The notes under the pieces were generated by a model. The model was not told the origin of the DNA. It ran no database searches and saw only the letters and a program-made list of their open reading frames with translations. Position numbers and translations under genes: made by a program. This document shows, one piece after another, positions 1-64,000 of a stretch of 64,000 nucleotides of DNA. Source of the DNA: Fistulifera solaris (Eukaryota > Bacillariophyta > Bacillariophyceae > Naviculales > Stauroneidaceae); assembly GCA_030295235.1 (NCBI GenBank), contig AP026135.1, positions 285,001 to 349,000 on the forward strand. The letters are read 5' to 3'. The stretch's first letter is position 1. The number at the start of each line of letters is the position of its first letter.

Positions 1-1860
1 CGAAAAGTAGGCTGGAACCTAGTTTCGGATCACGGTAAGATATTTTGATGACTTTGATTTGGTATAGTAATGATTTTACGGCAATGGACATCATAACCTT
101 AATAGTTTTCTGCCTTCCTCCTCGTTGCGCAACGCTCAAAATGCCCGCGCCGACGCACCATTATTTTTTCCCTCCAACGCAAGAAACACACGCGTCGCAA
201 GAACGAGAAGAACAAGCAGGAGGACGGGAAACTACTGTAGTATTTATCTTGTAAGTAGGGTAGACAAAGGATACTCATGCACGACGAAAGTAGGTTCTTT
301 TTCAATCCTTTCGATCTTTTCCCGGTGTCAAATTAATACGCGTCATTTCTTGATGATTTTCTTGCCGACCCGTGGTTGAGAACTTGCAGAGAAACAGACA
401 CTTCTTCGTCACAAAGCGCCGTTCGAAACGTGGATATAAGGCATAACAACTATCGAGCGCCGTTTGCAAGATGGAACCGTTTCCACATCGTTGAAGTCGC
501 AAGGGACATCAGTGTGTCAGTTTCTAGGAGAAAATGTTGTAGTGAGATCAGCGTTCGGTCTTGCTTCGTACCAACGAGGACTGTTGTTCGCGTGTGCTGA
601 CTCAGATCGGCAACAAAGAATCCATAGTTTTGTTCGCGCTGTCCCTGTCCAAAAGAGCGAAAGAGAACATCTCGTGAAAGCAAATGAAATATGCCGTTTT
701 CAATTTTCCCGCTTTGAAAACAGTCATCAGTTTATTCCGTGTGTGACTGACCGAAAATACTGTGCTTCTTAACTAAATGAAACTGACCGATTCACGCTTC
801 GTGGACCTCCGCGGAGAGTCAATTACGATGACGGACCTTTTTCTGATCAAAAACGCTCTTGCAAAGATATCGTGCTATCCGATGAGAAAGCGAAACCTTT
901 GAGGAAAATTGGTGGTAGAGGAGCGGAGATCTGGATCCTTTGGAGACCCTTTGGTGGCGTCGAGCAAACTACGAAGGCTTGGGGACACTTCTTCACTTCC
1001 TAGTCGAAAAATTGTCAATATCTCTCAGGCGCAATCGAAACAGAGCTCCAGTAATTATGGTGACCACATTTCTATTATTACCGAGCTCATATACAAGCTG
1101 ACTTGCTGCTGAAAATTGAAAAAGATTGTAGAAGGACGTCGCACAAACCGTTCGCAGCATGGACGTTGTGCCCATTGAAAACCATTCACAGCTGATGTTT
1201 TCGTTTATCGTGATGGCGCATCGTACTCTAAAGGTTTTGGTCCCTCAGCGGGTGTCTTATTGCAAGAGCTAGAAGATGGGTTTTAGCCAGAAGCTGCGAC
1301 ACAGTCTAGCACTCGTTTTGTTTGATTCCCTTTCATTTAACAGGTTCCTTTGTGAGAACTGTGCTTAAATTGAGATAATGAGTTTCGACAAGTCGAGAAA
1401 AGATGGAGTAGGTCGCTGGAGAAGTACATCTCTTCGAGCGTCTACCTTGCATGAGGACTATGACCATTTGAAACTGGTAAGGGATCGAACACAGACGAAA
1501 AGAAATTAAAGCAAGGATTATTCGGATATTTTGCAACCGTGGCGAGTGTTGTCGGCACGCCCTTTGATTTAGGCTTAAGATGAACTCGGTTTGTCACGTA
1601 GTCTTTCCACTTAGCGATCCAAAATAGCCTGTAGAATAGAAAAGTTGCGGTCAACAATAGACAGAGGTAGTGTGATAACGGCATATTGGTCGTAGAATCG
1701 ATTGCGACTCCTCGTTGGCCAGCGGATACGTTGACATTATGATGACATCATCGGACGAATGAAAACCACTTGAATCCAAACAGTAAGAGATAACGGGTGT
1801 TATTTATCACAAACTACTGATAAGAAGTACACCGCCACACTCTCCAAAAATCTCGTCGTC
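1..1860. other. Leading intergenic stretch without a convincing gene
   Basis: I find no open frame here with recognisable domains, coding-like composition or a splice pattern. Frames are short and mutually overlapping on both strands. The only candidate is a small membrane-like frame on the minus strand at 1442-1684, listed separately. The stretch ends at the 3' end of the trpD gene. Confidence 0.5.
1442..1684 (-). CDS. Possible small membrane protein (80 aa), unrecognised
   Basis: An ATG-started frame of 80 codons. Its N-terminus (MPLSHYLCLLLTATFLFYRL) would form one hydrophobic helix and is followed by a basic, proline-containing segment. I recognise no family. The frame could be a chance opening in an otherwise gene-free stretch. 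Nothing nearby suggests a partner; trpD lies downstream on the same strand about 180 bases away. Treat as a weak candidate only. Confidence 0.2.
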   Translation of the reverse strand: MPLSHYLCLLLTATFLFYRLFWIAKWKDYVTNRVHLKPKSKGVPTTLATVAKYPNNPCFNFFSSVFDPLPVSNGHSPHAR

Positions 1861-3005
1861 CTATTTCCCAGCAATTTCTTGACTGACACGAATCCATTCC
1901 TCCAACAACGCATTGGCCTTGCCTTCTTCCAAAGTCTTTCGGGCCAACTGAATGCCTTCTTCGATAGTCGGCGTCATTCCGTACACATAGCAGCCAAATC
2001 CCGCATTCAACACAATCGAATCTCGCATGGCGTCGGTATGACTTCCGCCCAAAAGAACCTCTCGAAACTTTTCGGCATTTTCTTCCGGTCCGCCTCCTTT
2101 CAGATCACTCAACGTACAACGCGGGATGTTGACACTCAATGGATCGAATTCGTACTCTTTTTCTTCGTAGGCATCTCCCACTCGTTTGATTTCCAAGATA
2201 CGAGAAGGACCCAGTGGACTGATTTCGTCCAACCCACAACCATGAATGATCACAACATGATCGACTCGTCCGACTTGTTTCAACGCACCCGCCATGAGCG
2301 GCAACAATTCCGGATGGAAGACTCCAATCACCGCATGTTGGGCTCCGGCCGCATTCGTCATGGGACCGAGAATATTGAAACAGGTACGAACTCCCAGTTT
2401 TTGACGGACCGGTGCGACGGATTTCATGGCGGGGTGATTGATGGGGGCAAACATAAAGGCCACATTGACACGTTCGACGCATTGTGCGACTTGCGCGGGA
2501 GATAGATCCACGACGACACCGAGTGCTTCCAGGACATCGGCCGATCCGCAACGACTACTCACACTCCGGTTTCCCGCTTTGGCGACGATGCAGCCGCAGG
2601 CAGCAGCGAGTACGACAGAGGCGGTACTGATATTGATGGTATCCGCTCCGTCTCCGCCCGTACCGACGATATCGAGTAACTTGCGACCCGGTAGTGAGAC
2701 AGATTGACAAGCATCATTCATGGCTTGTACCATACCAGCAATTTCGGCGGGAGTTTCTTGTCGGGCGCGGAGGAGTGTCAAAAGAGCCCCGACTTGGACT
2801 TCGTCGGCTTGGTTGCTGAGAATGTGCGAAAAAGCCGCAAAGGTTTCTTCTGCTGTTAAGCGACGTTCCCCTTGAATGAGGGTTTCAATGTAGGGTTTCA
2901 GTGAGGCAGATGTGGCAGTAGCGACGGCATGATTCCGTTGTGGAATGAGAAAAGCGGTCGTCGTAATGAGGAGTGAGCAAAGGAGGGAGGATCGAAAAAC
3001 AGCAT
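1861..3005 (-). CDS. trpD: Anthranilate phosphoribosyltransferase, plastid-targeted
   Basis: Transfers phosphoribosyl from PRPP to anthranilate, the second step of tryptophan synthesis from chorismate. The whole TrpD fold is visible: the N-terminal helices (LTAEETFAAFSHIL, ADEVQVGALL), the glycine loop IVGTGGDG, NRSVSSRCGSADVLEALG, FNILGPMTNA and HGCGLDEIS. Where bacteria usually have KHGN the protein reads KAGN, an unusual change in the PRPP-binding loop. The frame stays open well upstream of the conserved core and gives a hydrophobic segment (LLCSLLITTTAFLIP) shaped like a diatom signal peptide plus phenylalanine transit motif. No in-frame ATG precedes it, but an ATG at 3003-3005 joins it perfectly if the A run at 2995-2999 is one base longer (381 aa). 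Import into the plastid is inferred from this presequence. Confidence 0.9.
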
Positions 3006-3348
3006 GTTAATTTGTATGCGCGACACAGTTGCTGATTGCGCTTCTTTTGTTGAATCGAAAAGGTGTAGGCTAATGAGAAAGGTTTTTTCCTTGATTGTCG
3101 AAGACTGTTATTGTGATGTTTGATGGAGCCGATCTTCCGATGGCCGATCGCGATGGCGACTTTTCAACTTATCTCGTCCGCAAAAAAAACGCCGACGTGA
3201 GACGTGCGGCACCCGTCTGTCTGTGGTCCGTAAAAGCCTTTGCAACGCAATACAAATGAACGGTTTTTTTTTGTATCTTACCTCTATTTCTCTGTCATTT
3301 CGTTCCTTTTTATTACCTTCCTGTCACTGCCTTAACATCCAGAAATTT
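3006..3348. promoter_or_regulatory. Shared 5' region between divergent trpD and LRR gene
   Basis: The spacer between two divergently read genes must hold both promoters. It contains A/T-rich stretches and poly-T runs near 3184 and 3266 but no motif I can name with confidence. The call is positional only. Confidence 0.4.
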
Positions 3349-4604
3349 ATGAGAGAAATTCCTTCGCTGCAATCCCTCTGCTTCCGTTCCGTCGGTTCAC
3401 CCGCTTGCTCGACGGAAGACGCTTTTGTCCCCTCGAGAACCACAATGTGAGCCTCGCCAGTCGTTTGTTGCGTCGTTTTCATGATGAGGCCCAGATGACA
3501 CGGATTCCTTGCATAGGACAAGTTCGTCGTGAAAATGCGAATCAAGTGGATTTACATCATCCATTTGTGGGGGCACGACTCGAAAACGGACTATTAGTGG
3601 CGCAATACGGAAATCCGGCCCTCGATGTGTTGCAATCGTACGTGGATGCCTTGGTCGAAATGGGACGTATGGATGATCGACGATTGGGGAAACGATTCTT
3701 TGAAGAATATAAGGCTAATATTCGGATACCGGAAACGAATGGTGATGTCTTGTCACCGCCGGATCCGAAGAAAACGAAACGATCGAGTCGTTCGGCTCCA
3801 CCGGTATTAGCGTCACTTTCCTTGTACAATTGTTCCATCGGTCGTGATACATTCGAAGCATTGATTGCCTCAGGTTTAGCGAATCATTTGGCGGTATTGG
3901 ATTTGACCGGTGTTAATGGCTTGACCGACGAATTGTGTCGCATGATCTTGAAAGAGATGCCGCATTTGCAGCGTCTTTCGGTCAAGAACTGTCGACGCAT
4001 TTCGATACAAGCACTCACGCCGCTGGAAGGTTCCGATCATTTAACGTGTTTGGATGTGGGTGGATGCTTTAATGTGTCGGCGGCTGAATTGTTGCAGTAT
4101 GTCGTGCCCAACGTTCCGGCGTTGACAGAATTGCATGCGAGTGGCTTGGGATGGACGGATGTTACTGTCGGGCAGTTGATGACGTTGGGTCAATCTTGGA
4201 CTGGTCTCAGTTTCGGGTTTGCATTGGCGTCTCCGACGCAGAATCTGACTGCCAAGAGCTTGCGTGAAGATTTAGTCGTTTGCTCGAAAACATTAAGGTC
4301 CTTAGCGTTGCCTTTTTGTGAAACACTGGTCGACAATGCGCTACTGGGTATGTTGGGGCGAAATTTTCCGGCTCTAAAGTTTTTGGATTTACGGGGCAAT
4401 CCGGCCTTGCAAACGGTCACCGGTTGGTATGACGGTCGTGCCTCGGCTGATTTGCCACCACAACCGCTGACAGTACTTGGGAGGTATACGTCGTTGTCCC
4501 CATCGTCGGTGGAAGAAACGAAACGAATTCATCCTTTAGAAACAACGGATTTAATGGTAATACTGGATGGTGGAGGTATGGGTGCGGCGATTCCGGTCCG
4601 ATGA
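3349..4604 (+). CDS. Leucine-rich-repeat protein (cysteine-containing type)
   Basis: A soluble LRR protein of about 418 aa. The C-terminal two thirds holds irregular 25-30 residue repeats of the cysteine-containing kind found in F-box/LRR, AMN1 and RAD7-like proteins: LASLSLYNCSIG, LAVLDLTGVNGLT, LQRLSVKNCRRIS, LTCLDVGGCFNVS, LRSLALPFCETLV and LKFLDLRGNPAL. I cannot see a clear F-box, so a ubiquitin-ligase adaptor role is possible but unproven. The start is uncertain. ATG 3349 opens with EIPSLQSLCFRSVG, typical of such proteins, and joins the main frame if one A is added near 3445-3446. Otherwise the first in-frame ATG is at 3495, losing that start. It is read away from trpD. Confidence 0.75.
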
Positions 4605-4699
4605 ATGGTGAATTTTGAGTTGCAACATTACTATGTAAGGCGTACTAGCAATTGAACAGTCTACAAACAAATTTATTCGGTTCAAATATTGTATTAAGC

Positions 4700-7600
4700 T
4701 CATTCATCGAATTCATCATCATCGTAACTGCCATCTTCTTGGCTGTTGTAACTTTGTGATCCCTCTTCATCGTCGCGACTGGAATAACTGCCGGATCCTA
4801 CTTCGTCGTCATTGTAATGATTTCCCCTGCTACTTCTGCTTCTGGGCCCCTCTTCGTAGCTTCTTGAGCCATCGTCATCGTAAGAACCTTGTTCTCCGTC
4901 GTCATAGCTTCGAGAGCCTTCTTCATCATCGTAGTAGGATCCTTCACCATCTTCGTAGCTGCGAGAGCCCTGTTCGTCATCATAACGAGATCCCTCGCCT
5001 TCTTCGTAGCTGCGAGAGCCCTCTTCATCGTCATAACGAGATCCTTCGTCTTCGTCGTAACTCCGCGAGCCGTCTTCGTCATCGTAGTAAGACCCTTCGT
5101 CTTCTTCGTAACTTCGTGAGCCCTCTTCATCGTCGTAACGAGACCCTTTGCCATCTTCGTAGCTGCGAGAGCCCTCGTCATCGTCATATCGAGATCCTTC
5201 GCCTTCGTCATCGTAACTTCGTGACCCCTCTTCATCGTCGTAACGAGACCCTTCGCCATCTTCGTAGCTGCGCGAGCCCTCGTCATCGTCATATCGAGAT
5301 CCTTCGCCATCGTCATCGTAACTTCGCGAGCCCTCTTCATCGTCGTAACGAGACCCTTCGCCATCTTCGTAGCTGCGAGAGCCCTCGTCATCGTCATAGC
5401 GAGATCCTTCGCCTTCGTCGTAACTTCGCGAGCCGTCTTCGTCATCGTAGTAAGACCCTTCGGCCTCGTCGTGACTCCGTGAGCCTTCTTCGTCATCGTA
5501 ACGAGACCCTTCGCCTTCGTCGTATGATCCTTCGCCTTCGTCGTGGCTGCGAGAGTTTTCGTCGTCGTAACTCCTGGAACCATCCTGGCCATCATCGTCG
5601 TACGCGCCGTCATCCTTTTGGGAATCGCCTTCTTCGTCGTAGCTATTGGCGTCATCGCTATAACTTGCCGAGTAGTCTTCGTCGTTGTATTCATTTTGTT
5701 CAAAAAGGTCATCAGCAGTTCGTCGAATAGCATCCGCATCTTCGTATCCGTAGTCTTTGTCGTCCACAACAGCGCTCCCTTCCTCACTCCTAAAATAGCT
5801 AGCCTCCTCACTGCCTTCCTCAGTGCGTGATTGGTCGTAGCTTCCAGATTGCTCGTCTCCAGATTGCTCATCGTCATCATACTCGTCATCGTAGCTCCTT
5901 TCTTCGGAATAGCTGCCTTCATCAGAATAACTCCCCTCGTCCGAGTAGCTGCCTTCGTCTGAATAACTACCTTCGTCTGAGTAACTGCCTTCATCTGAGT
6001 AACTACCACTGTAGTCTTCATCATCATATTCATCTCCCATATTAGCCCCCAATGTACTAGCGGCAGCAATTGCAGCAGACCCATCTGTACCTCCTGCAGT
6101 AAAGTTTCGCGCTTCACGCTCGGGAATTCCCTTGCTTTTGTGCACAGCCTTGCGTGCACGTTGGGTGGCCGAACGAGCCGACATGGTTTGAAGAGTGTTA
6201 ATGAGCTCTGCTTCTCGTCCCGCAAACTGGTCCAGCATGTTATCGATATTGTCGATTTCGTCGGGTACGCACTGCTTGACGAGTTCCTCAACTTGCTTTC
6301 GATACTTCTCTCTGCGTTTCATTTCTTGCGGAGTGAGGTTTGGCTGTGATCGAGAATCTGCTGTTTCGTCATCGTCAACTTGGCTTGACTCATCCTCATC
6401 ATCGTTAGCAGAATACTGACTCCCATCATCTGTGATTTCGCCGTTTCGGGATGTTTCCGCTTTTGTAGGAACCGACAAGTCATCAAATCCTTCAAAACCT
6501 CTAGCCGCTTCCATCACGCCGTCCCAATCACCGCGATCGACCATTGCATCGAGATGACGCATATTTTCTGGTTGCACAGTTGTCGTGCGACTCACACCAT
6601 CGGTGCGGGAAAATTTGCTATTTTCATCATAATTACTAGATTCACTTTCAGTGTAATCGTTTTCATCACTTGGGTCGGCATCTTCTGTTGAAACTTCTTG
6701 AAAGCCCATGGCGTCAGCTTTCCCCATGCATCTGTGTCGTTACTAACCCACCCAAACACATCATCCGATTTCTTCAATTCGTCAGGATCGTCAAAAGCGT
6801 AGTTGGCAACATCTTCAACATTTTCGTCGAAATCCTTTTCATCGACTTGGAAGTCAAAATCCTTGTTGTCATCAGAAGCTCCGACTTTCTTTTTACCAAC
6901 CAGGCCACCAGTAGCTTTACCAACGACACCCAATCCTACGTCGCCGACTGTTTTCGTTCCCTTTATAGCTGTTTGACCTACTGTCTGCACACCTTTCACC
7001 ACTTCTCCTCCCACGGTTAAAACACCCTTTTGTACACCTTGCACAAGAGTCCCTCCTAAACCGCCGAAAGCATTGAGAACATTGCCGGTGGTCTTATCCA
7101 GTGCACCACGCATACGGGATCGCTCTCGATCTTTCGATTTTTCTGCGGCAAATGTGCCAGTTACCGGGTCCTCCTCACTTTCTTCGTCGCTATCTGGGAC
7201 CACAGTGTCAGGTTTGGCAAATAGACCACCATTATCTGAGTCATCAGACTCCTCTTCGAAACCAAAACCATTTTTTGACTTGTTACCTGGCGCCCTCTCA
7301 GCTTCGGCGCCATCGTCACTGCCGTTTTCGGTTGCCTTGCCAGATTTTCTTTTCCCTTTTAAGTTGGAAAGGCGAGAAGAAATGGTCGAGAAATCTCCGC
7401 CCTCCGAAATGAAACGATAAATGCCATAACCTCCTGCCAGAACTAAAAAGATGCAAACACAAATGATGATGATAACCTTCATAGGAGACCCGCCACCACC
7501 TTCATTGACTGGCGTCAGCGGCTGATCCGAAGGTGGTGCGGCCGGCGGCGCAGGCGAAGCGTCACGCTTTTTATGTCTGCGGTTCCGACAACACTTATGG

Positions 7601-10046
7601 TCACTGTATCATCAACCTGCTCTAGTAAGCCCTGTAAGGAATTCTCTCTGGTAAGAGCGGCCTGCGCATACTTGGTCCAAGCATCTTGACGATCTTCATT
7701 AGCGAAGAGGACATCAAAAGCGGCATAAACAGTGATACAAACTGTAGATTGTTCTGTGATCGAGTCCGGACAAGTCGTATCGACAATATCGAAGAATTCG
7801 ATGGAGTCTTCAACGAGAGCGGTGACTTGTACTCTTCTTTGATAACGCAAGTATCTTGTTGCCTCACCAGCATTCGACTCTTTCAACGCTGTGAGCTCGT
7901 TAACGACCTGCTTGACAAACTGGTCGTAAGCTGAATCTAAGGCCCGGCGGTTCTTCCCTGATCGTAATGATGCGGCACCCAAACCGGCCGAGTTCGCCAG
8001 TACAAATGCATTATAGATCGTTTGCAATTTAGGGTCAGCAGGCGAAGCGGTAGGACCAGTAGCGGTGGGCTCGCCACCAGGAGTTGGTGCAGATGGCGCA
8101 ACATCTCCTAAAATAGCCTTTGCGGTAGCTTTGCAGACATCTTCCAAAAACTTTTCCTGATCTGCAGTGACATTGGTTCCTCGAAGTGCGCCTCTAATGT
8201 TTATAGACAAGTCGTCTCCATTTTCAGTAGCCAGCGCGAAAAAGTTATCTTTCAAAACATTTGGAAGATCATCAAAAGGGTCTGTCAACGCGATATCTTC
8301 GGTGTTTCGATTCAGGAAACGCACATACTCTGATTGGTCCATTTTGCTGTCGCGTGACAGGTCGGCTATGACCATATCTTGTTTACATGACTCAATATCA
8401 ATCTCAACATCGGTCCCTCCTGGTGAAGCAGTCGGCGTGCCATCGCCATCTCCAGCAGCAGCTGCCGCGATTGCGTTTTCCGTAGTGTCACAGACAAATT
8501 GAAGATTACTTTGTTGTTCATCTGTTCTTTCAGCATCAGTATTCCCTTCTACAGATATCATGTCACCCACCGTGTTGCCGTTGGTGGATGTCAACGACGT
8601 GAATGCGTCTTTCAGCTCTTGTACGAGCCCATCGTAAGTACCATAAAGTGCACGGATATCGATCTCTTTTTGAGGGAGTCGCGTCAGAAATATGAAATAC
8701 TCTCTGTCGGACAGAAAACCATCTCGGGTAATATCTGATTGAGAGATTACCGACAAGCAATCTTCGAATGTGAATAGTTCCGCTACCTCTCCTGGAGAAC
8801 TCGATGGCGTGTCACCTCCACCTCCTGCCGCAACATTCATTGCTGCTCTTGTATCATCACATATCATTTGAATGGATCTGTCATCACCGTCCACAGAGAG
8901 CATGATTCCGTCTCCATTGCTAACAACCAATGCATTGTAGCTATCTTGCAATGGCAGGGGCAAACCGGCAAAATTAGCATACTCACGGAAAAATCCATCT
9001 CCCACTCGATCCAGAAACAGAAAATGTTCTCTTTTGTTCAATTTACCATCACGTGTGATGTCTGAAACCTGAAGATTGGATTTGCAAGTATCAAAATCAA
9101 AAGTGAATTGCCCATCAGCGCCACCTGGTGCTGGTGCAGTTCCAGGAGCAGGAGCCGTTACAGGAACCGGTGAAGCTACCGGAGCAGGAGCTGTTACAGG
9201 AGCCGGTGCAGCAACCGGAGCAGGAGCTGTTACAGGAGCCGGCGCAGCAACCGGAGCAGGAACTGCTACAGGAACTGGTGGAGCTACCGGAGCCGGCGCT
9301 GTTACCGGTGCAGCCACGGGAGGAGTTGCCCCGTCGCCATTTTGCGCGAAAATACTAGCCACTAAAGTTTGTCGGCATAAATTTTGAACAAATGCCTTTT
9401 GTTCTTCAGTAGCGTCGCGGTGTTGTGTTTTCCCTCCGTACAAATCAATCGAACCGACACTAGGTTCAATGAAAAGTTCAAAGACGGCCTTCACGGGCCC
9501 CGGTAACTCGACAAATGGCGTGGTTAAACCGTACAGCTCTCCTGACAAGCGATCGACGAAGCGCGTGAATTCCAACTCTCGATCTAATCTGTCATCTCTT
9601 CCAATATCCGCCAGCGAGACGGCTAACAAACAACTTGTGCTGGTAAGCTCCAGACCGGAACCGGTAATAATCCCCGAATAAAGTCCAGCGCAAGTTCCTG
9701 CTGCCGCCGCAACATCCGTAATGGCCAGTGGGTCCTCGAACGCCTCTTGTAATTCGGGCGGTAATGCGGCAAATTGAGCGACGGATATCCCCGAAAGCGA
9801 TCGGATGGCTTCGACGAATTCTTGTTCGTTTAAGAATCCGCTGGCGTCGCTGTCGGCACCCTTCAATGCATCAAAACACGGAGCATAGGTCGTAGATGTG
9901 GGAAGCGGAGCCGCTGCTGCCGCACCGAAGAATGCCGGAAGAAGGAGCCAGGAACGTTTCCTCCGCCTCGAGATTTGGGGTTCGATGGGTTTGCTATGCC
10001 ATCTTCGCCGCCTTTCACTTTTCTCTTCTGTACATCGCGGTATCAT
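4700..10046 (-). CDS. Giant type I membrane protein: EF-loop repeats, TM, acidic tail
   Basis: Not a family I can name. From the N-terminus it has a basic leader and hydrophobic signal (SWLLLPAFFGAAAAAP), then five repeats of about 110-130 aa. Each repeat starts with a cysteine and carries one EF-hand-like loop such as DITRDGKLNKRE or DLSRDSKMDQSE. An Ala/Pro/Val linker is encoded at 9125-9330. A juxtamembrane module at 7620-8030 and a proline-rich stalk follow, then one membrane helix (VIIIICVCIFLVLAGGYGIY, near 7430-7480). The cytosolic part has over 900 residues: a conserved block near 6180-6310, then an extremely acidic Gly/Ser/Tyr/Asp/Glu tail to the stop. Three frames are involved; adding one base to the run at 7568-7572 and one at 6722-6725 unites them into 1782 aa. 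It is divergent to, and paralogous with, the gene at 11405-15699. Calcium binding is inferred from the loops. Confidence 0.75.
4750..5580 (-). repeat. In-gene minisatellite encoding GSRSYDE / GSRYDDEE units
   Basis: The end of the acidic tail consists of about twenty degenerate units of roughly 40-50 bases. They encode alternations of GSRSY plus acidic residues and GSRYDDEE plus acidic residues. Unit boundaries stay in frame and changes are mostly synonymous or Asp/Glu swaps, so selection on composition is likely. A separate six-residue repeat (GSYSDE) is encoded near 5900-6010. Confidence 0.85.
9125..9330 (-). repeat. Ala/Pro/Val tandem repeat in ectodomain linker
   Basis: A run of near-identical short units (APAPVTAPAPVA and variants) separates the second and third EF-loop repeats. 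The DNA is built from repeated 'ggagcaggagc(t/c)gttacaggagcc' type blocks on the plus strand. It probably forms an extended, possibly glycosylated spacer, and its copy number may vary between strains. Confidence 0.8.
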
Positions 10047-11404
10047 TATTTTTTCTTCCAGTTCTAAATACTACTCATCCGAAAGAGGCGATGAGATTGG
10101 AACTTGCCACAACATGCAGCAAAAGCCCTTCGTATTGTCGCTTCCGCAAAATCACTTGTTGCGTTTTACGAGGAGGTGAAGACGAAGAGGGCACTTTTCC
10201 AACAAGGAATGGGATTGACACTGTCGAAGGGTGTGTCGGTTGAAACGATCAACCACCGTTTTCAACCAATCAAATGCCAGTTGTACTCAGTCTTGGTCAC
10301 TGAGTCACGAATTTCAGTACGAGTAATTTGATTTTGAGTGCCAGATGTAGTAGTAGGCCTTTACTTCGTTTGAAATGTGAAAATGTCAAAGACATTTGTA
10401 CGCACACAAATTAACCCCCAAAGGTCTTCCATTCTTTGGCGAACGGAACGCCATTTTCTTTCATCGACGGGTCGAAATAGGCGAGAGAAGATGTTTTGAA
10501 AGACGATGGCGCGCACAACATTCCGTTCAATAGCATTAATTACTAGACAATGAGACCTGCTTCTAGCCAAGACAGCTAAGTCACATTAGGGCAGCCACTC
10601 CTAGAGTAATGATAATAGACTACAATGTTTTCCACCAACGGATCGACGCCTTTCCATGAGAACACAAAATAATATTGAGTAGTTAAAAGAAAAACAATGC
10701 TCCAGAGCGAGCAAATTACAACCAATTCATTTCCTTGAGTTTGTGACTTCCTGAAAGAAAATTGCTTTTTTTGGTCTTTTCAAGCCTCATTGATGCATTC
10801 ATCAAAGTTCAAAGGAATCGCTATTTCAAAGGTACACAAAGAAAATCCATGTAATTCATGCTACCTTTAGAACTTCTATTGGACACAGAGAGGGTCTTAT
10901 TCAAAGAGATGATAATATAATAGACCGTATGCTTTGGATTTTGAACAACGCAGTACATTATTTCATTTGTCAGTCGTGTCGAGACATTCAAGGCAAGAAA
11001 GAGTCATAATATCGCAGCAGCATTGCTTTCAGCCGCAGACACCACCGCCAGTACGTAGTATCATTTTTTTTGTACAGTCTCATCGAAAATTGTGACCCGG
11101 TTGACTTTTTTGGATGATGCACATCAGTTGAATGCCATAGTGCGCGTACCCTACTTTCAAGTAGTTAGTAGCTAGGCATTTCGACGATTTTTACGAGGCG
11201 TTCAACGATTATTGCCCCTGCGGACAACGTCGCACAGTCTAAAGCGAACTGTATGAGAAGCTCCGACCAAGATAGGGCTTAAACTTTATGTCGTACATTT
11301 GCTCTGGAACGACTAAAAACCTGATCTTCTATTCCTTTGTCGTCTTGTGCATGTTTGTTGTTGACATCCAAGTGAATTTGCAAACAGAATAGGACTGCTG
11401 CAAA
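10047..11404. promoter_or_regulatory. 1.36 kb spacer between the two divergent giant membrane-protein genes
   Basis: No coding frame of substance is visible. As the only DNA between two head-to-head paralogues it should contain both promoters and perhaps shared control elements. The sequence is A/T-richer than the flanking exons. I saw no tRNA or mobile element. Confidence 0.5.
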
Positions 11405-14400
11405 ATGCCTTCTATCATGTCGTTCTTGGGTAAAAAGCGAAAGATCCCGCTTTGCTTGTTGCTGTTAGCCCAGCTTTCTCATGCGCAATACATCAGTTGC
11501 CGCGAGACCCTTACGAGTGCCAATCTGGATGGGGACGCAACGTTGCAGGCCGCCGAAATTCCAGGATTTGTCTTTCATCTCAGTTCCGGAATCGTTGATG
11601 CCGCTTCGGTCGATAGTTTACCCGTGCCTCTTCAAACCGTGTTCAGTTCCCGGGCAAATGCCATTAACTTGCTAGGAATATCGGATCCGACGGCTGCAGC
11701 GGCTCTTCTCGAATTAGAGACGTTCTGCGATGATGTATATAACGCCTTGGGAGAGCATCTGGGGATTGCCATAACGCAAAACGCTTGTATTGGAGCTCTA
11801 CAGACGGCCGATACCAGTCCAGGGAACGGCCGCGTCAGTTTCGAGCCGGAATTTCTCGCCTTTACCACCAGTCTGGCCGGAACCGATTTTGGCGTCACGA
11901 CGGCCGCCGAGTTACCGGCGGGCCTGATTCGCGTCTTTGATGATTTTTCCGGCGGGACGGACGTGAAGAGCTCGGCTGGATTGGAATATCTGGTTCAATT
12001 TTGTCAGCGGACAGCGCTGCAAGCGAAAATCGAAGTCGACAAACCCGACTTGCCGGCCACGACGCCACCGACACCACCTCCGGTGGCTTCCACTAGCCTA
12101 CCTGTACCTCCACTTTCCACCAGCCCACCTGTACCTCCGATGGTTGCTCCAACGCTAAGTCCTGTAGCTGCGGCCCCAATTTCACAACCAACAGCGCCGG
12201 CTCCCGTAGCGGTCGACTCCCCAATTCCACAACCAACAGCGCCGGCTCCCGTAGCGTTCGACTCACCGAGTCCAGTAGAAGCGCCGACATCGACCGGATT
12301 TGTGCTGACTGATGAATTTTACGCAAGTTGCTTAACAAGTATGCAATCATCTGATCAAAATGGAAACAATCTCATGGAAAGTTCAGAATATCCAGCTTTT
12401 ATTGATGGGATACTGGAGGGCACTTATGCGGAAACACCCTTCACTGAATTAGACCCACTGTTTCAAACGGCTTTTAACGAAATGGCGGTAGTAAGAGATA
12501 GCATCAATATATTTGGGGCAAAACCAGGAGAGTCACCAGACGCAGATCAGACTTCTTATCTACGGAAAGTTTGCTCCGCAGCGGGTCAAGCCGATTTCGA
12601 TCTCAACAGCGATGGTGGAGAATCGACGCCAGTTCCTGCTCCTGCTGGTTCGGAAACAACATCGCCAGCTCCCTTGGCGCCAGTCGATGGATTGGTGAGT
12701 CCGGAATGTCAGGCAGCGATTGATGCCGGTGGGTCATGGTCGCAAGATTCATATGCGCTGTTTGTGCAAAAGCTTGCACCCAGCTTGGACGGGACCTTTG
12801 AGACGCTTCCTTACTTGCTACAGGACAACTATAGGTGGATCATGAATGGAGAAGATACTATCATGATACCCGATACGCCTTATGGTGAGGCATATTCTCG
12901 CTTTATATGCGATCGGACACAGAGGCTCATTGACCAGCCCGAAAAAGGCCAAACGCTGGAGGAGCAATGTGTGATAGCGTTAGAAATCGCTGCCAGTGAC
13001 GGTGCAACTTTATCGCAGAACGAATACGTTGTCTTCTTAAATCAAATATCAGGATTCGCATGGGAAGGAATACAATTTGACGCGTTAGATTTGCTTTTGC
13101 GAGATGTATTTGAGGAGAATGAAGTAGAGGGGAAAGCTGTGGCAAGCTCGAATGACTTCTGCGAAGCGGTGTCACAAGCCCTCGGAGCTACACGCGCTGA
13201 AAATGCTTTCCACCAACAGTGCATAATTTCACTGTTAGCGGCTAACACCGATCTCGACAATAGCCTATCAACAGCGGAGTACGCAGAGGTCGTTTCTACA
13301 CTTGATGGTAGCACGGACGCCGTCGCCGCATTCGATGATCTTTCTAGCGATGCAAAAATAAATTATGAACTATTTGCCGAGGATAACGGTGTTCAAGTGT
13401 CAGGCCTCCTTACACCAAATCGAACTCAGGAAGACTCGGAATCTCTGCGAGGCTTGTGCGATAGTATCAGAGCAATCATTAATGATCCCATTGATAGTAG
13501 GAATGCCACTCGAGTGACAGTATTTAACGCTTTTGTTCTACAAAATGATTTGGGGTTCACACAGAGAGACTTGGAGACAGGAGTACTACGAAATACTCTA
13601 GAAAGCGCCTACCGAAACTTTGTAACAGCACAAGTGGCGAAGCTGGTCAAGCCCACAGGCGGCCGACGGAAGCTCTCTGCTATTGTCCTACTAGATGATA
13701 CTATTCGACTGTATCGGATTGAAGACAACCAATGTCCAAGTGGAGCAAGCGGTAGTTGTCAAAGAGTTTATGGTTCCTTTGACGTGGAAGCCGCGCAGGA
13801 CGATTCAAATCTCTCTAGTGAATACTCTTCAGCAACTCAGGCAGCAATCGATGATGGTGCATTACAAGACGAGGTCACCAAACTTGACCCAGACTTTGAG
13901 TTGGTTGTATTTTCCTCGTCAGAAGTGTTGCGCCCTGGTGAAGGGGTTTATCCTAGTGCTAGCACGGGTGGAAAAGATAAAACCGTCCTTGTAAGCGTCT
14001 TGACAATTCTTTCCGGGGCTCTATTTGGAATGCTTGGTGCAGCTGCAGTGGCCTATTATATTGTGCGAAAAAATCTTCCCGCACCAGGAACTGAGACAAA
14101 CCCCGTGAAGGCAGACCCGGAGCTGGCTTTGTTCGACCATTTCGACACGAATGATGAGAATAACCAGACAGAAGCGCCTACAGATGATCCATATGGGCAC
14201 CTTGCCCTTTTAACAGAAAATCCCGAACTACAAGCACCAGGGATGTATCCGAACAGAGCCGAAGTGAGCAATCTGAGGAGTTTGAGCGGTATGCCATTGA
14301 CGCAGATGAGGCTAATCAGAATTTTAATTTCCCCGCTTCTCAAGCTACGTCTGACGAACAGAGTGACGATGAAGGCAGTATTAACAGTGACGCCATGTTT

Positions 14401-15699
14401 CAAAAAGAGGAGAATAGATGGAGCAACAACTCGCCAATCATCTCTCCGGTAAATGAACGCGGAAGAAAAGAGGAGGTAGATGCCCAAGTCACTAGCCCTG
14501 GTCAAAATCAATTTAGTTATGAAAAGGAGGACCATTTGGACGACAATGATGACGATCCTTATCACATGGATCTTCAACCATTGCAGTATGGAGCGTTAAG
14601 GCAACCGTCTTCGCCTTCTTATGAACAAGTAGGGGCGCAACAGGAAGAATTGGATCAAGTTGAATCATTGAACGCCTCAGCTTTTAATTCTGAATACGAT
14701 CTTCAAAATCTTGAGGACGATATTCAAAACGATAACACGATGCAAATGGCACCGCCCCATGATAGCGACGAAGAGTATTCAGTGGAAGTTCAAGAAGAAT
14801 TTTCTGAAGAAGTTCAAAATGAAGAATTTTCCGAAGAATTTCAAGAAGAAGAATTTTCGGAGGAAATAGTTGAGGAAATGGTCAGTGAGTCTGAAGTCGA
14901 CGTGGAAGATATCGATGAAGAGGGAGAGAGCGAGGACGAAAGAAGTGCCCTCGCGGACGATGCCGATTTGGAAGGCGAGAGCGAAGAGGATGATTGCGAA
15001 GAAGAAAAAAGTGAGCATGAAGAAAGCGAAGAAACAGAAGATGATGGTGAAAGTGACGGTGACTCAGAGAACGATAACGCGGAAGCACCACCTCCTTACC
15101 GAGATGAAATCGCGGCTTTGATGCAACAAGTCATGCCTGATGAAATGGAAAACCTTGACGCAATGCTCGAACAATTTTCGGGAAGGGAAGCTGAATTACT
15201 TGAGACCCTTGAAAATATGGTTAATACCGGCAGTGATGACGATTACTCAGAAGAATGCGAGGACGGTGAAGAGGATGACGAGGACGATGAGCAGGAAAGA
15301 GAAGTGGGCTCAGAGGAAGAAGAAGAAGAAGACGAGAGCGAAGAAGAGGAGGAAGAAGAAAACACTAAGTCAGCCGAAAGCGAAAGTGAAGAAGAACAAG
15401 AAGAATTAGTAGAAGAAAGTGACGCTGGCGAAAGCGAAGGGGAAGAGACTGCAGCAGGAGAAAGCGAAGGCGAAGAATCCGAATCCGAAGCAGCCACTAG
15501 TGAAGAAGAAGAATATGAATCTGATGCAGCTGAAAGCGAAGAAGAGGAAGAAGAGGAGGCTGCTAGTGAAGAGGATTCGGAAACAGAAGAGATTGAGGAA
15601 GAGGAATCGGAAGAAGCCAGCGAAAGTCAATCCGAGGAAGAAACAGAAGCTCCAGAAGCTAGTGATAGCGATGACAGCGATGACAGTGACAGCAGTTAA
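11405..15699 (+). CDS. Giant type I membrane protein, paralogue of the 4700-10046 gene
   Basis: Same architecture as its divergent neighbour. A signal peptide (KIPLCLLLLAQLSHAQ) is followed by six cysteine-started repeats carrying EF-like loops of varying quality (ANLDGDATLQAAE and NTDLDNSLSTAE good; others decayed). Pro/Ala/Ser linkers, a juxtamembrane module at about 13490-13880 and one membrane helix (LVSVLTILSGALFGMLGAAA, near 13985-14070) follow. The roughly 530-residue cytosolic tail is rich in Glu and Ser. Inside it lies a block near 15100-15215 (PDEMENLDAMLEQFSGREAE) almost identical to one in the paralogue's tail. The frame breaks once; adding a G to the run at 14240-14242 gives a continuous 1431-aa protein ending in SDDSDDSDSS. 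The tail differs in composition from the paralogue (Glu/Ser rather than Gly/Tyr/Asp). Function unknown; a calcium-responsive surface or internal-membrane protein is a guess. Confidence 0.75.
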
Positions 15700-15960
15700 T
15701 AATAGGGTCAGCTAGAAGTTCTTCCTAGTATGTTAAATTACCAATTCCTATAGAAAGTTTTCTTGTCATCTTTTGGCTTCCATACCAGGCTTATTTCTCA
15801 TTATTGTGTTACGTGGTACCCTAGGCGTTTTGTGTCACGTAAACCAAGTCCCGAGTCATTGCCTGAAACAATGATACGTAGTACGTAGTAATTTTGACGG
15901 TACCAGTAGCAAAGTTCTCACTATTTCGACGACGACTCATTTCTTGACGCAGGTGCGACC

Positions 15961-16567
15961 ATGTTCTTACGGTCATCCTTCTTCATTGCCGCTGTGTGGA
16001 CCCTAAGATCCGTGCAGGGACTCAGCTTTTCAACCAAACGTTCCTCCTCAACGAAAAACGATTTACTTGTTCATTCATCAAGGCGTACATTCTTGCAAAT
16101 TGCTCCTTGTCTTCTTTTTCCTCACCTTACCAATGCCGCCATAAAAAATAATCAGACTGTTTTCCGAGAAGGAGAGTCGCTGACCATTGAAGAAGCCAAG
16201 GCGCGGTTTCAAGAAGGACGAACATCAATGAACAATTTGCTGGAAAACTATGACGCCATTGCGGCGAATGGCGGAGACAATGTTCGACGTTATTTAGGGA
16301 CGGTAGGCACTACCTCTGGATTGTATGGTATTCAAAAGGTTCTGCGGACGTTACAAGACGAAGCGAATGATATTGTGGAGTATACGGAAAGTTTGAGTGA
16401 CTTTGAATACTATCTGAGTGCAGCAGACACGGCAGCTTATTCTGCCATATTCGTGGAATATTCCGCCGCGAAAACGAAACCCGAGGAGTTTTTTTGCCGA
16501 TGCGAAGAAAGCCGTGCAACGAATGAGAGCCTGTATGGACCAGATGGCACAAGAATTGGCTCTTTAA
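15961..16567 (+). CDS. Probable thylakoid-lumen protein with plastid and Tat-like signals
   Basis: The N-terminus looks like a three-part plastid presequence: a signal peptide (FLRSSFFIAAVWTLRSVQG), a Ser/Lys/Thr-rich transit region, then a twin-arginine hydrophobic segment (SSRRTFLQIAPCLLF) ending at NAA, typical for thylakoid lumen import. The mature part is helical (LTIEEAKARFQEGRTSMNNL, GGDNVRRYLGTVGTTSGLYG). It resembles small lumenal proteins involved in photosystem II maintenance, but I cannot name the family firmly. The last exon frame slips at the seven-T run 16489-16495. With six T the protein continues through a regular helix to a TAA at 16565 (201 aa). Without the correction the C-terminus is unrelated low-quality sequence. 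Confidence 0.7.
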
Positions 16568-16696
16568 AGAAACACAAGTAGCCCATAGATCAGTTTTTTA
16601 GAAATCATAGTCGAGCCATGTCGTACACATCGCCTGAAGACTGCTTTCATTACAGAAATTTAATGCGTGCGTTTTCGGGTAAGGTACCTGGTAACC

Positions 16697-17236
16697 TTAG
16701 TTCAAAGGCTTAACGCGCACAATAGCCTCCACCTCAACGGAAATGTCGAGGGGTAAACTATTCGTACCGATAGCGGATCTAGCATGTAAACCTCTTTCTT
16801 CTCCGAATACTTCCTTCATCAGATCCGAGCATCCATTTAAAACTTTATGTTGTTCATGAAAGTCGTTGCTCGATTGCACAATCCCAAATAGTTTGACAAT
16901 TTGTTCGACTCGATCCAAATCGCCACCGAGTTCCGTTTGTAAGGTCGCAATTAAATTCAAACCACACTGACGGGCTGCCGCATACCCGTGGTCCAGATTT
17001 TGGACCGAACCGATGGATCCCGTCATCAAAGAGCCATCTTCGAGCATGGGCAGATGCCCCGACAGAAACAGCAAATCACCCGAAGACTGGACGGGGACGT
17101 AATTCGCCGCGGCTTTGGGTGCTGGTGGGAGCGTGATTCCCAGCTCTCGCAGCCTGTTTTCCGTATGTACCATTGAAAGCGCAGTGACAGGAGTAAACGG
17201 CGTGTTGGGAAAGAAGGCGGCGGATAGGAATCCCAT
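16697..17236 (-). CDS. RidA/YjgF/YER057c/UK114 family protein
   Basis: A 179-aa member of the RidA superfamily, whose best-known members hydrolyse reactive enamine/imine intermediates of amino-acid metabolism. Visible family features: GDLLFLSGHLP, GYAAARQCGLNLIATLQTEL, the region around VEQIVKLFGIV, and the C-terminal signature RSAIGTNSLPLDISVEVEAI, which contains the conserved arginine and glutamate. The ATG at 17236 is the first plausible start (MGFLSAAFFPNTPF). The short extension could be a weak organelle signal but is not decisive. The frame is intact. Exact subfamily and substrate cannot be read from sequence. Confidence 0.85.
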   Translation of the reverse strand: MGFLSAAFFPNTPFTPVTALSMVHTENRLRELGITLPPAPKAAANYVPVQSSGDLLFLSGHLPMLEDGSLMTGSIGSVQNLDHGYAAARQCGLNLIATLQTELGGDLDRVEQIVKLFGIVQSSNDFHEQHKVLNGCSDLMKEVFGEERGLHARSAIGTNSLPLDISVEVEAIVRVKPLN

Positions 17237-17499
17237 GGTCAATGAAATGCGCGGTGCTGCGAAAAGATGCGCAAAAGAAACGGTCGCGGCTTACGTCATA
17301 ACTAAGAAACACCTCATGGTTCAATCACGCTAAAGACTAAAGACACCTGTTTGTTGCGAAGAACGCCATAGTGCTTGAATATAGGCAAACTCAAAACGAA
17401 TCATGTCAATATTTAACGCTAGACATCACAGTTTAAAAAAATCGTAAGTAATAAATATTACGACGACAAGGCGTACAAGGAGTTTTTACATTATCATTA

Positions 17500-19782
17500 T
17501 TATAATTGTGAGTGCACGTGTCTCTTCCGAAGCAATGTTAGCTTTCGTTCTGGTTGCGCATTCCGACTCGATATGAGTTTCGATACTTCAATTGCCGTCA
17601 TGTTCCTAACATCAATGTCATCAATTGCAATTAGTCGATCATCTACACAGACCTTATCACCGAGAATAGAGGAGTCCTTGATTGCATAGACCACGGGGGG
17701 ACCCTCGTTTGGAGTATCAATAATGAGACCCAACTTCCCGGCTGGCGCGATAACATCCAGGACTTGTTCATTACGGGCCACGCTGCCAAACAGTCGGGTC
17801 GTTTGATTCGCTCGCACACTACTGCTCCCTCGCGAGCTCACTGAACTGGATGCGGATCTTATGCGATGCTTGTTCTCGTACGCCATCACTGCTTCTGCAC
17901 CAATCTTAACCGGAAACACGGAATCAGGAGCAGACACGACGCTGTCTTCTTCCAGCTTATTGAAATCGTATACTAACGAAGAGCCAGAAGTGGCCGAGTT
18001 CACCGATCGTATTTGATCACGCAAAACGTAAGCCTTGTCGTAATCATACTCATCCGTAGCAACACTATCATAAGTAAGAAAAAGGTGTGAGCAAGGGCTA
18101 GTTAACATGAGCAGTCGATACCAAATGAATAACGTACCTTTGAAGGCCGTAGCTTTGTCCTTTTTCCAAAGAAGCAACCTTCGATATCACCGGTTGTTCG
18201 GGGAGATCTTGCTCTACATCCCCAAATTGATCCTCTGGGAGTTCCGAGTTTGTCGATAGCTCATGTGCTTCGTTGCCTTTGTCTCTTTGACGCTTTCTTC
18301 GATTAAATCCAACAAATGCTGCGAGAGCTAGAGCAACAATCAACAGAGCAAAAGAATACCGACAATACCACCGGCACTCATTCCATCGTCATAGCTATCT
18401 GGTTTATCTGGCTCTTCACCGTTGCCTGCGCCCTCTTGGTCAGGTATGACAGGAATAGCTAAAGGTACCTCGACTTGCCCCATATTTGAGAATGTCTTTA
18501 AGATATTTCCATATTCCTTGTTGCCGACATTGTCTTCAAAAGGCAAGGTAGCGTATTCTTCTGATGACAACGTACCCTCTCGAGCCACATAGGTCAATTC
18601 TTGATCATAAATGATGGTATTGATGGAGGTGTTGGTTTCATCCACCGTCACATTATTTGACACAAACGAAATTTGTGTACTGACATTTTCAACATTGCCC
18701 GCTTGCAAACGGCGTAAGGGACTAGGACCAGGGCCACCCCCGAAGAAGTTCGTAAACCAATCAGCTGTTGCTTTTTCCCATTCTTCGGTTTCGACCAATT
18801 CTCCCGCATTTCTCAACGTTAATTGCAGGCCACGCAATGCTTCGTTCACTACAGATCCTTCCGGTGGAGCCACTGGCGCATTGACACGAGCCGTCGGACT
18901 CGGTGAACCAACACTCGAAGGTGCACTGCTCTGAATCGCGCTGGGTGCGATGGTGGGTGAAATGCTCGGTACCAGAGATGGACTCGTGCTAGGCTGATCT
19001 GACGGCTGAGCTGTGGGTGACGCCGTCGGCGACATCGTTGGGGCGCGCGTTTCTCCCGGCATCAAAGGAACTTCCACTGGGAGCTCTAAATCCTTCCAAT
19101 TCAAACCAGAGCGCAGCCGTTGTCCATACTGTGTATTGGCGTCAAATAAGGTAAAGGGATATCGAGCATAGAAGACGGCCGTGTTGGACCATGGATATGC
19201 TTCAAACGCCACAAACTGCGAATAAATAATCTCTATATACGGGACATTGTTCACGGTATACGTTGTTTGATTTTCGAGTACAACAAAGGTCCGGAAATTG
19301 AAGAGGGGCTGATCACTGGTGGTCATTACTTTCTCATAAAACTGGAGCATCCACTCTTCGGTTAAAGTTTCCCAAATGATAACCTCCTCTTCCTTAAGGG
19401 CCTTCACTCCCTTAAACCGTATTTCGATCATTTCAACATTTTCGCGTACTGCAACAGTTGTCACCACGGTTGGTTCTGGAAGAACGACACTGGGTGTCGG
19501 TGCTAAAGGGGCCGTCGCGTTCGAAGCCACTGGAGCAGATGGAGAAGTTTGATTGGAAGTCGAATTCGTCCCGCCTGTCGTGAAACTAGTATTTTGTGAA
19601 ATTGGCGTCGTTTCATTGGAAAGCGTAATCGTTTCATTCGTTGTTATGTTTTGTTGTGGAGACGACGTGATGGTTCCATTGACGAGAACAGCAGTACCAT
19701 TCAGTGGCCTTGATGGCGCATCGCTTGGTTGCGCAGCAATCTGCCGCAGCAGGATAAAGATCAAAACAGGAAGGAGTCTCAT
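17500..19782 (-). CDS. Type I membrane protein with duplicated ectodomain and PDZ-like tail (copy 1)
   Basis: First of four paralogues. Order: signal peptide (LLPVLIFILLRQIAAQ), an Asn/Thr-rich N-glycosylation-prone segment, ectodomain A (about residues 115-250), an SPT-rich linker (APTMSPTASPTAQPS), ectodomain B (GLQLTLRNAGELVETEEWE onward) containing the RXL-type site PLRRLQ, one membrane helix (LIVALALAAFVGFNRRKRQR), a charged region, then a C-terminal PDZ-like domain (APAGKLGLIIDTPNEGPPVV to AIEVSKLISS). Exons are 18138-19782 and 17500-18064, with a 73-base intron of phase 2 just before the PDZ exon. The membrane helix straddles a break at 18350-18353; adding one base there gives 736 aa. 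Likely binds cytosolic partners by the PDZ module. Ligand unknown. Confidence 0.8.
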
Positions 19783-20288
19783 CAGGAACTTTGCCAGCAG
19801 CTACTATATGGTTGCAGGATGCGTAATAGGAGGTGGCTCTCGACCGTTTCACAAGACCGAAAGGTTATGTGTTCGGCGATGTGAAGCCGGAGTGGCGTGG
19901 TGGTTTCCGGATGTTTTGCTACGCGCGCTTCCGCGACGCGTGATTACGCCTAAATAATCAAAGGTATTTAACAAGAAAGTCGTTTAAACAATGTTATTAA
20001 ATAGGTGGAATGCGCACAGTCTCTTGTATAGTATTATGGCGTTCTAAGAGCTCTTTGTTCAACGGTACCGAGATTACTAGGGCAAACCAAACTCAACAGA
20101 AATACACACGTTTTACATAAGACACTACTTTGAAGAAGACAACAATTCACGACTCATCATTCGTGCGCGACGTATTACCGAATATATAATCATCATGTGC
20201 TTGGTCTCACTTATTCATCACTTAATTACCAATATTGCTAAAACTTGCCATGTAACAAATTGCTGATTCAGCTGGTCTTACGTCCACT
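19783..20288. other. Intergenic, no gene seen
   Basis: A 0.5 kb spacer between the start of PDZ copy 1 and the 3' end of the alpha-kinase gene, both on the minus strand. It should carry the copy 1 promoter and the alpha-kinase 3' end. Nothing else was recognised. Confidence 0.4.
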
Positions 20289-22418
20289 TTAAGCAGAGAC
20301 GGAGTGGTCTTGACTTTTCTTGTCAAACCTGCGCACTCTACGGAATCCCCGATTCACAATCTTGCACAAGTGACCGCAATAATCAGCATGGGTGTGAAAG
20401 AACTTATGCATTCCTTCCTTGCCCTGATCAGTGCGCCCATGAACATTCTTCCGACAGGTGTATCCGTAAGGATTGTAGTAGTGTATGACAGGATCTGAAA
20501 ACATCAAAACATTGTTCAATTCATCGTAGACACCTTGAAGATCACAAACAAGCCGCTTTCTACCTGAGGCCCAGTAGCTGAAGTGGGAAAATGCCTGTGC
20601 CACCTCAAAAGGACTAAAAACTATTGCGCCCTTTTCTAAAAAAGACAGCTGGTGCCTCCTTTTCCTCGTCTGAGTCTTCTTCGTCTTCCTCACTGCCTTC
20701 TTCGATCATGTCACCTTCAAAGTGAGCAACACGGGTCATATTGATTGCAGCATGGCGAAGACTTTCTTGAGAAAAAATAGGCGCTTCCTTCATACCATCA
20801 ACAAAACCATTGTTGCAATTCCATTTGTGCCACTTGGTGTGGTCAAGTTTGTCTTCGACCAACACACTCAAAACTCCAAGATTGGGGTCGTCCAACTCAT
20901 AAATCGAGCAATCCAGGAAACTGACAGTTGGCGTACGTTGATCGACACGATACGATTCCTTCAACTTTTTGTTAAATTCCTTCGCAAGCCGTCGAGCCAG
21001 TTGTTGCGTTTTGCAAAAAGAAGCTGTGTATTCTTTCCTAGCCTTCTCATTGGAACAATCAACATCGAGGATCAAGCGGCTTTCCTTTGCTACCATTGGC
21101 CTTCCAACAATTGTCCAATGATCAGCGGCAAGCTCGAAGAATCGATAAGCAAATCTTTCAGCTCCTTCACCAAAAGGAACTTTGGCAAATGCCACGTACC
21201 GAGCGCAAGGATGCTGCAACTCTGCTTTTTCGTACTTGTGTTTTCTTCGGTTTTTATTGATACCATCCAACTCAACCCATTCCTTGTAAATTTTCCGCTT
21301 CACTTTATCCAATGAATAGATCCAGAAGTCGTGACAAGAAACTCTCAAAACTACCTGCCCTGCCTTACTGCGAGACTCCCTGAGAATACTTCGGACCTGT
21401 TGTTGCTTCTTTGACTTTGCATCGGTCAACTCGAGTTGGGTCAACGAAATGGATGTTGCAACAGAAGTAAAGACATCTCCGAGTGCAGAAGATGTCATCG
21501 ATGACAGACAAAAGTCGGCATGGGCCCCATAATCATCTGCGGCGTTCACCATGCGTTTAAGCACGTCAAAGTCGTCGTAATCTCCAATAGCAATTGCTTT
21601 GAAAGTGAGACGCCGACCAAACTGCTTGGCTAAATTACCCACTGTGTCCTCTATGATTTGAAAGCACGCTTCCTTGTCCATTCTGTATCCGGTTGCAGCA
21701 TCAGAAGGTCTTCCATCTGTAGGAAAGTGAGTGATACAGCACACGCAGCATTCGGGTTCCGAAGAAGTAACATCTCTGCTTGTTTCAGGCTAGGAAGGAA
21801 AGGTCCATGTCCCCTCGGTGCCACGAGTGTTTCACTGTACAACCTAATAAGCTTGTTGTATAGAACCCAGGAGCAAGGTTCTTCTTCAAAGATCACATTT
21901 GTAGTTTCTCCCAATGTAACAACTGAGATGACATCAGTGAGACCGCCTTCTCCTGTTTCCAATCGACTTGCTAAAAAGTCCAAAGCAATCGATACCCATA
22001 CTGCCGCCAAACGGGTTCTTGTGCCCCATACATCCGCTTGCTTCATACTCCCCAAGGTGTCCACCACCAAAACTGAATTTGAAGTCCAGCAATCAAGATT
22101 GTCCTGAATGTTTCGACGAGCCTTCGTGTACTCCACGTGCATATCCGCGGTCAAAGGAACCTCTTCCAGCTCCAAAGGTTTTGCGTAGCATGTGACCTCT
22201 TCACCGGTTACTTCATTCACAATGTAAGTGATGTCCTTGTAGATGTACATGGCAGCTTTGTCACCGTTCGGTCGAGGATGTGTGCCATATCGAATGCCGT
22301 ACTTTCTCGCAGCTTGAAGATCTTTCTTGTCAATTCCTCGCTGCTTTCGTCGCAATCGCCCGTGTTCTGTTTCCACAAAGGTAATTGCTGAAGTGCGGAT
22401 GGAAGTGGCGCTCTTCAT
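20289..22418 (-). CDS. VWA-domain alpha-kinase
   Basis: An atypical (alpha) protein kinase of the MHCK/eEF2K/VWKA type, about 709 aa. The N-terminus (HGRLRRKQRGIDKKDLQAAR) is a small conserved module, followed by a von Willebrand A fold (SNSVLVVDTLGSM, then GHGPFLPSL and a PTDGRPSD strand) and a helical linker. The C-terminal alpha-kinase catalytic part shows HPCARYVAFA, AFSHFSYWASG, RLVCDLQGVYDE, DPVIHYY and the zinc-site region KFFHTHADYCGHLC. The usual VWA metal motif DxSxS reads DTLGS, so metal binding may be altered. Two frame breaks, near 21716-21726 and at the A run 20638-20643, vanish with one added and one removed base. The acidic segment EEGSEEDEEDSDEE precedes the catalytic core. 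It lies between two PDZ paralogues; a functional link is only suggested by position. Confidence 0.85.
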
Positions 22419-22849
22419 GATGCCTGGGGTCTAGTATGAAGAACAAATAATGCAAAATCAGCTCGAGCTTTTCTAGTTTTTGCAAGCTTCTCGCATGCTT
22501 AAATAATGAAAGCATGAAGTGGGGTAGCCACATGCTGAATTCTACCGCAGAAGTATACCCAACAAAACACCGCGACGTGGATCGTTTGATGAGGAATAAG
22601 TTCTATTGGTCCGTGAAATTTTAGTTACTTGACAAAGCAAGAAAGATCTATCATCCCAACTTTAGAAAGGTCGCCAAGACGAGGTGCGCGCAATGCAAGC
22701 CCCCATGCGTGACGTACCATTTCTACGTACTATATGTACTGAAAGTCCGCATATTCCCAAATGTTGGTTTTCCTTTGAAGTGCGTGATATCACGGCGGCG
22801 CTAGGTTGAGATGCATAAACAATAACCCGATGCACTATTATTATTGATA
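22419..22849. other. Intergenic, no gene seen
   Basis: Spacer of about 430 bases between the alpha-kinase start and the 3' end of PDZ copy 2, both on the minus strand. Only short chance frames are present. It must contain the alpha-kinase promoter. Confidence 0.4.
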
Positions 22850-24947
22850 TCATTCCATAGGAACGTTTCGAATGATGGTTAACTTCCGCGATGGATTGTT
22901 GCTTTTCTTTGATATCAATTTCGAGACGCGAATGGCCGTCATACTGCATACATCTTCATCGTCGACAGCCACTAGTTTGTCACCGACTTGTATTTGATCT
23001 GCAATCACCGATGTGTCTTTGACGGCATGTACCACCGGTGCACCGTCGTCGGGTGTGTCAATCACCACTCCCAATTTTCCGGCGGGAGCAATAATGTCTA
23101 TCACTTGCTCTTGGATGCCACTGTCACGAAGCTGCGATTCTGCTCCCAAAGCAGCTAATGCGGCTGTATTGAGTGTCCCCGCAGTCAATCGAGTCGTATC
23201 GCCCATAGTTCCGCCGGCACTGGAAACCACAGATGTATCACCGCCACCGTAAAGCTTGGAGTAGTCGTAATCGACCGTTGCAACACTGAAATGACCGTTC
23301 CGTAAGCAACAATGTTGCCAGACAAATAGCAATATATGTACAGAATGATCTTACCTTTGATCACCGTAGCCAACATCGAGGATCTTGCTCTCGAATGATT
23401 TTTTGTTTAGGAGGCAGATACGGATCTTCCATTAATGATAAATCTTCTTCGCTAGGACTGATAATGAACTGAGGAGACACTTCCGACTGATTGTCACGTT
23501 GATCACGTTGTTCGACACCCACACTGCCGTCACCACTTCCTTGAACGAAACTGTAAGCAACATAGGCGCATACCAACAGCACGGCAGCACCTGCCACTAT
23601 AATACCGATCAGAACACCCATCGACAATCCGCTGTCATCGTCGTCATTACCTCCTTCTCCTTCTTCTGGTGTGGCGTTTGGACCGAGTATACTTGGTACT
23701 TCCAAGGGTAAAACAAGGTCCCTCATATTGGCAAATTCTGTCCGCAACAATTCTCCGTATTCCGTGTTGGCTGCTTCATCATTGAAGGGCAACAAGGCTA
23801 CGACTTCAGCATCAGGGGTGTCATTCGTAGCAGCATAATCCATTGTTTGGTTGTACAAGATTGCATTATCTTCGTCCTGTCGAACAAACGTAAAGGCGCT
23901 CACCATCGATGCTTGCAAGCGTCGACGACCATTATTGACAAAGTAACCTTCAAACCATTCGGCCGTCACTCGTTCCCACATATCAATCTCATTGTCTTCC
24001 AAAACACCACCACCTTCCAACGGCAACCGAATGTTCATCAAACTGACCTCTACGGGTTCCACGGGAGTAGCGGCCGCACTCGGTGCCAAGGATGTCTCTA
24101 CCATGCTGGGTACCGCCGACGGCGCTTCACTGGAGGCTAGTGCGGTAGGCGCTTGACTCAGCACGACGCTCGGACTCTCACTCGACGCCAAAGTAGGCGA
24201 GACCGATGGAGCCGTCGTATTCCGCACTGTCGGCAAAAGAGATGTTGTCGGTGCCTCGGTGGGAGCAAAGGTAGGTGCCCGTGTTTGTCCGGGTAACAGT
24301 GGTACCGCAATAGGAACTTTCAGATTTTCCCATCCGGCAAACGTCAGATTTAACGCCGTGGCGTATTGCAAATTTCCTTCAACTGTCGTCAACGGATACA
24401 CCGCGTAATAACCAGGCGTCTGGGTCCCATTGAGCGACGTGTAGGTGAGTACTTGGGAATAATTGAATGTGGTAACAATCACTTCGTCCCGCAACACACT
24501 GTTCTGCGACAGAAAGGAAATCACGGTCGTAAAGTTGCGAATGCCAACGTCGTTTTGGGCATAAAATTGATTGAAAAAGTTTCGAGTGACGTTTTCCCAC
24601 AACGAATAGCGTTCTTCTGCCTCAATCAGTGGAGGAACATTCTCAAGTTGCAGGGTAATTCCGGAAATTGTAACGTTGACGGGGAACGATTGAGACACCG
24701 GTGGAAGACTGGGAAGGGTGGTGGCTGTCGGCGGTGCTGCTGTAGGTGGCAGCGACGTCAAAGGAGGGCCCGTGGACGAATTGGTGGGGATGGGAGAAAG
24801 TGGATTCGTCGTAGGAGAAAGTACCGGAAATATAGTTACAATAGTTGCATTGGTTGTGTTGGTCGTATTCGTAGTATTGGATATTTGTGCGACGACGAGT
24901 GGCATCCAGCAAAGCAAGATCAGAAACCGTCTATTCATGTTTCTCAT
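22850..24947 (-). CDS. Type I membrane protein with duplicated ectodomain and PDZ-like tail (copy 2)
   Basis: Closest relative of copy 1. Signal peptide (MNRRFLILLCWMPLVVAQ), an Asn/Thr repeat, ectodomain A (GITLQLENVPPLIEAEERYS to WENLKVPIAVPLLPGQ), SPT linker, ectodomain B with the processing-like site GRRRLQ, an acidic stalk, membrane helix (MGVLIGIIVAGAAVLLVCAY), a cytosolic linker and the PDZ-like domain (APAGKLGVVIDTPDDGAPVV, VGDKLVAVDDEDV, AIRVSKLISK). Exons are 23355-24947 and 22850-23285, with a 69-base phase-2 intron placed exactly as in copy 1. ATG 24947 is used; ATG 24938 is also possible. The A run at 23399-23404 seems one base too long; shortening it gives 675 aa and restores the junction motif GYGDQ before the intron. 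Confidence 0.8.
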
Positions 24948-25414
24948 CTGTGTCGTTTTACTAAAACTAGCTATAATGTACCTCTTGCTTCTTCCCATCC
25001 AGCAAATGATGGCTGTTGGTCTTGTAAAATAATAATCAAACGATCGCTATTGCTTGTAACTTGATTACTACGTATTTGTTTCTTGCCGTTTTGAGTCGTC
25101 GACGCCAAGCGTAACAGACAATAGTCGTTGGCATTGAATTCCGGCGGTGAGATTCGTTGCAATTGTTTAGAGTACAAATGCAAGTCCAACGGAAATGATC
25201 GTACTATCGAGTATGAAATTCAAATCATGTGCCCGTAAGTTTGGAGTCCCGCCGGTATCCTCTAACGGAAATTCCCACCTCATTCGTTTTTCCATGGAAG
25301 AAGCTTTTCGGTACCGGTACCGTACCTGTACGACAAACAATCTATGATCCTGGCTTGTATTCAGTACCGCTACCGGTACGGTACCGTACCCGTTACCCGC
25401 GTAGTATCCATTTC

Positions 25415-25499
25415 AGGAGACAGGGAAACGCACTTGGTACATTTCTCCACGGGGGCGTACGTGAAGTACACAATCTCCCGCACCTTGCAGTCAGTCGTC
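25415..25499 (+). repeat. Dispersed repeat, copy A
   Basis: About 85 bases closely matching, in inverted orientation, the segment at 62189-62276. Shared landmarks in the same order: 'cttggtacat', 'acgggggc', 'tacgtga' and 'cccgcaccttgcagt'. The match has small gaps and substitutions. It is non-coding here. Possibly a remnant of a short mobile element. Confidence 0.65.
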
Positions 25500-26217
25500 A
25501 GCTTGAAGCCTCTCAACGTTCCCAATCAATAGCTACTCCTGCAGGTATTTGAAACATTCTGAGGATCGTTTAGCATTCAACTGTCATTTGAAAGCGCCTT
25601 CTTCATTTCAAGGGAAAGTTGAAACTTGAAACTAGTTTCCTTCTGCTTGGAGTTGGAGTTTTTCCCCGTGGTCACTTTACACCGTGAGATAAAACAAACA
25701 TGCGGTATCACTTTAGACGTTTGTTTGCCTCTTAGAATGATGCTTTAAAGTTGGAAACTAAATCTCTCTGGTAAACAATAATCGCTAAAAAAACCTTTTT
25801 GGAACATGCAGTCAACAAAATCATTTCTCCCAACAACTCGATTCTTTTTTAAAATCAAGACTAGACTAGTTGATCCCATCTCATCCCATGTTCTCTAGTA
25901 CGTCCTATCAAGTTTTCGGAAGGACAAAAGGATTGGATTGGGAAACACCCTTGAGTTCGTCGAAACGTGATGTGCGATGCCAGCGTGGACGCGTGGATGC
26001 GGCGGCGGCGCGCGTCCGATCCCGCATGTCCTTCCCCCGAGGACTTTTTTTACTTAGAGAAGACTTTGGTGAAAATAGCTCATACAGTAGGCGACGTTTC
26101 GAATCGGAGTATCGTCATTATTGCACCGTGCGCAACGCCATGTTGTCTCACGATTCACGGACGAAAAGTGGAATGCATCGATCGCAGCCAATAAAGCGAA
26201 AACAAAGGACAACAAGG

Positions 26218-26244
26218 TTCATTCATTCATTCATTCATTCATTT
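26218..26244 (+). repeat. ATTC tetranucleotide microsatellite
   Basis: A run of five to six perfect ATTC units about 65 bases upstream of the start codon of PDZ copy 3, so probably in its promoter or 5' leader. Length is likely to vary between strains. Confidence 0.9.
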
Positions 26245-26307
26245 TGCGAGCTCCGAGTGAATAAAAAGAGAGGAATATTGAAAAGAGTTAATTATACCGC
26301 ATTCGCA

Positions 26308-27600
26308 ATGATCAAGCAAGTCTTTCTCTTCGTCTTTTGGATATTACCAATAGTAAATTCTCAATTTACGGCTTCTCCGACGACTCCTGTCATTGAAACT
26401 GAAGCGCCTGTCGCGGCCCCGACATTGCAACCAACGGTCGGTGCCATTGCCACCGAATCACCCACACTTCTCAGTACATCGGAACCGACGCAATTGCCTA
26501 CCGCAGCACCTGTAGCCGTTCCTGTCGCTCTGCCGGTCGCCGTCCCCGTCGCGCCGCCACCTACGGTCGCACCGATTCCATCTCCTGTGGCTGCCCCGAC
26601 ACCGCCTCCTCTTGCCCCTATCGTTGTATCGACCAGTGCTCCGACCCTCTTTTCCACTCCGGATGTCATTGCCGTGACACCTTCACCAACGGCGGCGCCC
26701 ATCATTTTCTCGTCTCCAATTGCCACGACGCTTTCCCCGACAACTCGACAGGCCATCGAAACGTCTCCTCCAACCTCGACTTCGGACTCGGGCAGCAACA
26801 ATCCTCCACCCACGAACCAAGAGGATGACGAGTTACTGAGTTTACCGGCCTGGATTGGGATTGGTGTCGGAGGCTTGATCGTGTTGGGATCGATTGTCTT
26901 TGTCGCCCTGCGTGGCGGTGGCAACAGTAGTGGACAGACGGTGCCTAGTCGGCACACCAAAGATACGCGCATGTCATCCCAGCCCGAAGTCGAAATTCAA
27001 ATTACGAATGATGACGATATTTCGACCATCGGGTATCCCACCGTCGCAACTCGTTCGTATCGTGGCGATCAACAAAGGTAAGTGAAAATGAATGTAGAGA
27101 CCGGTTTTTCGCGTACTTGGCCATGTTGTGTTTCTCATCCTGCCTAACTTCCTCTTCTACAGTCTCCCGACGATCGATTACGATTACACGAGATCCTACG
27201 GAGCCGGTCAGGATGGGTCGGTGGTTTCCAGTGCCGCCGGTACCATGGGCGATACCGTAACTCCTTCGGTGACCACCACCCTTCTGAATCGGATGGGTGA
27301 TACACGAGCACCCTCGGAACGATTCTCGAAATCGACACGTGTGGTGGAAATTGTGGCACCCGCGGGGAAATTGGGGTCGTCTTGGATGCTTCCGACGATC
27401 CGGAAGATCCGATTGGCTGTCCGGTTGTGCATACCGTCAAGGAGAATTCTCCCTTAATTGGTCAATTGCAAGTTGGAGATAAATTGATCGCGCTGGATGA
27501 TGATGATGTACGTGGTATGACGGCCATGCAAGTCTCAAAATTGATTTCCATGAAGAGTGCCAATCCGCGAAGGAAGTTTACCGTTCTGCGTCCTTTATAG
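26308..27600 (+). CDS. Short PDZ-like membrane protein lacking ectodomains (copy 3)
   Basis: A cut-down paralogue of 402 aa. Signal peptide (MIKQVFLFVFWILPIVNSQF), then about 165 residues of Ala/Pro/Thr/Val-rich low-complexity stalk with no copy of the A/B ectodomain, then a membrane helix (IGIGVGGLIVLGSIVFVALR), the motif DDDISTIG shared with copy 4, and the PDZ-like domain. Exons are 26308-27077 and 27163-27600; the 85-base phase-2 intron sits at the same place as in the other copies. Inside the PDZ domain the G run at 27373-27376 needs one more base; then LGVVLDASDD continues to VGDKLIALDDDDV and a stop at 27600. The domain insert (DASDDPEDPIGCPVV) is longer than in the other copies. Confidence 0.8.
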
Positions 27601-27778
27601 TTATAATCCACCGATGAAAACGTTTAAAGTATTCCGTAATGATAACACAAGAAAGGCAGCTAATCTAGACTAGCAATTACGATTGAAGTAAATTGACACG
27701 ATGATCATTTTCATTATTTGGCGTGGCCGAGCGAATTACAAGAACAGCTTCATCCGGTGACAAGGCAATCCAAAAATA

Positions 27779-28710
27779 TCAGTCCACGGGTAGTTGTTCC
27801 AAGACATTGTCTCGTAAGGGAAGATAAATTCGGGCCACAGCACCTTCATCATGTGATGACAATGTGACATTACCACCAAAATGTTGCATCATGAGACGAC
27901 TGGCCGACAAGCCAACACCCAAACTGCTCATGGGACTGCGGACCGCCGCGTACGATTGTTGTTCGTCCAATCGATCCCATCTTCGGGCGGCTGAAGAATA
28001 TCCCCACGCAAACAACTTGGCAGAATCTTGCAATCCTATGCCATGATCCTGGAGAGTCACGCAGACCGCATTGTCGTCCGACGAAAGGGTGATTAGCACC
28101 GGTGGTGGATCACTGGAGTAACGCTTTAAAGTGGCATGGAAGGCATTTTTAGCAACTCGATCAACGTATGATGAACCCAAGGTAGTACGAGAGTAAGATG
28201 CTTTGAAGGAATAACACGCTGTAGGTGCACTTCGGGCGCCATCATCCAATGAGACTCACAGACTTGTTGCGCTTGCGAAATGGCTGGATCCAAAAGATCA
28301 GATACATTCTCAATGGTTGCGATTGCACCGACTTTTTTGTTTTTGTATAATTTGACGTAATGATCGCACAGCAATTGTGTACTATATCGTACGCGCAAAA
28401 CATCCTCCTTGTCGTTTGACTCGAGTTGTAAATCAATTAACCGTTCCAAAGTGGTGGCATGACGATCCCGAATTTGTTCCAACGTTTTGCTGACAATATC
28501 TTGATCGGCAATATTCCATCGTTGAAGGACAGGAGACGACAAGAGTTGTCGACACAATCGTTCCGTATCGCGATACAAATACTGCAAATGGGAGTCGATG
28601 AGACGGCTTTGTTGCCATGCCAAACGGTCCGCTACGTGTTGTAAGACAGTCTCAGCGATCGTGCTGTTGATTCTCAAGTTCGCTAGAGAATGGAGGGTCC
28701 AACGCTTCAT
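27779..28710 (-). CDS. Mitochondrial PDH/BCKDH-type kinase
   Basis: A GHKL-fold protein kinase of the PDK/BCKDK family, which phosphorylates and shuts off a 2-oxoacid dehydrogenase in mitochondria. Visible: an N-terminal helical bundle with YSTQLLCDHYVKLY, the N-box ending ELLKNAFHA, G1 box DHGIGL, and G2 box GVGLSASRLMMQHFGG. The N-box is split by a break at the T run 28146-28150 (plus strand); one extra base restores it and gives 310 aa. ATG 28710 gives a basic, Ser/Leu-rich start (MKRWTLHSLANLRINS) that could serve as presequence. The protein is shorter than usual at the N-terminus (family about 400 aa), so an upstream exon could be missing. Whether pyruvate or branched-chain dehydrogenase is the target is not decidable. 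Confidence 0.85.
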
Positions 28711-29079
28711 ATCGCGTTTGAATTCCACGTTGCAAATTGACTGCAAAGGACAGCATCATCTGAATGAAGGTCTCAACAACCCGAAAACTTTTTTGTGTTG
28801 TCCTTATCTCTTCCGAAAATTGACCGACGTACCGGTACTCACACTTAGCACTAAAATTTCGGTCCAAAACCGCGTTCTCACTTTCGAGAGATAGTATAAA
28901 AAATTGACTATAGGAAGGATGAGATGCCGTTGGATGTCTCTCTTCTATTGCGGGACTGACTTTTGGACCGGTTTTGTTTCATCGTTTCTTTTTTGTTTTC
29001 ATTCTGTCAAAACTAATCCACGCCATGACTCGTGTGTTAAAGGAAATGCAGTACACGCTATCCTCACAAATCAAGCACC
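28711..29079. promoter_or_regulatory. Divergent promoter region between the dehydrogenase kinase and PDZ copy 4
   Basis: A 370-base spacer between head-to-head genes. It contains a 'gtaccggtac' palindrome near 28827 resembling those in other spacers of this window. No gene seen. Confidence 0.4.
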
Positions 29080-30524
29080 ATGTTGTCGATTCAAGTTGTC
29101 TCGTTACTTTCGGTGCTGACTAGCATGGCCACCGCAACACCGACTCCATCGCCAAGCGCCCTCTTTACGCCAAATGACAACCCGACACTTGCCCCAACAT
29201 CTTCTTTGACGCTGTGGGATAAAGTGAAACCTGTTGCACCATTGCCAGCACCGGTCAAGCCACCGACAATATCACCGACGTTCACCCCTAAGACTTTGAC
29301 ACCCACCATTGCCCCTACAATATCACCAACACATACTCCAACTTCTCTCGCCTCCGATTTTCCTTCCTTTTCTCCGACCGTGTCCACCAACGAACCCTCC
29401 ACGGCCCCCGTCGTGACTCCCACGAAACAGCCGACAAATGGTACTTTTATTACTTCCGTCCAAGTGACGAATTTGCAATTGAAGCTCGTGAATGCGGGAA
29501 CCTTACTCGAGAAACATCGATGGAAAGTCGCGACGGAAGCGTTTTACAACGAATATTATGAGGACATTGAATGCAAGGTGACCTTTGTGCGATCAGAAAA
29601 AGCGAAGAACCGAAAATCAACACCATTACGTATGATCTCCTGTTGCAGTCCGAATTCTTTGCTCTGAACAATCCGATGCAATACGCGCTGAAACCCTTTC
29701 GAAATGAAGCCGCGAATTTGCAATACGGGAACGATTTGCGCACATTGCTCAACTTTGAACGTCTCACTCTCCCTCTGGCGGTCCCAACCCGCATCACCGA
29801 TGATTCTGATCAACCCAAGGAGAAGATGTTGGGTTTGCATGCACTTTTGGGAATTGTTGCGGCGGCTTTGTTTGTTGCATTTTTGTTGCTGTGCTGGTGC
29901 AAGCGTACGCGTCGTCAAGAAAACAAAGCGTCCGAGGCACCCATGTCGACGTTTCGAATCTCTTCTGATGATGACATTTCCACCATTGGGCCCATTGATA
30001 TCGTGGATAGTGAAAAAGGGGGAAGGTAGGTGTTCGAGTGCTTTTGGGGTGAACCTTTAAGTAGCCACAAGGTTTCTCATCTCACGCTTTGTTGGTTCTT
30101 CAGCATCAATTCTGGCGACGATGATTTCTCCAAGGAAATGGACGGCCATAATTTTGGTCGAGCAATCATTTCGACTATAAGCCGAAGAATGTGCATGGGT
30201 GGTTCCAGCAATAACGGCGAAGAAGCGCGCGATGACGAGGAAGCAGTTGATTACACGGCAGGCGATTGGATGGAAGTTGTTGTGCCTTCCGGAAAGCTGG
30301 GTATCATCATCAACACTCCCAACGATGGACCTCCCGTTATCCACACAGTGAAGGAAACGTCGGCTGTGATGCATCAGATTCAAGTCGGCGACAAACTCAT
30401 TGCCATTGACGATGAAGATGTGCAGGCAATGACCGCCATTCAGGTATCCAAGATCATTTCCAGTAAAAGCTCCGAATCTCGAAAGTTTACCATTGTGCGA
30501 CCGTACGATACTGTGACAGTTTGA
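29080..30524 (+). CDS. Type I membrane protein with single ectodomain and PDZ-like tail (copy 4)
   Basis: About 455 aa. Signal peptide (MLSIQVVSLLSVLTSMATA), a Pro/Thr/Ser-rich stalk of SPT type, one ectodomain only (NLQLKLVNAGTLLEKHRWK to LTLPLAVPTRI), a membrane helix (LHALLGIVAAALFVAFLLLC), the motif DDDISTIG, and a C-terminal PDZ-like domain (PSGKLGIIINTPNDGPPVI, VGDKLIAIDDEDV, AIQVSKIISS). Exons are 29080-30025 and 30104-30524 with a 78-base intron of phase 2, as in copies 1-3. The ectodomain frame breaks at the A run 29597-29601; one more A makes it continuous. It stands downstream of copy 3 in the same direction, with the dehydrogenase kinase between them on the other strand. Confidence 0.8.
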
Positions 30525-30737
30525 AAGGCCTGACAATGTCTACTAGTATTTGTTAAGAAAGTTAATAGTGGATTCGTTGTGTTAAGACTTTTCCTCCTGT
30601 CACGTCACGATTGATTTTAGCTCTGCGTGTCTTGTCAGCATTGTTGTCCGTTTTTCGGCGAAAAGTCAACTACACAATCGAATTCACTGGCTGAAGTCTG
30701 AAGTCTGAAGTCGTACAGGTACTGCGTGACTGCCCGT

Positions 30738-31237
30738 TCAATTGTTTTGCTTGACGCTCGCAATAAAATCATTACGGAGTACTGTTTTATTGATGTTGTT
30801 TTGATAATGTGCATGTCCTTTTAAATTTACACCAACGCAGAGATGTGAAGGAGATAGAGGACAGGCTATCACGTGAAGCGGAGATACACAGGACTTGCAG
30901 CAAATGCGATTTTCAACATCGATCACGCCACCATGGGGTTCGGTACGTACCAGGTATCCTTCGTTGTTGCACGCCGTGTTTATAGCCGGAGCGTCGAAAG
31001 GATCTTGTGACGTACACCAGGATGTTTCATCATCTCTTGGTTATTCTCGGAAATGCACGCGGCTACAGTACACTCTAAGAAATCTGCAAAGGTTTCGTTT
31101 TTAGAAAAGATCTTATTAAGATCTTCCTGTCGACAAGGATGTGTCACATCCATCGCAAATTTAAATAAACCTTCAAGCTTTCGTTCGTGCTTGATGCTAA
31201 CTCGCATTCGACAGACATTGATATACTCAACTACCAC
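30738..31237 (-). CDS. Possible cysteine-containing protein or exon, unrecognised
   Basis: Two overlapping minus-strand frames join if one base is added near 31010-31020 (between HP and WCTSQDPFDAP). The result is about 165 residues with a soluble, ordered composition: KLEGLFKFAMDVTHPC, FADFLECTVAACISENN, EGYLVRTEPHGGVIDVE and a CCKSC cluster. There is no good ATG at the 5' end because a stop codon directly precedes the frame. If real, this is therefore an internal or terminal exon with an acceptor near 31238. No family recognised; the coherence of sequence across the break is the main support. Confidence 0.3.
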
Positions 31238-32636
31238 TTAGAATGTTGCAGGGAAGGAAGCTTCAAAGCGTGCGCTTATGGAAATGAAGCACACTGTGCC
31301 TGAATGACATTATGTGCTGTAAAAGTGACCGCAGGAAATGTGAGAGACCTGGGAGTTGGTAATGCGAAAAGATGTAAACTGCTAGATAGGCTCATGTGAT
31401 CCTAAACACTTCTTTTTCAAAAAGACGTCCAAGAGTGTTTCACACTAGCACCGAATCAACAGTTCAAATTCTTGTATGGGGCGAAAAAAAGTAACTCACG
31501 TAATCGACAGATCGCTCGTGGTACAGAGTGTAGCCCCAAATGCTAGGGCTGTGAAGAACTCACCTCATGAAAGATGGATTTCAAAGTCGTCGATTGCCAA
31601 AAAGGTTCCGTTCGACAATTTGCGAATGCACCAATTGAGTCGTCACATCTGTAATTCAAAAATGAGTGCACTAAGTTAGACCCTCTAGGATCAATCGTAT
31701 TACAAAGAAACAAAGGACCCACTCTCTAGGGAGTGCGGTGACGAAGCATTCGTGCAGAAAAAGCGAAAAGATCAGAACGATCCCTTCCAATCTGCGCCTC
31801 GCATATGCTCTACCACAAACGTAACGGATGCGCATCTACTAGAAAGTCGCGTACCCTGACTAGTTGTGGGAATTCCTGCTTTCTTGTTCGTACCTGGTTG
31901 CTTCTAGTGTTTTGTAGAGGAAAGGAAGTCGTTAGTCGGAATGGCAGAAAATACATGGAAATGTTCGAGCTCTTGTGACTCAGTCTCCGACGGACAAGAA
32001 CAGAGATTGAGTGTCTGAGAACGATAAGTTATCCTTTCGCGAAAGACAAGTATCAAGGAACGATATCAGCACTGCACATGACGGCAGCATCAACCTCGAA
32101 CGCTGAAGAAACTTCAGAACATGCAGTCGCTGATAGTCAACGAGTCAAGATCATGATCATCTACTTACAGCTTCTTATACCCCCGTAGAAATGACGGTTG
32201 CAATGTATTTTATACATCAGCCATATCACTCCTGGTAAGGAGACGTTTGCACTTTTCGAGCTGGTCATTTTGTGCTTGTGGTCCATCATAAAAAATTTTG
32301 TTGTTGCTCATTGCTCATTGCTCGTCGGTTGGAGGAATTTCTCGGAAAGGATTGGAGGTTACATTGCAACGACCGTTGAAGGACGAACGGTAAGAGACAT
32401 CCGTGCACTGTACAATATACTTACGTCCGTTGTACTGAAAGTTCAGTACTGCACACTAGTACAGCTGTTTGCATAATGGCCCAGACTTCATGTAGGCTCC
32501 GTAGAAGCCTACCACAACGGAGTTGAGTCGCGGTCCGACTACTCCTCCGCCCTACTGCCATCGCGACAAATCTCGTGTTGTTTTCGAGAATGCCGATCCT
32601 ATCATTACATTGCTAATAACACTTGCAGACTGCTTT

Positions 32637-32710
32637 AGTCAGGCACGATCAACACACATATTGTTCCTTTTTTTATTTAGCGTCGATTGGTATATATATC
32701 GTGCCTGACT
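32637..32710. repeat. Perfect 13-base inverted repeat with 48-base loop
   Basis: The arm 'agtcaggcacgat' at 32637-32649 is exactly complementary to 'atcgtgcctgact' at 32698-32710. The loop includes a poly-T run and 'tatatata'. It could be the ends of a tiny mobile element, a transcribed hairpin, or a control element upstream of the small frame at 32769. Confidence 0.75.
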
Positions 32711-32768
32711 CGCAACATTTCGGTTCTTAAAACTGTCGGTGAAAATTGGCACACGTTTGTGTGCAGTG

Positions 32769-32985
32769 ATGACTCGCCGCTATAAAGACAAATGGATTTG
32801 TGGAGAGCATTTCCTTCAGACCTTGAAAGATCATCACCTAGCACTCAAAGAGAGCTTGGTTCAACAAAATTGACACGATCATTGTTGAAGAAAGCCGTTC
32901 CAATCATGAAATCGATGATGAAGACGGAAGTGACGATATGGACAAGTTGCCGTCAGAGGGCGAAATAGAGGATGAAACAGACTAA
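32769..32985 (+). CDS. Possible small acidic protein (71 aa), unrecognised
   Basis: An ATG frame (MTRRYKDKWICGEHFLQTL) joins, with one base removed from the A run near 32867-32870, a strongly acidic C-terminus (DDEDGSDDMDKLPSEGEIED) before a stop. A TATA-like string lies about 75 bases upstream. The acidic end resembles tails of transposon-derived proteins, but 71 residues are too few to assign. It could be a relic. Confidence 0.25.
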
Positions 32986-34021
32986 ACAGCGCTGGATCGC
33001 TTCAGCGCTCATGGCAGAGTACTAATTTCATGTAATTTCAACTTACTTTATCAAGAAATTCGCTTTAAGATGCAGCAACATGAACAAGAATGGTAATGAG
33101 GGCATGTTGCAAGTTGCAAGAAGGAGCGAGATTTTGCGCGAAACGGTGCGTGCCTGTCGGTCGTGTGACGATGCGTGACTGGCCGGGACTGAAATGAAAC
33201 CGACCATTTGTTCAAAAAAAGGTAGGTTTAAAAAGAATTGATGACAAGAAATTGCTGTCAAATATGATTAGTGTCAGTATGATCAAATTTATTTTCTGAA
33301 AAAGATGCTTTTTCAGTCAAATCATAGGTTTTCGTGAAGTAGACTTAGCTCGTACGCGAAAATGGCACGTAGATTTTGTACTATCCGGTACATTTTCTAC
33401 GAAATTTACATAGGTCAGTGACCGGAAGCAAACAGCTGTACTTGTTTCGGCGGGCTATTTTTCATTGGGCTTGTAATGTACTACAGGCAGGCGCGCTTTC
33501 CACGTTCCACCGACAAACTACTATCAAGACAGGAGGAATTCTTCCTCAAAGTAAAATCCACCTCAATAAGAGCGAAACATCATTTTCGATCATTCACCTA
33601 ATAAAAATATCTCATACTAATTTTCGTAGAATAACATTAAGCATGAAACTCTACATACCTGAAGAAACAGGAATTTTACCGGCGATGACCTCGATCTCGG
33701 TCGCCTTTCTCGCCAGCAAGGACCTCCGCTCGTGTTGCTAGTTGCTATCTTCCGGAGAATCCTTCGCCTTTCCGAATAAAATAAAAATAACATTGTTGAG
33801 GTGGGTAATAGCTTTAAAATGATCGTGTTTGAGATTAAAATAAAGAAGAAACCTGCAAGAACGGCGGAGCAAAGGCTTAAAAGGTTTATCTGTAGATTTT
33901 ACGCGATTCGTGTGTCTCGACGGTAGTCTGTTGCGCGGTTTTTTTCTTTGTGTTGTTTGGAAACAAACATTAACGCTTTTTCTTTCTTTCGCAGTTCATA
34001 TAAAAAGAAATAAGTGCAATC

Positions 34022-34610
34022 ATGAGTGTCGATATGGAAACCTGCCCAGCATCAGCGCCTTTCTTTGGCTTTATGGGAGTAACATCCGCCTTGGTGTTTG
34101 CCAACATTGGTGCTGCTTACGGAACAGCTAAATCGGGAGTTGGAATTTCTTCGATGGGTGTAATGAACCCCGGTCTTGTCATGCGAAACATTATTCCAGT
34201 AGTCATGGCTGGTGTGTTGGGTATTTACGGACTGATCGTTGCTGTCATTATTCAAGGTTCAATTGTACAACCTCAGAACGGCTTTAGCCAGTATTCACTC
34301 TACACTGGATTCGCACACCTTGCTGCCGGTCTATGTTGCGGACTTTCTGGATTAGCTGCCGGTATGGCTATCGGAATTGTGGGTGACGCCGGTGTTCGCG
34401 CAGTTGGACAACAAGAGAAGCTCTTCGTGGGTATGATCTTGATTCTCATTTTCGCTGAAGCTCTTGGTCTTTACGGTAGGTTGAATTACGAAGATGCTCC
34501 CTTAGGCATCACACATTACACCTTTTCTCACTTCTTTTCTTTGTTTAGGATTGATTGTTGCACTAATTCTATCCCAAAACAACTTCGTCTGCGAAGGCAA
34601 TGGCAACTAA
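34022..34610 (+). CDS. V-type proton ATPase 16 kDa proteolipid subunit c
   Basis: The rotor-ring subunit of the vacuolar proton pump, in endomembranes. It has four membrane helices in two homologous halves: [60 protein letters not shown], and [20 protein letters not shown], whose glutamate is the proton carrier. Exons are 34022-34475 and 34549-34610 with a 73-base phase-1 intron splitting the glycine after GLY. The last exon encodes [19 protein letters not shown] and a TAA. The length (171 aa) is slightly above the usual 155-165. The frame is intact. A pyrimidine-rich stretch lies just upstream of the ATG. Confidence 0.97.
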
Positions 34611-35008
34611 GACTTATTTTATTGTGTCGAACTTTGTTATTAAAGCGCCAGTTTATCTCAATTCTGTGTCTTGCATGTGCTGCTTGCCTATAGATGACTT
34701 GCTTGCTAGGGTCTATTTTACACAGTTACCTATCTTTTTTTTTCATCCGTAGATTGATTTTGCTTGCCTCTCGTTTTACTGTGACCGGTGCGGAGTGCGG
34801 AGGCGGCGACTGTGTCGGCCCGCGCGTTGTATAGGATTTATAGTTAATGAACTGATAAAAGTTAGTCACCGTGAAAAGCGAGAACGCGAGAACATGCGAT
34901 GCGTGCGTTTCACATCGGTGATGTCTTCCCTCTTCATTTGCTACAAGGTTTACGTGCCACGTATAATCACAAAGTTACCCCTTCTTAACATTGTATCAAA
35001 GTTTAAAC
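34611..35008. other. Intergenic, no gene seen
   Basis: About 400 bases between the V-ATPase c gene and the SR-protein gene, both plus strand. Holds the 3' end of one and the promoter of the other. Nothing else recognised. Confidence 0.4.
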
Positions 35009-36290
35009 ATGGACAGTGAGGAGAATCAACCTTCTACTCAAGAACAAGACAAACCAGAAGATGATTCGGGTGAGGTGCAAGGGTCCTTAGGAATGCGTCC
35101 GGTATTCTTGGGCAATCTCGTCCCAAACTTTTCCACCGATGATCTCAAAGATATCTTTGAGAAGCCTGTTCAGCCCAAGCCTGACAAATCGTACGAACCC
35201 ATCCCTGTGGACCGTGTGGATCAAAAGCGGGGATACTGCTTTATCTTTCTGAAGGATGCAACCTCTCCAGCGGACAAGGAGAGGATCGAAAACTTCATCT
35301 CGGATCTCAACGGAATGTAAGCAGTGAATCTACTTCTTCTTCTACGCTATTATTGACTACCTTCGCTACAATACTTCTTCTGGTGGCTCTTCTTCATGAA
35401 AAACTCCTCCGTACAAAGCGTACCTACTGTTTTGCTGCGCTCTCTTCCTCTTTCGCTACGCCTTTCGTCATCGGCCTTCTGCTGCTTTGCTCTGACTCTT
35501 TCTTTTTTCTCTGCTTGTTTCTACTTACAACATCAGGGATATCCCCAACGTATCCAAAGCTCTTCGCGTCGAATTCGCTCGTGGTGATGGCCGCGTCAAG
35601 CGCAAGGAAGATGAGCGTCGCAAGAACATTGAGCCTTCGGACACTTTGTTTGTCGTCAATTTTCACGAAGAAACGACGCGTCAAGAAGATCTGGAGTTTT
35701 TATTTCAGCCCTTCGGAGAGCTTCTGCGTATCGATATGAAGCGCAACTACGCGTTTGTGCAGTTCAAGACGGTTGAACAGGCAACCAAGGCGAAAGAGAC
35801 GACCAATGGAGGGAAACTGGATCAAGCTGTTTTGACGGTGGAGTATGTAGCGCGTCAACGAGACAACAATAATAACAACAATAGAAGACGCCGAGACCGC
35901 GGGGACGATCGTCGTCATGGCCGCAACGATCGTTTGGATAACCGCCGTCGTCTCGATCACGGGCCACCTAGGTATAATCGCAGGGACAGTCCTCCTCCGT
36001 ATCGAGTAGGTCGGCGCAGTCGTAGCCGATCGCGGTCTCCTCCCTACCGACACGGTTACCGCTCAAGGTATGTGTCTATGCTTACTTTTATGTCTTGGGT
36101 GTATACATTTCTTCTCATTTTTTTTGTTTGCAGGAGCCCTCCCCATGGCCGCTACGAAGACCGATATGATGACTTTCGAGACCGACGTGGATCCAGCCCT
36201 CCACCTTATAGGGGACGTAGTCCAGACCGGGACCGTGGTCGTGACTTTTATCGCGATGATCGCGAACGAGACCGTGGTTATCGTGGATAA
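35009..36290 (+). CDS. SR-type splicing factor with two RRMs
   Basis: A 331-aa RNA-binding protein with an acidic start, RRM1 (RPVFLGNLVPNFSTDDLKDI, then GYCFIFLKDA), RRM2 (DTLFVVNFHEETTRQEDLEF, RNYAFVQFKT), a poly-Asn spacer, and an Arg/Ser/Asp/Tyr-rich tail (RRSRSRSRSPPYRHGYRSR and SPPPYRGRSPDRDRGRD). This is the layout of serine/arginine-rich pre-mRNA splicing factors acting in the nucleus. Exons are 35009-35316, 35537-36067 and 36134-36290; the first intron is 220 bases, long for this window, and both introns are phase 2. The frame is intact across all three exons. The long first intron could be a site of self-regulation, as in other SR genes, but this is inference. Confidence 0.92.
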
Positions 36291-36462
36291 GCTAAGGGTT
36301 GGATGAGACAAGGAACTCCGTCCTAGAGAGCGTCGAGGTCAATGTCATTCCGTGTGCCTACTAATAAAGCTTAGCGAAATATGTATTTCAACAGTCAATC
36401 TATATAATTTGATTCGTCATTTAATGATGATTCAGCGTGCATCCGAGGATGTGGTGAAGTCA

Positions 36463-38343
36463 CTAGATAGACAGTTTGAATTTAAAGTTTTGAATGCTTT
36501 GCAAGACAAACAGCCCAAAGTTGGGAATACAAATATCTTCTGTCAACTGGATGAAAGTCATTTTTGGACCTTCTTTTGCGGATACTTTTCGTCTTGTCTG
36601 CTGTGCAACGGCTTCACTGAAGATTGATAAAAGTGTGTCGGCTTCCTCTTCAATTCCCAGGGACGCAGCAATGCTTCTGGAAGTAGGACGGGCATCCAAA
36701 CCCGCGGTCGAAATCGGTGTCACACTCCGAATTAAATCTGGCGACCAAGGGGCCTTTCCAGATTGTAGACTGACAGCATTCGACTGTATGCGCGAGACCC
36801 GAAGCTTTTCTTCGTTCCCTCGTTTAGCTTTAGCTTTACCATTTCCTCCCGAGGACTTTTTCCTTGGCTTCGAATTCCTTCTGACACGCTTCCAGCCAAT
36901 GGTATGAGACGCTTCAAGATTTGAGAAGGCATGAAGAACGTCACTTTCCTTCTGTTTCCTTGTATCGTTGTTTATAGCAAAGATTTGCATATCATCAACC
37001 CGGTAATCGTCGTCGGACATCGATTCCTTTCCATGAATTACCATTCGTCGATTCGTGTTCAGGACAGCATCATGGTCATTTCTTTTTTGTATCTTGGAAA
37101 GGCAAATGTGATCGGATTTTCGAAAATCGAGCTTGCGCGGCGCCTTACGCTGCGATGTGCCAGAATCGTCACATAGGCCTACTGCCAGCGGTTCCTCGTC
37201 AGCACTATGTACTGAAGCCGATTCGGTTTCCTCTAAACCTGGCGTTACATTCTGCGAGTCGACGAACCTCTCCTTGCCTTGTCTTTTTTGCTTCGATAAG
37301 TTTAACGTGAGTTGCTCTCCAGTGGACGAAATAAGAGAGGTAAGATGATCGCTGTGATCTTTTGTATGCCCGCCAACTTTTTTGTTGCCTTCGACACGAT
37401 TCAGTAAACGATCCGGTTGTCTCTTTTCGACGACCGAAAACGGGTGTACCATCGGCAAGGAACGATTTGACTCAAAACCAGCGCCACAGCTCTTCCGCAT
37501 GGTGTTACCCTGTTCTCCGAGACGTGCTTTCAAAGAATCAATGTTTTTCTGGACAGAGAGACTCTCACTGTCACGTGGACTATTACTTTCGTCCTCCCAT
37601 GAAGAGACCCTGTCAACTTGAATGATGTCGATATCAGAGATATTTGACGACGTCGAACTGAGTAGAGAAGTGACAGGTAAGGAATTCCGGCGCCGCCGTC
37701 TTCTCCTCATCGACATGACTGCCTTGCTGAGAAAACCTCCATAGTCACTTGAATAAAGGTCGTCCGAGTCGCCGGATAAACCGAGGCTGTTTCGACGGGG
37801 CCACATCATGTACTTGCGCGGTATCCATTGATCCGAAATCACCGAAGCGCTTTCGCTTCGGCGATCATGGAAAGAACTATCGCTTGTAGTACGGTGGCTC
37901 AACGAACTGGAAAAATCCATGGGTTCCGAAGGTACAATCGGCGGAGAATTTTCTTCGTCCGTAAATATGTACAAGCGATCCGCCTCGTCGGGACTGTATA
38001 TGTCGGTAAGCGTTATCAAATGATTCGAGATTTCTTCGTCGTCCTCTATGGTCGACCAAGAGTCACCTTCCACATAACTATCTTCTAAACTCGAGACAGA
38101 GGCCTCATCGGAAAGTGTCAGAATCACGTTATCGTCTTTTGTGCCCACTTTACTGTTCGGTATGCCTAATTTTTCGTCCATAAAATCTCCTTGATACACC
38201 GCAGGGTGTGAGCCGTTGCTGTACGAATAGGAGCATTGGTCGTTGTTGGAGGAATTTTGGTCCGAGGCTTGATCATCTCCATCCTCATCATCAGAATGTC
38301 TTCTCGTCGCTTCTTCCGACACATGGGATGTCCGGGGTGGCAT
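36463..38343 (-). CDS. Serine/acid-rich protein of unknown function (626 aa)
   Basis: An intact single-exon frame from ATG 38343. It is largely low-complexity and probably disordered: Ser/Asp/Glu-rich N-terminal half with phosphorylation-like clusters, a poly-Arg stretch (MRRRRRRRNSLPV), a basic segment (RKKSSGGNGKAKAKRGNEE) that could be a nuclear signal, and a more ordered C-terminus (SIAASLGIEEEADTLLSIFS). No domain recognised. The small distance to the converging SR-protein gene (172 bases) suggests shared terminator space. Function should not be guessed. Confidence 0.7.
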   Translation of the reverse strand: MPPRTSHVSEEATRRHSDDEDGDDQASDQNSSNNDQCSYSYSNGSHPAVYQGDFMDEKLGIPNSKVGTKDDNVILTLSDEASVSSLEDSYVEGDSWSTIEDDEEISNHLITLTDIYSPDEADRLYIFTDEENSPPIVPSEPMDFSSSLSHRTTSDSSFHDRRSESASVISDQWIPRKYMMWPRRNSLGLSGDSDDLYSSDYGGFLSKAVMSMRRRRRRRNSLPVTSLLSSTSSNISDIDIIQVDRVSSWEDESNSPRDSESLSVQKNIDSLKARLGEQGNTMRKSCGAGFESNRSLPMVHPFSVVEKRQPDRLLNRVEGNKKVGGHTKDHSDHLTSLISSTGEQLTLNLSKQKRQGKERFVDSQNVTPGLEETESASVHSADEEPLAVGLCDDSGTSQRKAPRKLDFRKSDHICLSKIQKRNDHDAVLNTNRRMVIHGKESMSDDDYRVDDMQIFAINNDTRKQKESDVLHAFSNLEASHTIGWKRVRRNSKPRKKSSGGNGKAKAKRGNEEKLRVSRIQSNAVSLQSGKAPWSPDLIRSVTPISTAGLDARPTSRSIAASLGIEEEADTLLSIFSEAVAQQTRRKVSAKEGPKMTFIQLTEDICIPNFGLFVLQSIQNFKFKLSI

Positions 38344-38864
38344 GGTGAAGAAATTGAACGTTGTAATTCTCACAGAGTACGGAGTTTTCTGTTTGTTTAT
38401 TGCACCCCAATGAGAAAAAAAGATCGGGAAGAAAAAAATTCGCGTCTCATTCGCGTGTTGCAGTTTAAACAGCAGGGGTTTGCTTTCCTAAGTAAAGCTC
38501 CCATTCTAATTGCTATTCGTTTTTCACATAGATCGAAAGAACGAGAAGATTTTTTTCATTACTACGGAGTACTATTTCATGGGTACCGGTACCGTAGTAT
38601 GCTTTGTATGTAGTAGTAGAGTTCGCGCACGACGATACGAGTTTGGCGACGGACAGACTGTTAATCCGATCGAGCATGATATTACAGTATCACGAATACC
38701 AGTATCATCACGAAAGTTGGTGCCGACGAGGTGCAAGTCCTCGACGAGGTGTATTTCTCATCTCTTCCAAATCCATTGCAGTCTTCCTTCGCTTGGTGGT
38801 CACCGGAACCAGACGGATTGGTTTACGTTTGAGGCATGCTGATCTAAAGTACACCAGTTCTTTC
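38344..38864. promoter_or_regulatory. Divergent spacer with GGTACCGGTACC palindrome
   Basis: The spacer between the minus-strand serine-rich gene and the plus-strand pseudouridine synthase. It contains 'acggagtact' near 38570 followed by the palindrome GGTACCGGTACC at about 38582-38593. The same palindrome occurs near 25312. No gene seen. Confidence 0.45.
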
Positions 38865-40251
38865 ATGAATCATCGATGCATCCTACGACGCATTTCGACG
38901 ACAACTTCCCGAAAATATACGGTTTCACAATCCACCATGTCCACTTCCGATATACATGACAATCCCTGTTGGGGCTCTCCGGATGCGTGTTCCCTCAAAG
39001 ATCTGCTAGCAAAGTATTCCGATTGGATTGTCTACGATGCCGGTGATTACATCGGTTTGAATAAACCACCGGATTGCCGGATGGATGGACCCCATAAGGC
39101 AACAGTCCTCAAGCTGTTGACGCATCTGTATCCCACCAGCGACTGCAGAATGCATTTCCGGACGAACAAGAGCGTATGGATTTTATTATAAAAAATGTAC
39201 ACCAGTTCGGAGATTGTCAAAGAAGCTCACTGCAGAGGGCGATGGTATTCCTCTGCGTCCCTGTCATCAATTGGATTATGCGACATCGGGCGTGCTGTGG
39301 ATTGCCCGCACGGCCGCAGCGGCCAATATAGCTCGTCAAGCTTTAGAACAACGGAGGGTGTCGAAAACCTATGTTGCTCTTGTTCACGGTCATGTGTCCC
39401 CCAAAATTCCAATTTTCGACAAGGTAGATGCATGGTTGCAACGAACGGAGAGAATGTACCGAAAGCAAAGACAAGGAGTGTCCTTGATGGGATCTTTGCC
39501 TCCTCATTCTATGTTTCAGTTATGGAAGGCTCAGCAATTAAAAAACGATCACAACAAGAAACGAGTTCGACGAGAATTCGTCTTTCAGAACGAGGAATGG
39601 GAACAGTTGTGGGCCCCGTTGCACAAGCATTTATCAGAGCAACCCAAAGAGTTCAACGAGCAGTTGTTGCAAGCTGACTGGAAACTCGTAAAGAAGGAAT
39701 ATTCAACGCTGACGCGGTACTTTGAAGATGTTTCCGAGGCATACAATACTCGACTTGCGAAGCAACGGACTCAACAAACGAAACACGATGATGATTCCGA
39801 ACATATACCACATGTCTTTCGTACATCAGAGGATGTTAAGAGTTTTTTCATTGCGGTGCCGATAGGGCAACACGACAATGAGTTTCCTATGCGGATACCT
39901 CCCAGTTACAAGGAAATGACTTTCAAGGCCGAAAATGCCACTTTACAAGTAGGTGAAGCCTGGATGGACTATAAGCCCTCCCTGACGCGGTGTACCCTAG
40001 TTCAACAAGGAACTTTGGATGGCCAACGCGTCACCAAGGTTCTTTTAGAACCCAGAACGGGTCGTCGACACCAACTACGAGTGCATATGGCTTTGTTAGG
40101 ACATCCGATTGTTGGGGACTTGACATACTGCACCCATCAGAGTGAACGATCTGCGCGAATGTGTCTACATTCGCTTCGTCTCCAAGTAAGTGACCCACTG
40201 CTAGACATGGAAGCCCCTGATCCGTTTACCATAGATGCCGAAACACGATGA
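38865..40251 (+). CDS. RluA-family pseudouridine synthase
   Basis: Isomerises uridine to pseudouridine in structured RNA. Visible family features: IGLNKPPDCRMDGP, the catalytic aspartate motif HQLDYATSGVLWIART, KTYVALVHGHV and the C-terminal signature EPRTGRRHQLRVHMALLGHP. ATG 38865 gives a basic start (MNHRCILRRISTTTSRKYTV) that may direct it to mitochondria. A long insert (about residues 200-300) separates the two halves of the catalytic domain, as in some eukaryotic RluA proteins. Two breaks flank residue 100 (T run 39155-39157, A run 39219-39221). Adding one base to each joins PDEQERMDFIIKNVHQFGDC into the protein, giving 462 aa. RNA target unknown. The 3' ends of this gene and the next converge with 11 bases between stops. 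Confidence 0.85.
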
Positions 40252-40262
40252 GCTAAGAAAAA

Positions 40263-43200
40263 CTATCGAAATTGGAATTTAATAGTTTTTCCGACGTGGC
40301 TTTTGCCGTGCAATTTTGAAGCTAATTTCACCACATTCGTAGAATTGATTCCCATCTGATAAAGCCACTTAACAGCCGTCCATTCAGCTGTATCTCGTTT
40401 AATCGAAAGACTCTTCCGATCCCAAGCACTTGTAGCGAGTTGCACGACCGTGGATAGAACCCAGGGGTGGCGCGGGCCGTGCAAGTGACTCGCTATTATT
40501 ATGCGGTAGCATTCTACTTCCAAGGCATCATCATCAATCGCATTTGCGAATTCAAGCCACACAGTTTCCTCGTCGCTGCGATCATTGATTTGTGAAAGCG
40601 TTTTTCTGAGACATATTGGGTGATCTCCAATGTGACCGCTGATACAAGGGTCTTGTTTCGGTTGTTCCGAATCCACGTTGGTCAACAATTCGTAAAGTTT
40701 GTCGAGATCAGAAGCGTCCGCTCCTTCGTCGATTCCGCGCGGTACAGGCTGTACCACTGAATTTAGAGTAAGGCTCGACCTAAAAGCTCTGTAAAAAGGA
40801 AGTCGAGTTTGTAGTAAAGCTGAATTCAATGAAGCAAAATCGTACCGGGTCGGTATTTTCAGGCAGAGGACACAGGAATGCCACCACCCTTTCCTATCTC
40901 GCCCCCACCAATGTTTCGATTCCCCATCTCGCTCTGAATATAAATGGTCGATATAACGATCCGGAATGAGCAAACTGCATTGAGGGCATTCCTTTTTGAC
41001 ACAAAATCGCTTCGTTTTTAGATCCGTTGCAGTTGGTTGACATCCCACTGCCCCAAGTTCTAAAGCCAGGATGCGCCAGTTATTTTTGCATGACGGATCT
41101 TGTTCAAGAGATCTTGCAGCTGCTTCGATTCTAACTAAATGGTCTTCCGCTCGACGTGAAAGACCTCGGCAGGCGTCAAAACAAGAATATGCCCCAAGGG
41201 TCGAGTGATGTTTGTGAATCGATTTCAAAGCGTGAGTTTTTTCCGTCCAGCAATTAGAGCCTAGTAAAAGTGCTACAACCTCATGCCATTCCAGAAACCT
41301 GGAGACTGCGAGATGTACGTCTGATGATAGTGCTACATGAGTTTGATTGTGTTGTTTCGATGCCAATTGAAACAAAAGGTATAAAGCACGAGCAGTGTCT
41401 CGCCTCGTCTCCTCAAATTTCGGAAGCGGTTGACGACGACTCGTTTCTTGACCCGCGGATGGCCCTAAAATTGCACCCGAATCAATGCGATTGCCGGCGC
41501 ACAAAAGCAGCGAGCAGCCAAGAGTGGCGAGGTGCCAGCAGTGAAACTTTAAGTCGGTGGGATCTCGCTCAGTGCATTTGAAGAAAATTTGACTAGCTTG
41601 ATACATGGCGTATTCGAGTTCAATAACGGAAACAGAGTTTGTTGTAGATGACTTTTCTGTAAGCATTCTATTCCGCTCTAGATGAACTAGAATTGACTGC
41701 ATCCATTTGAACGGGATTCTGTCACCTTCTTCGTTCAAAGGCTGCAACATTAGTCGTGCAACACTTTCTGGAAGATCTTTTGCTATTCGAAACAATCCAT
41801 TTACTACATGATAGTCGCCAAACCTTTCCAATCCTATGGTCTGATCAACTTGCTGATAAATTTCATAGAACTCAGCAGCAACCTCTTTTACGCTTGAGAA
41901 AGACGTAGATATATCGTCGAGGTATGAGTCGATAGTCGTTTGCCCCTCTTTGATTGTTGTGTTCGAGTCCTGCGCCAGAGTGCTATTTTCTGCGAACCCC
42001 AAAAGGCCGTTTATCACCAACGAAAAGTATCCCATCCAGCTCTTGTAAACATGAGGCAGCGGCCAATCATCTTCGGCAGTTGCTAAAGTAGCAAATCTGG
42101 CAATTTTCTTGTTTAGATCGATTGCCTTCCGGAACATGCTTTGAATCTGCAAGCAAATGTCTTCTGTCGACGTGTTGGATTTAATATTCGCAGCAAATAT
42201 CGCTAGGAGATGGGCACTTGTTAATGTTAAAGTAGACTCCTCAATCACTACCCTGCCGGTGATATAATTGGAAAATTTGTCAGGAGGACCCAGGATGACT
42301 CCACTTTCATCTAATGGGTGCCGAGGAATTGGAGGAATCGTTCCAGGCGTGAAAGCGTACGAGACAACGGCGCGCAAGTTAACGTCTGCCTTTGTCGCGA
42401 CAGTTTTGCGGACACCACTATTTTTCTTTTGAGGACCACCTGCCGAAATTGATCCGCGACTTTGTATTTTCTTCAGTTTCATAATCTCCTTTTGCTTGTA
42501 ATCGAAACCAGGCACGTCTAGCCTATACCCAACATGCGGCCCAGCCACCTGCAATTCTCTCGTAATGGCCAATAGTTCGGCCACTTCGTTACGGTTCTTC
42601 CAAAGATGATTCCAAAACAGGTGATGCCGATTGGCCGTTTCTTTCGCCAGACTGCGTATCAGACTCGCGTTACCAGCCTCCAACATGTCCGAGTTCCACA
42701 AACACTGTAGGAAACGAGTCCTCGTATGAAAGTCCCTGTGACGTCTACTCGCCAGGAAAAAACGCGCCGCCAATCGAAGCACTTGTCGCTTATGCACAAA
42801 TTGCGGCGAGCAATACAAGTTATGATCCAGGGGAGGAAAGGTCGATTCTTGTAGCTTGAGTCGGTGCGTTACAGGAATGGGACGGAGCGTAATAGCTTCC
42901 CCGGAATGTCTGGGATACCGATGGCTGGCTTTCACAAATTGCTGCACGACCGCTTGTTTCTGCTGCTCATAATATTGTCGCAAGGGGTCTAAATCGTCTG
43001 GTTGCACGAACCCTCGATCGTGAAAATTCATTTTCTCTTTATAAGGAATAAAGATATCATTCTTTTCAACTCTTCCTGTTCTTCCTTTAGTTTTCGTTTT
43101 TTTCTTTTCTCTTCTTGCCCGCTACTTTGCGTCAATTGACGCAATATGGCTTCCTCTTCTTCATCGGACGTATCTACAAGATCGGTCGGATGTTCGGGAG

Positions 43201-43708
43201 ACGGAAGGATGGGTTCGTCCGGCGGAACACTATTCTTTAAGAAGACTTGTTGCAGTACATCACCCACGTCCGTTTCCTCGCGATAATTGACCTGACGTTG
43301 CTTCCACTGTCGTCGTATCTGTTGCCACTCGTTTTTTCGCTCTATTTTGGCACGCCGTTCTTCGGTCATGGTCAATTCTCGTCGGGTTGCCTTCTTGACG
43401 ACCGGTGGATTGAGGGAGGATTGCAAGGGATCCTCATCAATGGCTGTCGACGGATTGTACAATACACTCATACGCTGTAAAATGGAAGGTACAGCTGTTG
43501 TGTCGTTTAATTGTTCCGTTGTCTCTTTGTTGTTGCTGCTGGAAATGTCAGCGTGTGCTCGTTTTCGTGAAGCCTTCTTGGCATTTTCCTTCGGTGGTGG
43601 TTCCTGCTGCTGCTGCTGCTCCTCCTCCTCCTCCTCCTGCTGCTGCTCCTGCTGCAACTGTTCTTCATCGTCATTTCCGTATATCAAATCATGAAGACGA
43701 CTCGTCAT
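40263..43708 (-). CDS. Large unrecognised protein with polyQ/E start and cysteine cluster
   Basis: Two minus-strand frames overlap in an ATGA arrangement, which is odd for a nuclear gene. Adding one base to the T run at 43063-43066 fuses them into one 1148-aa protein through the coherent segment NDIFIPYKEKMNFHDRGF. The N-terminal 220 residues are disordered, with Gln/Glu runs, a basic patch (KASRKRAH) and a conserved-looking helix (NEWQQIRRQWKQRQ). The remainder is helical and globular. A cysteine set (KECPQCSLLIP, then HSCVLCLKIP) near 40860-41000 resembles a zinc-binding site. I do not recognise the family. A nuclear role fits the basic patch but is speculative. If the fusion is rejected, the two parts are 43028-43708 and 40263-43031. 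Confidence 0.65.
43600..43660. repeat. In-gene trinucleotide repeat encoding Gln and Glu runs
   Basis: 'ctg' and 'ctc' triplet runs on the plus strand encode, on the minus strand, alternating glutamine and glutamate tracts in the N-terminus of the large unrecognised protein. Triplet repeats of this type change length easily. Confidence 0.85.
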
Positions 43709-44050
43709 GTTATTGCGTGAAGAAAGTAAAATGTTCCAGACGAAAGAACGTAAAAACAAAAAACGCCTTCGTTCATTTTTTCTTTTTTTCTTCTTCCATC
43801 GGTTCTCGCATCAAATCGCACGGACGACGTGCAAGCGTCACCGTTACGACAAGGCACTTTTGATTGAGTCTCTCTTTGTGTAATACAGGAGTACCGTACC
43901 AGTACCAATGATGCGATATTTATTGATGCGTTTTGATTTTTGATGGATGACAAACACAAACAGTGCAACAAAACTTCCGTCATCGTCGTTTCTATCATCA
44001 TTATTTCTTCATCAACACAACTATCAGTACCAGTACTAACCGCAGAAAGC

Positions 44051-46069
44051 ATGATTAAACGGACGACTCTCCTGGTCTGGCTACTCCTGTTCGATGCATC
44101 TCACCGGGTGACTTGCTTCGGGTTGAAATCCTGGATTCAACCGTCGCATCATCATCCCACAATTCTTTGGGGAAAGAAAGCGAAACGCAAAGGAGGATCA
44201 GGTCAACCTCAACAAGAGAAACAGTCCGTACAAGATGCCCGCTTCGATGCCATGACACGTCAGTTCATGTTCACGTTGGTCGGATTAACGAAACGATTGC
44301 CCGACAAGTCGAAAGATATTTTACAAGACATCAATCTGTCGTTTTATCCCGGCGCCAAAATCGGCGTCGTCGGTTTGAATGGATCGGGCAAATCGACGCT
44401 TCTTAAAATTATGGCAGGTCTCGATACGGAATTTGATGGAACTGCGCGTCCGTTGCCGGGCGCTTCCATCGGATACTTGTCACAAGAACCTGAACTCACG
44501 GCGGCGACCGTACAGGAATGTGTCGATCAAGCCGTGGCATCGTCACAGGCCATTTTGGATGAATTTCAAGAAGTGAGTATGAAATTGGGGGATCCAGATT
44601 TGGCACCGGAAGAGATGGAGCGCATCATGACCAAGACCGATCAACTCAATAACAAAATTGAAGCCGCCAATTTGTGGGAACTCGAACGGATTGTGGCTCG
44701 TGCCCAAGATTCCTTGCGTCTTCCTCCGGGGGATGCGTTGACCAAGAATTTGTCGGGAGGAGAGAAAAGACGAGTGGCGCTGTGTCAATTGTTGTTGGCC
44801 AATCATGATATGTTATTGTTGGATGAACCGACGAATCATTTGGGTGAGTGCGCTTTTTCGCGGTGATACGAAATGTCTATGATCCTTTTCTGACATTTCT
44901 TTCTCAAAGACGCCGAATCGATTCAGTGGCTCGAACAATATTTGGACCGATTCGAAGGAACGGTGGTCTGCATTACTCACGATCGATATTTCTTAGAAAA
45001 TGTCGCGGAATGGATTCTGGAATTAGATCGCGGCAAGGGCATACCCCACAAGGGAAATTACAGTTCATGGCTAGAAGCCAAAAACAAGCGACTGGCCGAC
45101 GAGAAGCGAGAGCAAACCGCAGCCTCCAAAGCTGTTCAGGCGGAACTGGAGTGGATTCGCTCGAATCCAAAAGCCAAAGGAAATAAAAGCAAAGCCCGAT
45201 TGAATCGATACGACGAGCTTTTGGCCGCCGCGGCACCGAAAGAGATGCGAAATGCCGGTCAAATCTACATTCCACCCGGTCCACGTCTAGGAAATGTGGT
45301 GATTGATTTCCAGAACGTAAAGAAATCCTTCGGTGATCGACTGTTGATGAATGACTTGTCTTTTCCATTCCTCCTGCTGGAATCGTCGGAGTGTAAGTAA
45401 GAACTAGCCCTCTTCTGTTCCTTTGATTGTGAAACTCTAACGACTTGAAAATTTGACTTAAGAATCGGTCCAAATGGATCCGGAAAGAGCACTCTTATTA
45501 AAATGCTTCTTGGCAAGGAAGAAGTCGATAGTGGCACCATCTCGATTGGCGAGACGGTAAAGCTCGTCACGGTGGGGCAAGATCGCATGGAAGAGCTAAA
45601 TCCTGAAAAGACAGTGTTTGAGGAAGTATCAGGAGGGTTGGAGGAACTTGAACTTGGTACACAGACCGTACAAAGCAGGGCCTATTTATCGTGGTTTGGC
45701 TTCAAAGGCGCACAGCAACAAGCTTTTGTCGGCAATCTATCTGGCGGTGAGCGCAATCGCGTCCAACTGGCGAAAATACTCAAAACGGGTGCAAATATGA
45801 TTATTTTGGATGAACCTACCAATGACTTGGACGTCGAAGTTCTCCGTAGTTTGGAAGAAGCCCTTTTGAACTTTGCGGGATGCGCTATGGTTGTGTCACA
45901 TGACCGCTACTTCTTGGACCGCATCGCGACTCATATTTTGGCGTGTGAAGGCGATAGTCAGTGGTACTTCTTCCCGGGAAACTATGCCGATTATGAGGAA
46001 AACCGCTTCCAACGGCTGGGTGAGCGAAGCATCAAGAGGGTCACTTTTGCGCCTCTAGTCCAGTCATAG
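44051..46069 (+). CDS. EttA-like ABC-F translation factor, probably plastid-targeted
   Basis: A twin-cassette ABC-F ATPase of about 627 aa that would act on ribosomes, without membrane segments in the core. Cassette 1: [18 protein letters not shown] and [11 protein letters not shown]. Cassette 2: [18 protein letters not shown] and [11 protein letters not shown]. Between them lies a charged linker with [19 protein letters not shown], the EttA-type P-site interaction region. The start [20 protein letters not shown] plus TCFG looks like a diatom plastid presequence, so it probably serves plastid ribosomes. Exons are 44051-44843, 44910-45392 and 45463-46069. The T run at 45361-45364 needs one more base so that the frame reads IPPAGIVGV into the second Walker A exon. 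Without it the second cassette would be lost. Confidence 0.92.
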
Positions 46070-46615
46070 ACCGTAACTGTAGCTAGAGCTTATGTTGGTT
46101 GTACTAATCGACAGCCATTTTAGTCGTTACCTGTAAGTGATAATCTTAACCGTATGAAGAGTCTTATTTGTCACTTGTGTTTCGCGAGGTATTTAGTTTG
46201 TCAAATACATTTCAAGTCCCATCAATACCGCGTAGAGGAACGCGTTCATTGCTCCGTGTAACGATAGAGGACGTTCCCAGCTCGACAATTGTTTTAGCGG
46301 GTGTTAGGACGCTTTGTGTCAAGGAGGATGAAGTCGGATGTCGCATCGTAATAACCCGTATTCGTTAACGTAAGTTTTGGTACCGCTCAGATAGCAATAT
46401 ACCGTTTCCCTCTAAATAACAGTGCCGTATCATTCGGGAGCATGTACATGAATGAAGGAAGTGAATTTGAAAGAAACGATGCGCAGCATTCGCTGTTGTC
46501 GACCCTATTGATTCGAAGAGACCCCTTCGAGCCTTCGAGAGCAATATAGTGAAATTCTGTGAAAAATTTTATATTTTCAACGAAGGCACGTAGTTTTAGC
46601 CCAGGGATACATTAA
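46070..46615. other. Intergenic, no gene seen
   Basis: About 545 bases between the ABC-F gene and the SNF2 gene, both plus strand. Moderately A/T-rich with short frames only. It should hold the SNF2 promoter. Confidence 0.4.
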
Positions 46616-49600
46616 ATGGACGCGTACCGAAGGTTTCAACGCAAAAAAGAGAAAGAGAGACTGGCCCAAGAGCGCAGAGAACAACAAGAAAGAGATCAAG
46701 AAGAACTTCGGCGGCGAGCAAATGCGAGACTACTAGGCCTCAGTCAAGCTTCTTATTCAGAAGACGAAAATGACAGGCCGCCGAAACACGATAATTCACC
46801 GAAGCACGATAATTCACCGAAACACATCGAGCCCGCAGCGCGGCGAACGCAGGAAAACTCCATGCCAGTCGCTGGACCAACCGAGAAGCATTTTTCTTCA
46901 ACCGCCATGACGAGCGCCAAACAGGCTGGGATTAGATCTTCTCATAGTCAGGTGTCTCAAGTATCATGGTGGTCACCAGCTTCATTAAAAGCCAGAGCCA
47001 ATCAGCGTCGTGCCGACGATAGCAGTTCGGAGGATGATGACGATTTTGACCTTCTTGCCTTTTCCAGTTCAGCTCAACCTCAAAAACCTGCTGCGAACAA
47101 AATTCCTTCCATCTCAAGTCCCCCTTCTCGTCTTTCGCAGGATCTTGTTGATTCTTCCGGAGATTCAGAACCTCGTCGTGAACGAAAGTCTCCCCGAAAC
47201 CCCCACACAATGTCAGTGTCAGCACAATCATCTGTACAAGCCGTTCCGTTGGGATTGACAAACAATAACAACGATGACGACCTTTGGAGTGACACAGATA
47301 ACGAAGAGGAACCTATAAAGAAATCAAAGACTGAGAAAGATACAAAATCCTCGAAAAAAAGGCCGAAAAGGAGTAGAGCCTACGTAGAGTACGATCGGGA
47401 TGCTAGTGAGCCTTTATCAAAGAAGTCGCAACTAGAAGACGAAGATGATACCGACATTGATCCGATGGAAGAAAAGCCCTTTTCGATAATCCCAAGTTCG
47501 GTCCGCTGGAATTTGAGCCCTTCGTTCTGAATCCAGGCAACCTGGGCATCGAGAGCCCGGTCTGTGTTCCGGCGACTATCAGTCGTTACCTTCCACTTTA
47601 TCAAAAAGAGGGGATCAAGTTCTTGTACGATCGAGCCATCACTAGCGAGCATGGGGCTGTTCTTGGAGATGGTAAGTGCTAGCAGTTTCTCTTCTTTTCT
47701 CTCATTCAAGATGGATTCACGTTAACTTCATTATTGTGTTATAAACACCCGTCAAATTGCAGATATGGGTCTAGGAAAAACAGTACAAGTCATTGGTCTT
47801 CTTTCTGCGTTGTTGAAGAAAAAAGGAGACGGAAGCGATCTGATTGAGCTTATCCGAAGAGAGAAGGAAGCAAGAAAGAACTTGATCGCTCTTCAGAACT
47901 TCACAGATAATGCTTTGAATGAAGGGATAGTTCCAATCACGGATTCGACACAAGAGTGCCTTTTGCACCAACAAGCGCTACCAAAGTGGGCACCGATATT
48001 GATTATTGCTCCAAATTCTGTGCTAAAGAACTGGATCAATGATTTTGCCACATGGGGGCACTTTAGCGTGGTAGAGTATCGAGGAGAGAATAAAGAGAGG
48101 GCGCTGGAAAAGATTCGGGCGGGAAGTGCGGAGATCCTACTTATGGGTCAATCGATTATGAATTACGAGGAGGCCGCGAAACAAATCATAAAACCGAAAG
48201 GAGATGTTCGCTGGAAACTGATAGTAGTCGACGAATTCCATCAGTTCAAAAATTTCAAAGCAACGATGTCAAAGAATCTCCGCAACCTAAGAAATGCCCA
48301 TACTCAGAATCTAATTGGCCTCACTGGAACGCTGATGCAAAATGAGCACTCAGAGCTATGGTAAGTAGTGCTTCGATTCATCTTATTCGAAGCGTTTTGT
48401 ATCTAATCGCGTTAATTGTTTTAGGAACTTGGTCGACATTGTTTGTAAAGACTTTCTTGGTACACGCAACGAGTTTGGTAAAAAGTTTGGAAACCCAATA
48501 AAATATGCAATGTGAGTTTTTACCGCGTCGTCGTCGGCCAGAATTTAACTCACGTACGTCTCGCCTTTCGTCCCTGCAGGGCTAGAAAATCCACGCCTTC
48601 TGCCCGTAAACTTTCGGAAGAGAAGCAACTAGAACTGTCAAACAAGATGCAAACGCTATACAAACGTAGATTGAAAGATCAAATTTTGAAAGACTTGTTA
48701 CCGATGAAAGATGAAAGGGTTGTATTTTGCGAGCCCTCAGATTTACAGATAGCGCTCTACAGACGCTTGATCAAGCTTCCCGATTTCGATTATCTCCGTA
48801 AAGCCAACTTACCCTGCGAATGTGGCGTCAACGAGAGGTTCTTTCGTGAATATCGTCGCCTTGCTACTCTTGATGAAAAGCTTGCTTATCAGAGAAAACA
48901 TAGAGATGAAATAATTCCTCGCAAGAAATGCTGTTTTAAAGTTCCGACTCCGGAAGATCTTCCAATGGCAGTAATATGGCGACAGAATCACGAAGGCGAT
49001 GAACCATGCGAGAAGTGCCCCTACTGTATATGTCTTCCGGCGCTCACAGTACTCAACAAACTTAGTTCGCATGTTTCTTTGCTTCAAGCCGAGGTACCCT
49101 TGGATCAAATCAATGAGCAGAGAGATCCTAAACCATATAAGGAAGCAAAGAAGGCCATGGATTTAGCTAAACTGTGTCTACCGGATGATCTGCTTCATGA
49201 ACTGCCTGGCGGATCACGTGTCAAAAGAAACGGCCTAATGAATGACCATTTCAAATTGTCAGGTAAAATGAGAGTGCTGAAGAAATTACTCGAAGCGATT
49301 TACTCGCAAGGAGGAAGAGTTCTTTTGTTTTCGAGCTCGACACAGATGCTCGATCTAATCGAGGATTATTTAAAGTCCGAAGCAAGGTATTGTCACCTTC
49401 GCATGGATGGATCAACAGATACCACGAGCCGGAATGCTATCGTAGAAAAATTTAAAAGTGACCCGAATCAATTTCTCTTCTTACTCTCGACGAAAGCAAT
49501 GGGGCTGGGATTGAATTTGACCGAAGCGTCATTCGTTATTATTTTTGATGTTGAATGGTATGTTCGCCCTTTGCCGTTTCTATTCTGTGTGGGTTGCAAC

Positions 49601-50660
49601 CTAACTTGCTTTTTTGCGCAGGAATCCAGCCTGGGATTCTCAGGCCCAGGTAGGTTGACGGGTCACGTGTCATATCATTTGAACTTTGCTTGTTCATGGA
49701 AGCTAAATTTTGTTTTTTCTTTTGTCCAGGACAGAGCATACAGGATCGGGCAACTGAAGAATGTAAAAGTATTTCGTTTAATAACCAGAGGTACAATCGA
49801 GGAACTCAAATACCTCCGCCAGGTATACAAGCAGCAGCTCACGAACGCCACAATACCTGACGTTCAATCTGATCCAGGATCTGCGAGGTTGTTTGATGGC
49901 GTGGCAAAGGACAAATTTCGACGCGGCGAGCTGTTTGGCATAGCAAATCTATTAAAGTTTGAGGAGCGCACTTTCATGAATTATGCCACAAAAATCGACA
50001 ACAAAGAGGCGAAGAAATACGAGAAACTCAAAAACGAGATCCGCAGTCTTGAAGATGTTCAAAATACACTAATGATTCGTAGTGAGGAAGCAGAGAGTCT
50101 TCTCCTGGAAGAAGAGAATATGTTTCCTAGCTTGGCGACGAAGAGAGGTACGACATTAGCTGGTTCAAAGCGATGGACTGTTATGTGGACTCATGAACCT
50201 TTTGGTAGCTTGTGCAGAAAACAATGCTGAGTCGGCAGACGAAAGCGATAATGAAGGTATCCTTGGCGGAGAAAGTCAGTTATTGCTAGACATCTCTAAC
50301 GAGATGGCAGAAGATGGTAGCGACGAATCTGTCACTCACGAAACAAATAGTACAAAAGAGACTGACGATGACTCTGTTTCTGTTGTCGATGATCCTATTG
50401 CGGAGACAAGAGGCGTTTCGAACACTAAACCGACGACCTCAAACGACCAAACAAGTCCAAGGGACGATGAGCCTAGCGGGTCGAACAACAGCAACAGAAA
50501 GAGAAAGGTGGCAACTACTAGCATCGATATGAGGTCTTCGGGGAACTATTCAATAGTTGGGCTCTCCGTTCGTAATATTGTACAAAATAGTTCTCGCACA
50601 AGCTTTGGCATGTCTGACTTTGCAGTACCAAACGGTCGAGGAGTTTCTACCCGCAAATGA
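46616..50660 (+). CDS. SNF2-family DNA-dependent ATPase, ERCC6L2/Rad26-like
   Basis: A chromatin-remodelling/repair ATPase of 1202 aa after one correction. The N-terminus is a charged coiled coil (RRFQRKKEKERLAQERREQQ) and disordered acidic region. Helicase lobe 1: LYQKEGIKFLYDRA, the Walker A GDDMGLGKT, LIIAPNSVLKNW, a motif II of the form VVDEFH (most relatives have DEAH or DEGH) and GLTGTLMQN. Lobe 2: VLLFSSSTQMLD, LRMDGSTDT, STKAMGLGLNLT, and WNPAWDSQAQDRAYRIGQ. A cysteine cluster (CECGVNE, CEKCPYCIC) sits between the lobes. There are seven exons: 46616-47671, 47763-48360, 48425-48511, 48580-49557, 49622-49649, 49730-50147 and 50218-50660. One T added at 47480-47483 joins the N-terminal and helicase frames. 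The fifth exon has only 28 bases. Assignment to ERCC6L2 rather than another Rad54-like branch is likely, not certain. Confidence 0.88.
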
Positions 50661-50973
50661 AGCGCTGTTTAGAGTGTAATCGAAGGTTTTCAATTTCCTA
50701 CACAGTCGTGCGTCACACCAACCAAGCACAAATTTTCAAATGAGCTAGAGTTACTCTTTTTAACTCCGTTTCAAGTAGTAAAGCGTCTAGCTAGGGGATG
50801 ATTAAGAATACACGCAACTTCAAATGAAAGGTACCTAGCCTAGGCCCATGGAAGTGCGCCTTTTTGGGTAGAAGTCTAGAATTGACACCCGCATCGACAG
50901 TGACATAGTTAAATTTTCTAGTATAGCTTACATGATTCTTACAAGAACAAGTCTTGGAGGATTACGGAGCAAA
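50661..50973. other. Convergent 3' spacer
   Basis: About 310 bases between the stop codons of the SNF2 and NF-YB genes, which converge. It must hold both polyadenylation regions. No gene seen. Confidence 0.4.
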
Positions 50974-51432
50974 CTACACAGAATCATCGGTCCCCATTCC
51001 AGATCGTCCCGTTTTCTCGGGCTTGTCGCCTCTGACAGCGTCCCGATACTTTCCCAGATACACCCTCAATGGTTCCACGTATTTGTCGAAACCCAAGGTC
51101 GACATGGCCCAGAGCAGGTCATCGCCATTGATCGTCTTTCGTTTCTCCTGTAAGCACTTATCACTGGCTTCTGACGTGATGAACGATATAAATTCCGAAA
51201 CACATTCCTGTACCGTCTCCTTCGAATCTTTCGCAATCTTCGCATTCTCCGGGAGCGTGTTTTTCATAATCCGCGCGATATTGGCAATAGGTAAATAGCG
51301 ATCCTATTCACGGACTGAGATACAAAAGTCAAGAAAAGGAGAACATCGAACGCAAGCACTCACCTGTTCTCGAATCTCCTCGAACTCATCGCCAAGATGG
51401 CCGCGTCCTGTATCCATGTCACTCGCTGACAT
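50974..51432 (-). CDS. NF-YB / CBF-A / HAP3 histone-fold transcription factor subunit
   Basis: The B subunit of the CCAAT-binding heterotrimer, 132 aa. The histone-fold core is complete: [80 protein letters not shown] and VYLGKYRD. It pairs with NF-YC and NF-YA in the nucleus. Two exons: 51364-51432 encodes the acidic start ([20 protein letters not shown]) and 50974-51303 the histone fold, separated by a 60-base phase-0 intron. The frame is intact. It lies head to head with the SET-domain gene, 441 bases apart. Confidence 0.96.
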
Positions 51433-51873
51433 TCTGTCGATGGCTTTTTGGCTTTTTAAAAATTAATCCTATTATTCTAGAGAGGTCTAGAGAGGTAATA
51501 AATACCTATTCTTCTCCAATTGGTTAACGTCGGGTTGATGTTTTCGAACAAAGACGACATTTGACAGCAGCGTGTGCAGATTTCTTTCTTAGTTAAACGA
51601 AAAAAAGCGGACGACGGAGCGATTGGATGCAGATCTTGCGGTCTGTCAAACGTCAAACGCAACAACGGGTCTGTTGACGTACAGGTACCAAAAGGCGTTA
51701 AATACAGATTTTCTTTTGCTACAGTATTGATATATCTTCTCTTGTTGCCGCCAACGCCATCCGATACACTAAGGTTCATGTATTTTCAAGCAATCCCTTT
51801 TAATCATAACTCCTCATCGCGAAACAAGCATCAGCATATCCAAAGAGGCATCAAAATTCTTATTCCAGGACCC
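51433..51873. promoter_or_regulatory. Divergent promoter region, NF-YB / SET-domain gene
   Basis: A 441-base spacer between two nuclear-factor genes read in opposite directions. Both promoters must be here. I saw no named motif and no gene. Confidence 0.4.
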
Positions 51874-54068
51874 ATGACATCTCCTCTTCTTGACCCCCGA
51901 AGCTGAAATAACCGCTTTAGGTGAGAGCAATGACGAGGTGAATAATATTGGCCCATCCGAAAGGAAAAATAACGAAAATTCGAGTGGTTTAGAGGCCACA
52001 GAGAGGAGATCGGGGAGAAAACGAAAAACAAACAATGCAGATCCTGATCCAAAACCAAAGAAACAACCAAAGAAAGAAAAAAGGAGGGGAGGAAGATCTA
52101 AATATGACGTGGATCTGCGCGGAATGCCGAGAAGCCGAGTGCCTCATGCGTCCCGAAGCAGATGAACTACTCGTATGTGAAGGCTCTTGTGTACGCGTGT
52201 TTCATTATCCCTGCGCTGGACTGCTGAAAATGCCCGCGAAGGACGAAACTTATGTGTGTAGAGACTGCACGGAAAAGAGACACGCTTGTTCCATTTGCAA
52301 AGAGTACGGAGTAGATGATGATGATGTTTACAAGTGCTCCAAGCCAAAGTGTGGACTCTTTTCCACGAGTCTTGCCTGAGTATGCACAATGTGGACGTTA
52401 GCTACATTCCAGTAGCCTCGGCTTTCGCGAGCGCGTCGCCTATATCGACTCTCGAAGCCCCGTCCGATCGATCGAAACCGATTTTTACATGCCCTGCCCA
52501 CAACTGTTGGACTTGTACACAATTAGAATTAAAAAAGGAGGAAGAAGATGAAGCAAAAGAAGCTGCTTTACAGAAAGGTGGTAAAACGAAAGGAAAGAAA
52601 AAGAGCAAAGCTCTGCCTGGCTTCTTCTGCAGCAAGAAAGAATCAACGCTCGTTGTGAGTAACATTTGTTCTTCGAGTGGTATTTCTTCTTCTCTTAGGA
52701 CTCACTCTGTTCGTTCACAAACAGCGCTGTCTCGAGTGTCCAATATCATACCACATCAGTTGTATCCCGCTATCGGCAAAGTTTCACGAGCTCGCCACTC
52801 TTTGCCACGAGCACTCTGCACATGCAAAGCTTCCAGAATTGGATTTGGAGAATAGTTTTCAGCAACAGGTTGAAAGCAAGGCAGACAAATATTTGGCACA
52901 AAGTAATGCAATCACAGCAAGTAGGAAGTTGCGGAGTAAGAACAACAATAATCCATGTTTTCCTTTCTCTGGGGAAGATTTATCGAAAGATGAAGAGAAG
53001 ATCTCACATATACTCACACCCGAAACGGACATATCGGGAGTGGACGCTGCTTGTTTGTTCTCGACATTTTGTTTGCCGTGTACAATGCGCGATGAGGTAC
53101 ATTCGAAGCCTCCCCAGTACAAACATGTCCAGTCCCTGCAATACGATCCGAGAAACAAACCACCTCGAATAGCCGACTCAGGTGGCCAGTGCGATTGCTC
53201 CGATAGTTGCGGTGAAAGATGCTACAACCGTTTGGTTTTTACGGAGTGTTTTGGTGACAGCAACAAGAACTCAAAGAGTAATTGTCCGGTAGGAGCCAAC
53301 TGCGGTAACCGTTCGATATCCCAGCGGAAGTTTGTTAAATGTAAACCGCAACGAGAGCAGGGAAAGGGATGGGGTCTTGTGACTCTCGAAAAAATCCGTC
53401 AGGGACAGCTTGTGATCGAGTACGTTGGCGAGGTAATCAGTAAGACCATGAAAGAAAAACGACTTCAAGAATGGGCAATGGAGCACCCGAATGATCCCAA
53501 TTTTTACATTATGGCGTTAAGTCCGGGGTGGTTCATAGACGCTCGAGAAACAGCGAATCTTTCTCGGTTTATCAATCATTCTTGCGATCCCAATTGCATC
53601 ATTCATCCTATCAACGTTGGCGGACAAATGCGGAACGCTATTGTAGCGCTCCGAGAAATCGCACGCGGTGAGTTTCTTAGCTACGATTATCATTTCGACA
53701 CGCAGCAAGGAGATCGATTTGTATGTCGATGCGGAGCCAAGCATTGCCGAGGAACGATGAAGCAAACCGGGGGCAAGGGCGGGAATGGAAAGGAGGTTTT
53801 GAAGAGCGCCAGTGATATATGGGAGGATGCAAAAATTCAATTTGAGAAAGACAAGAAGTTTTTAGAAGACTTTGCTTTTGAAGAAGAAACAAGAAGATTT
53901 GCGGTACGAGAAGTAGTTCCGGGTAGTGAAGGCAAAGACGAGCTCATTGCGAACGGACCGCAGCCGCGTAACCGCAACTCTGTGATTCGCAATGGAATTT
54001 TCCTTTGGCGAAATGCCGTACAAGGATCCCGTTTTGATCAAAGAATCGCTCGGCTTTCACTAAAGTGA
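51874..54068 (+). CDS. NSD-like histone lysine methyltransferase (PHD fingers, AWS, SET, post-SET)
   Basis: About 716 aa. A Lys-rich N-terminus is followed by PHD-type zinc fingers (WICAECREAECLMR, HACSICKEYG, CGLF and FHESCL, then KQRCLECPISYHISCIP and CHEHS). Next come an AWS domain (QCDCSDSCGERCYNRL, CGNRSISQRKF), a SET domain (GKGWGLVTLEKIRQGQLVIE, FINHSCDPNC, GEFLSYDYHF) and post-SET (FVCRCGAKHCRGTM). This order matches NSD/ASH1/SETD2 enzymes that methylate histone H3 on lysine 36. Exons are 51874-52654 and 52699-54068 with a 44-base intron. Frame breaks occur at the C run 51894-51898 (one too many), the A run 52077-52082 (one too many) and the T run 52359-52362 (one too few). A further one-base discrepancy near the intron (52640-52760) is unresolved, so the exact junction is uncertain. 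Confidence 0.88.
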
Positions 54069-54160
54069 TGGCTCTCACAATAAATAATTTTAGTCACTAG
54101 AGAAAATTAAACGTGTACTTGATCGTAGCCACAAACAATCATACCCTGATGGGCTGAGAA

Positions 54161-55165
54161 TCAGTCCGAATCGGAATCCAAGCCCAATGCGGCGAATCGA
54201 TTGATAACAGCTGCTGGTTTCTGCGGTTTCTCGACGACTTTCTCGGGACGCGGAACAGGGGCAGTTGTCTTCGTGTCCTCCTTGCCTTTCTTATCCGCAC
54301 CAGTTTGCGCTTCTCGTCTACCTCGTCCAGCCCCGTCATCGCGCCCACTATCCTCGCGACCATTCCGACGACCGTTTGCTCGACCACCGCGACCGCCCGA
54401 ATTATTTTGTTTAATTTCCGCATCACGTCGTGATTGCCAAGTTCCTTCCTCACGTGGTCGTCCACCACCGAAAAGGTTTCCCCTATCCAACCCAGCCGTT
54501 TCTTCGAGTGGCTTCGTTCGGGGCTGTAACTTGAGAGCGGAGCGCTGGCGCGGTGGCTCATCGTCTTTTTCTTGCTTTTGGGGCTGTCGGCGGCCCTTGT
54601 CGTTGTTCGCGTACCGTCCACCACGGAATTTTGAGCCGTCCACCTGTGATTCGTTTCGGTGCGGACGTCCACCGGACAAATTTGCTGTATCGACTTGTAT
54701 GTTTCTTCCGGCAATTTTTCCTCCACCTAGACCTTCGACAACGGCTTTGAGCTGCTCCAACGTTTCCAAATCGACGTATCCGAAACCGCGATGAGGTTTT
54801 TGACTGCCTGCTTCATTGTTGTTGCGATGATTGCGGTAATTATTTACGCGAGAAAGACGAGGATTAGTAACCTTCACCTCCATGTTCAGCATTTCCTTGG
54901 CCAGCTTGGTGACTTCCTCCGCTAGCTTCCCCGGTTCATCCACGCTGTAGGCTAGGTTTCCAATGTATGCCGTGAAAGGAGCAGCTTCCGGCCATTCAAA
55001 TGTTTTCGGAGGCTTGGGAGCGGCGTCCTTGGGGTTTTGGTCGTGTTGCACAAATTCCGCATCCATTTGCCCTAGAGCTTCGTCCTCGGCGACTGTTGAA
55101 ACGTCGTCAGGTCCATCCATGTGGTCTTCATCGTCGGACGAGCAGTGATCTGCCCAGTTCTTCAT
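54161..55165 (-). CDS. eIF4B-like RRM protein
   Basis: A 334-aa RNA-binding protein. After an acidic start comes a single RRM (PFTAYIGNLAYSVDEPGKLA, HRGFGYVDLETLEQLKAVVE), then long Arg/Gly/Asn/Asp-rich disorder. It carries the motif SALKLQPRTKPLEE and a repeat-like GGRPREEGTWQSRRD, both typical of eIF4B/eIF4H-related factors that stimulate the eIF4A helicase in translation initiation. The C-terminus NRFAALGLDSDSD is also of translation-factor type. The frame is intact and single-exon. A general RGG-type RNA-binding protein is the alternative. Confidence 0.8.
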   Translation of the reverse strand: MKNWADHCSSDDEDHMDGPDDVSTVAEDEALGQMDAEFVQHDQNPKDAAPKPPKTFEWPEAAPFTAYIGNLAYSVDEPGKLAEEVTKLAKEMLNMEVKVTNPRLSRVNNYRNHRNNNEAGSQKPHRGFGYVDLETLEQLKAVVEGLGGGKIAGRNIQVDTANLSGGRPHRNESQVDGSKFRGGRYANNDKGRRQPQKQEKDDEPPRQRSALKLQPRTKPLEETAGLDRGNLFGGGRPREEGTWQSRRDAEIKQNNSGGRGGRANGRRNGREDSGRDDGAGRGRREAQTGADKKGKEDTKTTAPVPRPEKVVEKPQKPAAVINRFAALGLDSDSD

Positions 55166-55803
55166 AATTTGAGAAAATTGGGAGTGTGATACCTTTAAAT
55201 TGAAAGTTTAATACCTTAAAAAGCAAGCAGAATGTAGACTATCAATTCTTTCTGATGTGAATATTCCCCTTTTCAATCAAAGCTTGGGATATGTGTTTTG
55301 ATTTTTGATGCAGTTGCAGCAGCGAGGCGAGAGAAGCGAGAGACGCTGCACGGTGATCGGGGACGATGAAGGGATGGCAGGGAAAGGCACACGAGAAAAA
55401 TGAGCGTGTCCGTCACCATCGACGGACGCACTACTAGTAGCCTGCGATCTGCGATCATCGTATCGTATGTACGGCGTCCGTCAATCAGAAGCGCCATTGC
55501 TGACGATGACAGACGGCTTGCGACTTACGGACGGAGAGGTCCTTGCGTCTTTCGACTTTTTCGACTCCTCACAACTTGCTCACAACTAACTCTTGACTGA
55601 GTTGAAATTAGTGACTGCACCGATATGAGCTAGTCACACCCGTATTGTTCACACAATCCGTTTTCACATCCTGACATCGTCACACCCGTTTTTCAACAGT
55701 TTTACACAACAGATTGTTTAAAAATGATGGCTTTAGTATTTAAATAACACGGTGGTTTCTGGTAGACTGAGTTGCGGGCATCAGAAAAGTAAGGGATCCC
55801 ACC
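55166..55803. promoter_or_regulatory. Divergent spacer, eIF4B-like / PIG-A
   Basis: About 640 bases between head-to-head genes. It contains G/C-rich 'gcgagaga' and 'gtccgtc' blocks near 55320-55560 and an A/T-rich part next to PIG-A. No gene seen. Confidence 0.4.
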
Positions 55804-57198
55804 ATGCCGCGTATTGCTATGGTCTGTGACTTCTTTTATCCTCGTATCGGTGGTGTCGAAAATCACATCTACAGTTTATCGCTAAATTTGATTCGGCTTG
55901 GTCATAAAGTTATCATTATTACCCATGCGTACGGTAATCGTAAGGGCGTACGCTATCTGCCAGGTCCCTTGAAAGTATATTACTGCCCAATACTCCCCAT
56001 GACGGACCAGGATGCCATGCCCACATTTATCGCGACGTTTCCTCTACTGCGACACATTTTTATCCGCGAACGCATCGATATTGTTCACGCACATCAAGCA
56101 ACTAGCACAATGGCAAACGAAAGCATTGTTTATGCAGCAGCATTACGAATTGCTAGTGTCTACACCGATCACTCTTTATTTGGATTTGATGATTTGGCTT
56201 CCACCATATTGAATCGAGTGTTACAAACAACGCTCTCGACGGTAGATGCCGCGATCGGCGTTTCTCATGTCTGCCACGACAATTTGATTCTACGTGCTCG
56301 ACTAGACCCGAATCGTGTTTTCGTCATTCCCAACGCCGTCGATCCCTCCAAATTCTCACCCGATCCTTCCCAACGGCGACGTGACCGGTACGTTTAACGT
56401 GACAGTGCTTATCAATAAAACGGTATCTTTTCGCTGCTCACACTTACCATAAACCTTCTATATACAAAGAGTTACTATAGTCGTTATCTCGAGACTGGTG
56501 TATCGAAAAGGCATCGATTTGCTGGTAGGGATCATTCCCAAGGTGTGTAGCGAGTTGAAACATGTTCATTTTCTGGTGGGCGGTGACGGTCCCAAATTGC
56601 TTGATTTACAAGAAATGGTGGAACGCGATCGTCTTCAGGACCGAGTAGAGTTTTTGGGATCCGTCCCGCACGCAAATGTTCGCAATGTCTTGGTGCGGGG
56701 AGACATCTTTTGAACTGCTCCTTGACGGAATCCTTTTGTATCGCTATTTTAGAGGCCGCTTGCTGCGGTTTACTGGTGGTCTCCACCAATGTGGGAGGAG
56801 TCCCAGAAGTTTTACCGGACGATATGATCATGTTGTCGGATCCAACAGTAGAAAGCATGGTGACTTGTGTTCGAGAGGCGGTACAAGCGGATCGGACCGA
56901 TGCCGTGGCACACATTCAACATCAAAGAATACGGGACGTTTATACCTGGGAACGAGTGGCCGAAGAAACAATTTTGGTCTATAAGAAGGTTCTTTGCCAA
57001 CACCGACGAGGATTTTTGGAACGCATGAGCTGTTACCAGTCACTGAATGGTATTACTGGCTTTGTTGTATGTTGTCTTGCGTTAATCGTCGAAATATGGG
57101 TTCGAATCGTCGAATGGTGGCAGCCTATTCACCAAATCGACAGGGTCCCTGATTTAAGTACACGAGTACAAAGCAATGGAGTTCAGCATTTGAATTAA
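55804..57198 (+). CDS. PIG-A: GlcNAc transferase of GPI-anchor synthesis
   Basis: The catalytic subunit of the enzyme that adds N-acetylglucosamine to phosphatidylinositol, the first step of GPI anchors, on the cytosolic face of the ER. It is a GT4 glycosyltransferase with the PIG-A opening (IAMVCDFFYPRIGGVENHIY), VHAHQATSTMANES, GVSHVCHDNLILRA, VIPNAVDPSKFSPD, RLVYRKGIDLL, and the donor-site motif ESFCIAILEA. A C-terminal membrane helix (GITGFVVCCLALIVEIWVRI) anchors it. Exons are 55804-56387 and 56470-57198 with an 82-base phase-2 intron. The T run at 56708-56711 needs one more base to join VRGDIF with LNCSLTESFC, giving 437 aa. Confidence 0.94.
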
Positions 57199-57253
57199 AT
57201 ATGGTAAAAAATGATGTTTGCTACCATTTAAAATCCTTAGTTCATTTGGTGTT

Positions 57254-58050
57254 TTATTCATAAACCCAAGCATCGATGGTCTTGGCCCAGTCGTTGACAC
57301 CTTCGGGGAACCACATTTTGAGTTCATGTTCCGCACCTTCGGGCGAATCACTACCGTGACAAATGTTACGACCCAGATCGATGGAGTAGTCTCCGCGAAT
57401 GCTACCAGGCTTGGATGCCAATGGTTGGGTCTCTCCAAGCATTTGACGACCTTGTCGGATCACGTCCAAACCTTCCCAGCACATGCAGACAATTGGACCC
57501 GAACTGAAAAATTCGACGAGGCCGGGGAAAAAAGGCTTCTTGGACAAGTCCTTGTAGTGAGTCTCGGCCATCTCTTTAGTGGGCCAGACCATTTTTAAGC
57601 CGACGAGTTTGTATCCTTTTTATGATGTGAGTGTGGGCGTGAAGGTTTATGAAACTTCTACCTTAAAAAACTTACCGCGAGTCTCGAAGCGAGCAATAAT
57701 GGCTCCGACCAATCCTCGTTGCACAGCATCCGGTTTGCAGGCAATGAATGTTCTTTCTTGGTTGGTGCCGGGCACTCCGTAAACAGGAATCGTCTCGGCA
57801 CAGTTTGTAAAAGCGAGCCCGATAGTAGAGGTTGCTACTACTAAACCAGTAGCCATCGTCAATGAAACTTTGGGCACCGCCAAGCGAGCTGTAACCGTCT
57901 GATTTGATGAGATGTGTGTGAGGCGGACTTTCGTTTGAAATGACCAGGTGAAATCCGACCAAGAGAGTCACGTACCGACACGGATCGGATGGAGTTGGGA
58001 GTGATTCTGGAACGAGCCGTGGATAGTCGGGAAGCAGCGCGGGAAAACAT
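57254..58050 (-). CDS. Nucleoside diphosphate kinase with N-terminal extension
   Basis: Transfers the gamma-phosphate between nucleoside di- and triphosphates through a phospho-histidine. The NDPK core is complete: [38 protein letters not shown], and the active site [17 protein letters not shown] roughly 65-residue extension ([20 protein letters not shown], then a hydrophobic [18 protein letters not shown]) suggests import into mitochondria, perhaps the intermembrane space or inner membrane. Exons on the minus strand are 57976-58050, 57676-57898 and 57254-57615; both introns are short (77 and 60 bases). Total 219 aa, frame intact. It converges with PIG-A, with 55 bases between stops. Confidence 0.95.
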
Positions 58051-58427
58051 GTTAAATGGTTCAATTAAGTCGAGGGAATAGATAATAGATAGATTCGAGG
58101 TCTCACAACAGCGAAATAATGAAATGATCGCCAATTTTCGTTTTGGTTCAAAAGATCGGAAGTGATGGAAGGCGGAAAATCGTCATCAATTTACGTCATC
58201 AATGGGTCAGTCCTCGGCCTGTTTATGACTGTGACCATATCGTACTTTCAATATACCAGTACGACGTGCAGATGTACGTAATATAAGCGAGCGTCCGTCG
58301 TCCGCAGCATAAGCTTTATCTCTAAGTTTGGCGGCTGAAGCGATCTACTAACATGAAACGTTTTACGAGTATTTATTCGTTGCATATCCCGAAGTATTTC
58401 CTGTTGTTAAATACAACGATTTAACAA
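58051..58427. promoter_or_regulatory. Divergent spacer, NDPK / COG7
   Basis: About 380 bases between two genes read in opposite directions. Includes 'accagtacgacgtgcagatgt' near 58255, similar in GTAC richness to other spacers here. No gene seen. Confidence 0.4.
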
Positions 58428-61033
58428 ATGGCTGTTTCTAAAGACGATCAACTAAAGGATTTACTCAATTCGGATCAGTTTTCGATCGCGGCTTACCTGA
58501 ATCTCGCGTTATATGACGAGGATGACCAACAGCAGCGCATGGCCGAATTAGCGTTACAGCTGCAAATGCAGACGCAGTCGTGCCATGAAGAAATTGGCAA
58601 AATAGGAGCGGAGCTGCAAGCTATTCTTCCTCGATGCTCAGCTGATATAGGCAGAGTGGGAGTCGGTTTAGAAGGATTGCGGATCGACGCTGCTTCGTTA
58701 TTAGAAAGTACCACAATGGAAACATCCGAAGGCGTTTCGTCATCTCTCGAAACTCTAGGCATTCTGCACGCTCTTGAGGCAAATTTGCAGAGAAGCAAAG
58801 AAATCTTGACGGCTGCAGCTACGTGGGATGCTACTTTGTCGTCTATTGCGCCACTATTAGCGCAGCAAAACATCTCCGAAGCTGTCAATGCGTTAGCGCA
58901 ACTGGAGAATGGCGAGCGGGCCCTGCGTGGAATGCCAAATCCAGAAGAACGCGAAGAAGCAATTGCCAAAGTAAGACAGCAAGTTTCAACAATGTTACAG
59001 CCCCAATTGAAGCACGCCTTGGCAAATATGAGTACCCGCTTGGCTCCCTTGCAACAGTGTGTTACTCTTTACTCCAAACTAAATAAAATGGATGCACTGA
59101 AAGAAGAATACATTAAGAACCGCCCTTCGGGTCTCCATAAGTCGTGGTTTGACTTTAAGATGGCGTACGATGAGCAAGATACCGATAAAGTAGCCTCTGA
59201 GTTTACGACTTGGCTTCCTGCTTGGTATGAGAATGTGCTTTCATTTATGTCTGAGGAGAGACGACAAAGCACGACCATTTTCGGGACCGCTTTGGTACCG
59301 GGGACTCTTGTGAAAGTACTTTGGGAATGCTTCCGTCCACTCTTAAGCTCATTTCAGAGTCGCTTAGAGAATATCTATTCTTCTGATCCAGCAAGGCCCA
59401 ACAAAGGTTCCTTTGACTCAATTTGCACTCTGTACGAGTCCACACTACAATTTCTATCCCTTGTCTACGAGTCAGTTGCAAATTGCTGGATAGACATTAC
59501 GGAATCCGGAGTTGTTCCGGAGGATGATGCCTTAAACCTTTATCGCGACCTTTCACACATCTTCATCCAAGTTCTGGCGCCGTTTTCAGCGTACCAGAAG
59601 AATCTTTCAATTTTGGAAGCACAATACATGGCCGGACATACTGAACCTGTTGCGAAACAGATTCAACAAGCTGTGATGACGGTGTCTTCATCGGACTTTG
59701 AATCGTTACAGCATGCGACCTACAACTTGCAAAACATGGCCCATTTCATCTTTCCGCTGGCGGAAGGATCGTTAGGACGATTTGAGTTACTGAATGCGGG
59801 TTACGGACCGACGAAGGCATTGTCTACAATTGATCATGTACTTAGTATCCACGCGGATGAATTGACTATGGCTGTAAAGTCACTCTCAGCTGCTATGGCC
59901 GCCGACGAAAAGCAGCTAGTCACATCGTTTGACGATTCCCATGTTTTGTGCACTCTGGGCGTTTTGAAAGTAGCGGGTACATTCCGAAGAAATTTGAAGG
60001 CTTTGGAAAGAAGACGTGCGATCGGTTGCGACTACTGAGAGAGCGCATCGAAACGCATGGCTCACGCGTAAAGGGTATCGAAGATACAGCGGGATCTTTG
60101 TCGAGCAAAAAAGCTTTCACTTTGCCTGATTCGCTGTCTCTCGTTGAAATTGACTCAATTGTGACGAAAGCTGTGTGCGGCAAAATTGAAGGTTTAACGA
60201 CTGCCGCAACTGCTCTACAAAGACTCATCGATGCGGAAGATAACGCAGGACGACTTTTCGTTGAAGCAGATGAGGCAACTCAAAGATTGATGAAAAGCTG
60301 CCAGCTCTTTATTCACGATGTGTGCTCCTCTATCCCGAGACAATATATTGTTGAAATGTCGTCCATGTCAAGTTGGCGCGAAGGATCGGAAAGCGCCACC
60401 GATACTTCGTACGGCATTCTCCCGCAACCGTACATCAACCACATCGGGGAACATTTGCTGGCGTTGGTGCAAGCTTTAGAGCCGTTTACATCCGACAGGG
60501 AAGCACTGTCACTGGCTAACGATGCCATGCTAGGCTTGCGGGATATTGCTCTGGAACCATGGCGGGACTTCGTTCTCGGCGCTGGGTATTCGGTGGAATC
60601 ATCGACGTCATCCTGGTCTCCCGGTAGTAACGTAATCGAAGAAATTATGGAAGGAACCTGTTTCATTGGACTGACACTGGGTGGCTCCCCGATTGACGAC
60701 GACGTGGAAGCGGGAAGTGACGACCTGACTAGCGAAGAAGCTCTCAAAACAGCATTTTGTGACTCCTGGCTTGACGTGGTAGGACTTTCAGTTACAGGCC
60801 GCTTATTGGACCGTATCGTGCACATCCCATCCTTGTCCTCAAAAGGTTGTGATCACCTCAGCGCAGACCTTAATTATTTGGTGAATGTTTTCTCGGCTCT
60901 CGGGATCACGGGACACCCGCATCCTCTGTTGGGTCATATATCTGTAGTGGCCGCACTGGATGGCACCTCACTAAGTGAACAGATCCAGGCGAGAGATCGC
61001 TCTGATGCAGTGGGGGTTTCTTATATGTATTAG
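58428..61033 (+). CDS. Conserved oligomeric Golgi complex subunit 7
   Basis: A subunit of the COG vesicle-tethering complex at the Golgi, about 868 aa. The N-terminal half fits COG7: FSIAAYLNLALYDED at the start, long coiled-coil helices (AELALQLQMQTQSCHEEIGK), GLEGLRIDAASLLES, and the region LHKSWFDFKMAYDEQD. The rest is all-helical, as expected. The frame breaks once at the A run 60007-60009; one more A joins NLKALE with KKTCDRLRLLRERIETHGSR and runs to the stop at 61033. No introns were needed. The last residues (QARDRSDAVGVSYMY) look like a natural end. Confidence 0.88.
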
Positions 61034-61115
61034 AGATGCATGTAGCTAAGCTGAGAGGAATATTTTAAATCAAAAAGCTTTCTTTACAACATGTGCTCTT
61101 TCCTCTACTTATTCT

Positions 61116-61826
61116 TCACAGATCTCTCCAGGAAAGCCTTGAAGCGATTAACATCGTCATCTGTAAATCGTCCTCAATTGCACGACAGTAAGCTTCAAAA
61201 CTGCTTTTCACAGCGTGGCAAAATGTGTAACCCTCATCTTCACCGTCGCTCAAATCTGGAAAATCACAACTCGAATACGCCATATCGGGCTCGGGCTGCT
61301 TCGTGAGCCGACCTGGTTTTATGGTCTTCTCTGACTCGAACCTGGTATGATACCGGTGCGTGGCACATCCCATATCTAACTGCACGTAATGGCCTGCATC
61401 ATCCCATTTGACAATAAATCTATAATAGCAAAGATGTTCTCTATCAGAAGGCTTCGTTGTCTGTCTTTTGCGTTTCGGATTTTCCATGGAAATGCGTTCG
61501 GCTTCTTCAACATTGAAAGATTCCCCCTTTTCCGTTATTGCTTCCGCTGCAAATAATATCTTGACCACTCTGGAATGCAGTCGTTTGCATATCTTTTCGT
61601 AAAATTTCAAAGATGGATTGATTGTGACCCGAAAGCTTTTTTGTCTGCTTGGCCGATAGGGGGTGGGTATAATTTGGGGTCAAAGTAAAGCTTTCATGAA
61701 CGAGTGTTTATAATAATACTCCCAGTGAACGAATTTATATCCGGCACCACTTAGAACTCTGGATATAGTGGTTGATCGTCGGTTATTCTTCTTGGACAAC
61801 AAAAAGGCAACGGGGCCGTCCAGCAT
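61116..61826 (-). CDS. Unrecognised 211-aa protein (two exons)
   Basis: From ATG 61826 the frame reads GPVAFLLSKKNNRRSTTISR, GAGYKFVHWE and continues open except for one in-frame TGA at 61680-61682. A 75-base intron, 61645-61719 (GTATTA...GCAG, with a C/T-rich tract), removes that stop and keeps frame, giving exons 61720-61826 and 61116-61644. The C-terminal part is soluble (SFRVTINPSLKFYEKICKRL, YYRFIVKWDDAGHYVQLDMG, CATHRYHTR) with an acidic patch. Sequence quality is protein-like throughout, but I cannot name the family. Alternatives are read-through of the TGA or a sequencing substitution. It converges with COG7, stops 82 bases apart. Confidence 0.6.
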
Positions 61827-62435
61827 GGATCATCGCCGGATGTGGCTTGAATAGAAAATTCAGCGATGTTCTCGTCTATTGTTGTGTTCATCTCAATGCT
61901 TTCCTCTGAGTGCATACAGGTCGGTGCCACAAGAGCAACAAGGAAAGACTTTATTATTTGATCCGTGTAATTTATCAGAAAGTATTTGTGATGAGGCATC
62001 AAAAGGGGACGCGCTTCTGTTGTCTGTTGCCGTCATTTTTCCAGCCCCACCTTTATTTCATTCCCGTTTCCCGTGCGTTCTTATGTGCGGTACGGTACGT
62101 CTAACCGTCTTTCGTCGTCCTTCACTACAGCTACCCTTCACCTTTAAACGGGTGTTCCATCCTTCACGTGTAAGACGAACGTAAAGCGACCGTACTGCAA
62201 GGTGCGGGAAAAAGTGTACACTCACGTAGGCCCCCGTAGAGTAATGTACCAAGCAGTTGCGTTCCCGTGTCTCCCTGGTAACGACAGTTTTTTCATGACA
62301 ACAAGCAAAATCCGATGATGCTGATTCATTTCGCAACCAACGGCTTTATCAATAAAAGAGAAATATGAAACATTAAACAAGACGGGTAGAGTATCAGTGG
62401 AAGTAGCAAAGGCCAAAGGTCGACCAAAATAGAGG
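61827..62435. promoter_or_regulatory. Divergent spacer with dispersed repeat copy B
   Basis: About 610 bases between the 211-aa protein gene (-) and the SAC phosphatase gene (+). Contains the second copy of the dispersed element (62189-62276) and 'gcggtacggtacgtc' near 62090. Short frames here have no recognisable domains. Confidence 0.45.
62189..62276 (-). repeat. Dispersed repeat, copy B
   Basis: Inverted relative to copy A at 25415-25499. On the minus strand it reads, in order, 'gggagaca', 'gcttggtacatta', 'acgggggcctacgtga' and 'cccgcaccttgcagta'. It is slightly longer than copy A because of a few inserted bases. Non-coding here. Confidence 0.65.
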
Positions 62436-64000
62436 ATGTCGACGTTAAAAGTGCAACTCGGTCGATCTCTAGTGAGAAACTTTCTGCTCAAGATCTTTGT
62501 GCAATTTGGACTAGTTATTATTTGGTTAATAGTTGCAAGTTCTGATTCAAGACTTTACACAGAAGCAAACGGAGGCCAATCCGTTATAACGTCGTTGCCC
62601 ACGCGGGTTACTGGCTTTGGAAGTCGCCGCTATTCGGAGATTTCATCGACTCACACTGCCGAGAAGGAAGGCGTAACTAAGCTTCTGTCACTCTACACCA
62701 ACAGCGATGACAAGGAAAGTATAATTATACACAGCAAGCTGCATAACGCCACGCTAAAAATCTTGCCAGATGGGTCGGTAATTCATGACGACCCGTCGAA
62801 CCCTGTTCCTACCACGAACATAAATGAAAAATGGTCGAACATTATAGGTTTATTTGGTGTTTACAAAGTCCCTTCAGGTCATATTTGGGTGTGGATTGCT
62901 GGCGCAGACTGTATTTATGAAGCGCCATATTTATTGAATCAAACCAGTAACGACGATTCTGATCGGCAATTTGTTCCGTGGTGGAGTCTCTACAGAGTGA
63001 CACAACTTCATTTGACCCATTTGCCATTTTCGAATTATAGCACTGCACATGCTTCAACGAGACACTATCGAGCTCAAGAGCGCGAAGAAAAACGTCAACT
63101 AGCACTCCTGCGACAGGCACTAAAAGATCACGATTGGTATTTTTCTGAGGGACCGGAGGCTGGAGACCTTACGCGACGACTACAAGACTTATTGAGTTCA
63201 CAAAAGGAGCAAATCGACGGCGACGATATCACAAAAGAACTTCCTGACGAGAGATTCTTTTGGAATCAAGCTGTTGTGGATCCCATTGTGGAAAAAAATC
63301 GAGAAGAAAATGTCGAAATCAGTGAAAACAATGTCTATCGGATTCTTCTTGAACACGTCATACCAACAACATCCGCTTTCTGCGGTACTCAAACGAATGT
63401 GTCGGTTGCATCCGACGGTTCTTTCTGCGTTTATGACCAAGTCCTTGTCACAAGAAGGAGCCGCTTCAGGGCAGGGACCCGCTTCACCAGAAGAGGAGCT
63501 GATGCAACTGGTGCCGTTGCTAACTTCGCAGAAACTGAGCAAATATTATTCTTTTGGCATCATTCAGAGGGAAATGTGCGTGTCCTGGACAATGTATGCA
63601 GTCACGTTCAGACTCGGGGCAGTATCCCGCTTCGCTGGAGTAGTCCGACGGATATTAAAACCTATAGACCCAGGGTACGGATTGGGACGAATCCTCTTGC
63701 CCATGCTCGAGCTCTAAGACAACATCTCTTAGACCAAGCGCGATATTTCGCAGCTTTGTGGTCAACCACAACAGACGCACCGGCGAATCCCAGTCTTTTA
63801 CTCGTCAACCTTGTCGATAAAAACAGCGATCAAGGTCGCCTAGGTCGAGCTTTCGACGCTGTTCTCAAAGCGATTCTAGATGTTTACGCGGAACAACCAG
63901 ACCGGACGATACCATGGTTAGCACCTGGATATATCAAACATCTTTGGTTCGACTTTCATGCGGAAGTCAAGGCCGGCGGATGGGAACGCCTTTCGTCACT
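62436..64000 (+). CDS. SAC-domain phosphoinositide phosphatase, 3'-truncated by window end
   Basis: An open frame of 521 codons from ATG 62436 that runs off the window without a stop. The SAC homology region is clear: GLFGVYKVPSGHIWVWIAGA, YRVTQLHLTHLPF, LPDERFFWNQAVVD, TRRSRFRAGTRFTRRGADAT, GAVANFAETEQILFF and SHVQTRGSIPLRWSS. These enzymes remove phosphates from phosphatidylinositol phosphates on endomembranes. The catalytic CX5R motif lies beyond the window, so activity cannot be judged. An unusual N-terminal hydrophobic helix (LLKIFVQFGLVIIWLIVASS, residues about 17-36) could be a signal anchor or signal peptide; SAC1 enzymes normally have membrane helices at the C-terminus. No frame break was found over 1.5 kb. 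Confidence 0.9.
   Translation, partial: MSTLKVQLGRSLVRNFLLKIFVQFGLVIIWLIVASSDSRLYTEANGGQSVITSLPTRVTGFGSRRYSEISSTHTAEKEGVTKLLSLYTNSDDKESIIIHSKLHNATLKILPDGSVIHDDPSNPVPTTNINEKWSNIIGLFGVYKVPSGHIWVWIAGADCIYEAPYLLNQTSNDDSDRQFVPWWSLYRVTQLHLTHLPFSNYSTAHASTRHYRAQEREEKRQLALLRQALKDHDWYFSEGPEAGDLTRRLQDLLSSQKEQIDGDDITKELPDERFFWNQAVVDPIVEKNREENVEISENNVYRILLEHVIPTTSAFCGTQTNVSVASDGSFCVYDQVLVTRRSRFRAGTRFTRRGADATGAVANFAETEQILFFWHHSEGNVRVLDNVCSHVQTRGSIPLRWSSPTDIKTYRPRVRIGTNPLAHARALRQHLLDQARYFAALWSTTTDAPANPSLLLVNLVDKNSDQGRLGRAFDAVLKAILDVYAEQPDRTIPWLAPGYIKHLWFDFHAEVKAGGWERLSS

Follow-up and report, generated by a model that had tools for sequence, protein, structure and literature searches.

A divergent pair of large predicted type I membrane proteins with EF-type ectodomains and acidic tails, and its relatives, in the diatom Fistulifera solaris

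Two large genes facing away from each other in Fistulifera solaris appear, from their sequences, to be a real and well-conserved pair encoding type I membrane proteins, and their architecture recurs in the organism's own genome. They lie in a window of 64,000 nucleotides (C16:285001-349000); the genome scanned comprised 51.7 Mb in 61 contigs. The divergent giant pair of the original prediction was confirmed in its coordinates, its spans (1,782 and 1,431 codons) and its 1,358-bp spacer, which separates the two start codons. The predicted common order was also recovered, in that both genes, here called A and B, have a signal-peptide-like start, modules, a juxtamembrane domain, a helix and an acidic tail, but the reading frame of each is interrupted in this assembly. 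The features are as follows, in positions of the window.

4700..10046, minus strand: gene A, predicted type I membrane protein; span 1,782 codons including the stop (span/3), frame broken twice in the assembly
9879..10046, minus strand: A, signal-peptide-like N-terminus; long basic n-region, LLLPAFFGAAAA core
9633..9878, minus strand: A, module 1; strict EF loop DSDASGFLNEQE
9342..9632, minus strand: A, module 2; loop degenerate
9087..9341, minus strand: A, Pro/Ala-rich linker; 36-bp tandem repeats at 9145-9305
8823..9086, minus strand: A, module 3; loop EF-like
8454..8759, minus strand: A, module 4; loop EF-like
8103..8387, minus strand: A, module 5; loop EF-like, module modelled by AlphaFold2
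7575..8036, minus strand: A, juxtamembrane domain; two cysteines
7568..7572, minus strand: A-run in gene A; length unlike the homoeolog, frame break confined to the window copy
7420..7476, minus strand: A, membrane helix VIIIICVCIFLVLAGGYGI
6718..7419, minus strand: A, proximal cytosolic tail; with the helix, 255 codons at dN/dS 0.055
6718..6724, minus strand: GGGAAAG in gene A; site of the frame change common to both A copies
4703..6718, minus strand: A, distal tail; net -163 over the 672 aa from ADAMGFQ onward; contains acidic repeats of the SYDDE type, a GDW stretch and the conserved motif
6137..6310, minus strand: A, conserved tail motif PDEIDNIDNMLDQFAGREAELINTLQTM
10047..11404, no strand: divergent spacer; three pieces align to the homoeolog at 77-84% identity, some 100 bp do not align
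11405..15699, plus strand: gene B, predicted type I membrane protein; span 1,431 codons including the stop (span/3), frame broken near 14208
11405..11485, plus strand: B, signal-peptide-like N-terminus MPSIMSFLGKKRKIPLCLLLLAQLSHA
11498..12037, plus strand: B, modules 1 and 2; module 1 loop EF-like, module 2 loop with an insertion
12329..12607, plus strand: B, module 3; strict EF loop DQNGNNLMESSE
12707..13219, plus strand: B, modules 4 and 5; cysteines kept, EF pattern lost
13220..13486, plus strand: B, module 6; loop EF-like
13496..13927, plus strand: B, juxtamembrane domain
13985..14041, plus strand: B, membrane helix VLVSVLTILSGALFGMLGA
14042..15696, plus strand: B, cytosolic tail; 458 aa from FNFPASQ, net -178
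15097..15222, plus strand: B, conserved tail motif PDEMENLDAMLEQFSGREAELLETLENM

Our main internal control was a second copy of the locus on contig C15. The stretch containing gene B has a counterpart there with 86% DNA identity, and collinearity with C15 extends over the window's first 30 kb, in long blocks 83-89% identical (28.8 kb of C15 compared); the blocks covering the locus itself are 84-88% identical. This paired, syntenic arrangement fits the description of F. solaris as an allopolyploid with 42 homoeologous pairs (PMC5935921).

The ectodomains are made of Cys-bounded modules, five in A and six in B. These had been described as cysteine-started EF-like repeats, and EF-type modules bounded by cysteines are indeed present; the repeat, however, is a two-cysteine lobe of about 90 residues that resembles an EF-hand pair and not a lone loop, and an EF-like first loop is found by a relaxed pattern in just 7 of 11 modules (four in A, three in B). 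That pattern was drawn up post hoc, after the sequences had been inspected; the counts compare with shuffle means of 0.15-0.16, and none of 2,000 shuffles reached them. The strict PROSITE-like EF pattern occurs in one module of A and one of B (2 of 11). Scanned singly, 2 of 12 modules were positive for Pfam EF-hand_1. In A, the EF-hand_1 match (E 2.4e-5) fell 1.4 bits under the Pfam cut-off; in the C4 paralogue it exceeded the cut-off. An AlphaFold2 model of the fifth module of A reached a pLDDT of 91.9 (H2-8, bridge, H18-28). The module has the helix-loop-helix with a 12-residue ligand loop typical of the EF-hand superfamily; in the model, a helix-strand-helix second half may pair with it as in calmodulin, centrin and parvalbumin. 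It differs from these proteins in its degenerate second loop, in the two invariant cysteines of each lobe, and in that five or six such lobes are strung along one predicted type I membrane protein. An EF pair outside the cell has a precedent in SPARC. All lumenal cysteines (12 in A and 14 in B) are accounted for by two per module and two in the juxtamembrane domain.

Both N-termini begin with a basic stretch followed by a hydrophobic core, and by hydropathy they are signal-peptide-like. The lumenal part, of about 780-830 aa, is longer than the tail in B and not in A. Between modules and membrane, the juxtamembrane domains of A and B are 32% identical, and tblastn of B against A over this region gave E values of 1.5e-7 and 2.5e-7. 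A structure model of this domain was poor. Kinship with a domain of about 130 aa in neighbouring type I genes was considered and rejected (hhalign probability 0.1%, with few sequences; best profile score 2.0 bits). Each protein then has one strong membrane helix, with a 19-residue Kyte-Doolittle mean of 2.86 in A and 2.15 in B.

On the other side of the membrane, the huge acidic tails that had been foreseen are there, with the lengths and net charges listed above. The A tail carries long tandem repeats of the SYDDE/GSR type. The tails may be phosphorylated, as was also proposed, judging by the counts of CK2-like [ST]xx[DE] sites, 54 in A and 30 in B. Neither the distal tail of A nor the tail of B matched a Pfam family at E <= 1, and Pfam gave sub-threshold matches only, in the helix region of A and around a tail motif. 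This motif, PDEID..LDxMLxQFxGREEEL..L..M, lies about 350 residues behind the membrane helix and was found at 11 places in the genome: in each copy of A and of B, three times at C13/C14, in one pair of giant acidic frames and, weakly, in another pair (E 0.0015 and 0.0042). This last pair represents a WW-domain protein (E 1.8e-8) with RDW stretches, in which we saw no helix in the frame examined. We found no convincing match to the motif among Pfam families or solved structures, and none in viral contigs. One can picture it as a docking element.

Comparison of the window and C15 copies indicates purifying selection in most segments. In the ectodomains, dN/dS was 0.18 and 0.19 for modules of A and 0.11, 0.16 and 0.28 for modules of B, 0.25 and 0.23 for the juxtamembrane domains, and 0.46 and 0.19 for the Pro-rich linkers. 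For the helix with the proximal tail it was 0.055 in A and 0.15 in B, and for the B acidic tail 0.18. Of all parts measured, the tail of A is under the strongest constraint, with 0.055 past the frame change and 0.079 in its acidic repeats. Several short segments hold too few changes to interpret: the signal regions (0.45 from 7 changes in A, 0.17 from 5 in B), a short A linker (0.15 from 4 changes) and the A helix alone (24 codons with three replacement changes and none silent). The EF loops themselves are identical between the copies in 7 of 11 stretches and differ by 1-3 changes in the other four.

None of the four gene copies (A and B, in the window and on C15) forms a single open frame in the assembly. 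Window A shifts frame at the A-run near 7568-7572, where C15 A reads through; the latter is open from the start codon via the helix into the proximal tail and is interrupted once more inside the tail. For B, the break in the window copy lies near 14208, and the C15 copy is broken at two other sites, one corresponding roughly to 13034 and one in the tail. The original prediction would have been in doubt if the signal peptide or helix had been missing from corrected gene models, or if EF residues had been lost in homologues. Since C15 A is open past the helix and the C15 loops are kept, neither is the case within the F. solaris genome.

Another break is the frame change at GGGAAAG (6718-6724), which is identical in both A copies. 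The differences between the copies switch their pattern from one frame to the other at this site. Before it, the copies differ in the upstream frame by 5 silent and 1 replacement changes; after it, the upstream frame shows 0 silent and 12 replacement changes and the downstream frame 6 and 6. Introns over this break were sought as GT..AG pairs of at least 40 nt in a suitable phase, with 15% divergence between copies expected for an intron. By this test, 111 of the 114 candidates have too few inter-copy differences (P < 0.02), and the three that pass share a single weak donor, GTTTCA (P 0.22, 0.13 and 0.11), so an intron seems unlikely here. A candidate with a GTGAGT donor was among those rejected (P 3e-5). 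The heptamer suits a programmed -1 frameshift; the 109 and 139 nt that follow it in the window copy show no stronger folding than their shuffled versions (z 1.17 and -0.16). Most likely, the shared break reflects a homopolymer whose length is wrong in both copies; an intron and frameshifting stay in play as other readings. We prefer the error because frame-breaking single-base differences also occur in A, B and some of the neighbouring genes; several neighbours are affected and others have none. That the tail past the break belongs to A is supported by a C13/C14 paralogue, in which the helix and the tail motif follow each other within one gene region. As a separate observation, many of the gaps in B, in the A repeats and in some neighbours are ordinary divergence.

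The architecture is not confined to this locus. A profile built solely from the A and B modules scored 19.5-59.3 bits against five other proteins; the best scores elsewhere were 3.2 bits among 120 other window frames and 9.9 bits among 1,000 shuffles. Since the five had first been found by tblastn with modules of A or C14, the profile is not a wholly independent test. They represent four kinds, two of which have a helix and a long tail. The C13/C14 gene has a signal-peptide-like start, one module, a juxtamembrane domain, a helix, and a tail with GDW stretches and the motif; the module profile matches C14 with 23.7 bits over positions 1-57 only, and the A and B juxtamembrane profile with 16.4 bits, against 6.4 for the best of 1,000 shuffles. 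Two related C3/C4 genes have a signal-peptide-like start, one module, a helix and an acidic tail of net -28 (partial frame) and -30. Another C3/C4 protein consists of about four modules and an anchor-like end, and a C7/C2 protein has a module close to a fasciclin domain, which scores E 1.9e-11 at C2 and only 0.045 in the scanned C7 piece.

The C13/C14 and C3/C4 paralogues (L018, L034 and L036) therefore share with A and B the signal-peptide-like start, the two-cysteine EF module, the helix and the long tail, and differ in having one module instead of five or six; the C3/C4 tails are also shorter and less acidic. Within this set, A, B and C13/C14 form a family with all three of the two-cysteine EF module, the juxtamembrane domain and the tail motif. 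The pair had been called an unusual mix. An EF-type ectodomain and an acidic tail do occur together, but the same build at C13/C14 and C3/C4 weakens that description, and the mix is not unique. We found no account of the A/B family in the open-licence literature, judged by title and the start of the abstract. Its architecture is a newly combined variant of known parts.

What might such proteins do? We give a tentative probability of about 0.45 to the reading that A and B are calcium-stabilised transmembrane linkers between the cell surface, which we favour over the silica vesicle, and the cell interior. A and B would be one old divergent pair in a broader type I membrane protein family. Each lobe may be closed by a disulfide of its own cysteine pair, with the intact loops probably calcium-loaded in seawater or in a calcium-rich lumen. 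Extracellular EF lobes in seawater would be permanently loaded with calcium, which makes a structural brace likelier than a switch; calcium would hold the ectodomain as an extended rod, formed by the lobes and their Pro-rich linkers, and would not turn it on or off. We imagine that this rod holds extracellular polymer or wall material, that the juxtamembrane domain and helix bear the strain, and that the tail docks cytosolic partners via the conserved motif, perhaps tuned by phosphorylation of the acidic stretches.

The site is where the linker reading meets a rival, in which the ectodomains occupy the lumen of the silica deposition vesicle and the tails contact the cytoskeleton, as proposed for silicalemma-associated proteins (SAPs); we regard this as rather unlikely. 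SAP1-3, with a signal peptide, a long lumenal part, a single helix and a conserved cytosolic segment, have a general layout comparable to the one that hydropathy suggests for A and B, and TpSAP1 and TpSAP3 are described as having an acidic pI (PMC5647440, PMC10503012). The lumenal composition of A and B is acidic (D+E 14.6% and 14.2%, against K+R 6.9% and 5.0%). However, lumenal Ser+Gly is 13.8% in A and 15.9% in B, compared with 28-38% in the N-terminal parts of three CcSAPs (PMC10503012), and A and B have no serine-rich lumenal region (Ser 6.5% and 9.5%, at most 6 per 25 residues). The SAP segment, moreover, spans 28 aa right after the helix, whereas the A/B motif lies far from it. The CcSAP search, as reported, included the F. 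solaris genome and names homologues in four other species (PMC10503012). Membership of A and B among the SAPs is not supported; the likeness is one of general layout. Since module relatives adjoin a fasciclin domain and occur in anchor-like proteins, the sequence evidence leans toward the cell surface, with the silica vesicle a possible site.

The tails invite two other readings. An ectodomain sensing a ligand or calcium, joined to an acidic scaffold driven by phosphorylation, would account for the many CK2-like sites, for a motif held in common with a WW-domain protein and for the constraint on the A tail. We think this receptor-like role unlikely, given that neither tail has a recognisable Pfam family at the threshold above and that EF loops facing seawater calcium would, on general grounds, be saturated. 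Quite doubtful is a wall or adhesive precursor whose ectodomain is shed or cleaved, the tail being a second product or charge reservoir and no linker at all. TpSAP3 of another diatom is reported to be cut cytosolically after the helix, its lumenal part staying in the silica (PMC5647440), and the Pro-rich linkers between modules recall cell-wall spacers. Against it, the A tail (dN/dS 0.055) is conserved beyond the ectodomain, which argues for a specific role of that tail, although the B acidic tail (0.18) lacks this pattern.

A bolder form of the linker reading, which we hold to be a long shot, would have the calcium-braced rods grip either polymer outside the cell or the silica matrix and transmit force or pattern to the cytoskeleton by way of the motif shared with adaptor-like cytosolic proteins, one of them the WW-domain protein. 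More speculatively still, synthesis of the A tail might depend on a -1 ribosomal frameshift at GGGAAAG, translation setting the balance of tailed and tailless forms. The model of raphid adhesion motility requires actin to be joined to polymer outside the cell by molecules that cross the plasma membrane, and in the account given in PMC11420354 no gene is named for this transmembrane link, which makes a linker role for A and B worth testing. Their layout fits such a link; nothing in these data connects them to the raphe. Editing of F. solaris genes at both homoeologous copies is reported to be feasible (PMC13276009).

Current views of gliding and of silica patterning in diatoms both call for proteins that cross a membrane and couple inside to outside, and few candidates are known. 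The A/B family would supply testable ones, with a likely fold outside the cell and a conserved motif within.

The reading frame of gene A changes at the sequence GGGAAAG (window 6718-6724), and comparison of the two homoeologous copies showed this frame change to be identical in both. We prefer to explain the change by a homopolymer error; an intron may instead be the cause, as may -1 frameshifting at GGGAAAG. An apparent single gene at window 38676-40251, presumably RluA-like, is spread across three frames, which again points to the presence of frame breaks or introns in the assembly. The assembly is probably scaffolded, given the 500 N within the homoeologous stretch C15:327001-355800.

The window also holds a series of smaller genes whose N-termini resemble signal peptides:
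18340-19782, two copies of a domain of about 130 residues
23361-24998, two copies of a domain of about 130 residues
25888-27081
29080-30029

These have linkers rich in Pro, Thr and Ser, and most have a C-terminal helix. Against Pfam, the gene at 18340-19782 matched only a disordered PT repeat, below threshold, and that at 23361-24998 had no match.

The conserved motif of the A and B cytosolic tails was also found elsewhere in the genome:
C14:496050-496217 and C14:498166-498333 (L018), two copies of the motif
C16:116500-126499 (L019), two giant acidic frames side by side
C15:133000-142999 (L021), two giant acidic frames side by side
C16:922023-922151 (L020), a copy in a WW-domain protein

The C14 copies lie about 2.1 kb apart, with one copy found in C13, and probably reflect partial duplication of the gene's tail end. 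At L019 and L021, one giant frame leads on to a membrane helix and to WDVS-type motifs in repeated copies, and the adjoining frame carries the tail motif that A and B share. The copy in the WW-domain protein is weak and is accompanied by RDW stretches; this protein is possibly a partner or adaptor.
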